From Streptomyces sp. PTY087I2 (lineage in GTDB: Bacteria > Actinomycetota > Actinomycetes > Streptomycetales > Streptomycetaceae), in the NCBI RefSeq assembly GCF_001687325.1, contig NZ_LZRD01000003.1, positions 62,001 to 126,000 of the forward strand: DNA of 64,000 bases, in the 5' to 3' direction. Shown here piece after piece: positions 1 to 64,000 of this stretch (its first letter is position 1; each line of letters opens with the position of its first letter). The translations under genes and the position numbers were made by a program. The notes beneath the pieces are model-generated. The model was not told the origin of the DNA and ran no database searches. It saw only the letters and a program-made list of their open reading frames with translations.

Positions 1-1
1 G

Positions 2-754
2 GCGGAGTTCGTCGGTCTGCGGAACTACCGGACGCTGCTGACGGACCCCCGCTTCTGGGAGGTGGTCCGCCGCACCTTCCTCTTCATGGCGGTCAACGTC
101 GTCCTGATCATGGTGATCGCCACCCTGGTCGCCCTGATGGTGGAGCGGCTGGGCCGGATCGGGCGCACGGTGGTGCTGTGCTCGCTGGTGCTGGCCTGGG
201 CGATGCCGGTCGTGGCGGCGACGACCGTCTTCCAGTGGCTGTTCCACTCGGAGTTCGGCATCGTCAACTGGTCGCTGACCTCGCTCGGCCTCGACTCCTT
301 CGACCGCTATCCGTGGTTCGCCAACGGCACCGCCGCCTTCGCGATCCTGGTGACGCTGATCGTCTGGCAGTCGGTGCCGTTCGCCGCGATCACCCTGTAC
401 TCGGCGCTGACCACCGTCTCCCCCGAGCTGTACGAGTCGGCGCGGCTCGACGGGGCGGGCGCGGGGCGGATCTTCCGCTCGGTCACCTTTCCGATCCTGC
501 GGCCGATCTTCCTGCTGGTGGTGTCGCTGGAGGTGATCTGGACGTTCAAGGCGTTCGTCCAGATCTGGGTGATGACCCGGGGCGGGCCGGGCGACGCCAC
601 GACGATCCTGCCGGTCTACGCCGTGCAGACGGCACTCTCCAGCCAGCGGTACGACCTCGGTTCCGCCGCCTCGATGGTCACCGTGGTCCTGATGTCCGGG
701 GTGCTCGTCCTCTACTTCCGCCAGATGCTCCGCCAGGAGGACGAGACCCGATGA
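2..754 (+). CDS. Sugar ABC transporter permease (MalF-type), 5' end cut by window
   Basis: This is an inner-membrane permease of a carbohydrate ABC importer; the frame is open to the left edge, so the N-terminus lies outside the window. At least five hydrophobic segments are visible. The ATPase-contact EAA loop is recognisable as ESARLDGAGAGRIFRSVTFP, the usual pattern of MalF/UgpA-type permeases. It overlaps the next permease by ATGA (751-754), so the two are translated together. The GH20 hexosaminidase downstream suggests GlcNAc or chitobiose as substrate, as in the Das and Ngc systems of Streptomyces. The substrate-binding protein would lie upstream and is not visible, so no das or ngc symbol is given. 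Confidence 0.9.
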   Translation, partial: AEFVGLRNYRTLLTDPRFWEVVRRTFLFMAVNVVLIMVIATLVALMVERLGRIGRTVVLCSLVLAWAMPVVAATTVFQWLFHSEFGIVNWSLTSLGLDSFDRYPWFANGTAAFAILVTLIVWQSVPFAAITLYSALTTVSPELYESARLDGAGAGRIFRSVTFPILRPIFLLVVSLEVIWTFKAFVQIWVMTRGGPGDATTILPVYAVQTALSSQRYDLGSAASMVTVVLMSGVLVLYFRQMLRQEDETR

Positions 755-1596
755 ACCCACCTGTCGTACGCCTTCGGCTCCGGCGCCTTCCGCTGCACCT
801 CGCCGCCGCCGTGACCGTCGTCATCTGCCTCTTCCCCGTGTACTGGATGATCTCCACGGCCTTCAAGCCGTCCAAGGACATCCAGTCCGCCGACCCGCAG
901 CTCTTTCCGCACACCTGGACCCTCGACCACTTCCAACGGGCCGTGGACGCCGACGGGTTCGCGCTGTTCTGGCGCAACAGCATCCTCGTGACGCTGGGGG
1001 CGGTCCTGCTGGCGCTGCTGGTGGCGCTGGGTGCGGCGTACGCCGTGGCGCGGCTGCGGTGGCGGGGCCGGCGGCAGTTCATGCTGATGATCTTCATCGC
1101 GCAGATGGCGCCCTGGGAGTCGCTGATCATCCCGATCTACATCATCTCCCGGGACACGAACATGCTCGACCGGCTGCCGACGCTGACGCTGATCTACTTC
1201 ATGATCACGCTGCCGTTCACCGTCGTGGTGCTGCGCGGCTTCATCGGGACGATCCCGCCGGAGCTGGAGGAGGCGGCGCAGGTCGACGGCTGCACCCGGA
1301 CCGGGGCGTTCCGGCGGGTGGCGATGCCGCTGCTGGCGCCGGGGCTGATGGCGACCTCGCTGTTCGGCTTCATCACCGCCTGGAACGAGTTCGCCTACGC
1401 CAACTTCCTGATCATCAAGCAGCAGGACAACCGGACGCTGCCGGTCTGGCTGTCGTCCTTCCAGAACACCTTCGGCACCGACTGGGGCGCCACGATGGCC
1501 GCCTCCACCCTCTTCGCGCTGCCCGCCCTGGTGATCTTCCTGCTGCTCCAGCGCCATGTCACGTCCGGCTTCGCCGCCGGTGCCGTGAAGGGCTGA
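751..1596 (+). CDS. Sugar ABC transporter permease (MalG-type)
   Basis: This is the second permease of the same importer, 281 residues. The ATG is fixed by its overlap with the stop of the preceding permease. An N-terminal membrane segment (LAAAVTVVICLFPVYWMI) is followed by more hydrophobic segments, and the EAA loop reads ELEEAAQVDGCTRTGAFRRV, typical of MalG/LacG-type subunits. It pairs with the upstream permease to form the membrane channel; the ATPase is likely a shared MsiK-type protein encoded elsewhere, as is usual in Streptomyces (known for the family, not seen here). The hexosaminidase gene starts 61 bases downstream, so an operon is likely. Confidence 0.92.
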   Translation: MNPPVVRLRLRRLPLHLAAAVTVVICLFPVYWMISTAFKPSKDIQSADPQLFPHTWTLDHFQRAVDADGFALFWRNSILVTLGAVLLALLVALGAAYAVARLRWRGRRQFMLMIFIAQMAPWESLIIPIYIISRDTNMLDRLPTLTLIYFMITLPFTVVVLRGFIGTIPPELEEAAQVDGCTRTGAFRRVAMPLLAPGLMATSLFGFITAWNEFAYANFLIIKQQDNRTLPVWLSSFQNTFGTDWGATMAASTLFALPALVIFLLLQRHVTSGFAAGAVKG

Positions 1597-1657
1597 GCAG
1601 CACAGAACCCCGCCCGACCCCTCGTACCCCGTCCGCGAACCGAACACGGAGACGCCC

Positions 1658-3268
1658 GTGCCCGCACCGCACCCTGCCCTCTCCCTCCTCCCCCACCCCG
1701 GCAAGATCTCCTCGCTCGGCGGCCGGCTCACCCTGGACCGGGACACCACCGTCCGCGCGCTGCCGGGCGCGGAACCGGCGGCGGACCTGCTGCGCACCCT
1801 GGTCGGCCGCCCCGCCGGACTTCCCCTCGCGCCGTCGCCCGACGGCCGGGTCGTCCTCGCCCTGGACGACCGGCTCGGCGGCCTCGGTGAGGAGGGGTAC
1901 GGGCTGACGGTCGCCCCCCAGGCGCTCCAGTTGCGCGCCGCCCACCGCACCGGGCTGCTCCGGGGCATCCAGACGATCCGCCAACTCCTGCCCGCCGAGG
2001 CCCTGTCGGGCGGGGCGGCGGGCACCGGATCCTGGGAGCTGCCCTGCGTCGAGATCACCGACGTACCGGACCGGCCGTGGCGCGGGGCGATGCTGGACGT
2101 GGCGCGGCGCTTCCAGCCGATCGGCTATCTGCACCGGTACATCGACCTGTTGGCGCTGCACAAGCTGAACGTGCTGCATCTCCATCTCACCGACGACCAG
2201 GGCTGGCGGATGCCGGTCGACGCCTACCCCCGGCTGATCTCGGTCGGCTCCCGCCGGGCCCGGTCGCAGAAGGGTCCGACCGGTCCGGACGGGGCGCACT
2301 TCGACGCGGTGCCGCACGAAGGCGCGTATACCAAGGCCGAGTTGAGGGGCCTGGTGCGGTACGCGGCGGAGCGCGGGATCACCGTCGTGCCGGAGATCGA
2401 GATGCCCGGCCATGTGCGGGCCGCGCTCGCCGCCTACCCGGAGCTGGGCAACCATCCGAGTCGGCAGCTGGACGTGTGGACCCGCTGGGGGGTGTGCGAC
2501 ACGATCCTCGGCGTCCACGAAGGGGTCTTCGACTTCTGCCGGGCCGTGCTGGAGGAGGTGATGGACGTCTTCCCGTCGCCGTACATCCATATCGGCGGCG
2601 AGGAGTGCCCGACCACCGAGTGGGAGGACAGCCCGGCCGCCCGGGAGCGCGCGGCGGCCCTCGGGCTCGCGGGCCCGGCCGAGCTGCACGGCTGGTTCAT
2701 GGGCCGGGTCGGGGCGTTCCTGGTGGAGCGCGGCCGGATCCCGCTCGGCTGGGTCGAGAACGGCGCCGAACTCCCCCCGGAGTTCACGGTGATGACCTGG
2801 CGCGACGCCACGCACGCCCGGGCCGCCGCCCGCCGCGGCCATCAGGTGATCGCCGCGCACCACCGGGCGACCTATCTCGACTACGCCCAGTCCGCGGACC
2901 CGGCCGAGCCGGTCGCCCAGCCCGGGGCGCCGGTCCCCCTGCACACGGTCCACGGCTACGAACCGGCGCCGCACGACTGGCCGGAGGCGGAGCGGGCCCG
3001 GGTGCTCGGGACCCAGGTCCAGCTGTGGACGGAGTACGCCCGTACCCCCGAGGAGATCGAGTACCTCAGCTTTCCCCGGCTCTGCGCGCTGGCCGACCGT
3101 TCCTGGTCCGGCGGGCGCGGCGACTGGCCGGGGTTCGTCGAGCGGCTGCGTCACCACACCGCCCGGCTGGACGCCCTGGGCGTCCCCTACCGCCCGCTGG
3201 ACGCGCGGTCGCTCGCGACGGCCGCGTACGCGTCCCCCTCCGCAGGAACAGCGCGACTCCACCCGTAA
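1658..3268 (+). CDS. Intracellular GH20 beta-N-acetylhexosaminidase
   Basis: A glycoside hydrolase family 20 enzyme of 536 residues that should release GlcNAc from the ends of chitobiose or related oligosaccharides. It has the GH20b-like N-terminal domain (about 10-130), then the catalytic barrel: RGAMLDVARRF, HLHLTDDQGWR and the active-site stretch YIHIGGEECPTTEW. No signal peptide is present, which fits hydrolysis in the cytoplasm after import by the adjacent permeases, the role known for DasD. The GTG start is preceded by GGAG. Oddly, the usual Asp-Glu catalytic pair is Glu-Glu (E315-E316). Specificity is inferred from family and context; dasD is a plausible but unproved assignment. Confidence 0.88.
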   Translation: MPAPHPALSLLPHPGKISSLGGRLTLDRDTTVRALPGAEPAADLLRTLVGRPAGLPLAPSPDGRVVLALDDRLGGLGEEGYGLTVAPQALQLRAAHRTGLLRGIQTIRQLLPAEALSGGAAGTGSWELPCVEITDVPDRPWRGAMLDVARRFQPIGYLHRYIDLLALHKLNVLHLHLTDDQGWRMPVDAYPRLISVGSRRARSQKGPTGPDGAHFDAVPHEGAYTKAELRGLVRYAAERGITVVPEIEMPGHVRAALAAYPELGNHPSRQLDVWTRWGVCDTILGVHEGVFDFCRAVLEEVMDVFPSPYIHIGGEECPTTEWEDSPAARERAAALGLAGPAELHGWFMGRVGAFLVERGRIPLGWVENGAELPPEFTVMTWRDATHARAAARRGHQVIAAHHRATYLDYAQSADPAEPVAQPGAPVPLHTVHGYEPAPHDWPEAERARVLGTQVQLWTEYARTPEEIEYLSFPRLCALADRSWSGGRGDWPGFVERLRHHTARLDALGVPYRPLDARSLATAAYASPSAGTARLHP

Positions 3269-3305
3269 CCACTCCCCCACCACCGTTCCGGAGAGGAACA
3301 CGCCT

Positions 3306-4766
3306 GTGAACACACCCGTGAACACATCACGCAGGAACCCGCGCAGGTCCAGGCTGCGCACCGCCGCCGCCTCGGCCGCCGCCGTGGCCCTGGCCGCCAC
3401 CGGTCTCGCCGCCCTTCCGTCCTCGGCGTCCGCCGCGGCCGACGGGATCGTGGTCCAGTACCGTACGAGCGCGTCCGGTGCGAGCGCCGACCAGAGCGAG
3501 CCGTGGCTGAAGGTCCGCAACTCCGGCTCCACGTCCGTACCGCTGAGCAGCGTGAAGGTCCGCTACTACTTCAAGGCCGACTCGGCGTCCGCCGCCTACC
3601 GGTTCGCCTGTTCCTGGGCGGTGAAGGGGTGCGCGAACATCACCGGTACGTTCGGGACGCTCGCGAACCCGACCGCCACCGCCGACCGCTATCTGGAGAT
3701 CGGCTTCACCGCCGGGGCGGGCTCGCTGGCACCGGGCGCGGACACCGGGGACATGCAGCTCCGGTTCCACCAGGCGTCCTGGGCCTCGCTCGTCCAGTCC
3801 GACGACTACTCCTTCGGCCCGGAGCAGGCCGCGTACGGCGACTGGTCCAAGGTGACTGCGCATGTCTCCGGGGCGACCGTGTGGGGCGAGGCGCCCGGCG
3901 GCAACGGCCCGACCGATCCGCCGGACCCGACGGACCCGCCCACCGACCCGCCGGCTGACGGCCCCCGGCTGTTCGACGACTTCGACTACAGCTCGCACAC
4001 CGACCCGAAGATCAACGCCAACGGCTGGAGCGTACGGTCCAACTCCGGCGGCCCGGGCGTCCCGGGCGCGACCTGGGCCCCGGAGAACGTCACCTTCGCC
4101 GACCAGGGCGGAAACACGGTGATGAACCTGGAGACGTCGACGGCGGGCACCGGGGCTTCGACGAAGCACACCGAGATCCTGACACAGTCGATGAAGTTCA
4201 AGAACGGGACGTACGCGTCGCGGGTGAAGTTCAGCGACGCCCCGCGCTCGGGCCCGGACGGCGACCGGATCGTGCAGACCTTCTTCACCATCAACGACCT
4301 CACGGCGCCGATGGCGGACGACTACGCGGAGTACGACTTCGAGTATCTGCCGAACGGCGGCTGGGGCGAGCCGGCGAACATCCTCTACACGACCTCGTGG
4401 GAGACCTACCGGCCCGACCCGTGGGAGGCGGTCAACGCGCACAGCGAGTCGCGGCAGTCGTACGCGGGCTGGCACGACCTGGTGGTGACGATCGACGACA
4501 ACGAGATCACGTACTACGTCGACGGCCAGCACTTCGGGACGCACGGGGCGGCGTATCTGCCCGAGCGGCCTATGTCGATAAATTTCAACCAGTGGCTGAT
4601 CGATCTGGAGGGCCAGCCGAGCACGACACCCCGTGCCTACGACCAGCAGGTGGACTACGTCCTGCATGTGAAGGACCAGGTGCTCACCCCCTCCCAGGTG
4701 AACGCGATGGTCGGGGCGTACCGCGACGCGGGGACGAGCTTCGAGGACACGGTTCCGGCGGGATAG
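3306..4766 (+). CDS. Secreted GH16-type beta-glucanase with N-terminal CBM3
   Basis: An exported polysaccharide hydrolase of 486 residues. An Arg-rich n-region, a hydrophobic core and an ASA cleavage region (about 1-46) form a signal peptide. Residues about 48-198 are a family 3 carbohydrate-binding module (LKVRNSGSTSVPLSSVKVRY, the QSDDYSF segment, DWSKVTAHVSG), which in known proteins binds cellulose. A Pro/Thr/Asp linker (about 200-219) leads to a GH16-like jelly-roll domain with catalytic motif EYDFE, giving E342, D344 and E346. Lichenan or another beta-glucan is the likely substrate. It lies 37 bases after the hexosaminidase, and a hairpin follows it. Confidence 0.85.
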   Translation: MNTPVNTSRRNPRRSRLRTAAASAAAVALAATGLAALPSSASAAADGIVVQYRTSASGASADQSEPWLKVRNSGSTSVPLSSVKVRYYFKADSASAAYRFACSWAVKGCANITGTFGTLANPTATADRYLEIGFTAGAGSLAPGADTGDMQLRFHQASWASLVQSDDYSFGPEQAAYGDWSKVTAHVSGATVWGEAPGGNGPTDPPDPTDPPTDPPADGPRLFDDFDYSSHTDPKINANGWSVRSNSGGPGVPGATWAPENVTFADQGGNTVMNLETSTAGTGASTKHTEILTQSMKFKNGTYASRVKFSDAPRSGPDGDRIVQTFFTINDLTAPMADDYAEYDFEYLPNGGWGEPANILYTTSWETYRPDPWEAVNAHSESRQSYAGWHDLVVTIDDNEITYYVDGQHFGTHGAAYLPERPMSINFNQWLIDLEGQPSTTPRAYDQQVDYVLHVKDQVLTPSQVNAMVGAYRDAGTSFEDTVPAG

Positions 4767-4805
4767 CGCCCGGCGCGCGAGCGGCGCGTACGGCGTGAGA
4801 ACCGG

Positions 4806-4839
4806 GCGGGGCAGGGGTCGACGGCGGCCCCCGCCCCGC
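4806..4839 (+). terminator. Hairpin terminator after the GH16 gene
   Basis: Arms GCGGGGCAGGGG (4806-4817) and CCCCCGCCCCGC (4828-4839) pair with one mismatch around a 10-base loop and are followed by TTT. It sits 40 bases beyond the GH16 stop and separates that gene from the glyoxylate promoter. Confidence 0.6.
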
Positions 4840-4936
4840 TTTCGTATGCCCGGCGGGGCCCGGGTCCGCAGGTCCGAAGGCACTCGCGCCGCCAGTGACG
4901 TACGCCGCCGACCGGGGCGAATTTTGCGGGACCCCC

Positions 4937-5001
4937 TTGACAGCCCTGCCTCCCTCCGGGCAATCTTCCGTTAAGCAGAAACTAACTTCCGCAATACGGA
5001 A
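4937..5001 (+). promoter_or_regulatory. hyi promoter with two palindromic operators
   Basis: A -35 TTGACA (4937-4942) and a -10 CAATCT (4961-4966) are 18 bases apart. Starting within the -10 is TTCCGTTAAGCAGAA (4966-4980), then the near-perfect palindrome TTCCGCAATACGGAA (4987-5001). Their centres are 21 bases apart, two helical turns, so dimers bound to both would lie on the same face of the DNA and cover the transcription start. The same arrangement occurs at gcl (12360-12426). In S. coelicolor the IclR-family repressor AllR is known to control the equivalent genes, so an AllR-like repressor is the likely ligand. Confidence 0.75.
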
Positions 5002-5018
5002 GGAGCGCCGAAACCCTC

Positions 5019-5858
5019 ATGGGATACCCGGACCAGCGCTTCGATGTGAACCTCTCGATCCTCTTCACGGAACTCCCGCTCCTGGAGCGTCCCGCGGCAG
5101 CCGCCGCGGCGGGCTTCACGGCGGTCGAGCTGTGGTGGCCCTGGATCGAGACCCCCACCCCGCCGCAGGCGGAGCTCGACGCCCTCAAGAAGGCGCTCGA
5201 CGACGCCGGCACGCAGCTGGTGGGACTGAACTTCTACGCCGGACAGCTGCCCGGCCCCGACCGCGGCGCGCTCTCCGTGCCCGGTGAGGAGTCGGACCGC
5301 TTCCGCGCCAACATCGAGGTGGCGGCCGACTTCGCCGCCTCGGTCGGCTGCACGGCGCTCAACGCGCTGTACGGCAACCGCGTCGAGGGCGTGGACCCGC
5401 AGGTTCAGGATGCGCTCGCCCTGGAGAACCTGGTGCTGGCCGCCCGCGCGGCGGACCGCGTCGGGGCGATCCTCCTGGTCGAGACCCTGAACAAGCCGGA
5501 GTCGCCGCTCTATCCGCTGGTCAGCGCACCAGCCGCGATCGAGGTCGTCGACAAGGTCAACGCGGCGACGGGCCTCGGGAACGCGAAGTTCCTGCTGGAC
5601 CTTTACCACCTGTCGATGAACGGCGAGGACCTGAGCCAGGTCATCAAGGCGTACGCCGCGAAGACCGGCCACGTCCAGATCGCCGACAACCCGGGCCGCG
5701 GCGCGCCGGGCACCGGTTCGCTCCCGCTGGAGCGGCTGCTCGACGAGCTGAAGGACGCCGGGTACACCGGCCGGGTCGGCCTGGAGTACAAGCCGGGCGA
5801 CCGGCCGAGCGCGGAGGCCTTCGACTGGCTCCCGGTCTCCGCCCGAGCGGACCGCTGA
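5019..5858 (+). CDS. hyi: Hydroxypyruvate isomerase (TIM-barrel)
   Basis: A 279-residue xylose-isomerase-type TIM barrel protein of the Hyi family, which interconverts hydroxypyruvate and tartronate semialdehyde in glyoxylate use. It begins MGYPDQRFDVNLSILFTELP, and shows AAGFTAVELWWPW, LVETLNKPESPLYPL, FLLDLYHLSMNGEDL and HVQIADNPGRGAPGTG, segments that carry the metal and substrate ligands in the family. The ATG is preceded by GGAAGGAG, which overlaps the second operator arm. The reductase gene follows after 88 bases. Expression should be controlled by the paired palindromes at 4966-5001. Length and order match the S. coelicolor glyoxylate genes. Confidence 0.9.
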   Translation: MGYPDQRFDVNLSILFTELPLLERPAAAAAAGFTAVELWWPWIETPTPPQAELDALKKALDDAGTQLVGLNFYAGQLPGPDRGALSVPGEESDRFRANIEVAADFAASVGCTALNALYGNRVEGVDPQVQDALALENLVLAARAADRVGAILLVETLNKPESPLYPLVSAPAAIEVVDKVNAATGLGNAKFLLDLYHLSMNGEDLSQVIKAYAAKTGHVQIADNPGRGAPGTGSLPLERLLDELKDAGYTGRVGLEYKPGDRPSAEAFDWLPVSARADR

Positions 5859-5946
5859 CCGGGCCCCTCGCTGCGGACGGGCCGGGGCGGCCACGGGGTC
5901 GCGCCCAACCCCCTTACGTACACACGTTTTTCAGGAAGGCACCCTC

Positions 5947-6840
5947 ATGAGCAACAACCTCCCCAAGGTCGCCTGGATCGGTCTCGGCATCATGGGCTCC
6001 CCCATGTCGGAGAACCTGATCAAGGCCGGTTACTCCGTCACCGGATACACCCTGGAGCAGGACAAGATCGACCGGCTGGTCGCGGCCGGCGGCACCGGCG
6101 CCTCCTCGATCGCGGACGCGGTCAGGGACGCGGATGTCGTCATCACGATGGTGCCCGCATCGCCGCAGGTCGAGGCCATCGCGTACGGCCCCGACGGCAT
6201 CCTGGAGAACGCGAAGCGCGGCGCGCTGCTGGTGGACATGTCCTCCATCACCCCGCAGACCTCGGTCGACCTCGCCAAGAACGCGGCGGAGAAGGACATC
6301 CGGGTCCTGGACGCGCCGGTCTCCGGCGGCGAGGCCGGCGCCATCGAGGCGGTCCTCTCCATCATGGTCGGCGGTGAGCAGGCGGACTTCGACGCCGCGA
6401 AGCCGCTGCTCGAAGCGCTCGGCAAGACGATCGTGCTCTGCGGGCCCCACGGCTCGGGCCAGACGGTGAAGGCCGCCAACCAGCTGATCGTCGCGGTCAA
6501 CATCCAGGCCTGCGCCGAGGCCGTGGTCTTCCTGGAGAAGTCCGGGGTCGACCTCACCGCCGCGCTCAACGTCCTCAACGGCGGGCTCGCCGGCTCGACC
6601 GTGCTGACCCGCAAGAAGGACAACTTCCTGAAGCGGGACTTCGCCCCCGGCTTCCGAATCGACCTGCACCACAAGGACATGGGCATCGTCACGGACGCCG
6701 CCCGCAACGTCGGCGCGGCCCTGCCCGTCGGCGGTGTGGTCGCCCAGCTGGTCGCCTCGCTGCGCGCCCAGGGCGACGGCGGGCTGGACCACTCGGCGCT
6801 GCTGCGCTCGGTCGAGCGGCTGTCCGGCTCCCAGGTCTGA
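5947..6840 (+). CDS. glxR: 2-hydroxy-3-oxopropionate (tartronate semialdehyde) reductase
   Basis: A 297-residue member of the 3-hydroxyisobutyrate/6-phosphogluconate dehydrogenase family that reduces tartronate semialdehyde to glycerate. The dinucleotide-binding loop is WIGLGIMGSPM (10-20), the substrate-binding segment is DAPVSGGEAGA (122-132), and the catalytic lysine is K175 in GQTVKAANQL. The ATG has AGGAAGG upstream. It lies 88 bases after hyi and probably shares its promoter. Together with Gcl and Hyi it completes conversion of two glyoxylate to glycerate. Related 3-hydroxyisobutyrate dehydrogenases look alike, but the neighbours decide the assignment. Confidence 0.9.
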   Translation: MSNNLPKVAWIGLGIMGSPMSENLIKAGYSVTGYTLEQDKIDRLVAAGGTGASSIADAVRDADVVITMVPASPQVEAIAYGPDGILENAKRGALLVDMSSITPQTSVDLAKNAAEKDIRVLDAPVSGGEAGAIEAVLSIMVGGEQADFDAAKPLLEALGKTIVLCGPHGSGQTVKAANQLIVAVNIQACAEAVVFLEKSGVDLTAALNVLNGGLAGSTVLTRKKDNFLKRDFAPGFRIDLHHKDMGIVTDAARNVGAALPVGGVVAQLVASLRAQGDGGLDHSALLRSVERLSGSQV

Positions 6841-6850
6841 CCCTCCCTCC

Positions 6851-6866
6851 GGCTCCGCAAGGAGCC
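6851..6866 (+). terminator. Small GCAA-loop hairpin after glxR
   Basis: GGCTCC (6851-6856) and GGAGCC (6861-6866) close a GCAA tetraloop 10 bases past the glxR stop. It is short and has no T run, so it could be a weak terminator or an mRNA end-stabilising structure. Confidence 0.35.
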
Positions 6867-6990
6867 CCTGGCCTCGTACGGGGCCACGGCCCGCACACGA
6901 CGGGCCTCCTGATCTCCGGGCCGCGGTGGCGCTGACACCTGTCCTGTCGCGCCCAGGCGCTGCCGCGGCCCGGAACCACACACTTCGTTT

Positions 6991-7031
6991 TCAACAAACT
7001 GTTGACGTTCTCTCCGCGGCGAATCTACGCT
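6991..7031 (+). promoter_or_regulatory. Catalase promoter with an inverted repeat over the -35
   Basis: TTGACG (7002-7007) and TACGCT (7026-7031) are 18 bases apart and make a good vegetative-type promoter. The palindrome TCAACAAACTGTTGA (6991-7005; 6-bp arms, 3-base centre) overlaps the -35. It is unrelated to the TTCCG operators of hyi and gcl, so the catalase appears to have its own regulator. Confidence 0.6.
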
Positions 7032-7073
7032 CCTCAAGCCGTCAGCAGCTCGTACGAAAGGTCATCCCGCCAC

Positions 7074-8531
7074 ATGGCTAAGCGTGTGCTCACGACCGAG
7101 TCAGGCGCCCCGGTCGCCGACAACCAGAACTCCGCCACCGCCGGTGTCGGTGGACCGATCCTCCTCCAGGACCAGCACCTCCTGGAGAAGCTCGCCCGCT
7201 TCAACCGTGAGCGCATCCCGGAGCGCGTGGTGCACGCCCGTGGTTCGGGTGCGTACGGCTACTTCGAGGTGACCGACGACGTCACGGGCTTCACCCGCGC
7301 CGACTTCCTCTCGTCGGTCGGCAAACGCACCGAGACGTTCCTCCGTTTCTCCACCGTCGCCGACTCGCTCGGCGGCGCGGACGCGGTCCGCGACCCGCGC
7401 GGTTTCGCCCTCAAGTTCTACACGGACGAGGGCAATTACGACCTGGTCGGCAACAACACCCCGGTGTTCTTCATCAAGGACCCGATCAAGTTCCCCGACT
7501 TCATCCACTCGCAGAAGCGCGACCCGTTCACGGGCAAGCAGGAGCCGGACAACGTCTGGGACTTCTGGGCGCACGCCCCCGAGGCGACGCACCAGATCAC
7601 CTGGCTGATGGGCGACCGCGGCATCCCCGCCTCGTACCGCCACATGAACGGCTACGGCTCGCACACCTACCAGTGGACGAACGCCGAGGGCGAGGCCTTC
7701 TTCGTCAAGTACCACTTCAAGACGAACCAGGGCGTGCGGTCCCTCTCCGCCGAGCAGGCCGCCGAGCTCGTCGGCAAGGACGCCAACTCGCACCAGACGG
7801 ATCTGCTCCAGGCCATCGAGCGGGGCGTCAACCCGTCCTGGACGCTGTACGTCCAGGTGATGCCGGCCGCCGAGGCCGCGGACTACCGGTTCAACCCGTT
7901 CGACCTCACCAAGGTGTGGCCGCACGCGGACTACCCGCTCCAGCGGGTCGGCCGCCTGGTCCTGGACCGTAACCCGGACAACGTCTTCGCCGAGGTCGAG
8001 CAGGCGGCGTTCTCGCCGAACAACTTCGTGCCCGGCATCGGTCCCTCCCCGGACAAGATGCTCCAGGGCCGGCTGTTCGCCTACGCGGACGCGCACCGCT
8101 ACCGCCTGGGCGTCAACCACACCCAGCTGCCAGTGAACGCGCCGCGCACGGCGGTCGTCGACAACTACGGCCGCGACGGGCTGCACGCGACGCGGAACGG
8201 CTCGCGCCACGACAAGAACTACGAGCCCAACTCGTACGCCGGTCCGGCGCAGACCGACGCGGCGCTCGCCGCGCCGCTCGCGATCCACGGCTGGACGGGC
8301 ACGCACGAGGCGCCCGCCCACACCAAGGACGACGACTTCTTCCAGGCGGGCGAACTCTTCCGGCTCATGTCGGAGGACGAGAAGGGCCGCCTGGTCGCGA
8401 ACATCGCCGGAGGCCTGTCGCAGGTCACCCGCGACGACGTGATCGAGAAGAACCTCGCCCACTTCCACGCCGCCGACGCCGACTACGGCAAGCGGGTGGA
8501 GGAGGCGGTCCGCGCCCTGCGCGAGGACTGA
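7074..8531 (+). CDS. Haem catalase (small-subunit, clade 3)
   Basis: A cytoplasmic monofunctional catalase of 485 residues that dismutates hydrogen peroxide. Key residues are visible: distal His H54 ([12 protein letters not shown]), Asn N127 (VGNNTPVFF) and proximal haem ligand Tyr Y337 ([14 protein letters not shown]). Length fits small-subunit catalases, with no C-terminal flavodoxin-like domain. The ATG was chosen because GAAAGG lies 12 bases upstream and the protein starts with the usual charged tail; an upstream in-frame extension has no ribosome site. It follows glxR after 233 bases and has its own promoter. Linkage to the glyoxylate genes may reflect peroxide made by urate oxidase during purine breakdown (inference). 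Confidence 0.95.
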
Positions 8532-8726
8532 GCCTCCTGTTGTGCCCCTGCTCGTACCGCGCACCCGGATGAGGGGTGCCGCGCGGGACGGGCAGGACGA
8601 CGAGGCCGCGGCGGCTGTGCGATGCCAGTGCGGTGGTGAAGGCCCGGGGACCGTCTTCTGACCTGAAGAAGACGCCCTCGCCCGGGCCGATCGCCGCCGC
8701 CGCGGTCCCTGTCACCCCCTGAACGA

Positions 8727-8764
8727 GGGCGTGGAGTACGGATACGGTCCCGTACTCCACGCCC
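8727..8764 (+). terminator. Perfect 15-bp hairpin after the catalase gene
   Basis: Arms 8727-8741 and 8750-8764 are exact inverted copies (GGGCGTGGAGTACGG on the left) around an 8-base loop. It lies about 200 bases past the catalase stop. No T run follows, which is common for Streptomyces terminators. Confidence 0.55.
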
Positions 8765-8840
8765 TTCTGCGCGCCCGGCCCGCCCCCTCGCGGTGGGCCC
8801 GCACCTTCCAGCCCGTGGGGCCGCACCATTTCAGCCCGTC

Positions 8841-8961
8841 CGGCGTTTGAGGACGGAACCCTTGCGGTGGTCGGGCCGCACCCTCCGTGTAGGGACACGG
8901 GCTATTCGCTGCCCGAAGGGTTTCAGGCCCACCCGCCCCAGGGTTCCGCCCTCAAACGCCG
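8841..8961. repeat. Streptomyces-type intergenic inverted repeat
   Basis: CGGCGTTTGAGGACGGAACC begins the left arm (8841-8862); its inverted copy at 8940-8961 matches 21 of 22 bases, with 77 bases between. The core CGGCGTTTGAGGAC preceded by CAGCCCGTC is a short repeat I recognise from many Streptomyces intergenic regions. A shorter relative (GCCCTCAAGGGCCGGGCG) lies near 9020-9040. The gene-free stretch 8532-9026 otherwise holds the hairpin at 8727-8764, and no gene is supported there. Confidence 0.6.
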
Positions 8962-9026
8962 GGCAGGCTGGAAGTGCGCTCGGGCGGGCTGGGAGGGTCA
9001 GGCGGGCTGGAATGCCGGGCGCGCCC

Positions 9027-9587
9027 TCAAGGGCCGGGCGGCGCGCTGGAGTTCGGGGCCAAGCCGCCCCGCAGCAGCGCGAGGTACGCATCGGCAGCCG
9101 CAGCCCTCCGCTCCACCGGATGCTCCCCCACCGCATGCACCAGCCCGCACAGCAGCTTCAGCAGATTCTCACCGGTGAGAGCGGGCTCCGGGCGCACCAG
9201 CCCGAGCAGACCCGAGACCGCCGCGACCAGCTCCCCCTTGGCCCGGCTCAGGGACTCCGTCTCGTCGGACCCGGTGATCAGCACGTCCATGAGGCCGGGC
9301 CGATCGAGGGCCGCCGCGAGCGCCGTGCGCAGAAAGTCCACGAGGGCCGAAGCCGGATCGGGCCGCCCCCGGGCCTCCTCGGCCGCGTCGGCGAGCCGGC
9401 GCACCGCCTCCTCCAAGACGCTCTCCAGCATCGCCCGCTGCGTGGGGAAGACGCGATAGACCGTCCCGACACCCACACCCGCTCTGCGCGCGAGTTCGTT
9501 GAGGGTCAGCCCGGTCTCCCCGTCGGCGACGGCCCGCCGGGCCTCGTCGAAGACCTTCTCCCTGTTGCGTACGGCGTCGGCCCTCAT
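9027..9587 (-). CDS. TetR-family transcriptional regulator
   Basis: A 186-residue repressor-type protein. The N-terminal helix-turn-helix is clear in LTLNELARRAGVGVGTVYRV FPTQ, and the C-terminal two thirds is the variable ligand-binding bundle. The ATG at 9587 was chosen over a GTG at 9605 because GAGGAGGGG sits just upstream of it. It is divergent from a frameshifted alpha/beta hydrolase gene, and the 105-base gap carries an 8-bp-arm palindrome (9655-9675) that is the probable operator for both genes. The ligand is unknown. The gene ends at the Streptomyces repeat region. Confidence 0.88.
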   Translation of the reverse strand: MRADAVRNREKVFDEARRAVADGETGLTLNELARRAGVGVGTVYRVFPTQRAMLESVLEEAVRRLADAAEEARGRPDPASALVDFLRTALAAALDRPGLMDVLITGSDETESLSRAKGELVAAVSGLLGLVRPEPALTGENLLKLLCGLVHAVGEHPVERRAAAADAYLALLRGGLAPNSSAPPGP

Positions 9588-9654
9588 CGCACCCCTCCTC
9601 CGCACCTCTCCTCGACAACCGATGTGGATAACTTATCAGCTCGCTGCTACGGTC

Positions 9655-9675
9655 AAGTGGATAGATAATCCACTT
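9655..9675. promoter_or_regulatory. Probable TetR operator
   Basis: AAGTGGAT and ATCCACTT flank a 5-base centre (AGATA). A related half pattern, GTGGATAACTTATC, lies at 9624-9637. The site is between the divergent TetR and hydrolase genes and 18 bases before the hydrolase ATG, where a bound repressor would block the plus-strand gene. Confidence 0.55.
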
Positions 9676-9692
9676 CTCTGCCAGGAGCCGTC

Positions 9693-10443
9693 ATGACCGT
9701 CGTGTTCGTCCATGGAGTGCCGGAAACCCCCGCCGTCTGGAACGCCCTCCGGGAGCGGATCGACCGCCCCACCCTGGCCCTGCGACTGCCCGGATTCGGC
9801 AGCCCGCGACCGGCCGGCCTGGCGGGCAAGGAGGCGTACGCCGCCTGGCTGGCGGACGAACTGCGCGCGCTCGGCGGACCGGTGGACCTGGTCGGCCACG
9901 ACTGGGGGGGCGCACCTGGCGATGCGGGTCGTCTCCGCGTACGACGTTCCGGTGCGCAGCTGGGTGTCGGACGTGGCCCATGGCTGGCACCCCGACTACC
10001 GGTGGCACGAGGCGGCCGTCATCTTCCAGCAGAGCCCGCAGGGCGAGGAGTTGCTCGCGTCGCTGCGCACCGACTCCCCCGACAGCCCGTCCTTCGGCGA
10101 CTTCCTGCGCCCCCGCGGGATGAGCGCCGAACTGGCGACCGAGGTCGATGCCGTGCACGACGAGGTGATGAGCGCGGCCGTCCTCGCGCTCTACCGGTCG
10201 GCCCGGCCCCACCTCCACGCCGACTGGGGCCGGGAGTTCGACGGCCCCGCCCCGGCGCCCGGCCTCGTCCTCGTCCCGACCGGCGATCTGATGGCGCGGC
10301 CCGCGCTGGACCACGAGGTGGCCGCCCGCCTCGGAGCACGGACGGAGGAACTGGACGGGCTCACCCACTACTGGATGGTCCAGGACCCCGACCGGGGAGC
10401 GGAGGCGCTGGAGCGCTTCTGGGCGGCGCGCGCATCCGCCTGA
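9693..10443 (+). pseudogene. Alpha/beta hydrolase, frameshifted at a run of seven G
   Basis: The protein begins MTVVFVHGVPETPAVWNALR and is open to GHDWGG, the nucleophile elbow of epoxide-hydrolase-like enzymes (Asp nucleophile). There the frame breaks: the run at 9904-9910 has seven G where six would continue directly into AHLAMRVVSAYDVPVRSW and the rest of a normal hydrolase, ending at 10443. Correcting one base gives a full-length protein of about 249 residues with no other defect. So this is either a recent one-base inactivation or a sequencing slip in the homopolymer. The start has AGGAG upstream. The divergent TetR gene probably controls it. Confidence 0.8.
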
Positions 10444-10456
10444 ACGGAGACGCACG

Positions 10457-10499
10457 GAGGGCCCTTGGCCCGGAGCACGGCTCCGGGCCAAGGGCCCTC
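10457..10499. terminator. Perfect 20-bp bidirectional terminator
   Basis: Arms 10457-10476 and 10480-10499 are exact inverted copies around a 3-base loop (ACG). It lies between the convergent hydrolase gene (ends 10443) and gcl (ends 10516), so it can stop transcription from both sides. Confidence 0.8.
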
Positions 10500-10515
10500 G
10501 TGGGTGACGGGTCCG

Positions 10516-12300
10516 TCAGGAAGCCGTCAGGGGGCGGATCGCCGTCGGGGCATGGGACGGGTCCGTCGCCAGGTCCTCGAACTCGTTCACCGACGCGATG
10601 TCAGTGCCGCTCATCGCGATGTTCGTGACCCGCTCCAGGATCGCCTCGACGACGACCGGCACCCGGAACTCCGCCGCCAGCTTCTTCGCCTCCTCGAAGG
10701 CCGGCAGCAGCTGGTCCGGCTCGGTGACCCGGATCGCCTTGCAGCCCAGGCCCTCGACGACCTTGACGTGGTCGACGCCGTAGACGCCCAGCTCCGGCGA
10801 GTTGAGGTTCTCGAACTCCAGGTTGACCTGGAAGTCGATGTCGAAGTTGCGCTGCGCCTGGCGGATGAGGCCCAGGTAGGAGTTGTTCACCAGGACGTGG
10901 ACGTACGGGATGCGGTGCTGCGCACCCACGGCCAGCTCCTCCAGCATGAACTGGAAGTCGTAGTCGCCGGAGAGGGCGACGACCGTGCCCTCCGGGTCCG
11001 CCGTGGCGACGCCCAGCGCGGCCGGGATCGTCCAGCCCAGCGGACCCGCCTGGCCGCAGTTGATCCAGTGGCGCGGCTTGTACACGTGCAGCATCTGCGC
11101 GCCCGCGATCTGGGAGAGCCCGATCGTGGTGACGTAACGGGTCTCCGGGCCGAACGCCCGGTTCATCTCCTCGTACACGCGCTGCGGCTTGAGCGGCACG
11201 TTGTCGAAGTGCGTCCGCCGCTGGAGGGTCGCCTTGCGCTCCTGCGTGGAGGCGGCCCAGGCCGAGCGGTCCTTCAGCTCGCCCGCCGCCTTCAGTTCGC
11301 GCGCCACCTCGACGAAGAGCGTCAGCGCCGCCTTGGCGTCGGAGGCGATGCCGAGGTCCGGGGCGAAGATCTTGCCGATCTGGGTGGGTTCGATGTCGAC
11401 GTGGACGAAGGTGCGGCCCTGGGTGTAGACGTCCAGCTTGCCGGTGTGGCGGTTGGCCCAGCGGTTGCCGATGCCGAGGACGAAGTCGGACTCCAGGAAG
11501 TTCGCGTTGCCGTAGCGGTGGGAGGTCTGGAGGCCCACCATGCCGGCGTTCAGCTCGTGGTCGTCGGGGAGGATGCCCCAGCCCATCAGGGTCGGGATGA
11601 CGGGGACGCCGGTCAGCTCGGCGAACTCCACGAGCAGTTCGGAGGCGTCGGCGTTGATGATGCCGCCGCCCGCGACGAGCACCGGGCGCTCCGAGTCGTT
11701 CAGCATCCGCACGGCCCGCTCGATCTGCTTGCGGGAGGCCGCGGGCTTGTGCACCGGGATGGGCTCGTACAGCTCCGGGTCGAACTCGATCTCGGTGAGC
11801 TGGACGTCGATCGGCAGGTCGATGAGGACCGGTCCGGGCCGGCCGGTGCGCATCAGGTGGAAGGCCTGCTGGAAGACGCCGGGGACCTGCGCGGCCTCCA
11901 GGACGGTGGTCGCGGCCTTGGTGACCGGCTTGGCGATCGAGGCGATGTCGACGGCCTGGAAGTCCTCCTTGTGCAGGACGGCCGTCGGCGCCTGGCCGGT
12001 GATGCAGAGGATCGGGATGGAGTCGGCGATGGCCGAGTACAGCCCGGTGATCATGTCGGTGCCCGCGGGGCCCGACGTACCGATGCAGACGCCGATGTTG
12101 CCGGCCTCGGCCCGGGTGTAGCCCTCCGCCATGTGGGAGGCGCCCTCGACGTGGCGGGCCAGCGTGTGGTGGACCCCGCCGGAGGCCTTCAGGGCCGCGT
12201 AGAAGGGGTTGATCGCCGCGCCCGGAACACCGAACGCGTTGCTGACGCCTTCGCGCTTCAGGATCTCAACTGCCGCTCGGGCAGCGGTCATACGAGGCAT
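10516..12300 (-). CDS. gcl: Glyoxylate carboligase (tartronate semialdehyde synthase)
   Basis: A thiamine-diphosphate enzyme of 594 residues that joins two glyoxylate into tartronate semialdehyde and CO2. Its hallmark is visible: the conserved glutamate of the family is replaced by valine at residue 51 ([15 protein letters not shown]), the same position and residue as in E. coli Gcl. The cofactor motif is [16 protein letters not shown] ending in NNSYLG. The domain order is Pyr, central FAD-type and PP. The start [20 protein letters not shown] matches the family. Transcription runs from a promoter at 12398-12426 controlled by two palindromes shared with hyi. It ends at a strong hairpin. Confidence 0.96.
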
Positions 12301-12359
12301 GGAAGCTCCTGCTCGGGATTGGTGGAGTCGGGCTCTGTCGCGCCACCTGAGAGCACCAA

Positions 12360-12426
12360 TTCCGTATTACGGAAACTTAGTTCTGCTATATGGAAGCAAT
12401 CTAGAAGCTGGGGCGATCGCCGTCAA
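12360..12426 (-). promoter_or_regulatory. gcl promoter with two palindromic operators
   Basis: On the minus strand, -35 TTGACG (12421-12426) and -10 TAGATT (12398-12403) are 17 bases apart. Just downstream are TTCCATATAGCAGAA (12381-12395) and the perfect palindrome TTCCGTAATACGGAA (12360-12374), with centres 21 bases apart. Order, spacing and the AGCAGAA end of the weaker site all match the hyi promoter (4966-5001), so the two transcription units should answer to one repressor. The remainder of 12301-12560 holds the untranslated leaders; nothing else is seen. Confidence 0.78.
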
Positions 12427-12560
12427 GGCCGTACACCGGTGCGCGCACCGCACGAAGTACGTCAATCCCCTCCCCAGAGCCTCGCTCCTGGTGGACGATG
12501 GTGTGACGAGTCAGGCACGGAGCGGAGTCGGTCGCGCGGCCGTGCCGGAGGGAGAGAAAC

Positions 12561-13271
12561 GTGGAGTCCGTGCCGGTCCGGTGCCCCGTCTGCCACCGGG
12601 ACCACGCCTACAGCACACCGGCCTACCCCTGCCCGTGCGGCATGCCCACCGCCCCGCCGCTGCTGCCCGACGCCCCGGCGGTCCGGGTCGGCCACCGCAG
12701 CTGGAACGACGTCTGGGTCACCGTCCGCTGCTCGTCCTGCGCCCGGGAGGACCAGTGGCCGCAGCCCGAGCTGTGCTGCCCGTGCGGGACCGTCCTGCGG
12801 ATACCGGTCCGCCCGGTGGCCACCGCCCCGTCCCCCGCCGCGCCGGTCTCGCCGGCCCACATCCCCCTGCCGCGCACCGCCGCGCACCCGCGCCCGACGT
12901 TCCGCCCGATGACGATCCGTACGGGCCACGACGCGGTGAGCGCGGCCGGCCTGTATCTGGCCTGGCTCGGCTTCCGCGACGTGGGCCGGCCCGGCGCGGG
13001 CCCGGCCTCCGGCATCGATCTGCGGGGCGACGGCGTCATCGCCCAGGTCGACTCCAGCACCCGCCCGGCGACGCTGCGCGCGGTCGAGACCCTCTGGCTC
13101 AACGCGCTGGGCGCCTCGGCGACCGGGGTGTTCTTCTCCCTCGCGGGGTACGCCGCCGACGCCCGGGCCCGCGCGGACGGCGTCGGTCTTCCGCTCTTCG
13201 TCCTGGACCTCACGGGGACCCCGCAGCCGGTGAACAGCCCTGCCGACGAACTGGTGAGCACGGGCGCCTGA
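12561..13271 (+). CDS. Zinc-ribbon protein with a degenerate Mrr-like nuclease fold
   Basis: A 236-residue protein of uncertain function. The first 80 residues carry paired Cys motifs (CPVC, CPCG, CSSC, CPCG) that look like two treble-clef or ribbon zinc sites. After a Pro-rich linker, the C-terminal part (about 120-225) reads AGLYLAWLGFRDV, GIDLRGDGVIAQVDSST and GVFFSLAGYAADARARADG. This resembles the restriction-endonuclease-like Mrr fold, where D...QxK is the active site. Here QVD replaces QVK, so nuclease activity is doubtful. GTG start with GGAGGGAGAG upstream. It stands alone, divergent from gcl. The Mrr resemblance is my reading of the pattern and needs a profile search. Confidence 0.7.
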   Translation: MESVPVRCPVCHRDHAYSTPAYPCPCGMPTAPPLLPDAPAVRVGHRSWNDVWVTVRCSSCAREDQWPQPELCCPCGTVLRIPVRPVATAPSPAAPVSPAHIPLPRTAAHPRPTFRPMTIRTGHDAVSAAGLYLAWLGFRDVGRPGAGPASGIDLRGDGVIAQVDSSTRPATLRAVETLWLNALGASATGVFFSLAGYAADARARADGVGLPLFVLDLTGTPQPVNSPADELVSTGA

Positions 13272-13352
13272 ACGGACGACCCGGGCGCCGCCGGGGAGGC
13301 GGATCCGGCCACCCGCGTACCGGTCCGGCCTCCGGCGCGGCACACTGAGTAC

Positions 13353-13982
13353 ATGCGTATCCGCTCCGCCAGACGCTCGGATCTCCCGCTGCTCCAGGAG
13401 ATCGAGCGCGCCGCAGGGGAACCGTTCCGCGCCCTGGGCATGGCCTTCGTGGCCGACGACGATCCGCCCCCGCTCGACCTGCTGGAGAGCTACCGGCAGG
13501 CAGGCCGTTGCTGGGTGGCCACCGACCCCCTCTCCGCCACCGGCGACCGGCCGCTCGGCTATGTGCTCGCCGATCCCGTCGACGACGCCCTGCACATCGA
13601 GCAGGTCTCGGTCGATCCGGCCGCCGCCCGCCGGGGCATCGGGCGGGACCTCATCGCCCACCTCGCCGCCCTGGCCGCGCGGCGGGGTATGACGGCCCTC
13701 ACCCTGACCACCTTCACCGACGTGCCGTGGAACGCCCCGTACTACGCCCGGATCGGCTTCCGGATCCTGACCGAGCCCGAACTCACCGACGGGCTCCGGA
13801 CGATCCGCGCCGAGGAGGCCCAGCACGGGCTGGACCGCTGGCCCCGGGTCTGCATGCGCCGCGACCTGTCGGCCGTCCCCCGGCCCTCGCCGGCCCCGAA
13901 GCCCACGAAGACCCCACCGGTTCCGGACACTTCGGGGGCCTCGGGCGCTTCGGGAGCCCTCGCTGTCAGTGGCGGCCCTTAA
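13353..13982 (+). CDS. GNAT-family N-acetyltransferase
   Basis: A 209-residue acetyl-CoA-dependent acetyltransferase. The GNAT fold is shown by the opening MRIRSARRSDLPLLQEIERA, the beta4 segment HIEQVSVDPAA, the pyrophosphate-binding loop ARRGIGRDLI, and the later NAPYYARIGF that normally precedes beta6. The last 35 residues are a Pro/Ser/Ala-rich low-complexity tail. The substrate cannot be told. It follows the zinc-ribbon gene after 81 bases and precedes a small conserved-looking gene. Confidence 0.88.
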   Translation: MRIRSARRSDLPLLQEIERAAGEPFRALGMAFVADDDPPPLDLLESYRQAGRCWVATDPLSATGDRPLGYVLADPVDDALHIEQVSVDPAAARRGIGRDLIAHLAALAARRGMTALTLTTFTDVPWNAPYYARIGFRILTEPELTDGLRTIRAEEAQHGLDRWPRVCMRRDLSAVPRPSPAPKPTKTPPVPDTSGASGASGALAVSGGP

Positions 13983-13991
13983 ACTGTGCGC

Positions 13992-14189
13992 ATGGCTTTA
14001 CTCCCCGACAGCTCCCACCCCGCAGACCGCCCCGCGCCCGCCGCCGAGCAGGCCAACGAGGCCATCCGCGCGCTCGTCGACGCCACCGGACCGGACTGGT
14101 CCGCCGTGGAGGCGGCGACGTACGAGGTGCTGCTCATCGAGTGGGCGGCGGCGACCCGGGGCGACCCCGACATCATCGAAGCCGCCTGA
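13992..14189 (+). CDS. Small acidic hypothetical protein
   Basis: A 65-residue protein starting MALLPDSSHPADRPAPAAEQ and ending RGDPDIIEAA. It is acidic and rich in Ala and Trp/Glu (DWSAVEAATYEVLLIEWAAA), probably helical. Codon use is strongly GC3-biased like neighbouring genes. ATG at 13992 is preferred to a GTG at 13986. It lies 9 bases after the GNAT gene, so the two may be co-transcribed. I do not recognise a family. Confidence 0.6.
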   Translation: MALLPDSSHPADRPAPAAEQANEAIRALVDATGPDWSAVEAATYEVLLIEWAAATRGDPDIIEAA

Positions 14190-14222
14190 CCCGGGCACCC
14201 CGCCCGCTCACTCCCGTCCCGC

Positions 14223-15830
14223 TCAGTCCGCGTACGTCTCGCGCAGCTCGATCTTGCGGACCTTCCCGCTGACCGTCATCGGGAAGGTCTCCAGGATCCG
14301 CAGCCTGCGCGGGATCTTGTAGTGCGCGAGCCGCTCCCGGCAGTGCTCGGTGAGCTCCTCCAGGGTGGGCGGGTCGGCCGGGTCCCGGGGGATGACGCAG
14401 GCCAGGATCTCCTCGCCGTACCGCTCGTCCGGGACTCCGACCACCTGGACGTCGGCGATCTTCGGGTGGCCGTGCAGGAACTCCTCGATCTCCCGTGGGT
14501 ACACGTTCTCGCCGCCCCGGATGATCATGTCCTTGATCCGGCCGACGACCTGGACGTAACCGTCCTCGCCCATCACCGCGAGGTCCCCCGTGTGCATCCA
14601 CCGCCCCGCGTCGATCACCTCGGCGGTGCGGTCGGGCTGGTCCCAGTAGCCGAGCATCACGCTGTAGCCCCGGGTGCGCAGTTCGCCCGAGCTGCCGCGC
14701 GGCAGGGTGACGCCGGTGACCGGGTCGACGACCTTGACCTCGATGTGCGGCAGCACGCGGCCCACCGTGCCGGTGCGGCGCTCCAGGTCGTCGTCGCGGC
14801 GGGTCTGGGTGGAGACGGGTGACGTCTCCGTCATCCCGTAACAGATGGACACCTCGGCCATGTGCATCTCGGCGACGACCCGCTTCATCACCTCCGCCGG
14901 GCAGGGGGACCCGGCCATGATCCCGGTGCGCAGCGAGGAGAGGTCGTACGCGGCGAAGTCCGGCAGGTTCAGTTCGGCGATGAACATCGTGGGCACCCCG
15001 TACAACGAGGTGCAGCGCTCCTGCTGGACGGCGGCGAGCACGGTGGCGGGTTCGAAGGACGGGCCGGGGATCACGATGCAGGCGCCGTGCGAGGTGCAGG
15101 CGAAGTTGCCCATCACCATGCCGAAGCAGTGGTAGAAGGGCACCGGGAGGCAGACCCTGTCCGCCTCGGTGTAGGCGATCGTCTCCCCCACGAAATAGCC
15201 GTTGTTGAGGATGTTGTGGTGGGAGAGCGTCGCCCCCTTGGGGAAGCCGGTGGTGCCCGAGGTGTACTGGATGTTGATCGGGTCGTCGCAGGACAGCTCC
15301 GCCTCGCGGGCGGCCAGTTGTTCGCGTGTGACGGCGGGGGCGGCTGCCGTCAGCTCCGCCCAGGACGGGTCGCCGATGTAGTGGACGGCCCGCAGGTCGG
15401 GGCAGTTGCCGCGGACCTCGTCGACGAGGGCTCGGTAGTCGCTGGTTCGGTGCGCGAGCGAGGCGATCAGCAGGGAGATGCCGGCCTGCTTCAGGACGAA
15501 CTCCACCTCGTGGGCGCGGTAGGCCGGGTTGACGGTGACCATGACGGCCCCGATCCGGGCGGTGGCGTACTGGACGAGCACCCACTCGGGGCAGTTGACC
15601 GCCCAGATGCCGACCCGGTCGCCCTTCGCCACCCCCGACGCCATCAGAGCCCGGGCCAGCTCGTCGACGTCCGCGACGAATTCCGTGTACGTCCAGCGGC
15701 GGCCCGAGGCCACATCGACCAGGGCCTCGCGGTCGCCGTGCGCGGCGGCCGTCCGGTCGAGGTTGCGGCCGATGGTGTCGCCGAGCAGCGCGGTGTCGCC
15801 CACGCCATGTGCGTACGAAAGCAGGCTCAC
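14223..15830 (-). CDS. AMP-forming acyl-CoA synthetase (FadD-type)
   Basis: A 535-residue ANL-superfamily ligase that adenylates a fatty or similar acid and transfers it to CoA. The P-loop is YTSGTTGFPKGA, the A5 motif is YGMTETSP, the hinge region is GRIKDMIIRGGENVYP, and the catalytic lysine is in MTVSGKVRKIELRE at the C-terminus. The GTG start overlaps the stop of the upstream ligase (15827-15830), so translation is coupled. It is the second gene of a two-ligase operon divergent from a GAF-LuxR regulator. The substrate is unknown; length and motifs fit medium- or long-chain acyl chains. Confidence 0.9.
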   Translation of the reverse strand: MSLLSYAHGVGDTALLGDTIGRNLDRTAAAHGDREALVDVASGRRWTYTEFVADVDELARALMASGVAKGDRVGIWAVNCPEWVLVQYATARIGAVMVTVNPAYRAHEVEFVLKQAGISLLIASLAHRTSDYRALVDEVRGNCPDLRAVHYIGDPSWAELTAAAPAVTREQLAAREAELSCDDPINIQYTSGTTGFPKGATLSHHNILNNGYFVGETIAYTEADRVCLPVPFYHCFGMVMGNFACTSHGACIVIPGPSFEPATVLAAVQQERCTSLYGVPTMFIAELNLPDFAAYDLSSLRTGIMAGSPCPAEVMKRVVAEMHMAEVSICYGMTETSPVSTQTRRDDDLERRTGTVGRVLPHIEVKVVDPVTGVTLPRGSSGELRTRGYSVMLGYWDQPDRTAEVIDAGRWMHTGDLAVMGEDGYVQVVGRIKDMIIRGGENVYPREIEEFLHGHPKIADVQVVGVPDERYGEEILACVIPRDPADPPTLEELTEHCRERLAHYKIPRRLRILETFPMTVSGKVRKIELRETYAD

Positions 15831-17503
15831 TTCAGGTCTCCCTCGTCGAACTCGGCGCCGGTGCCGAGTGCGGTGCGTTCACGGAGCTCGATGCGGCGGA
15901 TCTTGCCCGAGACGGTCTTGGGCAGTTCCGCGAACTCCAGCCTGCGGATGCGTTTGTACGGGGCGAGGACCGCCCGGGAGTGCGCGAAGAGGACCTTCGC
16001 GGTGTCCGGTCCCGGCTCCCAGCCGTCCGCGAGGACGACGTACGCCTTCGGGACGGCGAGGCGCAGCGGGTCGGGGGCGGGCACGACGGCGGCCTCGGCG
16101 ACCGCTTCGTGTTCCAGCAGGGCGCTCTCCAGCTCGAACGGCGAGATCTTGTAGTCGGAGGCCTTGAACACGTCGTCGGCGCGGCCGACATAGGTGATGT
16201 AGCCGTCCTCGTCGCGGGCGCCGATGTCCCCGGTGCGGTAGTAGCCGCCCGCCATCGCCTCGGCCGTGCGGTCGGGGTCGCCGTGGTAGCCGGTCATCAG
16301 GCCGACGGGACGGTCGGACAGATCGAGGGAGATCTCGCCCTCGGCCGCCCCGGGCTGTCCGGTCACCGGGTCGAGGAGTTCGACGGTGAAGCCGGGGCTC
16401 GGGCGGCCCATGGAGCCGGTCTTGAGGGGCTGGCCGGGGCTGTTGGCGACCTGGACGGCGGTCTCGGTCTGTCCGAAGCCGTCCCGGATGGTGACGCCCC
16501 ACGCCCGCCGGACCGTCTCGATGACTTCCGGGTTCAACGGCTCACCGGCCGCGACGACCTCACGCGGCGGGGTCGTCAACTGGCCCAGGTCCGCCTGGAT
16601 GAGCATCCGCCAGACCGTGGGCGGGGCGCAGAAGCTGGTGATGCCCGAGCGGTCCATCTCGGCCATCAGCCGGCCCGCGTCGAAGCGGGTGTAGTTGAAG
16701 ATGAAGACGGTGGCCTCGGCGGTCCACGGGGCGAAGAGGTTGGACCAGGCGTGCTTGGCCCAGCCGGGCGAGGAGATGTTCAGGTGTACGTCGCCGGGCT
16801 TGAGGCCGATCCAGTACATCGTCGCCAAGTGGCCCACGGGATAGGACACATGGGTGTGCTCGACCAGCTTGGGGCTGGCGGTGGTGCCCGAGGTGAAGTA
16901 GAGCATCAGCGGTTCGTCCGCGTCCGTCTCCCGGCCGGGGGTGAACGCGGCGGGCGCCTCGGCCGCCTCCGCGTACGGCCGCCAGCCCGGCACCTCCTCG
17001 CCGACCGCGATGCGCGTGTAGTCGCCGGGGACCTCGTCGAACTTCGCGGTGTCCGCGTCCCGCACCAGCACATGGCGCACCCGGCCGCGCTCCACCCGGT
17101 CGCGCAGATCGGCGGGGCCGAGCAGCGGCGTGGCGGGGATGACGACGGCGCGCAGCTTCATCGCGGCGAGCGCGGTCTCCCACAGCTCGACCTGGTTGCC
17201 GAGCATCACGAGGATGCGGTCGCCCTCCCGTACGCCCTGTGCCTTCAGCCAGTTGGCGGTCCGGGCGGAGCGCTCCGCCATCGCGGCGAAGGACACCTCG
17301 GTGCGCCGGCCGTCCTCCTCCACGATGTGCAGGGCGGTGCGGTCGTTGTTCTCGGCGATGACGTCGAACCAGTCCAGCGCCCAGTTGAAGTGGTCCGCCC
17401 GCGGCCAGCGGAAACCGGCGTACGCCCGCTCGTAGTCCTCGCGGTGCTCCAGCAGGAAGTCCCGGGCGGCCCGGAACGTCTCGGTCGCGCTGGTTGCCGA
17501 CAT
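15827..17503 (-). CDS. AMP-forming acyl-CoA synthetase (medium-chain ACSM-like)
   Basis: A 558-residue ligase, first gene of the pair. It shows FTSGTTASPKLVEHTH (P-loop), DGFGQTETAV (A5), GRADDVFKASDYKISPFELE (hinge) and the catalytic lysine in LPKTVSGKIRRIELRER. The FNWALDWFD opening and the SDYKISPFE hinge resemble medium-chain ACSM-type synthetases rather than FadD. ATG at 17503 with GAGGAGGG upstream. It overlaps the next ligase by four bases. Having two different ligases together suggests activation of a pair of related acids or a branched substrate (inference). The divergent GAF-LuxR gene at 17633 is the likely regulator. Confidence 0.9.
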   Translation of the reverse strand: MSATSATETFRAARDFLLEHREDYERAYAGFRWPRADHFNWALDWFDVIAENNDRTALHIVEEDGRRTEVSFAAMAERSARTANWLKAQGVREGDRILVMLGNQVELWETALAAMKLRAVVIPATPLLGPADLRDRVERGRVRHVLVRDADTAKFDEVPGDYTRIAVGEEVPGWRPYAEAAEAPAAFTPGRETDADEPLMLYFTSGTTASPKLVEHTHVSYPVGHLATMYWIGLKPGDVHLNISSPGWAKHAWSNLFAPWTAEATVFIFNYTRFDAGRLMAEMDRSGITSFCAPPTVWRMLIQADLGQLTTPPREVVAAGEPLNPEVIETVRRAWGVTIRDGFGQTETAVQVANSPGQPLKTGSMGRPSPGFTVELLDPVTGQPGAAEGEISLDLSDRPVGLMTGYHGDPDRTAEAMAGGYYRTGDIGARDEDGYITYVGRADDVFKASDYKISPFELESALLEHEAVAEAAVVPAPDPLRLAVPKAYVVLADGWEPGPDTAKVLFAHSRAVLAPYKRIRRLEFAELPKTVSGKIRRIELRERTALGTGAEFDEGDLK

Positions 17504-17632
17504 GTGCCCTCCTCATTACGGACCGGTCGCCTAACATCATGTAAACAGTGACCCAGGTCTCACCACCCCCGGACGGGGGTGGTCCGCTCCCCCGCCCGGG
17601 GGTTGCGCGGGCCGGGGCGGAGGGGCGTCGGA

Positions 17633-18475
17633 GTGCCGGAAGCGGTCGATGCGGTGGAGATGCAGGCAGCGCTGTCGAGGCTGCGCCGCACGAGCGGGCT
17701 TCCCGTGGTGTTCGGCGGTCTGCTGTCGGACGCGCGGCACGCCCGGATCGCCGAGCTGAGCGGGGCGCAGACCAGCGCCCTGCGAGGTCTCGTCATCTCC
17801 GCCGGGAGCGGCCTGGGCGGCAAGGCGATCGCACTGTCCCGGCCCTGCGCGGTGACGGACTACGCCACGTCCCGCCACATCAGCCATGAGTACGACGCGG
17901 CGGTGGCGGCGGAGGGCCTGCGGTCGGTCGTCGCGGTCCCCGTCGTCGTCCGGCGGGCGGTGCGGGGCGTGCTGTACGGGGCGCTGCGTACGCCGGTCAC
18001 GCTCGGCGACCGGACGTTCGACGCGGTGGTGGCGGCGGCCCGTGATGTGGAGCAGTCGCTCGCGGTACGGGACTCGACACGGCAGTTGCTGGCGGCGGGC
18101 CGGGAGCGGGTGAGCGATCCGGACGCGGTCCCCGGTGGCTGGGAGGACGTACGGGAGGCCCATCGCGAACTGCGCGCCCTGGTGCCGAAGGTCGTGGACC
18201 CGGCCCTGCGCGAAGAGCTGCTCGACGTCTGCGGGCGGCTCGCCTCGGCGTCGGGGGCCAGGGCGTCCACGGCCCGGGAGATCCGTCTCGCCCCGCGCGA
18301 GGTGGACGTGGTGGCGTGTGTGGCGGCGGGCGCGACGAACGCGGCGGCGGCCGAGCGGCTGGGGCTGCGGCCCGAGACGGTGAAGGGGTATCTGCGGTCC
18401 GCGATGCGGAAGTTGGGGGCGCACACCCGGCTGGAGGCGGTGGTGGCGGCCCGCCGGGCGGGGCTGCTGCCCTGA
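17633..18475 (+). CDS. GAF-domain regulator with LuxR-type HTH
   Basis: A 280-residue one-component transcription factor. A GAF-like sensor (about 15-150; SGLGGKAIALSRP, SRHISHEYDAAVAAEGLRSV, AVPVVVRRAVRGVLYG) precedes a C-terminal LuxR/GerE-type helix-turn-helix (LAPREVDVVACVAAGATNAA, AERLGLRPETVKGYLRSAMR KLG). GTG at 17633 was chosen because GGAGGGG precedes it by 7 bases; an earlier in-frame ATG has no such site. It diverges from the two acyl-CoA ligase genes, so it probably controls them, perhaps sensing an acid or acyl-CoA (inference). Confidence 0.85.
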   Translation: MPEAVDAVEMQAALSRLRRTSGLPVVFGGLLSDARHARIAELSGAQTSALRGLVISAGSGLGGKAIALSRPCAVTDYATSRHISHEYDAAVAAEGLRSVVAVPVVVRRAVRGVLYGALRTPVTLGDRTFDAVVAAARDVEQSLAVRDSTRQLLAAGRERVSDPDAVPGGWEDVREAHRELRALVPKVVDPALREELLDVCGRLASASGARASTAREIRLAPREVDVVACVAAGATNAAAAERLGLRPETVKGYLRSAMRKLGAHTRLEAVVAARRAGLLP

Positions 18476-18504
18476 CCTGACCTGCGGGCCGCTGCCCGGT
18501 CCGT

Positions 18505-19641
18505 TCAGTCGCTGAAGTCCACGAACGTACCGAACCGGATGTCGTGGTCCGTCGCGTCCGTCATCACCGTCAGCATCCCGGCCGCCTCCTCGGCGATCTC
18601 CGTCCGCTGCGCCCGGGTCGGTTTCCGCAGCGGCTGGACGGTCAGGACCGCCGTCCCGCCCTCGCGGTCGACGCGCCAGAGGGCGTCGAGGAAGCCGTCG
18701 ACGAGGACGCTGCCGTACGTCTGGTTGCCCTTCCCATTGCGTCCCTTGTTGACCTCGGGGATGACGCGGGTGCGGTCGGCGTGGCCGAGCAGGACGTTGT
18801 CGAACTCGGGCAGGAAACGCGGCGGGGCCGGGGTGTCCGGGTCGGGGCGTGGGGCGTCCGGGAGGTCGAACAGCTCGACGCCCCGCTCGTCGCGGAAGGT
18901 GCGCAGCCCGGGCCGCAGCCGTTCGAAGACCTCCTTGGTACGGGTGAGGCCCGCCCACGACTGGAAGTCCATCACCGAGGCGGGCCCGAACGCGCCCAGG
19001 TAGCGCAGCACAGTCGCGTCGAGCCCGGGCGCGGGTTCGGCGGACCGGCCGAGCCAGTGCTCCAGGGTAGTCAGGGCGACCTGTCCGCTGCGGCCCCACA
19101 GTCCGCGCGGGGTGACCTGGACCATCGGCAGCAGACAGCGGGCGGCGACGGAGAGCGCGAGGGGGTCGGCGTCCGGCCAGTGGGTGAGCAGTTCCTCGCG
19201 CAACTCCCCCAGCGGGCGCGGGCGCTCCTCGACGAACTCCTCGGTCACCGCCGCGAGCCGGTCCAGGTCCACGCCTTCCAGCCCGCGCCGGAAAGACTTC
19301 AGCTCCCGGTCGCGCGGTGCCCGCACCAGCGGGACCAGGATGAGCGCGTCGTCCGCCGTATGGGTGTGGAGGGTGGAGCGCAGGGAGACGGTCCGCACGG
19401 CCTCCCGGGACTCCATCAGGGCGGACAGCTCCATGGGGTCGAACTCCGCGAGCCGGGCGTGCAGCTGGAAGTACGGCGGCTTGGTGTTCTGCGCCTGGAG
19501 CCCGACGAGGTGGGTGACCGCGTCCTTCGCGGACATCGGTGACCGGCGCAGCAGAAGCTGACGGTCCAGGGTCGCGCGGTTCAGCGCCCGGGTGGAGAGG
19601 ACGGCGGGCGGTGCGGCGGTGCGGTGCGTCTTCGCGGCCAT
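18505..19641 (-). CDS. HTH_42 winged-helix protein, AlkZ/YcaQ-like DNA glycosylase candidate
   Basis: A 378-residue member of the winged-helix HTH_42 (PF06224-type) family. Some members, AlkZ of Streptomyces sahachiroi and YcaQ of E. coli, are DNA glycosylases that unhook interstrand crosslinks using a Q-x-Q or Q-x-D motif. Here LVGLQAQNTKPPYF supplies Q49 and Q51, the AlkZ-type QxQ. Other conserved parts are FLPEFDNVLLGHADRTRVI and the C-terminal VDGFLDALWR. The ATG at 19641 gives the usual family start; the upstream extension of the frame is unconvincing. It is convergent with the GAF-LuxR gene and divergent from a transporter. Activity is inferred. Confidence 0.78.
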   Translation of the reverse strand: MAAKTHRTAAPPAVLSTRALNRATLDRQLLLRRSPMSAKDAVTHLVGLQAQNTKPPYFQLHARLAEFDPMELSALMESREAVRTVSLRSTLHTHTADDALILVPLVRAPRDRELKSFRRGLEGVDLDRLAAVTEEFVEERPRPLGELREELLTHWPDADPLALSVAARCLLPMVQVTPRGLWGRSGQVALTTLEHWLGRSAEPAPGLDATVLRYLGAFGPASVMDFQSWAGLTRTKEVFERLRPGLRTFRDERGVELFDLPDAPRPDPDTPAPPRFLPEFDNVLLGHADRTRVIPEVNKGRNGKGNQTYGSVLVDGFLDALWRVDREGGTAVLTVQPLRKPTRAQRTEIAEEAAGMLTVMTDATDHDIRFGTFVDFSD

Positions 19642-19750
19642 GGTCCGCACGCTACCGGGGCTTGCGGTCGGATCCGGTCCGCAAGTAGCGGGGTTACGCG
19701 CCTTACGCCCACCGGACCTCCGCGCCGCGCGCCCCGGGCGGGCCGCGGCC

Positions 19751-20641
19751 ATGATGGGCCGGGTGATCAGTGTCCTGTTCGCCGTCCTGACCGCCCTCAG
19801 CAACGGTTCCGCCTCGGTGCTCCAGCGCCGGGCGGCGATGGAGGTGCCCGACAGCGACGCGATGCGGCTGTCGCTGATGACCCGTCTGGTGCGCCAGAAG
19901 GTGTGGCTGGCGGGGATCGGTCTGGTGATCGTGGCGGCGGTCTGCCAGGCGACCGCGCTGGCCACCGGGCCGATCGCGGTGGTCCAGCCGATCTTCGTGA
20001 TCGAGCTGCCGCTGACCCTGCTGGTCGCCGGTCTGGTGATGCGGGTGCGGGCGGACGCGGCCGTCTGGTCCGGGGTCTCGGCGGTCACGGCGGGCCTGGC
20101 GCTCGGCATGGCGGCGGCCGCCCCGGTCGAGGGCAGCGACACGGTGGAGAACCTCGCCTGGATTCCGGCGCTGCTGGTGACCGGGGTGTTCGAGGCGGGG
20201 CTGATCCTCGCCGCGCTCCGCCTCCGGGGCAACCCCCGGGCGGCGCTGCTGGGTCTGGCCGCCGCCTGCGGATACGCGCTGACGGCCGCGCTGATGAAGG
20301 ACGCGATGGCGAACCTGGACGACGGCGGGGTGGTCGCGCTGCTGGCGTCCTGGCAGCTGTACGCCACGGCGGCGGCCGGGGTGGGCGCGCTGTTCCTGCT
20401 CCAGAACGCGCTACAGGCGGGCAGTCTGGTGGCGGTTCAGCCGATGCTGACGCTGGGGGACGCGCTGATCAGCATCCTGTTCGGGGTGACGCTGTTCGAC
20501 GAGGAGCTGCGGACCGGGTGGTGGCTGCTGCCCGAGCTGGTCGCGCTGGCCCTGATCGCCACGGGGTGCGTGCGCCTGGCCCGTACGCCGCTGGCCAGGG
20601 GCACGCTCGCGCCACCGCCTCCGCCGCCGCGCGTGCGGTGA
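19751..20641 (+). CDS. DMT-family membrane transporter
   Basis: A 296-residue integral membrane protein with about nine or ten hydrophobic segments and the drug/metabolite transporter layout. It starts VISVLFAVLTALSNGSASVL, and contains QPIFVIELPLTLLVAG and the second-half repeat QPMLTLGDALISILFG. The pattern resembles the Streptomyces DMT proteins with an internal duplication. Starts at 19751, 19754 (ATG) or 19763 (GTG) are all possible. The Pro-rich C-terminus (LAPPPPPPRVR) is cytoplasmic. The substrate is unknown. Confidence 0.82.
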   Translation: MMGRVISVLFAVLTALSNGSASVLQRRAAMEVPDSDAMRLSLMTRLVRQKVWLAGIGLVIVAAVCQATALATGPIAVVQPIFVIELPLTLLVAGLVMRVRADAAVWSGVSAVTAGLALGMAAAAPVEGSDTVENLAWIPALLVTGVFEAGLILAALRLRGNPRAALLGLAAACGYALTAALMKDAMANLDDGGVVALLASWQLYATAAAGVGALFLLQNALQAGSLVAVQPMLTLGDALISILFGVTLFDEELRTGWWLLPELVALALIATGCVRLARTPLARGTLAPPPPPPRVR

Positions 20642-20651
20642 CCGGGCCGAC

Positions 20652-21704
20652 TCAGCCGGCGTCCGGCGGGGTGACCCGTTCGCCCTCCGGCACGGGCCCC
20701 GGGGGTGTGCCGTCGCCGAAGGGGCGGCCGCCGAGCTGTTCGCGGTGGTGCGGAGTGGTCCAGCCGGAGAGGTCCGGGCCGGCGGGGACGATGCCGGTCG
20801 GGTTGATGCCCGTGTGCACCTGGTAGTAGTGCCGCTTGATGTGGTCGAAGTCGACGGTGTCGCCGAATCCGGGCGTCTGGTAGAGGTCGCGGGCGTACGC
20901 CCACAGGACGGGGTCCTCGGTCAGCTTGTTCCGGTTGCACTTGAAGTGGCCGTGGTAGACGGGGTCGAAGCGGACCAGAGTGGTGAAGAGGCGGATGTCG
21001 GCCTCGGTGACGGTGTCGCCGACGAGGTAGCGACGGTCGGCGAGGCGGGCGGAGACCTGGTCCAGGCGGGCGAAGAGGGCCTCGTACGCCTCCTCGTACT
21101 CCTGCTGCGAGCTGGCGAAACCGGCCCGGTAGACGCCGTTGTTGATGTCCCGGTAGATGCCCTCCATGACCTCGTCGATCTCCGCGCGCAGCGGTTCGGG
21201 GTAGAGGTCGGGGGCGCCGGGGCGGTGCAGGGCGGTCCACTCGGTGGCGAGGTCGAGAGTGATCCGCTGGTAGTCGTTGGTGACGAGCTGTCCGCTCGGT
21301 ACGTCCACGATCGCGGGCACGCTGACACCGCCGGGGTAGTCGCGCTCCCGGGCGTCGTAGGCCTCGCTCAGATAGCGGATGCCGAGGACGGGGTCCTTGC
21401 CGTCCGGGTCGAGGGTGAAGCGCCAGCTGCGGTCGTCCTGGATCGGGTCGGCGACGGCGAGGGAGAGGGCGTCCTCCAGGCCGAGGAGCCGCCGGGAGAC
21501 CAGGGCGCGGCTCGCCCAGGGGCAGGCCCGGCTGACGACGAGCCGGTAGCGGCCCGCCTCGACGGGCCAGCCGTCCCGGCCGTCCGCGGTGATCCGGTCG
21601 GGGAAGTGGCTCTTGGACCGCTTGAACGGCTTGTGACCGTAGGAGTCGTTGCCCTCGCTCCCGGCGCTGTCGTCCCCGGTGGTGTCCGTGGTCGTGTCGT
21701 TCAT
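20652..21704 (-). CDS. Glutathionyl-hydroquinone-reductase-type thiol transferase
   Basis: A 350-residue omega-class GST-like protein of the ECM4/YqjG/PcpF family, which reduces thiol-conjugated hydroquinones. The thioredoxin-like N-domain carries the active-site motif SRACPWASRAL with the catalytic Cys of the CPWA type; the C-domain shows YLVGDTVTEADIRLF, FDPVYHGHFKCN and IKRHYY. Streptomyces generally make mycothiol rather than glutathione, so the in vivo thiol is open. It is followed upstream by an MFS transporter gene after 41 bases in the same direction, so the two may be co-transcribed. Confidence 0.87.
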   Translation of the reverse strand: MNDTTTDTTGDDSAGSEGNDSYGHKPFKRSKSHFPDRITADGRDGWPVEAGRYRLVVSRACPWASRALVSRRLLGLEDALSLAVADPIQDDRSWRFTLDPDGKDPVLGIRYLSEAYDARERDYPGGVSVPAIVDVPSGQLVTNDYQRITLDLATEWTALHRPGAPDLYPEPLRAEIDEVMEGIYRDINNGVYRAGFASSQQEYEEAYEALFARLDQVSARLADRRYLVGDTVTEADIRLFTTLVRFDPVYHGHFKCNRNKLTEDPVLWAYARDLYQTPGFGDTVDFDHIKRHYYQVHTGINPTGIVPAGPDLSGWTTPHHREQLGGRPFGDGTPPGPVPEGERVTPPDAG

Positions 21705-21745
21705 GCCGCGCTCCTCGATGCGTCGGTGTCCTGTCGCTCGTTACG

Positions 21746-23200
21746 TCATCTGCCCCGTCGGCCGGCCCCGACATCGGCCACCGCCACGATCAGGGCGGCC
21801 AGCACGAACGCGACGGAGACGATGAGCCCGTGGTCGTACGCGTCGGCCCAGCCGTCCGGGCCGACCTGGGCGAAGAACACCGCGCCGACAGCGGCGATAC
21901 CGATCGCGGAGCCGACCCGCTGACCGGTCTGGAGGGTGCCCCCGGCGCTGCCCGCCCGGTGGACGGGAACCTCCGCGAGGGTCAGGGTCTGGTTCGGGGC
22001 GATGACCAGGCCGCTGCCGAGGCCGGCGAAGAGCAGCGGGGCGGCCATGGCCCAGCCCGCCCCGGTGCCGGGGACCAGGTGGACGGCGAGGGCGGTGCCC
22101 GCGAGGCCGAGCGCGACCATGGCCAGGCCCGCCACCACCAGCGGGCGGCCGAAGCGGCCGACGAGCCGGCCGCCGATGGACGCGGCGACGCCGGAGCCGA
22201 GGGCGAAGGGGGTGATGGCGAGTCCGGCGAGCAGGGCGGAGTAGCCGAGGCCGGACTGGAGGTAGAGGGTCGTGACGAAGAAGATCGAGGTGAACCCGGC
22301 GAAGTAGAGCAGGATCAGCAGACAGCCCAGCCAGTAGGAGCGCAGCCGGAACAGCGACAGGTCCAGGACCGGCTGGACGCGGCCGCCCGTGCACCGCGAC
22401 TCCCAGGCCACGAACGCGGCGAGCAGAGCGGCGGCCAGGACGAGCAGCAGCCATTTCGTGTTGCCGGGCCACTGCTGGGCCTGGACGAACGGCAGCAGCA
22501 GGGCCAGTACCCCGGCGCCCAGGAGCAGCACGCCGAACGGGTCCAGGTCGCGGGGGCGGACCTGGGTGGCGGAGGGGGTGTCGGGCAGCAGCCGGTGGGC
22601 GAGCAGGAGGCAGGCGACGCCGAGCGGGAGGTTGACGTAGAAGACCCAGCGCCAGCCGTGGTCCGGTCCGGCGGCCTGGATGAGCAGTCCGCCGAGCAGC
22701 GGGCCGACGGCCGTGGAGATGCCGACGACGGTGCCGAACATGCCGAAGGCCCGGCCGCGCTCACGCCCGGAGAACATCTGCTGGATCAGGGCGGAGATCT
22801 GCGGGGAGATCAGACCGCCCGCGATGCCCTGGACCAGACGGGCGATCACCAGCCACAGGCTGGACTGGGCGGCTCCGCAGGCGGCGGAGGCCAGCGTGAA
22901 CAGGGCGAGTCCGGCCATGAAGACCGCCCGGCGGCCCCGCGCGTCGCCGAGCCGTCCGGCCGGGATGAGGAAGAGGCCGAAGGCGAGGGCGTAACCGGAG
23001 AGCACCCATTGGAGGTCGGACTCCGGGGTGTTCAGGCCCTCCCGGATGGAGGGGAGGGCGACATTGACGATGGAGACGTCCAGGAGGGTCATGAAGCCCG
23101 CGACCAGGCAGACGGCGAGTGCCTGCCAACGCCGGGGGTCGGGGCCGTCCGGGGCGGCGTCGCCCCCGGCCGGCCCGGGCTGCGCCGCGCTCCGTGCCAT
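21746..23200 (-). CDS. MFS drug-efflux transporter (EmrB/QacA, DHA2-type)
   Basis: A 484-residue, 14-helix-type major facilitator exporter. It begins RRWQALAVCLVAGFMTLLDV with the D1-like motif DVSIVNVALPSI, motif A as GRLGDARGRRAVFM, and motif C-like GISTAVGPLLGGLL. ATG at 23200 was chosen because it opens MARSAAQPG just before the first helix; the upstream open frame runs into the promoter region of the cellulase gene. It precedes the quinone-reductase-type gene in the same direction, which suggests export of a quinone or similar redox-active compound (inference). Confidence 0.9.
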   Translation of the reverse strand: MARSAAQPGPAGGDAAPDGPDPRRWQALAVCLVAGFMTLLDVSIVNVALPSIREGLNTPESDLQWVLSGYALAFGLFLIPAGRLGDARGRRAVFMAGLALFTLASAACGAAQSSLWLVIARLVQGIAGGLISPQISALIQQMFSGRERGRAFGMFGTVVGISTAVGPLLGGLLIQAAGPDHGWRWVFYVNLPLGVACLLLAHRLLPDTPSATQVRPRDLDPFGVLLLGAGVLALLLPFVQAQQWPGNTKWLLLVLAAALLAAFVAWESRCTGGRVQPVLDLSLFRLRSYWLGCLLILLYFAGFTSIFFVTTLYLQSGLGYSALLAGLAITPFALGSGVAASIGGRLVGRFGRPLVVAGLAMVALGLAGTALAVHLVPGTGAGWAMAAPLLFAGLGSGLVIAPNQTLTLAEVPVHRAGSAGGTLQTGQRVGSAIGIAAVGAVFFAQVGPDGWADAYDHGLIVSVAFVLAALIVAVADVGAGRRGR

Positions 23201-23335
23201 GGTTCGCACCTTATGGGGTGTCTCCGCGTCCGGGACGGGTCCGGCCCGGCGTGTCCACGCCCGCGGCCCGGCGACACCGGCGACAGCGGGCCCCGGGAAC
23301 CCAACGGGCCCTTCCGCCAAGCGCGTTAATAGGAA

Positions 23336-23384
23336 GGAAAGTTTCCCACCACCGTTGACGCCAATTGGAAGGAAGCTTTACTTT
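23336..23384 (+). promoter_or_regulatory. Cellulase promoter with GGAAAGTTTCC palindrome
   Basis: TTGACG (23355-23360) and TACTTT (23379-23384) are 18 bases apart. Just upstream is GGAAAGTTTCC (23336-23346), an odd-centred palindrome of the GAAANTTTC type found before some actinomycete xylanase and cellulase genes. It differs from the CebR box, so a different LacI-type regulator may act here. Confidence 0.5.
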
Positions 23385-23434
23385 CAGTTCTGCCGACATG
23401 GCGCCTCCCACCCCCCTCCGAAGGGAGCACCACC

Positions 23435-24514
23435 ATGCACCAGCGCCCCACTCCCCCCACCGGCCCCGCCGCCACGACCGGCCGCCGCAGGATGGCCCGC
23501 AAGGCCCTGCTCGCCGCGTCCGCGCTCGGAGTCGTCACCGCGCTCATGGCTCCCGTCCGCGCCGGAGCCGCCCCGGCCCCCGCCGCTCCCACCGCCGCCA
23601 CCCCGCTCGCCGCCAACGGGCAGCTCTCGGTCTGCGGCCGTCAGCTCTGCAACGCCTCCGGCCAGGCGGTCGCGCTCAACGGCATGAGCACGCACGGCAC
23701 CCAGTGGTACGCCCAGTGCGTCACGGACGGCTCGCTCGACGCGCTCGCCCAGGACTGGCGCGCCGACGTGCTGCGCGTCTCCACCTACGTACAGGAGGGC
23801 GGTTACGAGACGGACCCGGCCGGATTCACCGCCCGCGCGCAGAAGTTCGTCGACGCGGCGCACGCGCGCGGCATGTACGCGGTGATCGACTGGCACATGC
23901 TGACGCCGGGCGACCCGAACGCGAACCTGGACCGGGCCAAGACCTTCTTCACGGCGATGGCGAAGAAGTACAAGGACCACCCGGGGGTGCTCTACGAGAT
24001 CGCCAACGAGCCCTCGGGGGTGAGCTGGTCGGCCATCAAGTCGTACGCCGAGCAGATCATCCCGGTGATCCGGGCCGAGGACCCCGACGCCGTCGTGCTG
24101 GTCGGCACGCGCGCCTGGTCGTCCTTCGGGGTGTCCGAGGGATCGAACGAGTCGGAGGTCGTGAACAACCCCGTCAACGCCTCGAACATCATGTACACCT
24201 TCCACTTCTACGCGGCTTCGCACCGCGAGGAGTACCTGAACACGCTCGACCGGGCATCCGACCGACTGCCCGTGTTCGTCACGGAGTTCGGGACGCAGAA
24301 CTACGCGGGCGAGGGCGCGAACGACTTCACGATGTCGCAGCGCTACCTCGATCTGATGAAGCGCAAGAACATCTCCTGGACCAACTGGAACTACTCCGAC
24401 GACCACCGCTCCGGTGCCGTCTTCAAGACCGGCACGTGCAGCGGGAGCGACTGGACGGGGACCGGGGTCCTGAAGGAGGCCGGGGTCTGGATCCGCGACC
24501 GCATCCGTCAGTGA
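23435..24514 (+). CDS. Secreted GH5 endoglucanase (cellulase)
   Basis: A 359-residue exported cellulase of glycoside hydrolase family 5. The signal peptide has GRRRMARKALLAASALG then a hydrophobic stretch to about residue 45; the twin-Arg-like start leaves Sec or Tat open. The barrel shows LSVCGRQLCNASGQAVALNG, MYAVIDWHML, the acid/base E192 in YEIANEPSG, and the nucleophile E284 in FVTEFGTQ. There is no binding module, so it probably acts on soluble or amorphous cellulose. AAGGGAG precedes the ATG. It ends 28 bases from a convergent aldo/keto reductase gene. Confidence 0.92.
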   Translation: MHQRPTPPTGPAATTGRRRMARKALLAASALGVVTALMAPVRAGAAPAPAAPTAATPLAANGQLSVCGRQLCNASGQAVALNGMSTHGTQWYAQCVTDGSLDALAQDWRADVLRVSTYVQEGGYETDPAGFTARAQKFVDAAHARGMYAVIDWHMLTPGDPNANLDRAKTFFTAMAKKYKDHPGVLYEIANEPSGVSWSAIKSYAEQIIPVIRAEDPDAVVLVGTRAWSSFGVSEGSNESEVVNNPVNASNIMYTFHFYAASHREEYLNTLDRASDRLPVFVTEFGTQNYAGEGANDFTMSQRYLDLMKRKNISWTNWNYSDDHRSGAVFKTGTCSGSDWTGTGVLKEAGVWIRDRIRQ

Positions 24515-24542
24515 ACCCGACCCCGACCCGCTCCCCGCGCCG

Positions 24543-25577
24543 TCAGGCCGTACGGCGGCGCAGGGAGGCGTCGGTGAGGACCGCCGAGGTGTAACCGGCG
24601 TCGCGCGCCGACAGGTTGACGCCGGGCGGGACGATCTCGTCGATCCGGTCGAGGACGTCCCGGCTGAGCTTCACCTTGTCGGCGCCGAGCTGGCTCTCCA
24701 GCTGCTCGAAGGTGCGCGGCCCGATGATCGCCGAGGTGACGGCCGGGTGCTCCAGCACAAAGGCCAGGGCGAGTTGGACGAGCGTGAGCCCGGCCTCATC
24801 GGCGAGCACGGCGAGCGCGTCGGCGGCCTCCAGCTTGGCGGCGTTCTCCGGCGCGGCGATGTCGAACCGGGCGGCCTGGCGGTCGGCGCGGCTGGAGACC
24901 GGCTGCTCGCCGCCCTTGCGGTAGCGGCCGGTCAGCCAGCCGCCCGCGAGCGGGCTCCAGGAGAGCACGCCGAGCCCGTACCGCTGCGCCACCGGGAGCA
25001 CTTCGCGTTCGATGCCCCGGGCCAGCAGCGAGTACGGCGGTTGCTCGGCGACGACGCGTTCGCGGCCCCGGCGCTCGGCGGTCCACTGACCCTCGACGAT
25101 CGCGGAGGGCTCGAAGGTGGAGGTGCCGATGTAGCGGATCTTGCCCTGGTGGACCAGGTCGGAGAGCGCGCCGAGCGTCTCGTCGAAGTCGGTGTCGGGC
25201 TCGGGGCGGTGGACCTGGTAGAGGTCGATCCAGTCGGTACCGAGCCGCCGCAGGCTGTTCTCGACCTCGCGGATGATCCAACGGCGGCTGTTGCCGAACT
25301 CGTTGGGGTCGTCGCCCAGTCGTCCGTGGAACTTGGTGGCCAGCACCACGTTGTCGCGCCGGCCGCCCGCGAGCGCCTTGCCGACGATGGTCTCGGACTC
25401 GCCCTGCGAGTAGACGTCGGCGGTGTCGACGAAGTTGATGCCGGAGTCCAGGGCGTGGTGGATGATCCGGACGCTGTCGTCGTGATCGGTGTTGCCGCGC
25501 GCGCCGAACATCATGGTGCCCAGCGCGAGGGGGCTGACCTGGACGCCGGTGCGGCCGAGGTTGCGGTATTCGGTCAT
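24543..25577 (-). CDS. Aldo/keto reductase
   Basis: A 344-residue NADPH-dependent reductase of the YajO/YghZ-like aldo/keto reductase group. The catalytic tetrad is present: D51 and Y56 (DTADVY), K82 (ATKFHG) and H123 (YQVHRPEPD). It overlaps the stop of the ABC exporter gene by four bases (25574-25577) and is the last gene of the long minus-strand operon that begins with flavin reductase. It could reduce an aldehyde or ketone released by the flavin monooxygenase (inference). Confidence 0.9.
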   Translation of the reverse strand: MTEYRNLGRTGVQVSPLALGTMMFGARGNTDHDDSVRIIHHALDSGINFVDTADVYSQGESETIVGKALAGGRRDNVVLATKFHGRLGDDPNEFGNSRRWIIREVENSLRRLGTDWIDLYQVHRPEPDTDFDETLGALSDLVHQGKIRYIGTSTFEPSAIVEGQWTAERRGRERVVAEQPPYSLLARGIEREVLPVAQRYGLGVLSWSPLAGGWLTGRYRKGGEQPVSSRADRQAARFDIAAPENAAKLEAADALAVLADEAGLTLVQLALAFVLEHPAVTSAIIGPRTFEQLESQLGADKVKLSRDVLDRIDEIVPPGVNLSARDAGYTSAVLTDASLRRRTA

Positions 25578-28500
25578 CTGGCACTCTCCTTGACGAGTTC
25601 ATTGGTGGTGGCGGTGGAGTGGTCCTGCGGCGTCTGCCGGAAGGCCTCCCACAACTGGTGGTAGGGGCCCCGGGCCGCGAGAAGTTCGGTGTGGGTGCCG
25701 CTCTCGACGACGGTTCCGGCGTCGAGGACGACGACCCGGTCGGCGCGGGCGGCGGTGGTCAGCCGGTGGGCGACGACCACGGTCGTACGGCGACGGCACA
25801 GGGCGTCCGTCGCGGCCGCGACCCGGCGTTCGGTGGCGAGGTCGAGCGAGGCGGTGGCCTCGTCGAGCAACAGGACGTCGGGGTCGACGAGTTCGGCCCG
25901 GGCCAGGGCGAGGAGCTGGCGCTGCCCGGCGGACAGGGCCCGGCCCCGCTCCCCCACCTGGGTGAGGTAGCCGAGCCGGAGTCCGGCGATCATGTCGTGC
26001 GCGCCCACGGCCCGGGCGGCGGCCTCGACCTCGGCGTCGGTGGCGTCGGGCCGCCCGTAGGCGATGGCGTCCCGTACGGTCCCGCTGAAGAGGTACGGCT
26101 CCTGCGGGACGAGTCCCAACCGGCGCCGGAAGGCGGGCAGATCGAGGTCGCGAAGGTCGTGGCCGTCGACGCGTACGGTGCCGGTGGTCGGGTCGTAGAA
26201 GCGGGCCAGCAGTTTGACGACGGTGGACTTGCCCGCGCCGGTGGCCCCGACCAGGGCGACGGTCTCGCCGGGGGCGATGCGCAGCCGCAGCCCGTGCAGG
26301 ACTTCGCGCCCGCCGCCGCCCGCGTAACCGAAGGAGACATGGTCGAACTCGACCTCGCCGCGCAACTTCCCTACCAACAGCGGTTGTTCGGCGGGCGGGG
26401 TGCCGGTGGGGGTGCGCATCAGGGAGCGGAGGCGGCCGAGGCCGATGACGGCCTGCTGGTAGCCGTCGAAGACCTGGGAGAGCTGCTGGATGGGCGAGAA
26501 GAACAGTTCCACGTAGAGGAGGAAGGCGATCAGGGTGCCCGCGCTCAGTTCGCCGGAGCGGACCTGGCCCGCGCCGACAGCCAGGACGGCGGCGGCGGAC
26601 AGGGTGCCGAGGAACTCCACGAACGGGAAGAACGTGCCCATGTACCGCTGGGCGCGCAGCCGCGAGTCCCGGAATCCCCAGGCCAGTTGGGCGAAGTCGC
26701 GGGCGTTGCGCTCCTCGCGGCGGAACGCCTGGGTGACGCGGATGGCGGTGACGTTCTCCTGGAGGCAGGCGTTGACCGCGCTGACGCGTTCGCGGGCCTC
26801 GCGGTAGGCGGGGACCGAGTAGTGGCGGAAGAGGACGGTGGCACCGATCAGGACGGGGAGGGCGAGGAGCAGGACGACAGCGAGGCCCGCGTCGATGACC
26901 AGCAGGGCGACCAGCACACCGAGGACGGTGAGCAGGCTGACGACGGCGGTGATCAGCCCGGTCTGGAGGAAGTTCGACAGGGCGTCCACGTCGGTGGTCA
27001 TCCGGGTCATGATCCGGCCGCCGAGCTCCCGCTCGTAGTAGTCGAGGCCGAGCCGCTGGAGCTGGGCGAAGGTCTTCACCCGCAGGGTGTAGAGCAGCCG
27101 TTCGCCGGTGCGTCCGGTGGTGCGGACCTGGGCGATCCCGATCAGCCAGTTCCCCGCGACGACCAGGCACGCGGTGGCGGCCGCCGCCAGCAGGACGCCG
27201 CCGGCCTGCCGGGCGACGCCGTGGTCCATCCCGTGGCGGACGAGGACCGGCACGGCGATCTGGGCGGCGGCGTCGAGGGCGACGAGCAGCAGCCCGAGGG
27301 CCAGCGGGAGGCGGAAGGGCCGCAGCAGGGTGCCGAGGTGGAAGGCCGGGTCGGCGGCGACGGCCTGTTCGGTGGGCACCTTCGGGTCGGCCTCGGGCAG
27401 CGGGAGGCGGGCGAGTCCGGCGATCAGCTCGGGGCTGGGCGGGGCGGAGCCGAGAACTCCGCCGCCGGGTCCGGCCCGCCCGGGTCCGGAGGTGGCGGCG
27501 GCCTCGGCGAGCGCCTGGGCGGCCCGGACGGCGGTGGACTCGTCGGTGTCGCCCTCTGCCGCCGCGTCCCGCAGCCAGAGGTCCGCGGTCACCCCGCCCG
27601 CCGGGGCCTGCGCCACGGGTTCGGATGCGGTGGGCTCGGCGGTGGACAGCAGCGTACGGAACAGGGCGGAGCGGGACCGGAGTTCGTCCAGGGTGCCGAT
27701 GTCGGCGACGCGTCCGCCGTCCAGGACGGCGATCCGGTCGGCGAGCTCCAGGGTGGAGCGGCGGTGCGCCACGATCAGCGTCGTCCGGCGGCGGGTCTCC
27801 GTGTGGAGCCCGGCGTGGATCTCTGCCTCGACGCGGGCGTCGATGGCGGAGGTGGCGTCGTCGAGGATGAGGATCGCCGGGTCGCCGACCAGGGCGCGGG
27901 CGAGCGCGATGCGCTGGCGCTGGCCGCCGGAGAGGGTCAGCCCCTGTTCGCCGACGACGGTGTCGTACCCCTGCGGGAGCCGTTCGATGAACGCGTCGGC
28001 GCGGGCGGTCCGGGCGGCGGCGCGGATCTGCTCGTCGGTGGCGTCCGGCGCCCCGTAGGCGATGTTGGCGCGCACGGTGTCGGAGACGAGCAGGCTCTCC
28101 TCGAAGACGTAGCCGATCCGGGAGCGCAGGGAGGCGAGGGAGAGCTGCCGTACGTCGGTGCCGTCGACGGCGACCGTCCCGGAGGGTACGTCGTAGAACC
28201 GGGGCAGCAGGGCGGCGGCGGTCGACTTCCCGGATCCGGCGGCGCCGATCAGGGCGAGGGTCTCGCCGGGCCGGACATCGAGCGTGAAGCCGTCGAGCAG
28301 CGGCGGTCCGTCGCCGTGCCGGAACGTGACGTCCTGCCAGGAGAGTGCGGGCGGCCGGTCGGGCAGGTCGCGGGCGGCCGGGGCGTCGGTGATGACGGGG
28401 GCCTCGTCGACGACCTCCAGGACGCGTTCGGCTCCGGCGCGGGCCTGCTGCCAGACGGTGAGGAGGGTGGCGACCTGGCGTACGGGGGTGACGAAGGAGC

Positions 28501-29413
28501 CGAGGTAGGTGGTGAAGGCGAGGAACGTGCCGAGCGAGATCCGGCCGTGCAGGGCCATCCAGCCGCCGAGGGCGAGGACGGCGACCTGACCGAGGGCGGG
28601 GACGGCCTGGAGCGCCGGGTTGTAGCGGCCGGTGAAGCGGACGACACGGAGCCGGGAGGCGAAGAGGCCGCGGGCGCGTTCCTCCAGGCCGGCCAGTTCG
28701 CGGCCCTCCTGGCCGAAGCCCTTGACGACGCGGACGCCGGTGACGGTCGCCTCGACGGTGGAGGCGACCTCGGCGGCCTCCTGCTGGGCGTGCCAGTTGG
28801 CGGGGAAGAGGTCGCGGCGGCTGCGCAGGGCGATCAGGTAGAGCAGGGGGCCGACGACGAGGGCGACGACGGTCAGCAGGGGCGAGAGCAGCGCCATGAA
28901 GACCAGCGAGCACAGGAACATCAGGGCGTTGCCGGTGAGGTTCGGCAGGAACTGCAACAGGGTCTGGACGAGCGTGATGTCGGAGATGGACCGGCTCACC
29001 ACCTGCCCGGTGCGCAGGCCGTCCTGCTGGGCGCCGCCGAGCCGCAGGAGTGCGGCGAAGGCGTCGTTGCGCAGGTCGTACTGGACGCCGAGGGAGAGCC
29101 GCCCGGAGCGGTAGCGGCGGGTGAAGCTCGCGCCGAAGCGGACGGCCCCGAGGGCGGCGAGCAGGGCGATCCAGGGGGTGAGGGAGGCGGTGGTGCCGTC
29201 CGCCACCCCGTCCACGACATGGCGCAGGACGAGGGGCAGGGTGGCGGTGGCCAGGGCGGCGAAGAGCGCGGCGCCGAAGGCGAGGAGGAGGTCGGTGCGG
29301 TGGCGGAGGCAGTAGGCGAGCAGCCGCCGGGCCCAGCCGGGGGCGGGGGTCGGGGCGGTGCCGCCGCTCTGCGGCAGAGTGGCGGCACCGCTGCGCGTCG
29401 TACAGTCGGTCAC
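25574..29413 (-). CDS. Fused two-half ABC exporter (TMD-NBD-TMD-NBD)
   Basis: A 1279-residue full exporter made of two fused halves. Half 1: membrane domain about 40-330, Walker A GAAGSGKST (390-398), LSGGQ (494-498), Walker B LILDD (D518-D519). A linker of about 100 residues (592-690) follows. Half 2: membrane domain about 695-975, Walker A GATGAGKST (1056-1064), LSAGQ (1160-1164), Walker B LLLDE (D1184-E1185). Site 1 is degenerate: Asp replaces the catalytic Glu and Glu replaces the Q-loop Gln (YVFEES), while site 2 is canonical, as in heterodimeric exporters such as TM287/288. GTG start overlaps the monooxygenase stop. Cargo unknown. Confidence 0.92.
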   Translation of the reverse strand: MTDCTTRSGAATLPQSGGTAPTPAPGWARRLLAYCLRHRTDLLLAFGAALFAALATATLPLVLRHVVDGVADGTTASLTPWIALLAALGAVRFGASFTRRYRSGRLSLGVQYDLRNDAFAALLRLGGAQQDGLRTGQVVSRSISDITLVQTLLQFLPNLTGNALMFLCSLVFMALLSPLLTVVALVVGPLLYLIALRSRRDLFPANWHAQQEAAEVASTVEATVTGVRVVKGFGQEGRELAGLEERARGLFASRLRVVRFTGRYNPALQAVPALGQVAVLALGGWMALHGRISLGTFLAFTTYLGSFVTPVRQVATLLTVWQQARAGAERVLEVVDEAPVITDAPAARDLPDRPPALSWQDVTFRHGDGPPLLDGFTLDVRPGETLALIGAAGSGKSTAAALLPRFYDVPSGTVAVDGTDVRQLSLASLRSRIGYVFEESLLVSDTVRANIAYGAPDATDEQIRAAARTARADAFIERLPQGYDTVVGEQGLTLSGGQRQRIALARALVGDPAILILDDATSAIDARVEAEIHAGLHTETRRRTTLIVAHRRSTLELADRIAVLDGGRVADIGTLDELRSRSALFRTLLSTAEPTASEPVAQAPAGGVTADLWLRDAAAEGDTDESTAVRAAQALAEAAATSGPGRAGPGGGVLGSAPPSPELIAGLARLPLPEADPKVPTEQAVAADPAFHLGTLLRPFRLPLALGLLLVALDAAAQIAVPVLVRHGMDHGVARQAGGVLLAAAATACLVVAGNWLIGIAQVRTTGRTGERLLYTLRVKTFAQLQRLGLDYYERELGGRIMTRMTTDVDALSNFLQTGLITAVVSLLTVLGVLVALLVIDAGLAVVLLLALPVLIGATVLFRHYSVPAYREARERVSAVNACLQENVTAIRVTQAFRREERNARDFAQLAWGFRDSRLRAQRYMGTFFPFVEFLGTLSAAAVLAVGAGQVRSGELSAGTLIAFLLYVELFFSPIQQLSQVFDGYQQAVIGLGRLRSLMRTPTGTPPAEQPLLVGKLRGEVEFDHVSFGYAGGGGREVLHGLRLRIAPGETVALVGATGAGKSTVVKLLARFYDPTTGTVRVDGHDLRDLDLPAFRRRLGLVPQEPYLFSGTVRDAIAYGRPDATDAEVEAAARAVGAHDMIAGLRLGYLTQVGERGRALSAGQRQLLALARAELVDPDVLLLDEATASLDLATERRVAAATDALCRRRTTVVVAHRLTTAARADRVVVLDAGTVVESGTHTELLAARGPYHQLWEAFRQTPQDHSTATTNELVKESAR

Positions 29414-30786
29414 CGGGCGCCCGCCGTGACCGGGCCGGCCGGGGCGGTGGCCGTGTCGAAGAGCTGGTTGGCGGGGCGCGGCAGGCCGTAGTGCTCGCGC
29501 AGGGTGGAGCCGGTGTACTCGGTGCGGAACAGGCCGCGCTCCTGGAGGATCGGGACGACCCGGTCGACGAAGACCTCCAGGCCCGAGGGGAGCACGGCGG
29601 GCATGATGTTGAAGCCGTCGGCGGCCCCGCTGTCGTACCAGTGCTCGATGGTGTCGGCGACCTGGACGGCAGTGCCCGCGAAGGTGCGGTGGCCGCGTCC
29701 GCCGCCGAGCCGCCCGATGAGTTGACGTACGGTCAGTTTCTCGCGGCGGGCCAGCTCCACGATGAGGGTGTAGCGGCTCTTGGCTCCCTCGATCTCGTCC
29801 TCGGTGGGGATGTCCTCGGGGAGTTCGGCGTCCAGGTCCAGATCCTCGGGGGCGATCTTGAGGCGCAGGGCGAGCTGCCGCTTGGCGTACTCGGGGACGA
29901 TGAGCCGGTCCAACTCGGCGTCCAGTTCTCGGGCTTCGGCCTCGGTGTCGCCGATGACGGGGACGATGCCGGGCAGGATCTTGATGGTGTCGGGGTCGCG
30001 GCCGAGCGCCACGGAACGCGCCTTGACGTCCTTGTAGAAGGCGATGCCCTCCTCCAGGGTCTGCTGGGCGGTGAAGACGGCTTCGGCGTAGCGGGCGGCG
30101 AAGTCCTTGCCGTCCTCGCTGGATCCGGCCTGCACGAGCAGCGGGTAACCCTGCGGCGGGCGCTGGACGTTGAGGGGTCCGTCGACGCGGAAGAACTCGC
30201 CCCGGTGGTCGATGGCCCGGACCCGGTCGGCGAGCGCGTGGACGCCCTTCTCCTTGTCGGCGACGACGGCGTCGTCCGCCCAGCTGTCCCAGAGCTTGGT
30301 GGAGACCTCGACGAACTCGGCGGCGCGGCGGTAGCGCTCGCGGTGCAGCGGGGTGTCGTCCAGGCCGAAGTTGCGGGCGGCGTCGGCCCCGGCGGTGGTG
30401 ACGATGTTCCAGCCGGCCCGGCCGCCGGAGACATGGTCGAGGGAGGCGAACCTGCGGGCCAGGTTGTAGGGCTCGTTGTAGCTGGTGGAGGCGGTGGCGA
30501 TGAGCCCGATGTGCTCGGTGGCCCCGGCGAGCGCGGTGAGCAGGACGGTGGGCTCCAGCTTGGCGGCGGGGCGGCGGCCGGGGTCGCCCATCAGGACCGG
30601 GCTGTCGGCGAGGAACAGGGAGTCGAGGCGCCCGCGTTCGGCGATCCGGGCGAGGTTCTTGTAGTGCGCGATGTCGGAGCCGGCCTCGGCGGGACTCTCG
30701 GGGAGCCGCCAGGACGCCTCGTGGTGTCCGGTGGACATGAGGAAGGCGTTGAGGTGGAGCTGCTTGCGGGTCTTGGCTGCGGGCAT
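29410..30786 (-). CDS. LLM-class flavin monooxygenase (NtaA/DszA/SnaA-type)
   Basis: A 458-residue FMNH2-dependent monooxygenase of the nitrilotriacetate/dibenzothiophene-sulfone family. It begins RKQLHLNAFLMSTGHHEASW, and contains RRFASLDHVSGGRAGWNIV, YPLLVQAGSSEDGKDFAARY and FAGTAVQVADTIEHW, all typical. Such enzymes need reduced FMN from a separate reductase, and a flavin reductase gene is the first gene of the same strand run (33747-34247). With the SsuA/B/C-like importer between them, oxidation of a sulfonate, sulfone or related organosulfur compound is the likely role. GGAG precedes the ATG. The stop overlaps the exporter start (29410-29413). Confidence 0.9.
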   Translation of the reverse strand: MPAAKTRKQLHLNAFLMSTGHHEASWRLPESPAEAGSDIAHYKNLARIAERGRLDSLFLADSPVLMGDPGRRPAAKLEPTVLLTALAGATEHIGLIATASTSYNEPYNLARRFASLDHVSGGRAGWNIVTTAGADAARNFGLDDTPLHRERYRRAAEFVEVSTKLWDSWADDAVVADKEKGVHALADRVRAIDHRGEFFRVDGPLNVQRPPQGYPLLVQAGSSEDGKDFAARYAEAVFTAQQTLEEGIAFYKDVKARSVALGRDPDTIKILPGIVPVIGDTEAEARELDAELDRLIVPEYAKRQLALRLKIAPEDLDLDAELPEDIPTEDEIEGAKSRYTLIVELARREKLTVRQLIGRLGGGRGHRTFAGTAVQVADTIEHWYDSGAADGFNIMPAVLPSGLEVFVDRVVPILQERGLFRTEYTGSTLREHYGLPRPANQLFDTATAPAGPVTAGAR

Positions 30787-30814
30787 GGGTGTCTCCAGGC
30801 AGGGGCGGGTGGAG

Positions 30815-30967
30815 GTTTCTGGGGGCGTACGGGGTGGGGACCGCGCGTCAGGCGGGCGCAGGCCGGGTTCCGGGGGCGTACGGGGGTGAGGACCCGCGTC
30901 AGGCGGGCGCGGGCGGGGTTCCCGGGGCGTACGGGGGTGAGGACCCGCGTCAGGCGGGCGCGGGCGG
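30815..30967. repeat. Three tandem copies of a 51-bp repeat
   Basis: Copies at about 30815-30865, 30866-30916 and 30917-30967, with the GTAC landmark recurring at 30827, 30878 and 30929. The last two copies are nearly identical and the first has diverged. The copy nearest the ATPase gene contains that gene's final codons and stop (TGA at 30950-30952); each other copy repeats the same tail and stop. They fill nearly all of the gap between the ATPase and monooxygenase genes. Confidence 0.85.
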
Positions 30968-31699
30968 CTGGGCGACCCCGAGGGCCGTGAGCAGGGTGTC
31001 GCGGTACTCCTGGAAGCGGGCGTCGCGGCGCGAGCGCGGGGTGGGCAGATCGATGGCGAGGTCGACGGAGATCAGCCCCTCGTCCAGGACCAGGACCCGG
31101 TCGGCCAGTTCCACGGCCTCGTCCACGTCATGGGTGACCAGGAGGACGGCGGGGCGGTGGCGCTCGTACAGTTCGCGGAGCAGGCCGTGCATCTTGATCC
31201 GGGTCAGCGCGTCGAGTGCCCCGAACGGCTCGTCGGCCAGGAGGAGTTCGGGTTCGCGGACCAGGGCGCGGGCGAGGGCGGCGCGCTGCTGTTCGCCGCC
31301 GGACAGCTCGTGCGGCCAGGAGCGGTCGCGGCCGGCGAGGCCGACCTCCTCCAGGGCGGTGAGGCCGCGTTCGCGGGCGCCCGGGCCGCGCAGCCCGAGG
31401 GTCACGTTGTCCAGGACGCGGAGCCAGGGCAGCAGCCGGGAGTCCTGGAAGGAGAGCGACACCCGTTCGGGGACGGTGAGTTCGCCCGATCCCTCGACGG
31501 TGTGGTCGAGCCGGGCGACGGCCCGCAGCAGGGTGGACTTACCGGATCCACTGCGGCCGAGGAGGGCGGTGAACTCCCCCGGCGCCACGCTGAGGTCCAG
31601 CTCCTTCAGAACGACCCGGTCGCCGAACTTCCGTACCAGTCGCCGCGTCCGGACCGCGGGCGCGGCCTTCGTGATCAGCCCGCCAGGGTGCGTCGCCAT
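30950..31699 (-). CDS. ABC transporter ATPase, SsuB/TauB-like
   Basis: A 249-residue importer ATPase: Walker A GRSGSGKST, Q-loop FQDSRLLPW, signature LSGGEQQRAALARAL, Walker B LLADEPFGALD, and H-loop VTHDVDEAVELAD. The FQDSRLLPW segment is typical of the nitrate/sulfonate/taurine group. ATG at 31699 lies inside the permease gene, a 25-base overlap that suggests coupling. The last codons form part of the 51-bp repeat array. It should power uptake of an organosulfur or related anion together with the permease and binding protein upstream. Confidence 0.92.
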   Translation of the reverse strand: MATHPGGLITKAAPAVRTRRLVRKFGDRVVLKELDLSVAPGEFTALLGRSGSGKSTLLRAVARLDHTVEGSGELTVPERVSLSFQDSRLLPWLRVLDNVTLGLRGPGARERGLTALEEVGLAGRDRSWPHELSGGEQQRAALARALVREPELLLADEPFGALDALTRIKMHGLLRELYERHRPAVLLVTHDVDEAVELADRVLVLDEGLISVDLAIDLPTPRSRRDARFQEYRDTLLTALGVAQPPAPA

Positions 31700-32568
31700 G
31701 ACAGGGCCCTCCTCTCGATGGCACGTACGCCCGCGTCGGAGGCGAAGCCGAAGATCCCGTAGGCCACCAGGCCCACGATGATCACGTCGGACTGCGCGTA
31801 CTGCTGGGCCTGGAACATCATGTAGCCGATACCGCTGGTGGCGTTGATCTGCTCGACGACGATCAGTCCGACCCAGGACGAGGTGACGCCGAGGCGCAGG
31901 CCGACGAAGAAGCCGGGCAGCGAGCCGGGGATGACGACCTTGCGGATGAACTGGGCACGGCCGAGGTCGAGTCCTTCCGCAAGCTCCACGTACCGGCTGT
32001 CGATGGAGGTCAGGAAGGCGTAGGTGTTGATGTACATGCTGACCGCGACGCCGAGCGCGATGACGGTCACCTTCATCTCCTCGCCGATGCCGAGCCAGAG
32101 GATCAGCAGGGGCAGCATGGCGAGCGAGGGGATGGCGCGTTTGATCTGGAGCGGTCCGTCGAGGAGGTACTCGCCGGTGCGGCTGAGCCCGGCGGCGACG
32201 GCGAGGACGACTCCGCTGACGACGCCGAAGAAGAGGCCGAGTCCCGCGCGCTGGAGGGAGATGAGGACGTTGTCCTGGAGGCGCCCGGTGGCGACCAGGT
32301 CCCCGGCGGTGGAGATCACGGTGCCGGGCCCGGACAGGATGCGCGGGTCCAGGTAGCCGGAGGCGGAGGCGGCCCACCACAGGGCGACGAGCAGGGCGGG
32401 GCCGATGAGCCGCCCGAAGGGCAGGGACCGGCCGGGCCCGAGCCGCCGCCGGGTGGACCGGGCGGCCCGGGTGCCGGGGTCCTGGGGCGGCTCCTGCGGG
32501 GGTGCGGCGCTCTTGGTGAGGACGGCGGGCCCGCCACCGGGGCGGGCCGTGGGCAGCAGGTCGGTCAT
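31675..32568 (-). CDS. ABC transporter permease, SsuC/TauC-like
   Basis: A 297-residue membrane subunit with about six hydrophobic segments. After a long Pro-rich cytoplasmic tail, the first membrane helix is LIGPALLVALWWAASASGY. The EAA-type loop is ELAEGLDLGRAQFIRKVVIP followed by GSLPGFFVGLRLGVTSSWVG, the pattern of sulfonate and taurine permeases. Its ATG overlaps the stop of a 26-codon micro-ORF (32565-32568), and its 3' end overlaps the ATPase gene. It belongs to the organosulfur operon. Confidence 0.92.
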   Translation of the reverse strand: MTDLLPTARPGGGPAVLTKSAAPPQEPPQDPGTRAARSTRRRLGPGRSLPFGRLIGPALLVALWWAASASGYLDPRILSGPGTVISTAGDLVATGRLQDNVLISLQRAGLGLFFGVVSGVVLAVAAGLSRTGEYLLDGPLQIKRAIPSLAMLPLLILWLGIGEEMKVTVIALGVAVSMYINTYAFLTSIDSRYVELAEGLDLGRAQFIRKVVIPGSLPGFFVGLRLGVTSSWVGLIVVEQINATSGIGYMMFQAQQYAQSDVIIVGLVAYGIFGFASDAGVRAIERRALSWRRTLAG

Positions 32569-32645
32569 GACGTCTCCGGGTGGTCGGCGGGTACGGACCG
32601 GTCGGCCCTGGCGTCTCCCGCGGTCGATGCGGGCCGGTCGGTCAT
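32565..32645 (-). CDS. 26-residue micro-ORF linking two transporter genes
   Basis: The reading frame MTDRPASTAGDARADRSVPA and six further residues (DHPETS) starts with an ATG overlapping the binding-protein stop (ATGA, 32642-32645) and ends with a stop overlapping the permease ATG (32565-32568). Both junctions look alike: the binding protein ends ETS then stop, with MTD next; the micro-ORF also ends ETS then stop, again with MTD. So it arose by duplication of about 77 bases at the gene junction. It may only serve to pass ribosomes from one gene to the next. No function as a protein is claimed. Confidence 0.45.
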   Translation of the reverse strand: MTDRPASTAGDARADRSVPADHPETS

Positions 32646-33724
32646 GACGTCTCCCGGTACTTCGCGGGTACGGATTCGGCGGCCAGGCCCTCGAAGCGGC
32701 GGTCGAAGAGGTCGGCGACGTCCTGCTTCGGCACGAAGCCGCCCTCGGCCATCAGGTCGGCGGTCTCCTGCTCCCAGGCGATCGCCTTGTCCCAGCTGAC
32801 CGGGAACTGCGGCTGGTGGAGGGAGGAGACGATGCGCCGGCCGTCGGCCTCGGAGACGCCCTGGTCCTTCACGTAGTACGTGTCGATCCACTCGTCGGAG
32901 TTCTCCCAGGCCCAGACGAGGCCCTTGGCCCACAGCGGGACGAAGCTGCGGACGGCGGCGGCCTTCGCGGGGTCGTTGAGGACCTCCACCGGGGCCCACA
33001 GCACGGTGAGCAGGTCGACCACGTCGGTCTTGACGCCGGTCGCGCCGTCCTTGCCGTACTGGTCGAGGTACTTGGTGAGGGTCGGCTCGCCCAGCGGAGC
33101 CACGTCGACCTGCTGGGACTGGAGGGCGGTGAGGAACTGGGTGCTGGGCAGCGCGACGAGTTCGACGTCGCTGTTCTTCAGCCCGGCCTCCCTCAGGGCG
33201 CGCAGGACGACGACGCCCTGGGCCTGGCCCTGCGAGAAGCCGATCTTCTTGCCCCGGAAGTCCTCCACTGAGGCGATGTCGGAGCCCGGAGCCGTGGCGA
33301 AGGTGTAGATGGGCCGGGGGCGCACCTGGACGGCGACGATCTTCGTGTCGACGCCGATGGCCTTGGCCTGGATCGGGGGAATTCCGGCGTTGGAGGCGAG
33401 GTCGATCGACTGCGCCCGGAATCCCTGGATGATGTCGGGTCCCGCGCTGAGGTTCGGCCATTCGGAAACGGTGAACGCCAAATCCTTTTTCAGCCCTGCC
33501 GGTTCCAGCTGAAGACGCGTCGTACGGACCGCGACGGTCAGCTTCGTACCCGGCGGCGGTGCGCCCGAAGGGAGTTTTCCGGCGGGTTCGGAACTGGCCA
33601 CGGTCTTGGCCTGCGGAGAGCAGGCGGCAAGGCCGATAACCGTTCCGGTGGCGAGGGCGAGAAAGGACCTGCGGCCCACGGTTCGGGTGGTGGCGGAAAG
33701 GTCGTTGGTCCGGTGACGAGGCAT
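32642..33724 (-). CDS. ABC substrate-binding lipoprotein, SsuA-like
   Basis: A 360-residue periplasmic-type binding protein anchored as a lipoprotein: GRRSFLALATGTVIGLAACS contains a twin-arginine-like start and a lipobox ending at C35. The mature part resembles SsuA/NMT1-type proteins (DFRGKKIGFSQGQAQGVVVL, LPSTQFLTALQSQQVDVAPL, GEPTLTKYL). It would capture the organosulfur substrate outside the cell and hand it to the permease. ATG at 33724 is chosen because the signal begins soon after. It follows the flavin reductase gene by 22 bases. Confidence 0.9.
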   Translation of the reverse strand: MPRHRTNDLSATTRTVGRRSFLALATGTVIGLAACSPQAKTVASSEPAGKLPSGAPPPGTKLTVAVRTTRLQLEPAGLKKDLAFTVSEWPNLSAGPDIIQGFRAQSIDLASNAGIPPIQAKAIGVDTKIVAVQVRPRPIYTFATAPGSDIASVEDFRGKKIGFSQGQAQGVVVLRALREAGLKNSDVELVALPSTQFLTALQSQQVDVAPLGEPTLTKYLDQYGKDGATGVKTDVVDLLTVLWAPVEVLNDPAKAAAVRSFVPLWAKGLVWAWENSDEWIDTYYVKDQGVSEADGRRIVSSLHQPQFPVSWDKAIAWEQETADLMAEGGFVPKQDVADLFDRRFEGLAAESVPAKYRETS

Positions 33725-33746
33725 GGGGTGCGCTTTCTGGGGTCGG

Positions 33747-34247
33747 TCAGAGGGAGTGGTAGGAGCCGTCGTGGAACAGCAGCGGGCTGCGGCCCTCGTC
33801 GAGCCAGGATTCGGTGACCCGGGCGATGACGATGCGGTGGTCGCCGGCGGGCACGATCTGTTCGGTCTCCAGCCGCAGCCAGCCGGCCACCCCGTCGAGC
33901 ACCGGCTCACCCCCGGGCAGCCGGCGCCAACGGGTGGGGGCGGCGAACCGGTCGATTCCGCTGGTGGCGAAGGTGCGGGCGATCGATTCCTGGTCGGCGC
34001 CCAGGAAGTTGACGACGGTGGAGGCCGCCACCTCGACATGGGGCCAGGAGGAGGTCGAGGTGCCGATGCCGTACGAGACGAGCGGCGGGTCCAGGGACAG
34101 CGAGGTGAGCGAGGTGGCGGTGAAGCCGACGGGTCCGCGGCCGGAGTCGGCGGTGACGACGACCACGCCCGCCGGGTAGCGGCGGAAGATCTGCTTGAAA
34201 CGGTCGGGGGAATGGACGGGGGCGTAGGAAGGCACGGTGACGGTCAA
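33747..34247 (-). CDS. Flavin reductase (FMN-dependent, HpaC/SnaC-type)
   Basis: A 166-residue flavin reductase-like protein that makes reduced flavin for the two-component monooxygenase. Motifs: FRRYPAGVVVVTADSGRGPV, GFTATSLTSLSLDPPLVSYG, VNFLGADQESIARTFA and the C-terminal DHRIVIARVTES. It is the first full-size gene of the run that includes the monooxygenase at 29410-30786. The start is uncertain: TTG at 34247 has GGGAGAG close upstream, and GTG at 34235 is an alternative four codons later. A Cys-rich leader peptide lies 144 bases upstream. Confidence 0.88.
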   Translation of the reverse strand: MTVTVPSYAPVHSPDRFKQIFRRYPAGVVVVTADSGRGPVGFTATSLTSLSLDPPLVSYGIGTSTSSWPHVEVAASTVVNFLGADQESIARTFATSGIDRFAAPTRWRRLPGGEPVLDGVAGWLRLETEQIVPAGDHRIVIARVTESWLDEGRSPLLFHDGSYHSL

Positions 34248-34391
34248 CGTCTCTCCCGGGAAGGAAGGAGGGGAATACGGGAAATGGGCGCACGGGGGCG
34301 CACAGAAACAAAGGCGCTGCCACCTGTTGCGGCCGTTACGGAATCCGCCAGGACTGGAGCGGCAAGGCGTCAGAAATGCGACGGGACGTTG

Positions 34392-34511
34392 TCAGGAACC
34401 CGGACAGGAGCGACAACGACAGGGCCGGGAGAAATTCCTCACCGGTTCAGCCGGGCGACAGCGGCGCACCGTGCGGGGCACGCTCTGCTGAATACGCTGT
34501 CGGCTGGTCAT
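34392..34511 (-). CDS. Cys-rich leader peptide of the organosulfur operon
   Basis: A 39-residue reading frame starting MTSRQRIQQSVPRTVRRC and ending RPCRCRSCPGS. Three of its four cysteines fall in the last nine residues, and all four are encoded by TGT, which is rare in this GC-rich genome. The ATG sits seven bases after a good -10 (GACAAT, 34518-34523), so the mRNA should start at or next to the ATG. It is Arg-rich like annotated putative leader peptides ahead of Streptomyces sulfur genes. Ribosome pausing at the TGT codons under cysteine shortage is the likely signal (inference). Confidence 0.65.
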   Translation of the reverse strand: MTSRQRIQQSVPRTVRRCRPAEPVRNFSRPCRCRSCPGS

Positions 34512-34517
34512 GAATCC

Positions 34518-34547
34518 ATTGTCCTGTGGGTCTGTCGGGCCGGTCAA
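34518..34547 (-). promoter_or_regulatory. Promoter of the leader and organosulfur operon
   Basis: On the minus strand, TTGACC (34542-34547) and GACAAT (34518-34523) are 18 bases apart. The expected start, six or seven bases past the -10, coincides with the ATG of the leader peptide at 34511, predicting a leaderless transcript. Confidence 0.6.
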
Positions 34548-34624
34548 CAATGCAACGTTCTGAATTAAGTCGGGTTCCGCACCGGCCGCGGAACGGGTCC
34601 CGCGGACGGGTCCAGGAGGCGGGT

Positions 34625-35944
34625 TCAGGAGACGGCGGGCAGCGCGGGCCAGGGCCCCAGCGGGTCCGTGTACAGCGCGCCGAGCGCCACCGCGCCGCCC
34701 GCCGTGGCCAGCACCGAACCGGTGAAGCTGCTGGGCACCACGGCCCGTTCGGGGTCGTCGCAGACCCAGGAGCGCCGCGCCACCTCGGCCCGCAGATCCG
34801 CCAGGCACTCCGGGAGCCGACCGGCTCCCGGCTCGACGACCACGAGGACCTCCGGGTCGAACATGTCCAGCAGCAGGGCCGCCGCCCGGCCGACGAGCAG
34901 GGCGCGGCGGCGGAAGAGCCCGAGGGCCCGTTCGTCGCCGGCCAGGGCCCCGTCGAGCAGTTCGGTGAACGAGCCGACGATCAGGCCCTGTTCGGCGGCC
35001 CGGCGCACCATGGCCCGCTCGGACACCTCCGACTGGAGGCAGCCGGTACGCCCGCAGGAACAGGGCTCGGCCCCGCCCGATCCGCCCGACCCCAGCGGCA
35101 GATGGGCCACGCTGCCCGCGCCGGAGCGGGGGCCGAGGTGCAGGCTCCCGGAGCTGGCGAACGCCGCGTCCACCACGGCCCCGACGAAGAGGAGGACCGC
35201 GCTGCCCCGGGTCGACGCCTCGCCGAACAGCTGCTCGGCCCGGGCCAACGCCCGGCTGTGGCTGTCCACATGGACCGGGAGGCCGGTGGCGGCTTCGAGG
35301 ATCTCGCGCACCGGGACGTCCCGCCAGCCCAGGTGCGGATGTTCGACGACGACCCCGGCGGCCGGGTCCACCCGGTGCCCGGTGGCGAAGCCGAGGGCGA
35401 GGACGGTCCGGCCGGCGGCGTGCGCGTCGACGAGCCGGGGCAGCCGGTCGGCGAGGTCGCGCAGCAGGGCGGGCCCGGTCGCCAGGCCGCGCGGGGAGCC
35501 GTCGGGGACGGTGGCGTACGGGCCACTCGCCCCGACGGCGTGCGGCTGCCGGTCCTCGGCGACGATCCGGCCGCGCAGGTCCATCAGCGAGACGGTGGAG
35601 TGCGCGACGGCGACATGGGCCCCGGCGACCAGGTAGCGGCCGGTGTCGATCTCCACGGGGATGTGGGGGCGGCCGAGCCCCTTGGGCCCGGCGGTCTCCG
35701 CGCCCTCCCGGACGAGCCCGCGCGCCAGCAGCTGCCCGACGTGGCCGGTGACCGCCGCCGGGGAGAGGCCGGTGAGCCGGGCGACGGTGGAGCGGGCGAC
35801 GGGCCCGTGGTCGAGGATCGCGCTCAGCACGGAGCCGGTGCCCTGGGCGCGGCGGGCGGGCCCGGCGGCCGGGATGTCCGAGCGACGCAGCGGGGTGGTG
35901 GCGCGGCGGTGGGGCACGGGCGGACGCTTCACTGGTGTCTTCAC
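34625..35944 (-). CDS. ROK-family transcriptional regulator
   Basis: A 439-residue NagC/XylR-type repressor. The N-terminal winged helix is GSVLSAILDHGPVARSTVAR followed by LTGLSPAAVTGHVGQLLARG. The sugar-kinase-like domain has the zinc motif CSCGRTGCLQSE, but the kinase Asp/GHT motifs look degenerate. Sugar or sugar phosphate sensing is the family's role. The GTG at 35944 opens MKTPVKRPPVPHRR. It sits just upstream of the organosulfur operon on the same strand, but a promoter between them (34518-34547) separates the two. Its own target may be the palindrome at 36210-36227. Confidence 0.85.
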   Translation of the reverse strand: MKTPVKRPPVPHRRATTPLRRSDIPAAGPARRAQGTGSVLSAILDHGPVARSTVARLTGLSPAAVTGHVGQLLARGLVREGAETAGPKGLGRPHIPVEIDTGRYLVAGAHVAVAHSTVSLMDLRGRIVAEDRQPHAVGASGPYATVPDGSPRGLATGPALLRDLADRLPRLVDAHAAGRTVLALGFATGHRVDPAAGVVVEHPHLGWRDVPVREILEAATGLPVHVDSHSRALARAEQLFGEASTRGSAVLLFVGAVVDAAFASSGSLHLGPRSGAGSVAHLPLGSGGSGGAEPCSCGRTGCLQSEVSERAMVRRAAEQGLIVGSFTELLDGALAGDERALGLFRRRALLVGRAAALLLDMFDPEVLVVVEPGAGRLPECLADLRAEVARRSWVCDDPERAVVPSSFTGSVLATAGGAVALGALYTDPLGPWPALPAVS

Positions 35945-36209
35945 AGGTCCTCGATGGCAGCGGGCCGTGCGGGAAGGCGTCCGGACGGAGCCGGAGCCTC
36001 GTGCCGAAAACCCTCCGGGTCGCGGCTTCTCCCGTGGAACGGTTGCCCGGGCGCGCTCCGGAAGGGCTCCGGTGGCCGTCGCGGCGGGCGGGGTGCGTTC
36101 AGGCCCGGTGACACGCCGCGGAGCACACGCGCTTCAGGTCGACATGACCTCGCGTCGTCAGGTGTGCGGATCGCTGCATGGCGCGCAACGTAGCCGGAAC
36201 GGCGTAACC

Positions 36210-36227
36210 CGGTCAAACCGTTGACCG
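36210..36227. promoter_or_regulatory. Palindrome upstream of the ROK gene
   Basis: CGGTCAA and TTGACCG flank a 4-base centre (ACCG), 7-bp perfect arms. It lies 266 bases before the ROK start and 254 before the nuclease start. It could be an operator for either. The gene-free stretch 35945-36480 otherwise holds only the nuclease promoter (36414-36443), and nothing else recognisable. Confidence 0.45.
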
Positions 36228-36413
36228 TATGGTGGACGGCCGTCTCAGCAGGGCGCGTTGCCCTCCTGTTTCCACTGTTTCCGCACGTGACAGGCGCGTA
36301 GCGGGGGCGTGGCAGCGGCATGGCGGGCGTACGAAGCGGGCGGGCGGCCTTCGCGCGGCGCCGGGGAGACCTGCTCTCCATCCGGTTGATGCCGGGAATT
36401 AACCGATGATGCC

Positions 36414-36443
36414 TTGTCATGCCCTGTTCTACGCGCATAGCTT
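36414..36443 (+). promoter_or_regulatory. Promoter of the secreted nuclease gene
   Basis: TTGTCA (36414-36419) and TAGCTT (36438-36443), 18 bases apart, lie 37 bases before the GTG. The TTGTCATGC start and ATAG-type -10 closely resemble the amidase promoter at 43111-43139. Confidence 0.5.
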
Positions 36444-36480
36444 TTGCCCCTACCACTCAGTTCAGTTGGGGGCTCCTCCC

Positions 36481-38892
36481 GTGCAGATATACAGATCCGG
36501 TTCCGTCCTGCTGACCGGCGCCGTCGCCGTCGCTCTCGCGGTGACCGCCCTGCCCGCCGCCCAGGCGGCGCCGTCGGCCACCGCCGTCATCTCCGAGGTG
36601 TACGGCGGCGGGGGCAACTCCGGCGCGACGCTGACCCGGGACTTCGTCGAGCTGGCCAACGCCGGCTCCGCGCCCTTCGAGGTCGGCGGCCTCAGCGTCC
36701 AGTACCTGCCGGGCAGCCCGTCGGCCGGATCGCAGTGGCAGGTCTCCGAGCTGTCCGGGTCGATCGCGCCCGGCGGCCGCTATCTGGTCGCGCAGGCCGC
36801 GGGCACCGGCGGTACGGTCGCGCTGCCCACCGCGGACGCCACCGGCACGATCGCCATGGCGGCGGGCAGCGGCACCGTCGCCCTGGTCTCGGGGACGGCC
36901 CCGCTCACCTGCAAGACGGCGGCGGACTGCGCGGCGGACACCCGGATCGTCGATCTGGTCGGGTACGGCTCCGCGGTCGTCCGGGAGGGCAGCGGCCCGG
37001 TCCCCGGCGCCTCGGCCACCGCGTCCGTCGCGCGCGCCGCCTCGCTCGCCGACACCGACGACAACGCGGCCGACCTCTCGGCGGGCGCGCCCACCCCGGT
37101 CAACACCAAGGGCGAGACGTCCGGCGGCGGGCAGGAGCCCGAGGAGCCCGGCCCCACCGAGCCCGGTGACGTACGGATCCACGACATCCAGGGCACGACC
37201 CGTGTCTCCCCGCTGGAGGGCGCGGCGGTGACCGGCGTCCCGGGCGTCGTCACCGGCGTACGCACCAGCGGCTCGCGCGGCTTCTGGATCCAGGACACCG
37301 CGCCCGACAACGACCCGCGCACCAGCGAGGGCCTGTTCGTCTACACCGGTTCCGCCGCACCGACCGTGCAGGCCGGGGACTCCGTCCTGGTCAGCGGCAA
37401 GGTCGCGGAGTACTACCCGGGCACCGGCACCCAGTCGCTCACGCAGATCACCGCGCCCCGCGTCACCGTGCTCTCCTCCGGCAACGCGCTGCCCGCCCCG
37501 GTCGTCCTCGACGCCCGCTCGGTGCCGAGCCGTTACGTGCCCTCGGCGGACGGCGGGGCGATCGACGCGCTGCCGCTGGACCCGGCCCGCTACGCGCTGG
37601 ACCTGTACGAGGCGCTGGAGGGCTCCCGGGTCCGGATCGCCGACACCCGGGTGACCGGGGCGACGACGGCGTACGACGAGATCTGGGTGACGGTCAAGCC
37701 GAAGGAGAACCCGACGCGGCGCGGCGGCACGCTCTACGCCTCGTACGAGGACCAGAACACCGGCCGCCTCAAGGTGATGTCGCTGGACCCGGCGCAGCCG
37801 ATCCCCGCGGCGAACGTGGGCGACGTGCTGAAGGGCCGCACCACCGGCGTACTCGACTACGCGAGCTACGGCGGCTACAACGTGCAGGCCACCGAGCTGG
37901 GCACGGTCGTCGACAAGAAGCTGCGGCGCGAGGTGACCCGCAAGCAGAAGAAGGACGAGCTGGCGGTCGCCACGTACAACGTGGAGAACCTCGACGCGGG
38001 CGACGACCAGGCCAAGTTCGACACCCTGGCCGAGGGTGTCGCGGTCAACCTGTCCTCCCCCGACATCGTCTCGCTGGAGGAGATCCAGGACGACAACGGT
38101 GCGGTGAACGACGGTACGACGGGGTCCGAGGAGACGCTGAAGCGGTTCACGGACGCGGTCGTCGCGAAGGGCGGGCCGCGCTACGCCTGGCGCTACATCG
38201 CTCCCGAGAACAACAAGGACGGCGGCGAGCCGGGCGGCAACATCCGTAACGTCTTCCTCTACAACCCGAAGCGGGTCTCGTTCACCGACCGGCCGGGCGG
38301 CGACGCCACCACGCCGGTGCGGGCCGTCGACACCTGGCTGGGCGTCAAGTTGTCGGCCTCCCCGGGCCGGATCAACCCGGCGAGCCCGGCGTGGGCGGAC
38401 AGCCGCAAGCCGCTGGTGGGCGAGTTCGTCTTCCGGGGCAAGCCGGTCTTCGTCATCGGCAACCACTTCGCGTCCAAGGGCGGCGACCAGCCGCTGCACG
38501 GCCGCTACCAGGAGCCGACGCGGTCCTCGGAGACGAAGCGGATCCAGCAGGCCGCCGAGGTCAACACCTTCGTCGCCTCGCTGCTGAAGGCGGACAAGTC
38601 GGCGCAGGTCGTCGCGCTCGGGGACTTCAACGACTTCGAGTTCTCGCCGACGATGAAGGCGCTGACGAAGGGGAAGGTGCTGAAGCCGCTGATCTCGACG
38701 CTGCCCGCCGGCGAGCGGTACAGCTATGTCTTCGACGGCAACTCGCAGACGCTGGACCACATTCTGACGAGCCCCGGCGTCCGCCGCTTCGACTACGACG
38801 TGGTGCACATCAACGCCGAGTTCGCCGACCAGGCGAGCGACCACGACCCGCAGGTGGTGCGGATCAAGTCCGGCGGCCTCTGGCCCTGGTAG
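36481..38892 (+). CDS. Secreted ExeM/NucH-type nuclease with lamin-tail domain
   Basis: An 803-residue exported protein. Signal peptide: MQIYRSGSVLLTGAVAVALA to AQAAPS (about 1-30). A lamin-tail-like domain (about 32-150: ISEVYGGGGNSGATLTRDFV), an OB-like ExeM region (about 235-470) and a C-terminal endonuclease/exonuclease/phosphatase domain (about 495-800) follow. Catalytic motifs are TYNVENLD, SLEEIQDDNG, GNHFASKGGDQP, LGDFNDFEFS and ASDHDP with the general-base His. It should degrade extracellular DNA, and perhaps other phosphodiesters. GTG at 36481 is preferred because it directly precedes the signal peptide and follows the promoter at 36414-36443. Confidence 0.9.
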   Translation: MQIYRSGSVLLTGAVAVALAVTALPAAQAAPSATAVISEVYGGGGNSGATLTRDFVELANAGSAPFEVGGLSVQYLPGSPSAGSQWQVSELSGSIAPGGRYLVAQAAGTGGTVALPTADATGTIAMAAGSGTVALVSGTAPLTCKTAADCAADTRIVDLVGYGSAVVREGSGPVPGASATASVARAASLADTDDNAADLSAGAPTPVNTKGETSGGGQEPEEPGPTEPGDVRIHDIQGTTRVSPLEGAAVTGVPGVVTGVRTSGSRGFWIQDTAPDNDPRTSEGLFVYTGSAAPTVQAGDSVLVSGKVAEYYPGTGTQSLTQITAPRVTVLSSGNALPAPVVLDARSVPSRYVPSADGGAIDALPLDPARYALDLYEALEGSRVRIADTRVTGATTAYDEIWVTVKPKENPTRRGGTLYASYEDQNTGRLKVMSLDPAQPIPAANVGDVLKGRTTGVLDYASYGGYNVQATELGTVVDKKLRREVTRKQKKDELAVATYNVENLDAGDDQAKFDTLAEGVAVNLSSPDIVSLEEIQDDNGAVNDGTTGSEETLKRFTDAVVAKGGPRYAWRYIAPENNKDGGEPGGNIRNVFLYNPKRVSFTDRPGGDATTPVRAVDTWLGVKLSASPGRINPASPAWADSRKPLVGEFVFRGKPVFVIGNHFASKGGDQPLHGRYQEPTRSSETKRIQQAAEVNTFVASLLKADKSAQVVALGDFNDFEFSPTMKALTKGKVLKPLISTLPAGERYSYVFDGNSQTLDHILTSPGVRRFDYDVVHINAEFADQASDHDPQVVRIKSGGLWPW

Positions 38893-38905
38893 GTCGCGGG
38901 GCACC

Positions 38906-38954
38906 CGGCCCCGGCCGTCGCGGACCGAAGCTCAGGTCCGCCCGGCCGGGGCCG
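38906..38954. terminator. Bidirectional hairpin between convergent genes
   Basis: CGGCCCCGGCC plus GCGGACC on the left (38906-38926) pair with GGTCCGC plus GGCCGGGGCCG on the right (38935-38954), with small internal bulges and an 8-base loop. It overlaps the last codons of the alpha/beta hydrolase gene and follows the nuclease stop by 13 bases. Confidence 0.65.
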
Positions 38955-39852
38955 TGGCCTGGCGCGGCAGCACAACAGCGCTGGCAGACAAGGCAGTTGC
39001 TGCCGTCGGCTCCCGCCCGGTGAAGAACCCGGTGACCAGCGAGGCCACCTCCTCGGCCCGTTCCAGGACCACCCAGTGGTCGGACTCCCCGATCGTCAGG
39101 AACCGGCTGCCGTCGATCGTCGCGGCGAACTCCCGCTGCCGCGCGGGCGAGGTCACCGTGTCGTGCTCCCCCGCGAAGACCAGCGCCGGTACGCCGGTGA
39201 GCCCGCCGGTGAAGTCGGGCCGGTCGGCCAGCGCCCGGTGGAGCGAGTCCGCGGCGTGGGGCGAGTGGGTGAGCGCGTGAAGGAACGAGCGCCGCACATA
39301 GCGCCGGGCCAACTCACGTCGGTGTACGGGGCGTTCGGGGTCGAGGCACATCAGCGCGTCGGCCGCCGTGACGGCGAACCCCTCACGGTCCCCGGCGGCC
39401 AGTTGCCGCCGGGCCCGCTCCCAGCAGGCGACCTGGGCGGCGTCGATGTGGACCGGCACCCCGCCGAGGGCGAGCCGGGCCACCCGCTCCGGATGGTGCT
39501 GGGCGAAGCCGAAGGCGATGGCGGTGCCGTAGGAGAAGCCGAAGACGTTGAGCCGGGGAGCGCCGAGGTCGTCGGCGATGCCGAGGACGGCGCGGCGCAG
39601 CAGATCGGCGCTGGGCCCGGGCGGGAGCGGGTCGGCACCACCCATGCCGGGCAGGTCGGCGGTGACGACGTCGGCGGCGGGGCCGAGGTGGTCGTCCATC
39701 TGGGGCCAGCCGAACATGCCCTGGAGCGCGCCGCCGAGAATGAGCGTCGGTTCGGTACGGGGGGTGGCGCCGCCGCTCCGGTCGTACGGCAGGACGCGGT
39801 AGCCGTAGCGCACTCCGTCGGCCGACAGGGTCCGGATGATCTCCTCGGGCAT
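38932..39852 (-). CDS. Alpha/beta hydrolase
   Basis: A 306-residue hydrolase with a complete serine triad: nucleophile in NVFGFSYGTAIAFG, Asp in FAGEHDTVTS, and His in GESDHWVVLERAE. The oxyanion region is LILGGALQGMFGWPQMD, with Gly-Gly-Ala-Leu-Gln rather than HG. It follows the ketosynthase and acyl carrier protein genes on the same strand with a 22-base gap, so it is probably the third gene of that cassette and could act as a thioesterase or release enzyme (inference). Confidence 0.87.
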   Translation of the reverse strand: MPEEIIRTLSADGVRYGYRVLPYDRSGGATPRTEPTLILGGALQGMFGWPQMDDHLGPAADVVTADLPGMGGADPLPPGPSADLLRRAVLGIADDLGAPRLNVFGFSYGTAIAFGFAQHHPERVARLALGGVPVHIDAAQVACWERARRQLAAGDREGFAVTAADALMCLDPERPVHRRELARRYVRRSFLHALTHSPHAADSLHRALADRPDFTGGLTGVPALVFAGEHDTVTSPARQREFAATIDGSRFLTIGESDHWVVLERAEEVASLVTGFFTGREPTAATALSASAVVLPRQATAPAGRT

Positions 39853-39874
39853 GTGCTGCTGCGTTCCCTTCCGC

Positions 39875-41140
39875 TCAGGACCTGGTGAGGACGAGTGCCG
39901 CGTTGTGCCCGCCGAAGCCGAGCGAGGTCTTGACGGCGCAGTCGAAGGCGGCGGCGCGGGCTTCCTTGGCGACCACGTCGATCGGGATCCGCGGGTCGGG
40001 GGCGTCCAGGTTGACGGTCGGCGGGACCAGTTGGTGCTGGAGGGCGAGCACGGTGAGCGCGGCCTCGATGCCGCCCGCCGCGCCGAGGGTGTGGCCGGTC
40101 ATCGCCTTGGTGGAGGTCACGAGCGGGCTGTCGCCGAGGACCCGGCGCAGCATCGTCGCCTCGATCAGGTCGTTGGAGAGCGTCGAGGTGCCGTGGGAGT
40201 TGACGTGCCCGACGTCGGCCGGGGAGAGGTCCGCGTCGGCGAGGGCGGTGCGCAGGGCGCGTTCGATGCCGAGGCCGTCGGGGTCCGGGGCGACGGCGGA
40301 GTGGGCGTCGCTGGAGGCCCCGTAACCGTTCACGTGGGCGCGGACGGTGGCACCCCGGGCGCGGGCGTGGTCCGGGTGTTCCAGGACGAGCAGGCCCGCG
40401 CCCTCGCCGACGACGAAGCCGTCCCGGTGGGTGTCGAAGGGGCGGCAGGCGGCCGCGGGGTCCTCGCGGCGGGTGGAGACGGCCTTGAGGCTGCACGCGC
40501 TGGCGAGCAGGAGGCGGGTGCAGGTGGATTCCGCACCGCCCGTGATGACGATGTCGCAGGCTCCGGAGCGGAGCATCTGGTGGGCGGTGCCGATGGCGAC
40601 GGTGCCGGAGGAGCAGGCGGTGGAGACGGCCTGGCTGGGTCCGTGGACGCCGAGGTCCAGGCTGACGCTGCTGGCCGCGCCGTTGACGACGCTGAGCGGG
40701 GCGAGCTTCGGGGAGACGCGGCGGGGGCCGCGCGCGGCGAGCGCGGCGGCCTGTTCGTCGTAGAAGGGCAGTCCGCCGTGGGCGGAGCCGATGACGACGC
40801 CGACGCGGGCGCTGTCCCAGACGGCCGGGTCGAGTCCGGCGTCGGCGACGGCCTCACGGGCGGCGATGACGGCGAACTGGGCGAAGCGGTCCATCAGCCG
40901 CTGGGTGGCGACGCCGAGGACGGCCGCCGGGTCGCAGTCGGTGACGGAGTAGAAGAAGTCGCAGGGCAGACCGTCGAGTTCGGGCCGGGGTGCGGCGGCC
41001 GGCGCGAGGCCTTCGGTGACGCCGTGCCAGGCGGCGGCCACGCCCGTACCGGCCGAGGTGACCAGGCCGACCCCGGTGACGGCGGCGGCGAACGGGGCGA
41101 GCGGGGCCCGGCGGTAGGGAGCCGCGGCGGCCGCGCTCAT
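39875..41140 (-). CDS. Beta-ketoacyl-ACP synthase (FabF-like ketosynthase)
   Basis: A 421-residue condensing enzyme. The catalytic residues of KAS II are all present: C176 (VSTACSSGT), H316 (VNSHGTSTLSND), K345 and H350 (STKAMTGHTLGAAGG), and the C-terminal SLGFGGHNAALVL. It is not a chain-length factor, since the Cys is kept. ATG at 41140 overlaps the ACP stop (41137-41140), so it is translated with its ACP. No ketoreductase, dehydratase or malonyltransferase gene lies nearby, so it must borrow those or act on a single condensation. It probably serves a specialised acyl product rather than bulk fatty acids (inference). Confidence 0.9.
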   Translation of the reverse strand: MSAAAAAPYRRAPLAPFAAAVTGVGLVTSAGTGVAAAWHGVTEGLAPAAAPRPELDGLPCDFFYSVTDCDPAAVLGVATQRLMDRFAQFAVIAAREAVADAGLDPAVWDSARVGVVIGSAHGGLPFYDEQAAALAARGPRRVSPKLAPLSVVNGAASSVSLDLGVHGPSQAVSTACSSGTVAIGTAHQMLRSGACDIVITGGAESTCTRLLLASACSLKAVSTRREDPAAACRPFDTHRDGFVVGEGAGLLVLEHPDHARARGATVRAHVNGYGASSDAHSAVAPDPDGLGIERALRTALADADLSPADVGHVNSHGTSTLSNDLIEATMLRRVLGDSPLVTSTKAMTGHTLGAAGGIEAALTVLALQHQLVPPTVNLDAPDPRIPIDVVAKEARAAAFDCAVKTSLGFGGHNAALVLTRS

Positions 41141-41370
41141 GCGGTGACCTTCCCGTGCACGGCCTCGACGAGGCGGCCGACGGTGTCGCGCGAGGTGAGC
41201 GCGACGTCCTCCAGGTCCACGTCGAGCCGGTCCTCGATGTGCAGCCGCAGCTCCTCCAGGGCGAGGGAGTCCAGCCGCAGCCGGTGCAGCGGAACATCGG
41301 GGCGGATGGCCTCGGGGTCGGTTCCGAACTTCGTCACCAGCAGCGTGCTGATCTCTTCCGACGTGCTCAT
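41137..41370 (-). CDS. Acyl carrier protein
   Basis: A 77-residue carrier protein. The phosphopantetheine site is S35 in LRLDSLALEELRLHIEDRL, where the usual DSL motif is intact. It starts MSTSEEISTLLVTKFGTDPE and is acidic and helical. It is the first gene of the ACP - ketosynthase - hydrolase cassette. The TATA-rich stretch near 41474 could hold its promoter. The general fatty acid ACP of Streptomyces sits with the fab genes elsewhere, so this one is dedicated to the adjacent ketosynthase (inference). Confidence 0.88.
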   Translation of the reverse strand: MSTSEEISTLLVTKFGTDPEAIRPDVPLHRLRLDSLALEELRLHIEDRLDVDLEDVALTSRDTVGRLVEAVHGKVTA

Positions 41371-41619
41371 GCGGCTCTCCTGGGCTCGGTGACGCGGTGA
41401 CGCCTGCCGCGTGGTGAGGGGAGGTGGGGGGAGGGGCCATCGGGGGACGCCGGCTGCTCCGGAAGGACCCTTTATACGCCTTCGCGGGCGGCCTCCCGGT
41501 CCGCGTTCCCCCGTGCGGTGGGAGGGCTGTCCAGGTGTACGAATCCGGGGTGCGGCGCGGGTGGGGTGCCAGGATGGGGGCGGAGCCCGTACGGGAGCGC
41601 ACGAGAGAAGGAGAAGCCC

Positions 41620-42078
41620 ATGACGGCCGAGCAGGACGGCGATCGCGACGACACCGCGGAGGTCGCGCTGAGCCCCGCCGACTGGGTCGCCCGGCAGGCC
41701 GAGCTGTACGAGTCCTCCGGCGGCACGAAGGGCACGACCCAGCTCGGTGTCCCCTGTCTGCTGATGGACTACGTCGGCCGGCGCAGCGGGACGGTGCGGC
41801 GCACGGTGCTGATGTACGGGCGGGACGGCGAGGACTATCTGATCGTGGCGTCCAACGGGGGCTCGGACCGTCCGCCGCTGTGGTATCTGAACCTCCAGGC
41901 GAATCCGGAGGTCCAACTGCGGGTGGAGACCGAGCGGTTCGGGGCGGTCGCGGCGACACTGCCGGCCGAGGAGAAGGCGCGGGTCTGGCCGGGGCTGGTG
42001 GAGCTGTTCCCGCGTTACGGGGAGTATCAGGCGGGCACGGACCGGGACATCCCGGTGGTGCGGCTCACGCGGACCTGA
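41620..42078 (+). CDS. Deazaflavin (F420)-dependent nitroreductase-like protein
   Basis: A 152-residue protein of the DDN/nitroreductase family of split-barrel F420-binding proteins. Typical segments are GVPCLLMDYVGRRSGTVRRT, LIVASNGGSDRPPLWYLNLQ and NPEVQLRVETERFGAVA. Such proteins reduce quinones or other electrophiles with reduced F420, though some are only binding proteins. AGAAGGAGA precedes the ATG. It is followed by a classical nitroreductase gene 158 bases downstream in the same direction. Confidence 0.85.
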   Translation: MTAEQDGDRDDTAEVALSPADWVARQAELYESSGGTKGTTQLGVPCLLMDYVGRRSGTVRRTVLMYGRDGEDYLIVASNGGSDRPPLWYLNLQANPEVQLRVETERFGAVAATLPAEEKARVWPGLVELFPRYGEYQAGTDRDIPVVRLTRT

Positions 42079-42236
42079 GCCGGCGGGCCGGGGGTGGGAC
42101 GGCGGGCCAGGTGCCCGGGCGGTCGGGTGCAAAGGGCGCGAAGTCCGGCCGCCGGGGGCAGCCGCCGGGGCATGTGCCAAGAGCCCTTGCCGCGAACCCT
42201 TCTGGCGCGCCGTTCGGAACCGTAAACTCCGCGATC

Positions 42237-42968
42237 ATGACTATGGAAACGGTTCAGGCCGACCCGTCCGCCCTCGGCGGCCCCGCTCTCTTCGCCACCA
42301 TGTCCACGATGCGCGCCATGCGCCGCCTCAAGCCGGAAGCGGTGCCGGAGGAGCTGGTCGAGCAGCTGATACAGGCGGCCGTCTGGGGGCCCAGCGGCGG
42401 CAACATGCAGTGTTACGAGTACGTGGTGGTGACCGACCGCCAGGTGATGGCACGGCTCGCCCCGCTGTGGAAGCGGTGCGTGGACGCGTATCTGGCGACG
42501 ACCGGGAAGTACGCGCCCAAGGGCATGGACGAGGCGGCGTACGGCCGGATGGTCGCGGCGATCGAGTATCAGCGCGACCACTTCGCCGACACCCCGGTGC
42601 TGATCGTGCCGTGCTACCGGTTCCCGGAGCCGCGCCTGGACGAGGAGGGACTCGCCGCGTCGGCGCGGGCGCTCGGCCCGGCGGGCACGGAGCACATGAT
42701 GACCACGCAGACCCGGTTCCAGGCGCTGGCGGAGGGCTCCTGCGTCTATCCGGGGGTGCAGAACCTGCTGCTGGCGGCGCGGGGGCTGGGGCTGGCGGCG
42801 AACATCACCATCTGGCATCTGATGCTGGAGCAGGAGTGGAAGAAGGAGCTGGGCATCCCGGAGGACATGGCGACGTTCGCCGCCGTTCCGGTGGGGTGGC
42901 CCGCGGGTAACTTCGGGCCGGTCCGGCGGCGGCCGGTGGCGGACGTCATCCACCGCGACCGCTGGTAA
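42237..42968 (+). CDS. FMN-dependent nitroreductase-family protein
   Basis: A 243-residue flavin reductase of the nitroreductase superfamily. It contains STMRAMRRLKPEAVPEELVE, the flavin-binding AVWGPSGGNMQCYEYVVVTD, and the C-terminal PVGWPAGNFGPVRRRPVADV. The natural substrate is unknown. It lies after the F420-type nitroreductase gene, and a 13-bp hairpin follows it. ATG at 42237 is followed by a second ATG two codons later. Confidence 0.87.
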   Translation: MTMETVQADPSALGGPALFATMSTMRAMRRLKPEAVPEELVEQLIQAAVWGPSGGNMQCYEYVVVTDRQVMARLAPLWKRCVDAYLATTGKYAPKGMDEAAYGRMVAAIEYQRDHFADTPVLIVPCYRFPEPRLDEEGLAASARALGPAGTEHMMTTQTRFQALAEGSCVYPGVQNLLLAARGLGLAANITIWHLMLEQEWKKELGIPEDMATFAAVPVGWPAGNFGPVRRRPVADVIHRDRW

Positions 42969-43011
42969 CGGCTGGGCGCCCCCTCGCTCCGCGTCAACCG
43001 GTACCGGCACC

Positions 43012-43044
43012 CCTGTCGGGTGACGCTCGATGTCACCCGACAGG
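43012..43044 (+). terminator. 13-bp perfect hairpin after the nitroreductase gene
   Basis: CCTGTCGGGTGAC (43012-43024) and its exact inverted copy (43032-43044) close a 7-base loop, 44 bases past the nitroreductase stop. Confidence 0.65.
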
Positions 43045-43110
43045 CGCAGCGGCTCGGCCAACTCCCGGGAATTTGCAGGATGTTGCCAGCGGGGACAGCG
43101 GTGCGCCCCT

Positions 43111-43139
43111 TTGTCATGCTCCACTCAGATCGATAGCCT
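43111..43139 (+). promoter_or_regulatory. Amidase promoter
   Basis: TTGTCA (43111-43116) and TAGCCT (43134-43139) are 17 bases apart. CGATAGCCT recurs before the DUF2637 gene (62272-62280), and TTGTCATGC recurs before the nuclease gene (36414-36422). Confidence 0.5.
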
Positions 43140-43159
43140 GGCCGGGTTCGGCATCCCTC

Positions 43160-43187
43160 TGGCCCACCCGGGCCCGAGGGCTTTTTT
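43160..43187 (+). promoter_or_regulatory. GC hairpin and T6 run in the amidase leader
   Basis: Between promoter and ATG, GGCCCACCCGGGCCCGAGGG can fold in more than one way and is followed by C and six T (43182-43187). T runs are rare in this genome, so this could act as a terminator or attenuator. The stems are short, so confidence is low. Confidence 0.35.
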
Positions 43188-43213
43188 CTTCCTCCCACAG
43201 AGCAGGAGCCCTG

Positions 43214-44767
43214 ATGCGCCTACGCACCGCCGCCCGAACCCGGGCCCGCGCCTGTGCCGTGGCGGCCCTCACCGCCGCGGCCCTTCTCGCCACCGGGCAG
43301 CCGGCGAACGCCGCGCCCCGGGCGGACACGCCCGATCCGATGAACCGTGCCTTCGCCGAGGCGTCGCAAGAGTACGGCGTACCGCGCGATCTGCTGGCCG
43401 CCGTGGGCTACGGCGAGTCCCGGCTGAACGGACACGCGGGCAAGCCGAGCCAGGCGAACGGCTACGGCGTGATGCACCTGGCGAGCAACCCCGCCAACCG
43501 TTCGCTGGAGAAGGCCGCCGAGCTGACCGGCGAGAGCGCGGCCCGGCTGCGCCGGGACACGACGGCCAACATCCTCGGCGGCGCGGCCGTACTGCGCGAC
43601 CACGCCGACGCGCTGGGCCTGGACGCCGCCGAGCGCCGGGACGTGAACGCCTGGTATCCGGCGGTGGCCCGCTACAGCGCCGCCGACGGCCCGGCCGCCG
43701 CGCTCTACGCGGACGCGGTCTTCGCCTTCCTCGCCGACGGCGTGTCCGCGACGGTGGCCGGCGGCGAGGAGGTCCTCGTACCCTCGCGGCCGGTCGACCC
43801 GGACAAGGACGAGGTGTCGGCGTCGGACGTCTACGCGCAGAGCGAGGACTACCCCTCGGCACGCTGGGTGCCGGCCCACGCCGAGAACTTCGCCGTAAAC
43901 CGCACGGCGACCGTCGACAAGGTGGTCGTCCATGTCACCCAGGGCTCGTACGCGGGTTCCATCAGCTGGTTCCAGAACCCGGCGTCCCAGGTCAGCGCCC
44001 ACTATGTGATCCGGTCGTCGGACGGCGAGGTCACCCAGACGGTCCGGGACCAGGACACGGCGTGGCACGCGCGCAGCGCCAACGCCTCGTCCGTCGGGAT
44101 CGAACACGAGGGGTGGGTCGACGAACCGGCCTGGTTCACCGACGCGATGTACCGCTCGTCGGCCGCGCTGACGTCCCACCTCAGCGCGAAGTTCAACATC
44201 CCGAAGGACCGGGCGCACATCGTCGGCCACAGCGAGGTGCCCGGCAACGACCACACCGACCCCGGCCCCCACTGGGACTGGAACTACTACATGGAGCTGA
44301 TCGGCGGTGACCCGGGCAACGGCGGCGACGGTCTGACGTTCCCCCTCTACACCCTCCAGCAGTCCGGCTCGTCGGGCCCGCAGGTGACCGCCGTCCAGAC
44401 GCTGCTGACCGAGCAGGAGTACAACCCGGGCGCGGTGGACGGCCAGTTCGGCCCCGCCACGAAGAGCGCGGTGGAGGCGTTCCAGCGGGACCGCTCCCTC
44501 GACGCGGACGGAAAGGTCGGCCCGAAGACCTGGACGGCCCTGCTGTCGGCGGGCACGACCCCGCTGCTGAAGCAGGGCAGTTCGGGCGACGCGGTGAAGC
44601 GCCTCCAGCGCGCCCTGACGGCGGCACTGGGCAAGACGGTGGGCGTGGACGGCAGCTTCGGCCCGACCACGGACACGGCGGTCCGCAGCTACCAGACCAC
44701 CCGCAAGCTGGGCGTGGACGGCGAGGTCGGCCCGGCCACGTGGGAGGCATTGCAGAACGGCAAGTGA
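43214..44767 (+). CDS. Secreted N-acetylmuramoyl-L-alanine amidase with two peptidoglycan-binding domains
   Basis: A 517-residue exported cell-wall hydrolase. Signal peptide about 1-35 (ending QPANAAPRA). Residues about 45-165 resemble a lysozyme or transglycosylase-like helical domain (GVPRDLLAAVGYGESRLNGH). An amidase_2 domain (about 215-360) has VVHVTQGSYAGSISWF, the zinc-ligand segment SVGIEHEGW and the later HIVGHSEVPGNDHTDPG. Two peptidoglycan-binding type 1 repeats end the protein (VDGQFGPATKSAVEAFQ and VDGSFGPTTDTAVRSYQ). AGGAG precedes the ATG. It probably remodels the organism's own wall or lyses others. Confidence 0.9.
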   Translation: MRLRTAARTRARACAVAALTAAALLATGQPANAAPRADTPDPMNRAFAEASQEYGVPRDLLAAVGYGESRLNGHAGKPSQANGYGVMHLASNPANRSLEKAAELTGESAARLRRDTTANILGGAAVLRDHADALGLDAAERRDVNAWYPAVARYSAADGPAAALYADAVFAFLADGVSATVAGGEEVLVPSRPVDPDKDEVSASDVYAQSEDYPSARWVPAHAENFAVNRTATVDKVVVHVTQGSYAGSISWFQNPASQVSAHYVIRSSDGEVTQTVRDQDTAWHARSANASSVGIEHEGWVDEPAWFTDAMYRSSAALTSHLSAKFNIPKDRAHIVGHSEVPGNDHTDPGPHWDWNYYMELIGGDPGNGGDGLTFPLYTLQQSGSSGPQVTAVQTLLTEQEYNPGAVDGQFGPATKSAVEAFQRDRSLDADGKVGPKTWTALLSAGTTPLLKQGSSGDAVKRLQRALTAALGKTVGVDGSFGPTTDTAVRSYQTTRKLGVDGEVGPATWEALQNGK

Positions 44768-44771
44768 ACAG

Positions 44772-44817
44772 GGGCCCGGGCGGGCCTCTCCGAACACGGA
44801 GGGGCCAGCCCGGGCCC
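44772..44817 (+). terminator. 21-bp imperfect hairpin after the amidase gene
   Basis: Arms 44772-44792 and 44797-44817, rich in GGGCCCGGGC, pair with about three mismatches around an AACA loop, four bases past the amidase stop. It can serve the convergent gene at 44862 as well. Confidence 0.7.
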
Positions 44818-44861
44818 GTACGCGGGCAAGGGGCCGCGAGGGCCCCGACCGGCTCACCGAC

Positions 44862-45533
44862 TCACGCGCCGACCGGATACCCGATCTCCTTGATGTCCTC
44901 CGCCAGTTCGGCGGGGACCCGCTCCGGATTGAGCGCGGCGACGATCTCGTCCGTCAGCGGGCGCAGCGCGTAGACATGGCGTACGGCTTCGAGGTCGACG
45001 GTCGCCTCGAAGTGGTCCTCGGCCCACTCGCGGTACGACTCGGGGGTCCCCGTCACCAGGAGCTGGAAGAGCCAGTCGGCCCCGTCGGAGTCCTCCCCTT
45101 CCTCCGGGAACTCCACGTCCCCCGCCCGCCAGCGCTCGTCGCCGCTCTCACGCCAGAGGCAGGCGGTGACGACGGGCAGCCCGAACTCGTCGCAGAACGA
45201 CGGCTCGTCGACGTAACGGCGGAACACCTCGGGCACCTCGTCGAGCACCCCGGGCCACGGCGCGTCGTCCACGTACGGGCTCATCGGCGACTCGTGGTCG
45301 AAGCCCCGGGCGTACGCGCCGGCGGCGGAGAAGACGACGGAGTACTCCCCGCCCGCCCCGTCCCGCATCGAGGCCATCGCCTCGGTCGGCGACCACTGCG
45401 CGTCGAAGCCGTGCCAGCGGTGGTCCCACTCCGGACACAGGATCGCGTCGAGCATCGCCAGGGAACGGCAGAGATCGGTGAGGGCGGATATGCCCGGCAG
45501 CCCGCGGGCCACATCGTGAACGCTCATGGGCAT
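44862..45533 (-). CDS. Acidic hypothetical protein
   Basis: A 223-residue, strongly acidic protein rich in Trp and Asp: WDHRWHGFDAQWSPTEAMAS, DDAPWPGVLDEVPEVFRRYV, EFPEEGEDSDGADWLFQLLV. It has no signal or membrane segment, so it is cytoplasmic. I recognise no family by eye; the layout recalls SUKH/SMI1-like or other immunity-type acidic proteins, but I cannot support that. ATG at 45533 or 45527 are both possible. It diverges from a DUF3626 gene with only 67 bases between the start codons. Confidence 0.65.
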   Translation of the reverse strand: MPMSVHDVARGLPGISALTDLCRSLAMLDAILCPEWDHRWHGFDAQWSPTEAMASMRDGAGGEYSVVFSAAGAYARGFDHESPMSPYVDDAPWPGVLDEVPEVFRRYVDEPSFCDEFGLPVVTACLWRESGDERWRAGDVEFPEEGEDSDGADWLFQLLVTGTPESYREWAEDHFEATVDLEAVRHVYALRPLTDEIVAALNPERVPAELAEDIKEIGYPVGA

Positions 45534-45600
45534 ATCCAACCGCACCGGCCGGGCCGGGTATTCAAGTGCTCCCCCGAACCCGTCCGGGCACACTGTCACG

Positions 45601-46461
45601 ATGAACGCCGATCTCCCGGTCCCCTCTCCCCGCCGACGGGCGCTGGAGCACGTCTCCTCGCTGTCCTCGGGCGCTCCCCTGGCCCCCGGGCCGCGCGTCA
45701 CCCTGAACTTCCACCCCGACCGGGCGGTGGCGGGGATGCCGATCCTCGAACGGCTGGGCGGGGACGGTCTGTACGTCTCCCAGTTCGTGACCGGCACCAG
45801 CAACGGGGGGCTCACCGCGCACCCGGGCGGCGACCGGTGGCGCTGGGAGAGCCGGATCTTCGGCGGCGCGTACGACCGGGCGGAGCCCGTCGAGCGGCCC
45901 GTCTACGGGGCGCTGGACCTGGGTCGTACGCCGTTCGGCGGCGCGCCCCGGTTCGGTTCCGCGCATTTCAGGCTGGTGCCGGAGGTCCTCGGCGCGGCCA
46001 CGTTCTGCTACCCCGACAGCGCCGCGGAACCCGTGCACTTCGGGGTCGCGGCCCGGATGTCGGGGCTCGTCGAGCTGGCGGCCGCGGATGACCGTGACGC
46101 CCTGGACGACTACGTCGAGGCGCAGATCCACGCCCCGGTCCGGCTGGACCGCGACGTGGAGGCGCTGGTGCTCGACCCGGCCCACCGGGGGACGGCGGTG
46201 GAGGCCGCGGCCCGCCTGCTGCCCTGCCCCGTCGAGTGGCATCCCGGGTTCCGGCTCTCCGTGACGGAGCTGCGGCGGCATCCCGGCTACCGGGGGCCCG
46301 AGTTCGTCGCCCTCGGCTCCGCCCTGGCGGTCGACGGGTGGCTCGACGCCCGGATCATCGGTGACGCGGTGCGGGCCGGCCGGTACGACGCGCAGGACCT
46401 GAAGCGGGTCTGGCATCTGCTGGCCCGGTTCGGACGGGTGCCCGCGGTCCTGCCGGCCTGA
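45601..46461 (+). CDS. DUF3626 domain protein
   Basis: A 286-residue protein of the uncharacterised DUF3626 family. Typical parts are VTLNFHPDRAVAGMPILERL, GDGLYVSQFVTGTSNGGLTA, and RPVYGALDLGRTPFGGAPRF then GSAHFRLVPEVLGAATFCY. The family has ADP-ribosyltransferase-like patterns in my memory, not checked. It diverges from an acidic protein at 44862-45533, and a pair of this kind could be a toxin-immunity unit, but no direct evidence is seen. It ends at a strong bidirectional hairpin. Confidence 0.75.
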   Translation: MNADLPVPSPRRRALEHVSSLSSGAPLAPGPRVTLNFHPDRAVAGMPILERLGGDGLYVSQFVTGTSNGGLTAHPGGDRWRWESRIFGGAYDRAEPVERPVYGALDLGRTPFGGAPRFGSAHFRLVPEVLGAATFCYPDSAAEPVHFGVAARMSGLVELAAADDRDALDDYVEAQIHAPVRLDRDVEALVLDPAHRGTAVEAAARLLPCPVEWHPGFRLSVTELRRHPGYRGPEFVALGSALAVDGWLDARIIGDAVRAGRYDAQDLKRVWHLLARFGRVPAVLPA

Positions 46462-46470
46462 GCCCGACAC

Positions 46471-46512
46471 ACCTGGTCCCGCACTCCCTCCCCAGGGGGT
46501 GCGGGACCAGGT
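46471..46512. terminator. 14-bp bidirectional terminator
   Basis: ACCTGGTCCCGCAC (46471-46484) and its inverted copy (46499-46512) close a 14-base loop that can pair further (TCCC with GGGG). It lies between the convergent DUF3626 and S8 protease genes. Confidence 0.75.
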
Positions 46513-46519
46513 CAGCGCG

Positions 46520-49500
46520 TCACTTCAGGCCGAAGGCGCGGATGATCTCCTGGTCGACGACCAGGCCGCCCGGGCCCTCCGCGTGGGTCTTGAGCGAGAC
46601 CGAGGTCGCGCCCTTCGACGGGGTGCGGAGCTTCGTCGTCCACTCGCCGGTCTTCTTCTTGCTCAGCCTCACCTCGGTCCAGCTCTTGCCGTCGTCGTAG
46701 CTGACCGACAGCGTGGCCTTGTTCGCCTTCACCGCGTCCGGCAGCCATTCCTGGGTGCCGGAGGCGATGCCGATCTCCGTCGTGCGGCCCGCCCGGACGT
46801 CGCCCGCCAGGTCGGTGTCGACGGCGTAGTCCAGCTGGAGCAGCGGGATGTCGGCCTGGTAGGGGACGGACTCGTCCAGGGCGCCGGAGACGAAGCCCCA
46901 CTCGGAGTGCGTACGGGTCGATGTCTTCCAGGTCTTCGCGTCGCGTTCGGATTCGATGACCAGGCGGTAGGGGCGCTTCTCGGCGGAGAGGTCGCCGATG
47001 TAGCCCGCTCGGCCCGCGCCCTTCTTCAGCTCCGTGTCGCCCTGGTAGAAGGCGTACGAGGTGGTGTCGTACTCGTTCTCCGGCATCGAGCCGGAGTGGC
47101 CGGCGCCCGCGTCCGTCCAGGGGGTGATGTTGAACTGGAGGTCGTTGTTCACCGTGCGGAACGGGCCCCAGTAGCCGGTGCCCAGGCGGGGGCGGGTCAC
47201 CGGGGCGAACCACTCGGCGCGGTAGTCCTTGCCGGCCCGGTAGTCCAGTTCGGCGCTGCGCATCTCGTGGGCCCGGTCGGACTGGTCGGCGTTGAGGACC
47301 GAGTGGTTCTCGTACCAGAAGGAGTCGCCCGGCAGCGGGTTGACCCATTCGGTGCGGACGTCCGGGAACTGCTCGTACTCCTCGAAGCCGAGGCCGGGAC
47401 CGTAGTCCGGGATGTCGTAGCGGTAGCCGCCGCCGAGCGTCTTCCTGTGGCCGTAGAAGGTGTTCTCCACCTTCGCCAGCTGCCTGGCCGACGGGGCGAA
47501 CGCCAGTGAGCGGTCCGGGATCGTGCCGTCGTGGCGGTCCACCAGGTCGTACAGGTAGTCCGCGAACTTCTTCTGGTTGGTCTGGATCTTCTTGCCGCGC
47601 TTCGCCGCGCTGATCAGGCTCTCGCCTGCGGATTTCTGGACCGAGGCGACCGGGATCGTCGTCTGCTCGCCCCACGGCGTGTAGCTCTCCATCGCCACGC
47701 CGCGCTCGTCGTTGACGACGAACAGGGCCTTGGCCCCGGCGGCCAGCGCGGCCGCGAGGCGTTCGGCGGGGGTGACACCGGCGCTGCGGGTGATCACGAC
47801 GGCCTTACCGCGGGCGTTCAGGCGCTGGTAGTCGGCCGGTGCGCCCTTGCCCGCGTACACCGCCGTCAGCTTCTGCCTGCTGTTCTCGGCCACCGCCGCG
47901 CCGCCCTGGACGTGGACCGGTACGTCACGGCCGTCGGCCTCGACGTCGATCAGCTCCTCGCCCTGCCGCCAGCGGGTCAGGAAGCTGAAGTCGCCCTCCT
48001 TCACCTTCTTCGTGGGGCTCGCCCACAACTGGTCGTAGGTGAGCGGTATTTGGTACGCGTCACGCTGGACGGTGCCGTTCGGTGCGGTGCGCGCCATGTC
48101 GTAGCGGAGCTGGCGGGTCTCGGTCTCCTTCGGGGTGCGCACGCTGACCTTGCGGGCCTTGGACGCGTCGAGGGTGACCGTGGTCGAACCGGTGAGGATC
48201 GTCTCGGGGGCCGCGAGGAACGCGACCGCCTTGGAGTCCGGGCGGTCGCCGTCGACGTCCACGGAGGCCCAGGCGGTGTAGTTGCCCGGCGGCAGGCGCA
48301 GCGTGGTCTCGCCGCCGCTGATCTGGACGAGGCCGAGCTGCGGGTCGCCCAGTTCACCGAGGACGACCAGGCCGTCCATCGGCCTGCCCGAGCGGTCGCG
48401 GAGCTTCAGTGTCAGATCGTGCAGCTCCTTCTCCTTGGTGAGCGCGAAGCCGGTGTGCGCGACCGCCGTGCCCGCCGCGTCGGTGGCGACGACCTGGCCG
48501 GAGAAGGTGGTGTCGACGGCGACCTTCGCCGGGTCCAGGGAGAGGACCGCCTCGGCGGTGCCACCCGCCGGGACAGTCAGCTGGTCGGTGGAGAGCGTGT
48601 AGGCCGCCTCGTCCGTGTCGGTGGCCAGGTTCAGCGTCACGTCCGCGTCACCCGTGTTGCGGTAGGTGATCGTGCGCTCGGCGACCTCGTCGGACGGGCT
48701 GTGCGGCCAGGTGTAGGAGGCGACCTCGACCGAGCCGGTGGCCTCGATCGTGGTGTCGATCGCCGCCTTCACATCGAGCCGGCCGGTGCCCTGCTCGTAC
48801 GGGGTGTACGCGTCGAGCTTCTTGGACGAGGTCATCAGCGCGTCCTTGATGCGCTGCCCCGTCCAGTCGGGGTGACGCTGCTTCAGAATCGCTGCCGCGC
48901 CCGCGACATGGGGCGTCGCCATCGACGTACCGGACATCGACCGGTACATGCCCTCGGTGCCGGGGACGGACTGCGAGGCCGCGGCGACGATGTCGACGCC
49001 GGGGGCCGACAGGTCGGGCTTCAGTCCGTGCGAGCGGACCAGCGGGCCCATGGAGGAGAAGTCGGCGCGGCCGTCCCCCTTGTCGACGGCGGCGACGGTG
49101 AGCGCCTGCTGCGCCGAGCCGGGCGAGCCGATCGTGCCCGCCCCGTACGCGTTGCCCGCCGCGATCACGAAGAGCGGACCGCCGTCCGCCGAGAGGGAGT
49201 TCACCGCCTGCGACATCGGGTCGGTGCCGTCGTCGGGCACCGGGGAGCCGAGGCTCATGGAGACGATGTCGGCCCCTTCGGCCTTCGCCCACTCCATGGC
49301 CTCGATGATCCCGGAGTCCGCGCCGGAGCCCTCGTCGCTGAGGACCTTGCCGACGAGCAGGTCGGCCGCCGGGGCGACGCCCTTGTTCGCGCCGTCGGAC
49401 GCCGCGCCGGATCCGGCGATGGTGGAGGCGACGTGCGTGCCGTGGCCGTGCTTGTCGTCGACCTCCTCGCCGGGAATGAAGCTGCGGGAGCCGACGAGGC

Positions 49501-50284
49501 GGTCCTTGACGTCCGGGTGGCCGGCGTCGATGCCGGTGTCCAGGACGGCGACCTTGGTGCCCTTGCCGTCGAAGCCCGCGGCCCACGCCTCGGGGGCCCT
49601 CACCTGCGGCACAGACTCGGCGAGCAGTGCCTCGGAACGGCCGTCCAGCCAGAGCTTCGCGATCCCCCCGTCGAGCGAACGGGCGCTCGGCGTACGGGTG
49701 ATGGCGTCCCAGAACGTGCGCGCCCCGTCCTTGTCGGCGCTGAGCGCCGCCCCGTGGATGGAGGCGAGAGTCCGGACCTTCTTCGCGCCGCGCGGGGCCA
49801 CGGGCAGAGTCTTCGCGCGGGCGGGCGGATAGGTGGCGATGACCGGAATGGCGCCGGTGCCCTCGTCGTCGTACCCCATCCGGACCAGGGCCGAGACGTT
49901 GAACAGCCGCCGGTCCAGGGTGCCCGCCGCGATCAGCGTGGTGGCCTCGTCGGGCAACACGTACACGTCCTCGCCCGCCTGCTGGATACGGACGCCGCCG
50001 CTCGCGCCGTCGGGGCGGTCCACGGTGACGGTGTCCCGGTCGCCGGGGCCGTCCACGTACCGCACGACATCGCCCGTGACCAGGGTGACGGTATGGCTCT
50101 CGGTGCGCGGGGCGGGGCGCTGGGCGTCGGCGCCCGGTACCGGGGCCGCGCCTGCGGTGCCCGCACCGGCGAAGGGGACCAGCATGCCGCCCAGGAGGGC
50201 CGCCGAGGTCGCCAGGAGCAGGGCTCTGCGTCCCGGGCGAGCGGATCTCGCCCGGCCGGGAACGGAGGAGGGGGAAGAAGTCAT
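46520..50284 (-). CDS. Large secreted S8 (subtilisin-family) serine protease
   Basis: A 1254-residue exported protease. The signal (about 1-47; ARPGRRALLLATSAALLGG) is followed by a propeptide (about 60-215). The catalytic domain has D249 (VAVLDTGIDAGHPDVK), H281 (GHGTHVASTIAG), oxyanion N378 (VIAAGNAYG) and S454 (GTSMATPHVAGAA). After about 500 come beta-sandwich domains, including one with GKAVVITRSAGVTPAERLAA that resembles a protease-associated domain. The type is common in Streptomyces. No clear ribosome site precedes the ATG. It probably degrades external proteins. Confidence 0.93.
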   Translation of the reverse strand: MTSSPSSVPGRARSARPGRRALLLATSAALLGGMLVPFAGAGTAGAAPVPGADAQRPAPRTESHTVTLVTGDVVRYVDGPGDRDTVTVDRPDGASGGVRIQQAGEDVYVLPDEATTLIAAGTLDRRLFNVSALVRMGYDDEGTGAIPVIATYPPARAKTLPVAPRGAKKVRTLASIHGAALSADKDGARTFWDAITRTPSARSLDGGIAKLWLDGRSEALLAESVPQVRAPEAWAAGFDGKGTKVAVLDTGIDAGHPDVKDRLVGSRSFIPGEEVDDKHGHGTHVASTIAGSGAASDGANKGVAPAADLLVGKVLSDEGSGADSGIIEAMEWAKAEGADIVSMSLGSPVPDDGTDPMSQAVNSLSADGGPLFVIAAGNAYGAGTIGSPGSAQQALTVAAVDKGDGRADFSSMGPLVRSHGLKPDLSAPGVDIVAAASQSVPGTEGMYRSMSGTSMATPHVAGAAAILKQRHPDWTGQRIKDALMTSSKKLDAYTPYEQGTGRLDVKAAIDTTIEATGSVEVASYTWPHSPSDEVAERTITYRNTGDADVTLNLATDTDEAAYTLSTDQLTVPAGGTAEAVLSLDPAKVAVDTTFSGQVVATDAAGTAVAHTGFALTKEKELHDLTLKLRDRSGRPMDGLVVLGELGDPQLGLVQISGGETTLRLPPGNYTAWASVDVDGDRPDSKAVAFLAAPETILTGSTTVTLDASKARKVSVRTPKETETRQLRYDMARTAPNGTVQRDAYQIPLTYDQLWASPTKKVKEGDFSFLTRWRQGEELIDVEADGRDVPVHVQGGAAVAENSRQKLTAVYAGKGAPADYQRLNARGKAVVITRSAGVTPAERLAAALAAGAKALFVVNDERGVAMESYTPWGEQTTIPVASVQKSAGESLISAAKRGKKIQTNQKKFADYLYDLVDRHDGTIPDRSLAFAPSARQLAKVENTFYGHRKTLGGGYRYDIPDYGPGLGFEEYEQFPDVRTEWVNPLPGDSFWYENHSVLNADQSDRAHEMRSAELDYRAGKDYRAEWFAPVTRPRLGTGYWGPFRTVNNDLQFNITPWTDAGAGHSGSMPENEYDTTSYAFYQGDTELKKGAGRAGYIGDLSAEKRPYRLVIESERDAKTWKTSTRTHSEWGFVSGALDESVPYQADIPLLQLDYAVDTDLAGDVRAGRTTEIGIASGTQEWLPDAVKANKATLSVSYDDGKSWTEVRLSKKKTGEWTTKLRTPSKGATSVSLKTHAEGPGGLVVDQEIIRAFGLK

Positions 50285-50389
50285 GCAGCTGATCTACCGG
50301 TTGATCCGGGGTGACCGCTGCGTTCCGGGCGGGCGGGAAACCGCCGTGGCGGTAACCCGCCCGGGACGGACGGGGTGGTGACGGGCGTT

Positions 50390-51532
50390 TCAGGCCACCG
50401 AGGCGAGCGGCTGTCCGCTGCTGTCGTGGTGGATGGGGGTGTGGGCCCCGGTGAGCGGTACGCCGCTGCCGCCGCGCCGGACCGCGACGATCTCGGCGGC
50501 GATGGACAGGGCCGTCTCCTCCGGCGTACGGGCGCCGAGGTCGAGGCCGATCGGCGAGTGCAGCCGGGCGAGTTCGCGCTCGGACACCCCGACCTCGCGG
50601 AGGCGGTCGTTGCGCTCCAGGTGGGTGCGGCGCGAGCCCATCGCGCCGACGTAGGCCACCGGGAGCCGGAGGGCCGCCTCCAGGAGCGGTACGTCGAACT
50701 TGGCGTCGTGGGTGAGGACGCAGAGCACGGTACGGGCGTCGGTCTCGGTCCCGGCGAGGTAGCGGTGGGGCCACTCGACGACGATCTCGTCGGCCTCGGG
50801 GAAGCGGGCGGCGGTGGCGAAGACCGGGCGGGCGTCGCAGACGGTGACCCGGTAGCCGAGGAACTTCCCGGCCCGGACGAGGGCCGCCGCGAAGTCGATG
50901 GCACCGAAGACGATCATGCGGGGCGGCGGCACGCTGGACTCGACCAGCAGCTCGATGGGCCGGCCGCAGCGGGAGCCCTCCGCGCCGATGGCGAGCGGTC
51001 CGGTGCGGCCCGCGTCCAGCAGGGCCCGGGTCTCGGCGGCGGCGGTCCGGTCGAGCGCCGGGTGGCCGCCGAGCCCGCCCTCGTAACTCCCGTCGGGGCG
51101 GACCAGGAGCGGCAGGCCGAGCATGTCCTCGGGCCCGTCCGTGACCCGGGCCAGGGCGGCCGCCGTCCCCTCCGCGGCGGCCGCGAGCGCGGCGGCGAAC
51201 ACCGGCCGGGCGGGGTCGTCCGCCCGGACCGGGGTCACCAGGATGTCGATGATGCCGCCGCAGGTCAGGCCGACCGCGAAGGCGTCCTCGTCGCTGTAGC
51301 CGAAGCGCTCACGGACGGGCCGGCCGTCCTCCATGGCCTGTTGGCACAGTTCGTACACGGCCCCCTCCACGCAGCCGCCGGAGACCGACCCGACGGCCGT
51401 GCCGTCGCGGTCGACGGCGAGGGCCGCGCCGGGCTGCCGGGGCGCGCTGCCGCCGACCGCCACCACGGTGGCGACGGCGAACTCGCGTCCCTGCGAGACC
51501 CACCGGTGCAGCTCTTCGGCGATGTCCAGCAT
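50390..51532 (-). CDS. xdhC: XdhC-family molybdenum cofactor chaperone
   Basis: A 380-residue XdhC/CoxI-type protein that inserts sulfurated molybdenum cofactor into xanthine dehydrogenase. It begins MLDIAEELHRWVSQGREFAV, then shows GSAPRQPGAALAVDRDGTAV and SVSGGCVEGAVYELC (N-terminal XdhC_CoxI domain). The C-terminal Rossmann-like part reads RMIVFGAIDFAAALVRAGKF and AYVGAMGSRRTHLERNDRL. It is the last gene downstream of the xanthine dehydrogenase genes and lies 36 bases after the purine permease gene, so a shared transcript is likely. Confidence 0.9.
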   Translation of the reverse strand: MLDIAEELHRWVSQGREFAVATVVAVGGSAPRQPGAALAVDRDGTAVGSVSGGCVEGAVYELCQQAMEDGRPVRERFGYSDEDAFAVGLTCGGIIDILVTPVRADDPARPVFAAALAAAAEGTAAALARVTDGPEDMLGLPLLVRPDGSYEGGLGGHPALDRTAAAETRALLDAGRTGPLAIGAEGSRCGRPIELLVESSVPPPRMIVFGAIDFAAALVRAGKFLGYRVTVCDARPVFATAARFPEADEIVVEWPHRYLAGTETDARTVLCVLTHDAKFDVPLLEAALRLPVAYVGAMGSRRTHLERNDRLREVGVSERELARLHSPIGLDLGARTPEETALSIAAEIVAVRRGGSGVPLTGAHTPIHHDSSGQPLASVA

Positions 51533-51568
51533 GGCGTTCTCTCCTTAAGCGGGAAGGGGACCCGGGCG

Positions 51569-53026
51569 TCAGTGGACGCCCAGCCAGCTCTCGATCGGGT
51601 TGAGGGCGAAGAAGACGATGAAGATCACCGTCAGCCCCCACATGAAGGCCCCGACCTCACGGGCCCGGCCCTGGGCGAGCTTGATGGCGCTGTACGAGAT
51701 GACACCCGCGGCGACACCGGTGGTGATGGTGTACGTGAAGGGCATCAGGACCACGGTCAGGAAGACCGGGATGGCGACGGAACGGTCGCCCCAGTCCACG
51801 TGCCGGGCGTTCTGCATCATCATCGCGCCGATGACGACGAGGGCGGCGGAGGCCACCTCGGTCGGCACGATCGCGGTGAGCGGGGTGAAGAAGAGGCAGG
51901 CGGCGAAGAAGAGGCCGGTGACGACGGAGGCGAACCCGGTCCGGGCCCCTTCGCCGACGCCGGTGGCCGACTCGACGAAGACCGTCTGGCCGGAGCCCGA
52001 GGCGACACCTCCGATGACACCGCCGGCGCCGTCGATGAACAGCGCCTTGGACAGGCCCGGCATACGGCCCTTGTCGTCGGCGAGCTTGGCCTCGGTGCCG
52101 ACGCCGATGATGGTGGCCATGGCGTCGAAGAAGCCGGCCAGCACCAGGGTGAAGACGATCATGCCGACCGTCATCACGCCGACGTCGCCCCAGCCGCCGA
52201 ACTCGACGTTCCCGAAGAGCGAGAAGTCCGGTGTGGAGACCGCGCTGCCCTCCAGCTCCGGCGGGCCGCTGCTCCACGTCTTGGGGTCGATGTCGACGAT
52301 CGTGTTGATGACGATCGCGACCAGCGTGCCGACGACGATGCCGATCAGGATCGCGCCGGGGATGTTCCGCGCCTGGAGCATGAAGATGAGCAGCAGGGTC
52401 ACGCAGAAGATCAGGACGGGCCAGCCGGCGAGCTCACCGGCCGGGCCGAGGGTGACGGGGGTCGCCTCGCCCTGGTGGACGAATCCGGCCTTGTAGAGGC
52501 CGATGAGGGCGATGAAGAGCCCGATGCCCATGGTGATGCCGTGCTTGAGCGCGAGCGGGATCGCGTTCATGATCATCTCGCGGAGGCCGGTGACCACCAG
52601 GAGACAGATCACCACACCGTAGATCACACACATGCCCATGGCCTGCGGCCAGGTCATGTTGGGCGCGACCTGCGAGGCGAGCACACCGGAGACGCTGAGC
52701 CCGGCGGCGAGCGCCAGGGGCACCTTGCCGACGAAGCCCATGAGCAGGGTCGTCGCGGCCGCCGCGAAGGCGGTCGCGGTGATCAGGCCGGGCTGGCTGA
52801 GGAGGTTGCCGTTGACGTCCTCCCCGCCCAGGATCAGCGGGTTGAGCAGAAGGATGTACGCCATCGCCATGAAGGTCGTGACGCCGCCGCGCAGTTCGCG
52901 CGCGACCGTGGATCCTCGTTCGGATATGTGGAAGTACCGGTCGAGCCATGATCTTCCGGCGGGGACGCGCGAGCCGGGGCCCGCGCCTTCCGGGCTGGTT
53001 TTCGGTTCCACTGACTGCTGGGTCAT
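51569..53026 (-). CDS. Purine permease (AzgA/NCS2-like)
   Basis: A 485-residue membrane protein of about 12-14 segments in the NCS2 family, AzgA-like branch, which takes up hypoxanthine, adenine or guanine. Motifs are TTFMAMAYILLLNPLIL, NLLSQPGLITATAFAAAATT, the NCS2 GTLVAIVINTIVDIDP region, FDAMATIIGVGTEA, and SGSGQTVFVESATGVGEGAR. ATG at 53026 is taken because MTQQSVEPKTSPEGAG precedes the first helix and the upstream extension is a poor coding stretch. Its place between xanthine dehydrogenase and XdhC fits supply of the substrate. Confidence 0.9.
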   Translation of the reverse strand: MTQQSVEPKTSPEGAGPGSRVPAGRSWLDRYFHISERGSTVARELRGGVTTFMAMAYILLLNPLILGGEDVNGNLLSQPGLITATAFAAAATTLLMGFVGKVPLALAAGLSVSGVLASQVAPNMTWPQAMGMCVIYGVVICLLVVTGLREMIMNAIPLALKHGITMGIGLFIALIGLYKAGFVHQGEATPVTLGPAGELAGWPVLIFCVTLLLIFMLQARNIPGAILIGIVVGTLVAIVINTIVDIDPKTWSSGPPELEGSAVSTPDFSLFGNVEFGGWGDVGVMTVGMIVFTLVLAGFFDAMATIIGVGTEAKLADDKGRMPGLSKALFIDGAGGVIGGVASGSGQTVFVESATGVGEGARTGFASVVTGLFFAACLFFTPLTAIVPTEVASAALVVIGAMMMQNARHVDWGDRSVAIPVFLTVVLMPFTYTITTGVAAGVISYSAIKLAQGRAREVGAFMWGLTVIFIVFFALNPIESWLGVH

Positions 53027-53160
53027 GATGCCTGACTCCCAAGGTTCACAGGGGCACCCGCTTGGAGATTCCTGAATGCGGGATTTGGGATGACTGCGTC
53101 GGCTGCACGACCCGGGGACGGCCGGGACGGACTGTTGAAGCAGAACGGATGTGCCGGCGG

Positions 53161-53202
53161 CACGGATGATCCGTGAGGCGCTGCCGTGCTCACGGGCACG
53201 GC
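53161..53202 (-). promoter_or_regulatory. Two hairpins in the purine permease leader
   Basis: CACGGATGATCCGTG (53161-53175) and GCCGTGC/GCACGGC (53183-53189, 53196-53202) can each fold in the 334-base gap before the permease gene. They could be part of a regulatory leader. A run of about nine G lies near 53300. No known purine riboswitch pattern is seen. Confidence 0.3.
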
Positions 53203-53320
53203 GGAGAAGAACCGCGAGCGGTGCGGTACTCGGACCTCCGGGCGGTGCGGGGTGCGGAAAAGTGTGACGTTCTCGGCGCTGCGCACCGCCCGGAGAGTTG
53301 GGGGGGGGACCGCTCGGAGG

Positions 53321-53356
53321 CTGCCGGGTGACGACCGGTGGGAGGTCACCCGGCAG
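53321..53356 (-). terminator. 12-bp hairpin after the xanthine dehydrogenase genes
   Basis: CTGCCGGGTGAC (53321-53332) and its exact inverted copy (53345-53356) close a 12-base loop, five bases beyond the large-subunit stop. The permease gene downstream may therefore have its own promoter in 53027-53320. Confidence 0.65.
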
Positions 53357-53360
53357 GCTC

Positions 53361-55829
53361 TCAGGTGGTGGTGAGGTGTTCGGGCCGCACCGGTGTCCTG
53401 TTGAGCTCAAGGCCCGTCGCGTTCCGGATCGCCGCGAGGACGGCCGGGGTGGACGACAGGGTGGGGGCCTCGCCGATGCCTCGCAGCCCGTAGGGGGCGT
53501 GCTCGTCGGCGAGTTCGAGCACGTCGACCGGGATCGTCGGCGTGTCGAGGATCGTGGGGAGCAGGTAGTCCGTGAAGGAGGGGTTGCGCACCTTCGCGGT
53601 CTGCGGGTCGACGATGATCTCCTCCATCACCGCGACGCCCATGCCCTGGAGGGTGCCGCCCTGGATCTGGCCGAGGACGGAGAGCGGGTTGAGCGCCTTC
53701 CCGACGTCCTGGGCGCAGGCCAGTTCGATAACCTTGACCAGGCCGAGTTCGGTGTCGACCTCGACGACGGCACGGTGCGCGGCGAAGGAGTACTGGACAT
53801 GGCCGTTGCCCTGTCCGGTACGGAGGTCGAAGGCTTCGGTGGGCCGGTGGCGCCACTCCAGCTCGATGTCGATGACCTCGTTCTCCAGTACGTCGGCCAG
53901 GTCCGCGAGGACTTCGCCGCCGTCGGTGACGACCTTGCCGCCCTCCAGGAGGAGTTCGGCGGTGGCCCAGGCCGGGTGGTAGGTGCCGAACTTGGTGCGG
54001 CCCAGCTCCAGGACCTTCTCCCGGACGGCTTCGCAGGAGTTCTTGACCGCGCCGCCGGTGACGTACGTCTGACGGGAGGCGGAGGTGGATCCGGCGGAGC
54101 CGACGCGGGTGTCGGCGGGGTGGATGGTGACCTGGTTGACGCCGAGTTCGGTCCGGGCGATCTGGGCGTGGACGGTGACGCCGCCCTGGCCGACCTCGGC
54201 CATCGCGGTGTGCACGGTGGCGACCGGTTCACCGTTGATGACCTCCATCCGCACGCGGGCGGTGGAGTAGTCGTCGAAGCCCTCGGAGAAGCCGACGTTC
54301 TTCAGGCCGACCGCGTAGCCGACGCCCCGGACGACGCCTTCGCCGTGGGTGGTGTTGGAGAGGCCGCCGGGCAGGGCGCGTACGTCGACGGAGGTGCCCT
54401 CGGCGCCGGCCGTCAGCCACTCCTGCTCGGGCGGCAGCGGGCGGGCCTTGACCCGGCGCAGCAGCTCGGCGACCGGGGCCGGCGAGTCGCAGGCCTGTCC
54501 GGTGGGCAGCAGGGTGCCCTGCTCCATGGCGTTGAGCTGCCGGAACTCCACCGGGTCCATGTCCAGCTTCGCGGCGAGCTTGTCCATCTGCGCCTCGTAG
54601 GCGAAGCACGCCTGGACCGCGCCGAAGCCGCGCATCGCGCCGCAGGGCGGGTTGTTGGTGTAGAGGGCGATCGCCTCGATGTCGACGTCCTCGATCTTGT
54701 ACGGGCCGACCGAGAGCGAGGAGGCGTTGCCGACGACGGCCGGGGAGGCGGAGGCGTAGGCCCCGCCGTCCAGGACGATGCGGCACTTCATGTGCGTGAG
54801 CTTGCCGTCCTTGGTGGCGCCGTGCTCGTAGTGGAGCTTCGCCGGGTGCCGGTGGACGTGGCCGAAGAAGGACTCGAACCGGTTGTAGACGATCTTGACC
54901 GGCTTGCCGGTGCGGAGCGCCAGCAGGCAGGCGTGGATCTGCATCGAGATGTCCTCGCGGCCGCCGAAGGCCCCGCCGACGCCGGAGAGCGTCATACGGA
55001 CCTTGTCCTCGGGGAGGCCGAGGACGGGGGCGATCTGGCCGAGGTCCGAGTGCAGCCACTGGGTGGCGACGTACAGCTCGACGCCGCCGTCCTCGGAGGG
55101 CACGGCGAGCCCGGACTCGGGGCCGAGGAAGGCCTGGTCCTGCATGCCGAAGACGTACTCGCCGGTGACGATGACGTCGGCGCGCTTGGCGGCCTCGTCG
55201 GCGTCGCCGCGGATGATCGGCTGGCGGTGCACGATGTTGGGGTGCGGGACATGGCCGATGTGGTGGTCGTCCCGGCCCTCGTGGACGAGCACGGCGTCCG
55301 GGGCGGTCGCGGAGGCCTCGTCGGTGATGAGCGGCAGCTCGCGGTACTCGATCTTGATCTTGGCGGCGGCGCGGCGGGCCGTCTCCGGGTGGTCGGCGGC
55401 CACGATGGCGACCGGCTCACCGTGGTGGCGGACCTTGCCGTGGGCGAGAACCGGGGTGTCCTGGATCTCCAGCCCGTAGTTCTTCATCTCGGCGGGCAGG
55501 TCGTCGTACGTCATCACGGCGTAGACGCCGGAGGTGGCCAGCGCCTCGGAGGTGTCGATGGAGACGATCTCCGCGTGGGCGACGGTGGAGCGCAGCGTCT
55601 GGCCCCACAGCATGTCCTCGTGCCACATGTCGGAGGAGTACGCGAACTCGCCGGTGACCTTGAGGGTGCCGTCGGGGCGGAGCGTGGACTCGCCGATGCC
55701 GCCCTTGGTGGGCGAACCCTGGGTGATCTTGGTCGGGGTTCCGGACGGCACGTTCTGGGCCTTCGGCATGGTGGCCGCGGGGCGCGTCGTCGCTTCGGGG
55801 CGGGTAGTGGCTTCGGGGCGCGTCGTCAT
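53361..55829 (-). CDS. xdhB: Xanthine dehydrogenase molybdenum-binding large subunit
   Basis: An 822-residue molybdopterin subunit that oxidises hypoxanthine and xanthine. Typical segments are GVGGAFGGREDISMQIHACL, CGAMRGFGAVQACFAYE, AMAEVGQGGVTVHAQIAR and the catalytic-Glu stretch GIGEAPTLSSTPAV near the end. The ATG at 55829 overlaps the stop of the 2Fe-2S subunit gene by four bases. The N-terminus has a Thr/Arg/Pro/Glu/Ala repeat (TTRPEATTRPEATTRPAAT) not usual in the family. Operon order is FAD subunit, 2Fe-2S subunit, large subunit. Subunit naming differs among species; function is not in doubt. Confidence 0.93.
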   Translation of the reverse strand: MTTRPEATTRPEATTRPAATMPKAQNVPSGTPTKITQGSPTKGGIGESTLRPDGTLKVTGEFAYSSDMWHEDMLWGQTLRSTVAHAEIVSIDTSEALATSGVYAVMTYDDLPAEMKNYGLEIQDTPVLAHGKVRHHGEPVAIVAADHPETARRAAAKIKIEYRELPLITDEASATAPDAVLVHEGRDDHHIGHVPHPNIVHRQPIIRGDADEAAKRADVIVTGEYVFGMQDQAFLGPESGLAVPSEDGGVELYVATQWLHSDLGQIAPVLGLPEDKVRMTLSGVGGAFGGREDISMQIHACLLALRTGKPVKIVYNRFESFFGHVHRHPAKLHYEHGATKDGKLTHMKCRIVLDGGAYASASPAVVGNASSLSVGPYKIEDVDIEAIALYTNNPPCGAMRGFGAVQACFAYEAQMDKLAAKLDMDPVEFRQLNAMEQGTLLPTGQACDSPAPVAELLRRVKARPLPPEQEWLTAGAEGTSVDVRALPGGLSNTTHGEGVVRGVGYAVGLKNVGFSEGFDDYSTARVRMEVINGEPVATVHTAMAEVGQGGVTVHAQIARTELGVNQVTIHPADTRVGSAGSTSASRQTYVTGGAVKNSCEAVREKVLELGRTKFGTYHPAWATAELLLEGGKVVTDGGEVLADLADVLENEVIDIELEWRHRPTEAFDLRTGQGNGHVQYSFAAHRAVVEVDTELGLVKVIELACAQDVGKALNPLSVLGQIQGGTLQGMGVAVMEEIIVDPQTAKVRNPSFTDYLLPTILDTPTIPVDVLELADEHAPYGLRGIGEAPTLSSTPAVLAAIRNATGLELNRTPVRPEHLTTT

Positions 55830-56425
55830 GACTGGACCGCCTCTCCCTGGCGGGCGGCCGCGAGGCGGACCGCGTCGAGGATCTTCTCGTAGCCGGTGCA
55901 GCGGCAGAGGTTGCCGGAGAGCGCCTCGCGGATGTCCTGGTCGGACGGGGAGGGGGTGTTCTCCAGCAGTTCGTCGGCGGCGACCAGCAGGCCGGGGGTG
56001 CAGAAGCCGCACTGGACGGCTCCGGCGTCGATGAACGCCTGCTGGATCGGGGCCAGTTCGACGGCCTCGCCGGTCTGGCCGTCGGTGGGCCGGGCCTGCC
56101 AGCGCTTGGCGGAGTCCAGGGTGGTGCCGCAGGCGCCGGAGGCGCAGCCGCCGCCCGGGTGGGCGTCCTCGCGGTGCTTGGCGTAGTCGGCGAGACCCTC
56201 GACGGTGACGACCTCGCGGCCCTCGACCTGTCCGGCGGCCACCAGGCACGCGCAGACCGGGACGCCGTCCAGGCGGACGGTGCAGGAGCCGCACTCGCCC
56301 TGCTCGCAGGCGTTCTTGGAGCCGGGCAGGCCCATGCGCTCACGCAGGACGTAGAGGAGGGACTCGCCCTCCCACACGTCGTCGGCTTCCTGCTGACGGC
56401 CGTTGACCGTGAAATTGACTCGCAT
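55826..56425 (-). CDS. xdhC-like small subunit: Xanthine dehydrogenase 2Fe-2S subunit
   Basis: A 199-residue iron-sulfur subunit. The plant-type 2Fe-2S cluster Cys are C40, C45 and C48 (NACEQGECGSCTV) plus C60 in VCAC; the second cluster is in the helical domain, CGFCTPGL and LCRCTGYEKIL. Between them is a longer-than-usual loop (about 85-125, HPGGGCASGACGTTLDSAK) with extra Cys. It passes electrons from molybdenum to the FAD subunit. It starts two bases after the FAD-subunit stop and overlaps the large subunit gene. The loop is a feature of actinomycete xanthine dehydrogenases in my recollection. Confidence 0.92.
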   Translation of the reverse strand: MRVNFTVNGRQQEADDVWEGESLLYVLRERMGLPGSKNACEQGECGSCTVRLDGVPVCACLVAAGQVEGREVVTVEGLADYAKHREDAHPGGGCASGACGTTLDSAKRWQARPTDGQTGEAVELAPIQQAFIDAGAVQCGFCTPGLLVAADELLENTPSPSDQDIREALSGNLCRCTGYEKILDAVRLAAARQGEAVQS

Positions 56426-56427
56426 GG

Positions 56428-57318
56428 TTACGCAGCTCCTTCCAGCGTGCGGCCCGCGCCGCGGTACTGCTCCCAGGTCCAGCCGAGCGTGCGGCGGGCC
56501 ATGATGCCGACCGCGTGCCTGCGGTACTTCGCCGTGCCGCGCACGTCGTCGATCGGGTTGCAGGCGCCGGACGCGAGAGCGGCGAACTGCTTGGCGATCG
56601 CGGGGGTGATGATCTTTCCGCTCTCCCAGAACCCGCCCTCCTCCAGCGCGGCGTTCAGGAAGGCCTCCGCCTCCTTGGCCCGGATGGGCGTCGGGGCGGC
56701 GGAGCCGATGCCGGTGCGCACGGTGCGGGTCTCGGGGTGCAGGGCGATGCCGAACGCGCAGACCGCGATGACCATGGCGTTGCGGGTGCCGACCTTGGAG
56801 TACTGCTGCGGTCCGTCGGCCTTCCTGATGTGCACGGCGCGGATCAGCTCGTCCGGCTCCAGGGCGTTGCGCTTGACGCCTGTGTAGAAAGCGTCGATGG
56901 GAATCAGCCGCGTACCGCGTACGGATTCGGCCTCGACCTCGCAGTCGGCGGCGAGGAGGGCCGGGTGCGCGTCACCGGCCGGCGAGGCGGTGCCGAGGTT
57001 GCCGCCGACGCCGCCGCGGTTGCGGATCTGCGGGGAGGCGACGGTGTGCGAGGCGAGCGCCAGACCGGGCAGCTCGGTCCGCAGGTGCTCCATGATGCTG
57101 CTGTACGGCACGGAGGCGCCGAGCCGCACGCTCTCCTGGCCCACCTCCCACTCGGACAGCTCACCGATGCGGTTCAGGTCCAGGAGGTACTCGGGCCGCC
57201 GGTGGTCGAAGTTGATCTCGACCATCACATCGGTGCCGCCCGCGATGGGTACAGCCGTGGGGTGCTCGGCCTTGGCGGCGAGCGCCTCCTCCCAGCTGGC
57301 GGGGCGAAGGAAGTCCAT
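56428..57318 (-). CDS. xdhA: Xanthine dehydrogenase FAD-binding subunit
   Basis: A 296-residue CO-dehydrogenase-type FAD subunit. It begins MDFLRPASWEEALAAKAEHP and has the FAD motifs AGGTDVMVEINFDHRRP and RNRGGVGGNLGTASPAGDAH, with the C-terminal segment about 175-290. The ATG at 57318 is chosen over an upstream GTG-type start because MDFLRP is the conserved family start. It is the first gene of the operon; upstream are paired 11-bp direct repeats (57384-57405) and the divergent PucR gene. Confidence 0.92.
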   Translation of the reverse strand: MDFLRPASWEEALAAKAEHPTAVPIAGGTDVMVEINFDHRRPEYLLDLNRIGELSEWEVGQESVRLGASVPYSSIMEHLRTELPGLALASHTVASPQIRNRGGVGGNLGTASPAGDAHPALLAADCEVEAESVRGTRLIPIDAFYTGVKRNALEPDELIRAVHIRKADGPQQYSKVGTRNAMVIAVCAFGIALHPETRTVRTGIGSAAPTPIRAKEAEAFLNAALEEGGFWESGKIITPAIAKQFAALASGACNPIDDVRGTAKYRRHAVGIMARRTLGWTWEQYRGAGRTLEGAA

Positions 57319-57383
57319 GAGTGGCTCTCTTCTTCTCAATCGGTCGTTCGCCGGGGCCGGGGACGGCCTGCCCTGACTGGCTC

Positions 57384-57405
57384 GTTCATGTGGTGTTCAC
57401 GTGGT
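57384..57405. promoter_or_regulatory. Two 11-bp direct repeats upstream of xanthine dehydrogenase
   Basis: GTTCATGTGGT (57384-57394) is followed directly by GTTCACGTGGT (57395-57405), one helical turn apart, 66 bases before the xdh start. Tandem sites like this suit a regulator that binds side by side, such as PucR, encoded divergently. A palindrome, ATTCGAACGAAT, lies at 57493-57504 closer to pucR. The gap 57319-57651 holds nothing else clear. Confidence 0.5.
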
Positions 57406-57651
57406 GTGTGGCCCAGTACACAAGCCAGGACCCGACCGGTGCAGTCACCGAAACACTGAAGGAGTTGGCTGGTGTCCGCCCTCGTCTTGTAGATTCGAAC
57501 GAATGACGGGGATCGGTAACCTCACCGCAATTCACAGATACCCCGTTCGCACCACGCTCCCCCACCCCACGGCCCCCTTCACCCACTTCCTTCCCACCTG
57601 TTCCCCTGACGAGCTTCACCTGCTCCCCTACGAAAGATCGGCGGCGACGAG

Positions 57652-59403
57652 ATGCGGCTGCGCGCACTGCTGGAGACCGATGCGCTGGGCCTGCGGCTGC
57701 TCGGCGGCGAGGACGAGCTGGACCGCGCGGTCCGGGGCGTCATGACGACCGACCTGCGCGACCCCAGCCGCTACCTCTCCGGCGGCGAACTGGTGCTCAC
57801 GGGCCTCGCCTGGCGCCGGGACGCGGCGGACTCCGAGCCGTTCGTCCGGATCCTGGCGGGCGCCGGGGTGGCCGGGCTCGCGGCCGGCGAGGCGGAGCTC
57901 GGTGACATCCCCGCCGATCTCGTCGAGGCGTGCCGCCGCCACCGTCTGCCCCTCTTCGCGGTGCACGAGACCGTTGCGTTCGCAACGATCACGGAGTACG
58001 TCGTACGTCAGGTCTCCGGCGAGCGGGCGGGCGATCTGGCGGCGGTGGTGGACCGGCACCGGCGGCTGATGACCTCGGGCCCGGCGGGCGGCGGCCCCGA
58101 GGTGGTCCTGGACCTCCTCACCTCCGACCTGGACCTGCGGGCCTGGGTGCTCTCCCCCACCGGCCGCCGGATCGCCGGGGCGGGTGCCCCGCTGCCCGGA
58201 CCGCTGGGCGCGACGCTGGCCGGGCACCACCTGGCCGCGACCCGGACCGGCCGCCGGGCCCCGCACCGCGCCGCGGTCGCCGGTACGACGTATTCGCTCT
58301 TCCCGATCCGGAACACCGGCCGGGGCGCTGTGCCGGCCGCCCGTGACGTACGGGAGTCGGTGCTCTCCGACTGGCTGCTGGCGGTCGAGGCGGACGCCTC
58401 GGACTGGCCCGCCGCCCGGCTCGACCTGCTCCAGGGCGTCACCCAGCTGATCGCGGTCGAACGCGACCGCCGCGACGCGGCCCGTACGGTGCGCCGCAGG
58501 CTCGCCCAGGAGGTGCTGGAGCTGGTCCAGGCGGGCGCCGCCCCCGCCGAGATCGCGGCCCGGCTGCGGGTCGCCGCACCGGTCCTGCTGCCCGGCCTCG
58601 GCGTGGCCCCGCAGTGGCAGGTCGTGGTGGCCCGGGTCGACTGGAGCGCCTCGGGCCAGGCCGCCGCCGCGGGCGAGATCGCGAGCGGTCCGGTGGCCCA
58701 GGCGCTGCTGGAGGAGATCCTCGTCGACCCTGCGGTCAGCGGCCCCGACTCCGCCGACCGGATCGCCGTCGCTCACACGGGCGAGGAGGCCATCGCCCTG
58801 GTGCCGCTGCCCGCGATCGTCACCGCGGCCCCGGAGCCCGGCGAGGACGAGGAGGGCGACGGAGCGCGGGCGGACGGCGAGGATGCCGACGCCCTGGCCG
58901 GGGAGCCCGGACTCCACGCCGACGCGCTGCTCGCCGCCGTACGCGAACCGCTCTCGGCGGGGCTCGCCGACGACGGCCGGCTGACACTGGGTGTCAGCGC
59001 GGCTGTGCATTCCGCCGAAGGGCTGCGCGGCGCGCTGGAGGAGGCCCGGCACGCCCGCCGGGTGGCCGCGGCCCGTCCCGGGCGGGTCTGCGCGGCCGGC
59101 CACCACGAGCTGGCCTCGCACGTGCTGCTGCTGCCGTTCGTCCCCGACGATGTCCGGCGCGCCTTCACCGCCCGGCTGCTGGACCCGCTGCGCGACTACG
59201 ACCGGCGCCACCGGGCGGAGCTGATCGAGACGCTGGAAGCCTTCCTGGACTGCGACGGTTCCTGGACCCGCTGCGCGGCCCGGCTGCATCTGCACGTCAA
59301 CACACTGCGCTACCGCGTCGGCCGCATCGAGCAGTTGACGGGGCGTGACCTTTCGCGCCTGGAGGACAAGCTCGACTTCTTCCTCGCCCTGCGCATGAGC
59401 TGA
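57652..59403 (+). CDS. pucR: PucR-family transcriptional regulator
   Basis: A 583-residue regulator of purine catabolism. It has an N-terminal PucR-type domain (about 1-125; RALLETDALGLRLLGGEDEL and LSGGELVLTGLAWRRDA), a middle GGDEF-like region (about 300-480) and the C-terminal PucR helix-turn-helix DGSWTRCAARLHLHVNTLRY. An acidic insert (PEPGEDEEGDGARADGEDAD, near 400) is unusual. It is divergent from the xanthine dehydrogenase genes, as expected for a direct regulator. The ribosome site is weak; the ATG fits the domain start. Confidence 0.9.
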   Translation: MRLRALLETDALGLRLLGGEDELDRAVRGVMTTDLRDPSRYLSGGELVLTGLAWRRDAADSEPFVRILAGAGVAGLAAGEAELGDIPADLVEACRRHRLPLFAVHETVAFATITEYVVRQVSGERAGDLAAVVDRHRRLMTSGPAGGGPEVVLDLLTSDLDLRAWVLSPTGRRIAGAGAPLPGPLGATLAGHHLAATRTGRRAPHRAAVAGTTYSLFPIRNTGRGAVPAARDVRESVLSDWLLAVEADASDWPAARLDLLQGVTQLIAVERDRRDAARTVRRRLAQEVLELVQAGAAPAEIAARLRVAAPVLLPGLGVAPQWQVVVARVDWSASGQAAAAGEIASGPVAQALLEEILVDPAVSGPDSADRIAVAHTGEEAIALVPLPAIVTAAPEPGEDEEGDGARADGEDADALAGEPGLHADALLAAVREPLSAGLADDGRLTLGVSAAVHSAEGLRGALEEARHARRVAAARPGRVCAAGHHELASHVLLLPFVPDDVRRAFTARLLDPLRDYDRRHRAELIETLEAFLDCDGSWTRCAARLHLHVNTLRYRVGRIEQLTGRDLSRLEDKLDFFLALRMS

Positions 59404-59455
59404 CTCTCCGGCCGCGTACGGGGTCCGCCGGGGCCCCGCCGCCCTCCGCGCGATT

Positions 59456-59469
59456 GTGAAATATTTCAC
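59456..59469. promoter_or_regulatory. CRP- or Rex-type palindrome GTGAAATATTTCAC
   Basis: A perfect 14-bp palindrome, extended to TTGTGAAATATTTCAC (59454-59469). It matches both the CRP pattern TGTGA-N6-TCACA and the Rex pattern TTGTGAA-N4-TTCAC with one end mismatch. It lies about 50 bases past the pucR stop and 93 bases before the next gene. Confidence 0.5.
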
Positions 59470-59561
59470 CTGACATTGCCCGGACCTCTTGGCCCGGAGT
59501 GCCGATCCATGCTGAGATGCGCCTTACCCAACAGCACAATGGCGCGCTCGGGGAGGGCAAT

Positions 59562-60359
59562 GTGGCGCATACCGCCATGTCTGGTTCCGGAACGACAGCA
59601 GATGACGATCCGCCGCTCCAGACCGCGGTATGGCGCCTGCGGTCGCGCGCCTGCTGGACGGACGCGGCCGCACTGCTGGAGCACGACGCGGGCACCGACC
59701 CGGCCGCGGCGCTCCAGCGCACCGCGCTGCTGACCGAGCGGTGTCTCTACACCGGGCAGGGCTGGACCGAGGCCGAGGACGCCCTGCGCACGGCGGAGGC
59801 CATCGCGCGCAGCGACGACGAGCGCGGCGCCGCCGCCTCCGAGCGGGGCCATCTGGCGTACGCCTCCACCCTCCTGGCGGTACGGGACCGGGCCGACGAG
59901 GCGAGCGTGGCGCTCAGCCGGTCGGCGGCCCTGCTGGCTCCCGCGTCGCCCGCCCGGCCACTGCTGGACTTCCGGCGCGGGCTGATCGCCCAGAACATCG
60001 CGGAGTCGCCGCAGGCCGCGCGCGCCGCCTTCCGCCGGGCGCACGCCGGTGCGGCGAACCTGGGCGACGAGCTCCTGCTGTCGTCCACCTGGCGGCATCT
60101 GGCCGCGCTCGCGCTGCGCGAGGGGGAGCTGGCCGAGGCCCGGCACGGCTTCGCGGAGTCGCTGCGGATCCGGGAGGAGCTGGGGTTCCTGGTGGGGACG
60201 GCCCCGGCGCTGATCTCGCTCGCGGAGGCGGAGGACGAATCGGAGGCGGCCCGGCTGCGCGCCGAGGCCGGCCGGCTGTTCCGGCTCCTGGGCGGCGTGC
60301 CGACCTGGCTGGCCCCGTATCTGGGGCCCCCGGCCCAGCGCACCGCCGAGGCGAGCTGA
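59562..60359 (+). CDS. TPR-like hypothetical protein
   Basis: A 265-residue soluble protein built of helical repeats rich in Ala, Arg and Leu: AALLEHDAGTDPAAALQRTA, GWTEAEDALRTAEAIARSDD, RAAFRRAHAGAANLGDELLL, ELAEARHGFAESLRIREELG. The last of these is typical of tetratricopeptide repeats. No enzyme motif is seen. GTG at 59562 is chosen because GGGAGGG precedes it by four bases; ATG at 59577 or an upstream ATG are alternatives. A CRP/Rex-type palindrome lies upstream. Confidence 0.7.
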   Translation: MAHTAMSGSGTTADDDPPLQTAVWRLRSRACWTDAAALLEHDAGTDPAAALQRTALLTERCLYTGQGWTEAEDALRTAEAIARSDDERGAAASERGHLAYASTLLAVRDRADEASVALSRSAALLAPASPARPLLDFRRGLIAQNIAESPQAARAAFRRAHAGAANLGDELLLSSTWRHLAALALREGELAEARHGFAESLRIREELGFLVGTAPALISLAEAEDESEAARLRAEAGRLFRLLGGVPTWLAPYLGPPAQRTAEAS

Positions 60360-60420
60360 GCGGAGACGGGGCTGATCGGCGGCAGGGCTGACCGGTGGCG
60401 GGCTGATCGACCCCGCCCGG

Positions 60421-61197
60421 TCAGCCGTCCGCGCCGGTGAAGTGTTCGCGGACCAGGGCCTGGACGACGGTGAGGTCCTGGGCGATCAGGGCGTCGAGCA
60501 GGGCGGTGTGCTCGGCGGCGTCGGCCAGCAGCTCGGCCCGGCGGGTGGCGGGGCCCGCGACCAGGGGCCACTGGGCCCGCCGGTGCAGTTCGTCGGCGAT
60601 GGTCACCAGCTGCTCGTTGCGCGACAGGGTGAGGACCGCCCGGTGGAAGGCCCGGTCCGATTCGGCATAGGCGGCCCGGTCCCCCACGGCCGCCGCCGCG
60701 ACCGTGGCCTCCGCCAGCGGGCGAAGAACGCTCCAGCGGTGCGCCGGGACCGTACGGGCCAGGCTCAGCATCACCGGGACCTCGATCAGCGCCCGCACCT
60801 CGGCCAGCTCGGCCAGCTCGCGGGGGCCGCGCTCGGTGACCCGGAAGCCCCGGTTCGGCACGACCTCGACGGCGCCCTCGACGGCCAGCCGCTGCATGGC
60901 CTCGCGCACCGGCGTGGCGGAGACCCCGAAGCGGGCACCGAGCGCGGGGGCGGAGTACACCTGGCCGGGCACCAGCTCCCCGTCGACGAGGGCGGCACGC
61001 AGGGCGTCCAGGATCTGGCCGCGCACGGAGTGGCGCCGTACGGCACGCGGCGCGGGGGGCTCACTGTGGGTGTGCTCGCCCCGGGCCTGCTCCGGCACCC
61101 GCTCCCGCGGTACGCGGGCGGCGCTCCCTGAGACGTAGGGGAACGCTCCGGGGGCGTACGCCGGACGTGCGCCCTCGCGCGCGCTGCCCTGCTCCAC
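60421..61197 (-). CDS. GntR-family regulator (FCD-type)
   Basis: A 258-residue regulator. An N-terminal Pro/Ala-rich arm (1-45) precedes the winged helix RGQILDALRAALVDGELVPG with GARFGVSATPVREAMQRLAV, followed by the FCD ligand domain (about 130-250; AYAESDRAFHRAVLTLSRNE, LADAAEHTALLDALIAQD) with the His/Asp metal-ligand pattern. GGAGGAGG precedes the GTG at 61197. It is divergent from the FhuF-like gene. The ligand is probably a small organic acid (family inference). Confidence 0.88.
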   Translation of the reverse strand: MEQGSAREGARPAYAPGAFPYVSGSAARVPRERVPEQARGEHTHSEPPAPRAVRRHSVRGQILDALRAALVDGELVPGQVYSAPALGARFGVSATPVREAMQRLAVEGAVEVVPNRGFRVTERGPRELAELAEVRALIEVPVMLSLARTVPAHRWSVLRPLAEATVAAAAVGDRAAYAESDRAFHRAVLTLSRNEQLVTIADELHRRAQWPLVAGPATRRAELLADAAEHTALLDALIAQDLTVVQALVREHFTGADG

Positions 61198-61295
61198 CGG
61201 ACCTCCTCCGTCTGCCGCGGGCCGACTCGCGTGCGTCGGACCTCCTGTGCACGATAGAGGGAGGAGGCCGCGGTTCAAACATCGATGGCGTCGGG

Positions 61296-61314
61296 TAAGG
61301 TAAGCCTTACCTGC
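61296..61314 (+). promoter_or_regulatory. Iron box (DmdR/IdeR type) before the FhuF-like gene
   Basis: AGGTAAGCCTTACCT (61298-61312) is a perfect 15-bp odd-centred palindrome and closely follows the actinomycete iron box TTAGGTTAGGCTAACCTAA (61296-61314 here). An IdeR/DmdR1-type repressor would bind it when iron is plentiful. Confidence 0.75.
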
Positions 61315-61342
61315 AAACGATCCCGATTCGGTGGTCCCCTGC

Positions 61343-62191
61343 ATGACCCTCTCCCCGCCGTTCACCGGTGCCGCGACGTCCCCCGTGACCGCCGCGTACA
61401 CCCGCCTGACCGAGGTGTTCCCCGGTCTGCGGGCCGATGTGCTCGACGGCGACGCCGTCGCCCCGTCCGGCGCGGGCTGGGTCGGCGCGGCGGAGCTGGC
61501 GGCCGGTGGAGCCGCCGTGGACACCTTCCTGGCCTGGGACAACGCCCAGGTGCTGCGCGACTACGGCCAGCAGGCCCGCCCGGACGTGGTGGCGAGCTTC
61601 GGTCTGCACCGGTACGCCTGGCCCGCCTGTCTGCTGGTGACCGTGCCGTGGTTCCTCCAGCGCCGGGTGCCCCGGATCCCGGTCGAGGACGTGGCCTTCC
61701 AGCGGGCGCTGGGGCACCTGACCGTGCGGGTGCGGGAATTCGCCTGCCTGCCGGACGACCCGGCGGCCACGCTGCCCGGGGCCCGGGTCGTCCCGGACGA
61801 GGCGGCGCTGCGGGCCGAGGTCCTGGCCTCGCTGACCGAGCACCTCGGGCCGGTGCTGGAGGGCTTCGGACCGCGCATGCGACGCGGAAAGCGGGCCCTG
61901 TGGGGGATGGCGACGGACGAGATCGTCGAGGGCCTCTGGTACGTCGCGCATCTGATGGGCGAGGAGCGCCGCGCGATGGCCGAGCTGGAGCTGCTGCTCC
62001 CCGGCACGACGAAGCCGTACGTCGGCACCGCGGGCTTCCGCGAGCTGACCGGGCCCGACGGGCAGTCGCTGCCGACCCGGGACCGGGCGAGCTGCTGCCT
62101 CTTCTACACCCTGCGCCCCGAGGACACCTGCGTGACCTGCCCGCGTACCTGTGACGCGGACCGGGTGCGAAAGCTCGCGGCAGCTTCCTGA
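61343..62191 (+). CDS. FhuF-like 2Fe-2S ferric iron reductase
   Basis: A 282-residue protein of the FhuF ferric-siderophore reductase family, which releases iron from siderophores in the cytoplasm. The C-terminal 2Fe-2S region is clear: SCCLFYTLRPEDTCVTCP with Cys at 251, 252, 263 and 266, plus an extra C270. Ahead of it are WGMATDEIVEGLWYVAHLMG and the helical body. ATG at 61343 or GTG at 61331 are both possible. The iron box upstream fits induction under iron limitation. Confidence 0.87.
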   Translation: MTLSPPFTGAATSPVTAAYTRLTEVFPGLRADVLDGDAVAPSGAGWVGAAELAAGGAAVDTFLAWDNAQVLRDYGQQARPDVVASFGLHRYAWPACLLVTVPWFLQRRVPRIPVEDVAFQRALGHLTVRVREFACLPDDPAATLPGARVVPDEAALRAEVLASLTEHLGPVLEGFGPRMRRGKRALWGMATDEIVEGLWYVAHLMGEERRAMAELELLLPGTTKPYVGTAGFRELTGPDGQSLPTRDRASCCLFYTLRPEDTCVTCPRTCDADRVRKLAAAS

Positions 62192-62214
62192 TCCACACCG
62201 CCCGTCCGAAGGAC

Positions 62215-62280
62215 GTGGAATCGAACACAACCCGGCTCGACCGGGCGGGAGTTCGAGAAGATTCCACCCATCGATAGCCT
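62215..62280 (+). promoter_or_regulatory. Hairpin and -10 upstream of the DUF2637 gene
   Basis: GTGGAATCGAAC (62215-62226) is partly mirrored by GTTCGAGAAGATTCCAC (62251-62267), forming a long imperfect hairpin that may end the FhuF-like transcript. CGATAGCCT (62272-62280), a -10 like that of the amidase promoter, follows. Confidence 0.4.
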
Positions 62281-62383
62281 CTCCTTCCCCCATGGCGTGC
62301 TCTTGTCCCGAAACCACCGGAGCGGGACGGGAATTCCGTCACGATGGCGCACGAAACGCCCTACGTGACGCAAGGGACCGCGC

Positions 62384-63478
62384 ATGAGACTGACCGACAT
62401 ATCGCTTGACTGGCTGCTTCCGGGCGCCGTACTGCTCGTGGGGGTCATGGCGGCGGTGACGGTGGTCGCACGCGGTAAGCGTGCCAAGGCCGCGGCCGAC
62501 GACTCCTGGGAACGCAGCGAGGAACGCCGCAGACGCAAGGAAGCGCTGTACGCCACTGCCAGTTACGTCCTGCTGTTCTGCTGCGCGGCGGTCGCCGCCG
62601 CGCTCTCCTTCCACGGGCTCGTCGGCTTCGGCCGGCAGAACCTGAACCTCAGCGGCGGCTGGGAGTATCTGGTCCCGTTCGGACTGGACGGGGCCGCGAT
62701 GTTCTGTTCCGTGCTGGCCGTACGGGAGGCGAGCCACGGAGACGCGGCGCTCGGCTCCCGGCTGCTGGTGTGGACGTTCGCCGGGGCCGCCGCCTGGTTC
62801 AACTGGGTGCACGCCCCCCGGGGCATGGACCACGCGGGCGCTCCGCACTTCTTCGCGGGGATGTCCCTCTCGGCCGCGGTGCTCTTCGACCGCGCGCTGA
62901 AGCAGACCCGCCGTGCGGCGCTGCGCGAACAGGGCCTGGTGCCCCGTCCGTTGCCGCAGATCCGGATCGTCCGCTGGCTGCGGGCCCCCCGGGAGACCTT
63001 CGGCGCCTGGTCGCTGATGCTCCTGGAGGGCGTCCGCACCCTGGACGAGGCGGTGGACGAGGTGCGGGAGGACCGGAAGGAACAGGAGCAGGACCGGCTG
63101 CGCCGCCGGGACCAGGCCAAGCTGGACCGGGCCCGCATCAAGGCCCTGAACCGGCAGAACCGGGTCTGGGGACGCGGCCGGGGCGGGCAGCAGGCGGATG
63201 TGCCCGCCCTCGCCCCGGCTTCGGGCGGCGCGGCGCCGCCCGTCGCGGAGCCCGCCATAGCAGAGCCGGGTCAGCTGCCTCTGCGACCCCGGCCATCCCT
63301 GCAAGCCGTCGGCCCGAAGCAGACGGCCGATGGTTCGAGCCCGAAGAGCCTGGACGCGCCGAACCAGGGAAATGATCCGCGGACCGTCGACCTCACCGCC
63401 GAGGACGACACCCAGACGATTCCCCGGCTCGACTCGCTGGAACAGAAACTGAAGGATCTGGAGCAGCAGTTCGGCTGA
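62384..63478 (+). CDS. DUF2637 membrane protein
   Basis: A 364-residue membrane protein of the DUF2637 family, which includes Spd-like proteins of actinomycete plasmids. Four hydrophobic segments are seen: LLPGAVLLVGVMAAVTVV, ATASYVLLFCCAAVAAALSF, EYLVPFGLDGAAMFCSVLAV and GSRLLVWTFAGAAAWFNWVH. A charged, coiled-coil-like stretch (VREDRKEQEQDRLRRRDQAK) and a long Pro/Ala tail follow, ending with LDSLEQKLKDLEQQFG, which may self-associate. CAAGGGA precedes the ATG. Its role is unknown. It is convergent with a HATPase gene. Confidence 0.82.
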   Translation: MRLTDISLDWLLPGAVLLVGVMAAVTVVARGKRAKAAADDSWERSEERRRRKEALYATASYVLLFCCAAVAAALSFHGLVGFGRQNLNLSGGWEYLVPFGLDGAAMFCSVLAVREASHGDAALGSRLLVWTFAGAAAWFNWVHAPRGMDHAGAPHFFAGMSLSAAVLFDRALKQTRRAALREQGLVPRPLPQIRIVRWLRAPRETFGAWSLMLLEGVRTLDEAVDEVREDRKEQEQDRLRRRDQAKLDRARIKALNRQNRVWGRGRGGQQADVPALAPASGGAAPPVAEPAIAEPGQLPLRPRPSLQAVGPKQTADGSSPKSLDAPNQGNDPRTVDLTAEDDTQTIPRLDSLEQKLKDLEQQFG

Positions 63479-63503
63479 TCCTCATCGCCCGGCGGAGGGC
63501 CCC

Positions 63504-63968
63504 TCAGGGCCTTCCGCCGTGCAGCTCGAACCAGACGGTCTTGCCCAGGGCCTGTGCTTCCACGCCCCAGGCGTCGGCCAGGCTCCGGACCAGGATCAGG
63601 CCCCTGCCGTGCGTACCGTCGTCGGCGTTCGGTACGTACGGCGCGGGCAGATCCTCGGACGCGAAGTCCTGTACCTCCACCCGCAGTCGGGCGGCTGTCG
63701 CCGTGGCGGTGACCACGGCCCCGTGCCGGGTGTGGATGAGCGCGTTGGTCACCAGCTCGCTCACCAGCAGCTCCGCCGCGTCGGTCTGTTCCTGACCGGA
63801 GCGATGTCGGAGGAACTCCCGCAGCTCCCGGCGGACCTCCCCCACCGCCGACCGCTCGGCGTGCCCCACTCTTCGGCGCATCCGGGCCGGCTGCGGCACC
63901 TCACCCGGTCTCCGGCCCCGCGGGCCGCGCCCCTCGACGACCGTGGTCCTCTTCTGACGCTTCGCCAT
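63504..63968 (-). CDS. HATPase-type anti-sigma-factor-like protein (RsbW family)
   Basis: A 154-residue ATP-binding protein of the GHKL family, like the many small SpoIIAB/RsbW-type proteins of Streptomyces. The N-box is ELLVSELVTNALIHTRHG, and the G-boxes are VEVQDFASED and DGTHGRGLILVRSLADAWGV. The Arg-rich N-terminus (MAKRQKRTTVVEGRGPRGRR) is variable. GGGGGAA precedes the ATG at 63968. Its target sigma or anti-sigma factor is not in the window. Confidence 0.87.
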   Translation of the reverse strand: MAKRQKRTTVVEGRGPRGRRPGEVPQPARMRRRVGHAERSAVGEVRRELREFLRHRSGQEQTDAAELLVSELVTNALIHTRHGAVVTATATAARLRVEVQDFASEDLPAPYVPNADDGTHGRGLILVRSLADAWGVEAQALGKTVWFELHGGRP

Positions 63969-64000
63969 TTCCCCCGCCCGCACAGTGAACCGACCTCCTT

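Follow-up and report, generated by a model that had tools for sequence, protein, structure and literature searches.

A conserved, putatively leaderless Cys-ended leader upstream of a candidate organosulfur operon in Streptomyces

We describe a short, Cys-ended open reading frame that lies ahead of a putative organosulfur (sulfur-scavenging) operon in a 64-kb stretch of Streptomyces DNA, referred to here as the window, and that we read as a leaderless, cysteine-responsive ribosome-stalling attenuator with a probability of about 0.85. This reading is preferred because of the conserved promoter, the conserved frame with its Cys cluster, the bias of the Cys codons toward UGU, a covarying hairpin, the replacement of the leader by others at the same place, and the operon context. 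In the scheme that we infer, from the start site and translation through to stalling and the direction of the response, transcription would begin on the ATG of the leader, as the geometry of the promoter suggests, and the ribosome would load at the 5′ end because the transcript starts on that codon. With charged tRNA-Cys in good supply, the ribosome would pass the terminal Cys codons, stop and leave, and the downstream operon would be expressed at a low level. When charged tRNA-Cys is scarce, the ribosome would stall on UGU codons that lie ∼4 to 9 codons ahead of the stop codon; the stalled ribosome would alter RNA folding or exposure around and after it, and the operon for organosulfur import and oxidation would be turned up. 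The adjacent ROK regulator, acting at a conserved box, probably governs initiation independently of this step. If the scheme is correct, ribosome-based cysteine sensing extends to organosulfur scavenging in this genus, via a leader family not recognized by current models.

The leader frame, its promoter and the operon

The features of the locus are collected in Table 1. A reading of the DNA made earlier from the sequence alone (the sequence-only reading) had described a 39-codon frame ending RPCRCRSCPGS, and this frame is present, from ATG 34511 to TGA 34392. The region then given, 34392-34547, was also right and spans the −35 element to the stop codon; the strand, left unstated at the time, is minus. 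When both strands of the whole window were searched for ATG frames of 8-50 codons with at least three Cys in the last 12, two were found, one of them the leader. All four Cys codons of the leader are TGT, which had been called the rare choice and is so in the window, where the genes contain 116 TGC versus 19 TGT. Given this usage, the chance of TGT at four of four Cys codons is ∼4 in 10,000.

Table 1. Positions of the features at the leader locus within the window
Feature	Position	Strand	Remarks
ROK-family regulator gene	34625..35944	minus	Pfam PF00480 ROK, 89.2 bits; directly upstream of leader, co-directional
Conserved promoter box, TTAATTCAGAACGTTGCATTGTTGACC	34542..34568	minus	Possible regulator half-site joined to −35
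Sigma-70-type promoter	34518..34547	minus	−35 TTGACC (34547-34542), 18 bp spacer, −10 GACAAT (34523-34518)
Leader ORF, 39 codons, MTSRQRIQQSVPRTVRRCRPAEPVRNFSRPCRCRSCPGS	34392..34511	minus	ATG 34511-34509, TGA 34394-34392; ends ...RPCRCRSCPGS
Hairpin P1 in leader ORF	34466..34481	minus	5 bp stem, 6 nt loop; codons 11-16
CTCCCGGC	34424..34431	minus	Predicted partner of downstream Shine-Dalgarno; window and three close relatives
C-terminal Cys codons C31 (34421-34419), C33 (34415-34413), C36 (34406-34404)	34404..34421	minus	All TGT; proposed stall site
Flavin-reductase ribosome-binding site, CCCGGGAGAG	34251..34260	minus	TTG start at 34247
Flavin reductase	33747..34247	minus	Pfam PF01613, 129.8 bits; first full gene after leader
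ABC substrate-binding lipoprotein, SsuA-like	32642..33724	minus	TIGR01728, 112 bits (below cut-off 163.5); PF09084
ABC permease, SsuC-like	31675..32568	minus	Protein family
ABC ATPase, SsuB-like	30950..31699 (start approximate)	minus	Protein family
FMN-dependent monooxygenase, NtaA/DmoA family	29410..30786	minus	TIGR03860, 559 bits (above cut-off 279.7)

The −35/−10 pair that had been said to place the start of transcription at the ATG is present. A scan of positions 34100-34700 returned exactly one sigma-70-type site, compared with a mean of 0.0 in shuffled sequences, and its geometry was conserved in 30 loci. Since only six bases lie between the −10 element and the leader ATG, the predicted +1 falls on the A of this ATG, which would be a leaderless start.

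The conserved promoter box, written as TTAATTCA-n5-TTGCATTGTTGACC, was found at a single site in the whole genome and once per genome in 30 of the 393 genomes of the genus. A reversed control pattern gave zero sites across the same 393 genomes. The distance from box to ATG was 57 in 26 loci and 56 in 4 loci. At its start the box carries ACTTAATTCA (34561-34570), which equals, at 7 of 8 fixed bases, the reverse complement of TGAATnnAAT. This motif is the half-site of CysR and SsuR, two activators of the ROK type that act on sulfur and sulfonate genes in Corynebacterium glutamicum, and it sits just upstream of the −35 element in activated promoters (PMC2580772). The conserved box may be bound by the neighboring ROK protein.

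Genes for a binding protein, a permease, an ATPase and a monooxygenase follow the leader, in agreement with the importer-monooxygenase operon named in the sequence-only reading. Judged by protein family, the genes that the leader precedes are sulfur or cysteine genes, and organosulfur is a family-level reading of the putative substrate class. A GGGAGAG-like ribosome-binding site ahead of the flavin reductase was kept in nearly all orthologues. The same genome has a second flavin-reductase-like gene elsewhere (L002, G000:C58:1906-2270), with 69% DNA identity over the matched part.

Leaders in related genomes and known systems

At the fixed distance from the promoter box, one leader per genome was found in the 30 genomes. 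The orthologues range from 18 to 43 residues; many begin with MTSRQR, and the Cys cluster typically ends in SCCRPCPGxR, with CPG kept in many of them. Two checks proposed with the sequence-only reading, conservation of the Cys codons in relatives and TGT bias among orthologous leaders, both came out in its favor. The cluster close to the stop codon was kept in all 30 relatives, and the last 12 codons contained 71 TGT and 10 TGC. In contrast, Cys codons further upstream in the same leaders were 8 TGT and 20 TGC, so that the exclusive use of TGT claimed earlier stands for the window leader and not for all of its relatives. In the flanking genes the counts were 52 TGT and 122 TGC (Fisher p ∼8e-19 against the C-terminal cluster, a value computed from relatives that are not independent because of shared ancestry). 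Every C-terminal cluster has at least one TGT (30/30), and 26 of the 30 have it as their first Cys codon. Two leaders (L055 and L062) lack the last Cys codon and have the C-terminus SARVSR or PVRVPR in place of PCPGxR, a change that small sequence shifts apparently produced; two upstream TGT codons remain.

We also found the operon in ten other genomes in the order ROK, binding protein, permease, ATPase and monooxygenase, with no flavin reductase between. The ROK gene is again upstream in these distant versions, and in the ROK-linked loci the leader is still preceded by TTAATTCA, or a sequence close to it, with TTGAC after it. In most of this class the box starts with ATTTAATTCA, a full match to the reverse complement of TGAATnnAAT at the fixed bases. 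With the same kind of promoter, the leader site is occupied by unrelated Cys-ended leaders (MSPLTSCRTLCC, VVDLMRVARTRCC), the SCRTLCC type in eight genomes and the DLMRV...CC type (DLMRVxRxxCC) in two. These ten leaders (L072, L074-L077, L079-L081, L083 and L084) have TGC as their final Cys codon and TGT as the one before it; two further loci, L073 and L082, have a DLMRV-type leader with a single C-terminal Cys, and L078 has the leader HVDLRRQGSATC, which scores above the NF042934 cut-off. Compared across these loci, the leader sequence turns over, and the terminal Cys codons and the promoter layout persist; unrelated leader sequences occupy the same place at one operon.

The window leader had no NCBIfam match, including to NF042933, NF042936 and NF042934, in a profile search with E up to 1, and two orthologous leaders had no match to the NCBIfam leader families with E up to 10. 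Nothing in the window matched Rfam above the gathering score. On sequence grounds, the window leader is a family absent from NCBIfam and very probably a new family of a known kind of regulator. The precedent for leaderless polycysteine ORF attenuators comes from mycobacteria (Canestrari et al. 2020, doi 10.1111/mmi.14498, cited in PMC9031893 and PMC13236596). As reported, the mycobacterial ORFs (Ms5788A, NF042933; Ms4527A, NF042936) resemble the window leader in being short and leaderless (predicted here), with Cys codons near the stop codon, sulfur genes downstream and stalling expected. The window family has no sequence similarity to them, carries a dispersed CxCxxC or CCxxC in place of one polycysteine run, and contains a covarying hairpin inside the ORF. 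The window leader shares with NF042934 (cis_reg_atten, ‘putative leader peptide’) a short length, a Cys-containing end and a TGT sensor Cys, but it lacks the HVDLxRVxSxxC motif and does not match the model. Actinobacterial cys-operon leaders likewise carry runs of Cys codons near the stop codon with no evident terminator; however, they precede other operons, in Mycobacterium, Propionibacterium and Bifidobacterium (PMC1262725). The uORFC-8-2 motif upstream of cysS in Rhodobacterales is similar in its ribosome-mediated attenuation at tandem Cys codons, but it has an intrinsic terminator, and its prevailing Cys codon is UGC, opposite to the UGU seen here (PMC8632094).

The sequence-only reading had proposed a tunable cysteine or tRNA-Cys sensor. 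A sensor is supported by the leader and promoter conserved in 30 genomes, the Cys cluster, the TGT bias and the operon; that it is tunable we infer.

RNA structure and the possible output

In the alignment of orthologues, 94.5% of the cells of hairpin P1 are paired. Changes on both sides of the stem were counted in 17 cells versus 6.7 ± 2.9 in shuffled alignments, with none of 500 shuffles as high, and controls in which the hairpin was slid along all scored lower than the true position. P1 is missing in the three shortest leaders (L040, L047 and L060). Because some of the compensations change amino acids, for example at codon 11, it is apparently the RNA rather than the peptide that is selected at P1. 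This bears on the idea that the leader encodes a small functional peptide (e.g. metal-binding or regulatory) and is not a cis-acting sensor. The N-terminal MTSRQR and the C-terminal CPG retained in many relatives would suit such a peptide, but its middle changes in ways that keep the RNA stem, its length varies from 18 to 43 residues, and elsewhere unrelated peptides with a Cys-containing end take its place at this site. We consider a functional peptide very improbable.

Two kinds of output were considered for a stalling attenuator. In the Canestrari model, the stalled ribosome is said to free the downstream ribosome-binding site. In the window and its close relatives, CUCCCGG just before the C-terminal Cys codons is predicted to pair with the CCGGGAG Shine-Dalgarno of the flavin reductase. 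Predicted accessibility of the Shine-Dalgarno was 0.14 without a ribosome, rose to 0.28 when one was placed on the first Cys of the C-terminal cluster, and was 0.19 with a ribosome at the stop codon; the gain from the masking ribosome was larger in the three close relatives than in the window. In this clade the output may therefore be translational, with the stalled ribosome covering CUCCCGG. As a general mechanism we rejected sequestration of the Shine-Dalgarno, since the pairing is mostly absent outside the window clade. For the remaining orthologues, the Shine-Dalgarno is predicted to pair with nearby sequence or at other places, and the predicted effect of stalling is small.

The second kind of output is transcriptional. 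A classical trp-type transcription attenuator was rejected, since no conserved intrinsic terminator was found after the leader: terminators were scored in 6 of 29 gaps versus 3.5 expected. With the same sensor, a ribosome stalled next to the stop codon could instead block Rho loading on the gap, a mechanism that has been proposed for cys leaders of mycobacteria and that occurs in the tryptophanase operon. The absence of both a conserved intrinsic terminator and a conserved Shine-Dalgarno sequestration speaks for an output through Rho, as does a gap to the flavin reductase (144 nt in the window, 86 to 232 nt across orthologues) that is 42% C and 24% G and follows a Cys cluster right at the stop codon; Rho has also been suggested for cys leaders without terminators (PMC1262725). 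However, the flavin-reductase coding sequence is 43% C and 28% G, and because of this near equality composition does not single out the gap for Rho. An argument for Rho from composition was dropped, the gap being hardly more C-over-G than the coding sequence that follows, and we regard Rho-dependent output as possible while leaning against it.

UGU at the sensor codon

The use of UGU was also followed outside the window leader, in the curated leader families NF042934 and NF042933 (L087-L146 from the genus, L147-L203 from the class). NF042934 was found in all of 61 genomes from the genus and has eight matches in the genome of the window; NF042933 has one match there. Leaders were picked by best score and a motif expression, and the sensor Cys was defined as the residue nine positions after the Asp of the DLxR motif. 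Among these best-scoring, motif-matched leaders of the genus, the sensor Cys was TGT in 57 of 57, compared with 11 of 60 for other Cys in the same leaders. Outside the genus the figures were 29 of 29 for the sensor Cys, 13 of 71 for other Cys and 21 of 134 for nearby genes. In total the sensor Cys was TGT in all 86 readable cases, while other Cys of the same leaders were TGT in 24 and TGC in 107 of 131; these counts are inflated by relatedness and cover the loci that the motif expression recognized. Synonymous sites next to the sensor codon vary, and TGC prevails at the second conserved Cys (DLC). The earlier notion of an exclusive TGT does not hold in all relatives; the constant element is a TGT at the sensor position, in other Cys-leader families as well.

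Both Cys codons are read by one tRNA-Cys(GCA), and slower wobble decoding is a plausible reason for UGU. We tentatively suggest, at slightly less than even odds, that actinobacterial Cys attenuators, the window family among them, use UGU rather than UGC at the sensor codon because the G-U wobble by the single tRNA-Cys(GCA) heightens the sensitivity of stalling to charged tRNA. If true, codon identity would be a tuning element of the cysteine sensor. Because UGC dominates in the Rhodobacterales cysS leaders (PMC8632094), Cys attenuators do not in general require UGU. A UGU rule for sensor codons was not found in our search of a limited set of literature. The sensor codon is almost fixed as UGU although the genome strongly prefers UGC, and this contrast makes the choice between synonymous codons in attenuators a question that can be tested across many genomes.

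TGT might also be kept through RNA pairing of the Cys codons (5′ CGACAGCG with UGUUGUCG) rather than through decoding. In most orthologues, codons 4-6 could form a long-range helix of eight pairs with the Cys tract. However, this helix shows no covariation, other leader families have TGT just as firmly fixed, and among 57 of their leaders a downstream complement of the sensor codon was found in 1 versus 2.7 expected; we consider pairing an unlikely cause of the fixed TGT. As a separate observation, the 5′ segment itself (34495-34502, facing 34411-34418 in the helix) shows strong conservation, which extends to its rare Arg codon CGA.
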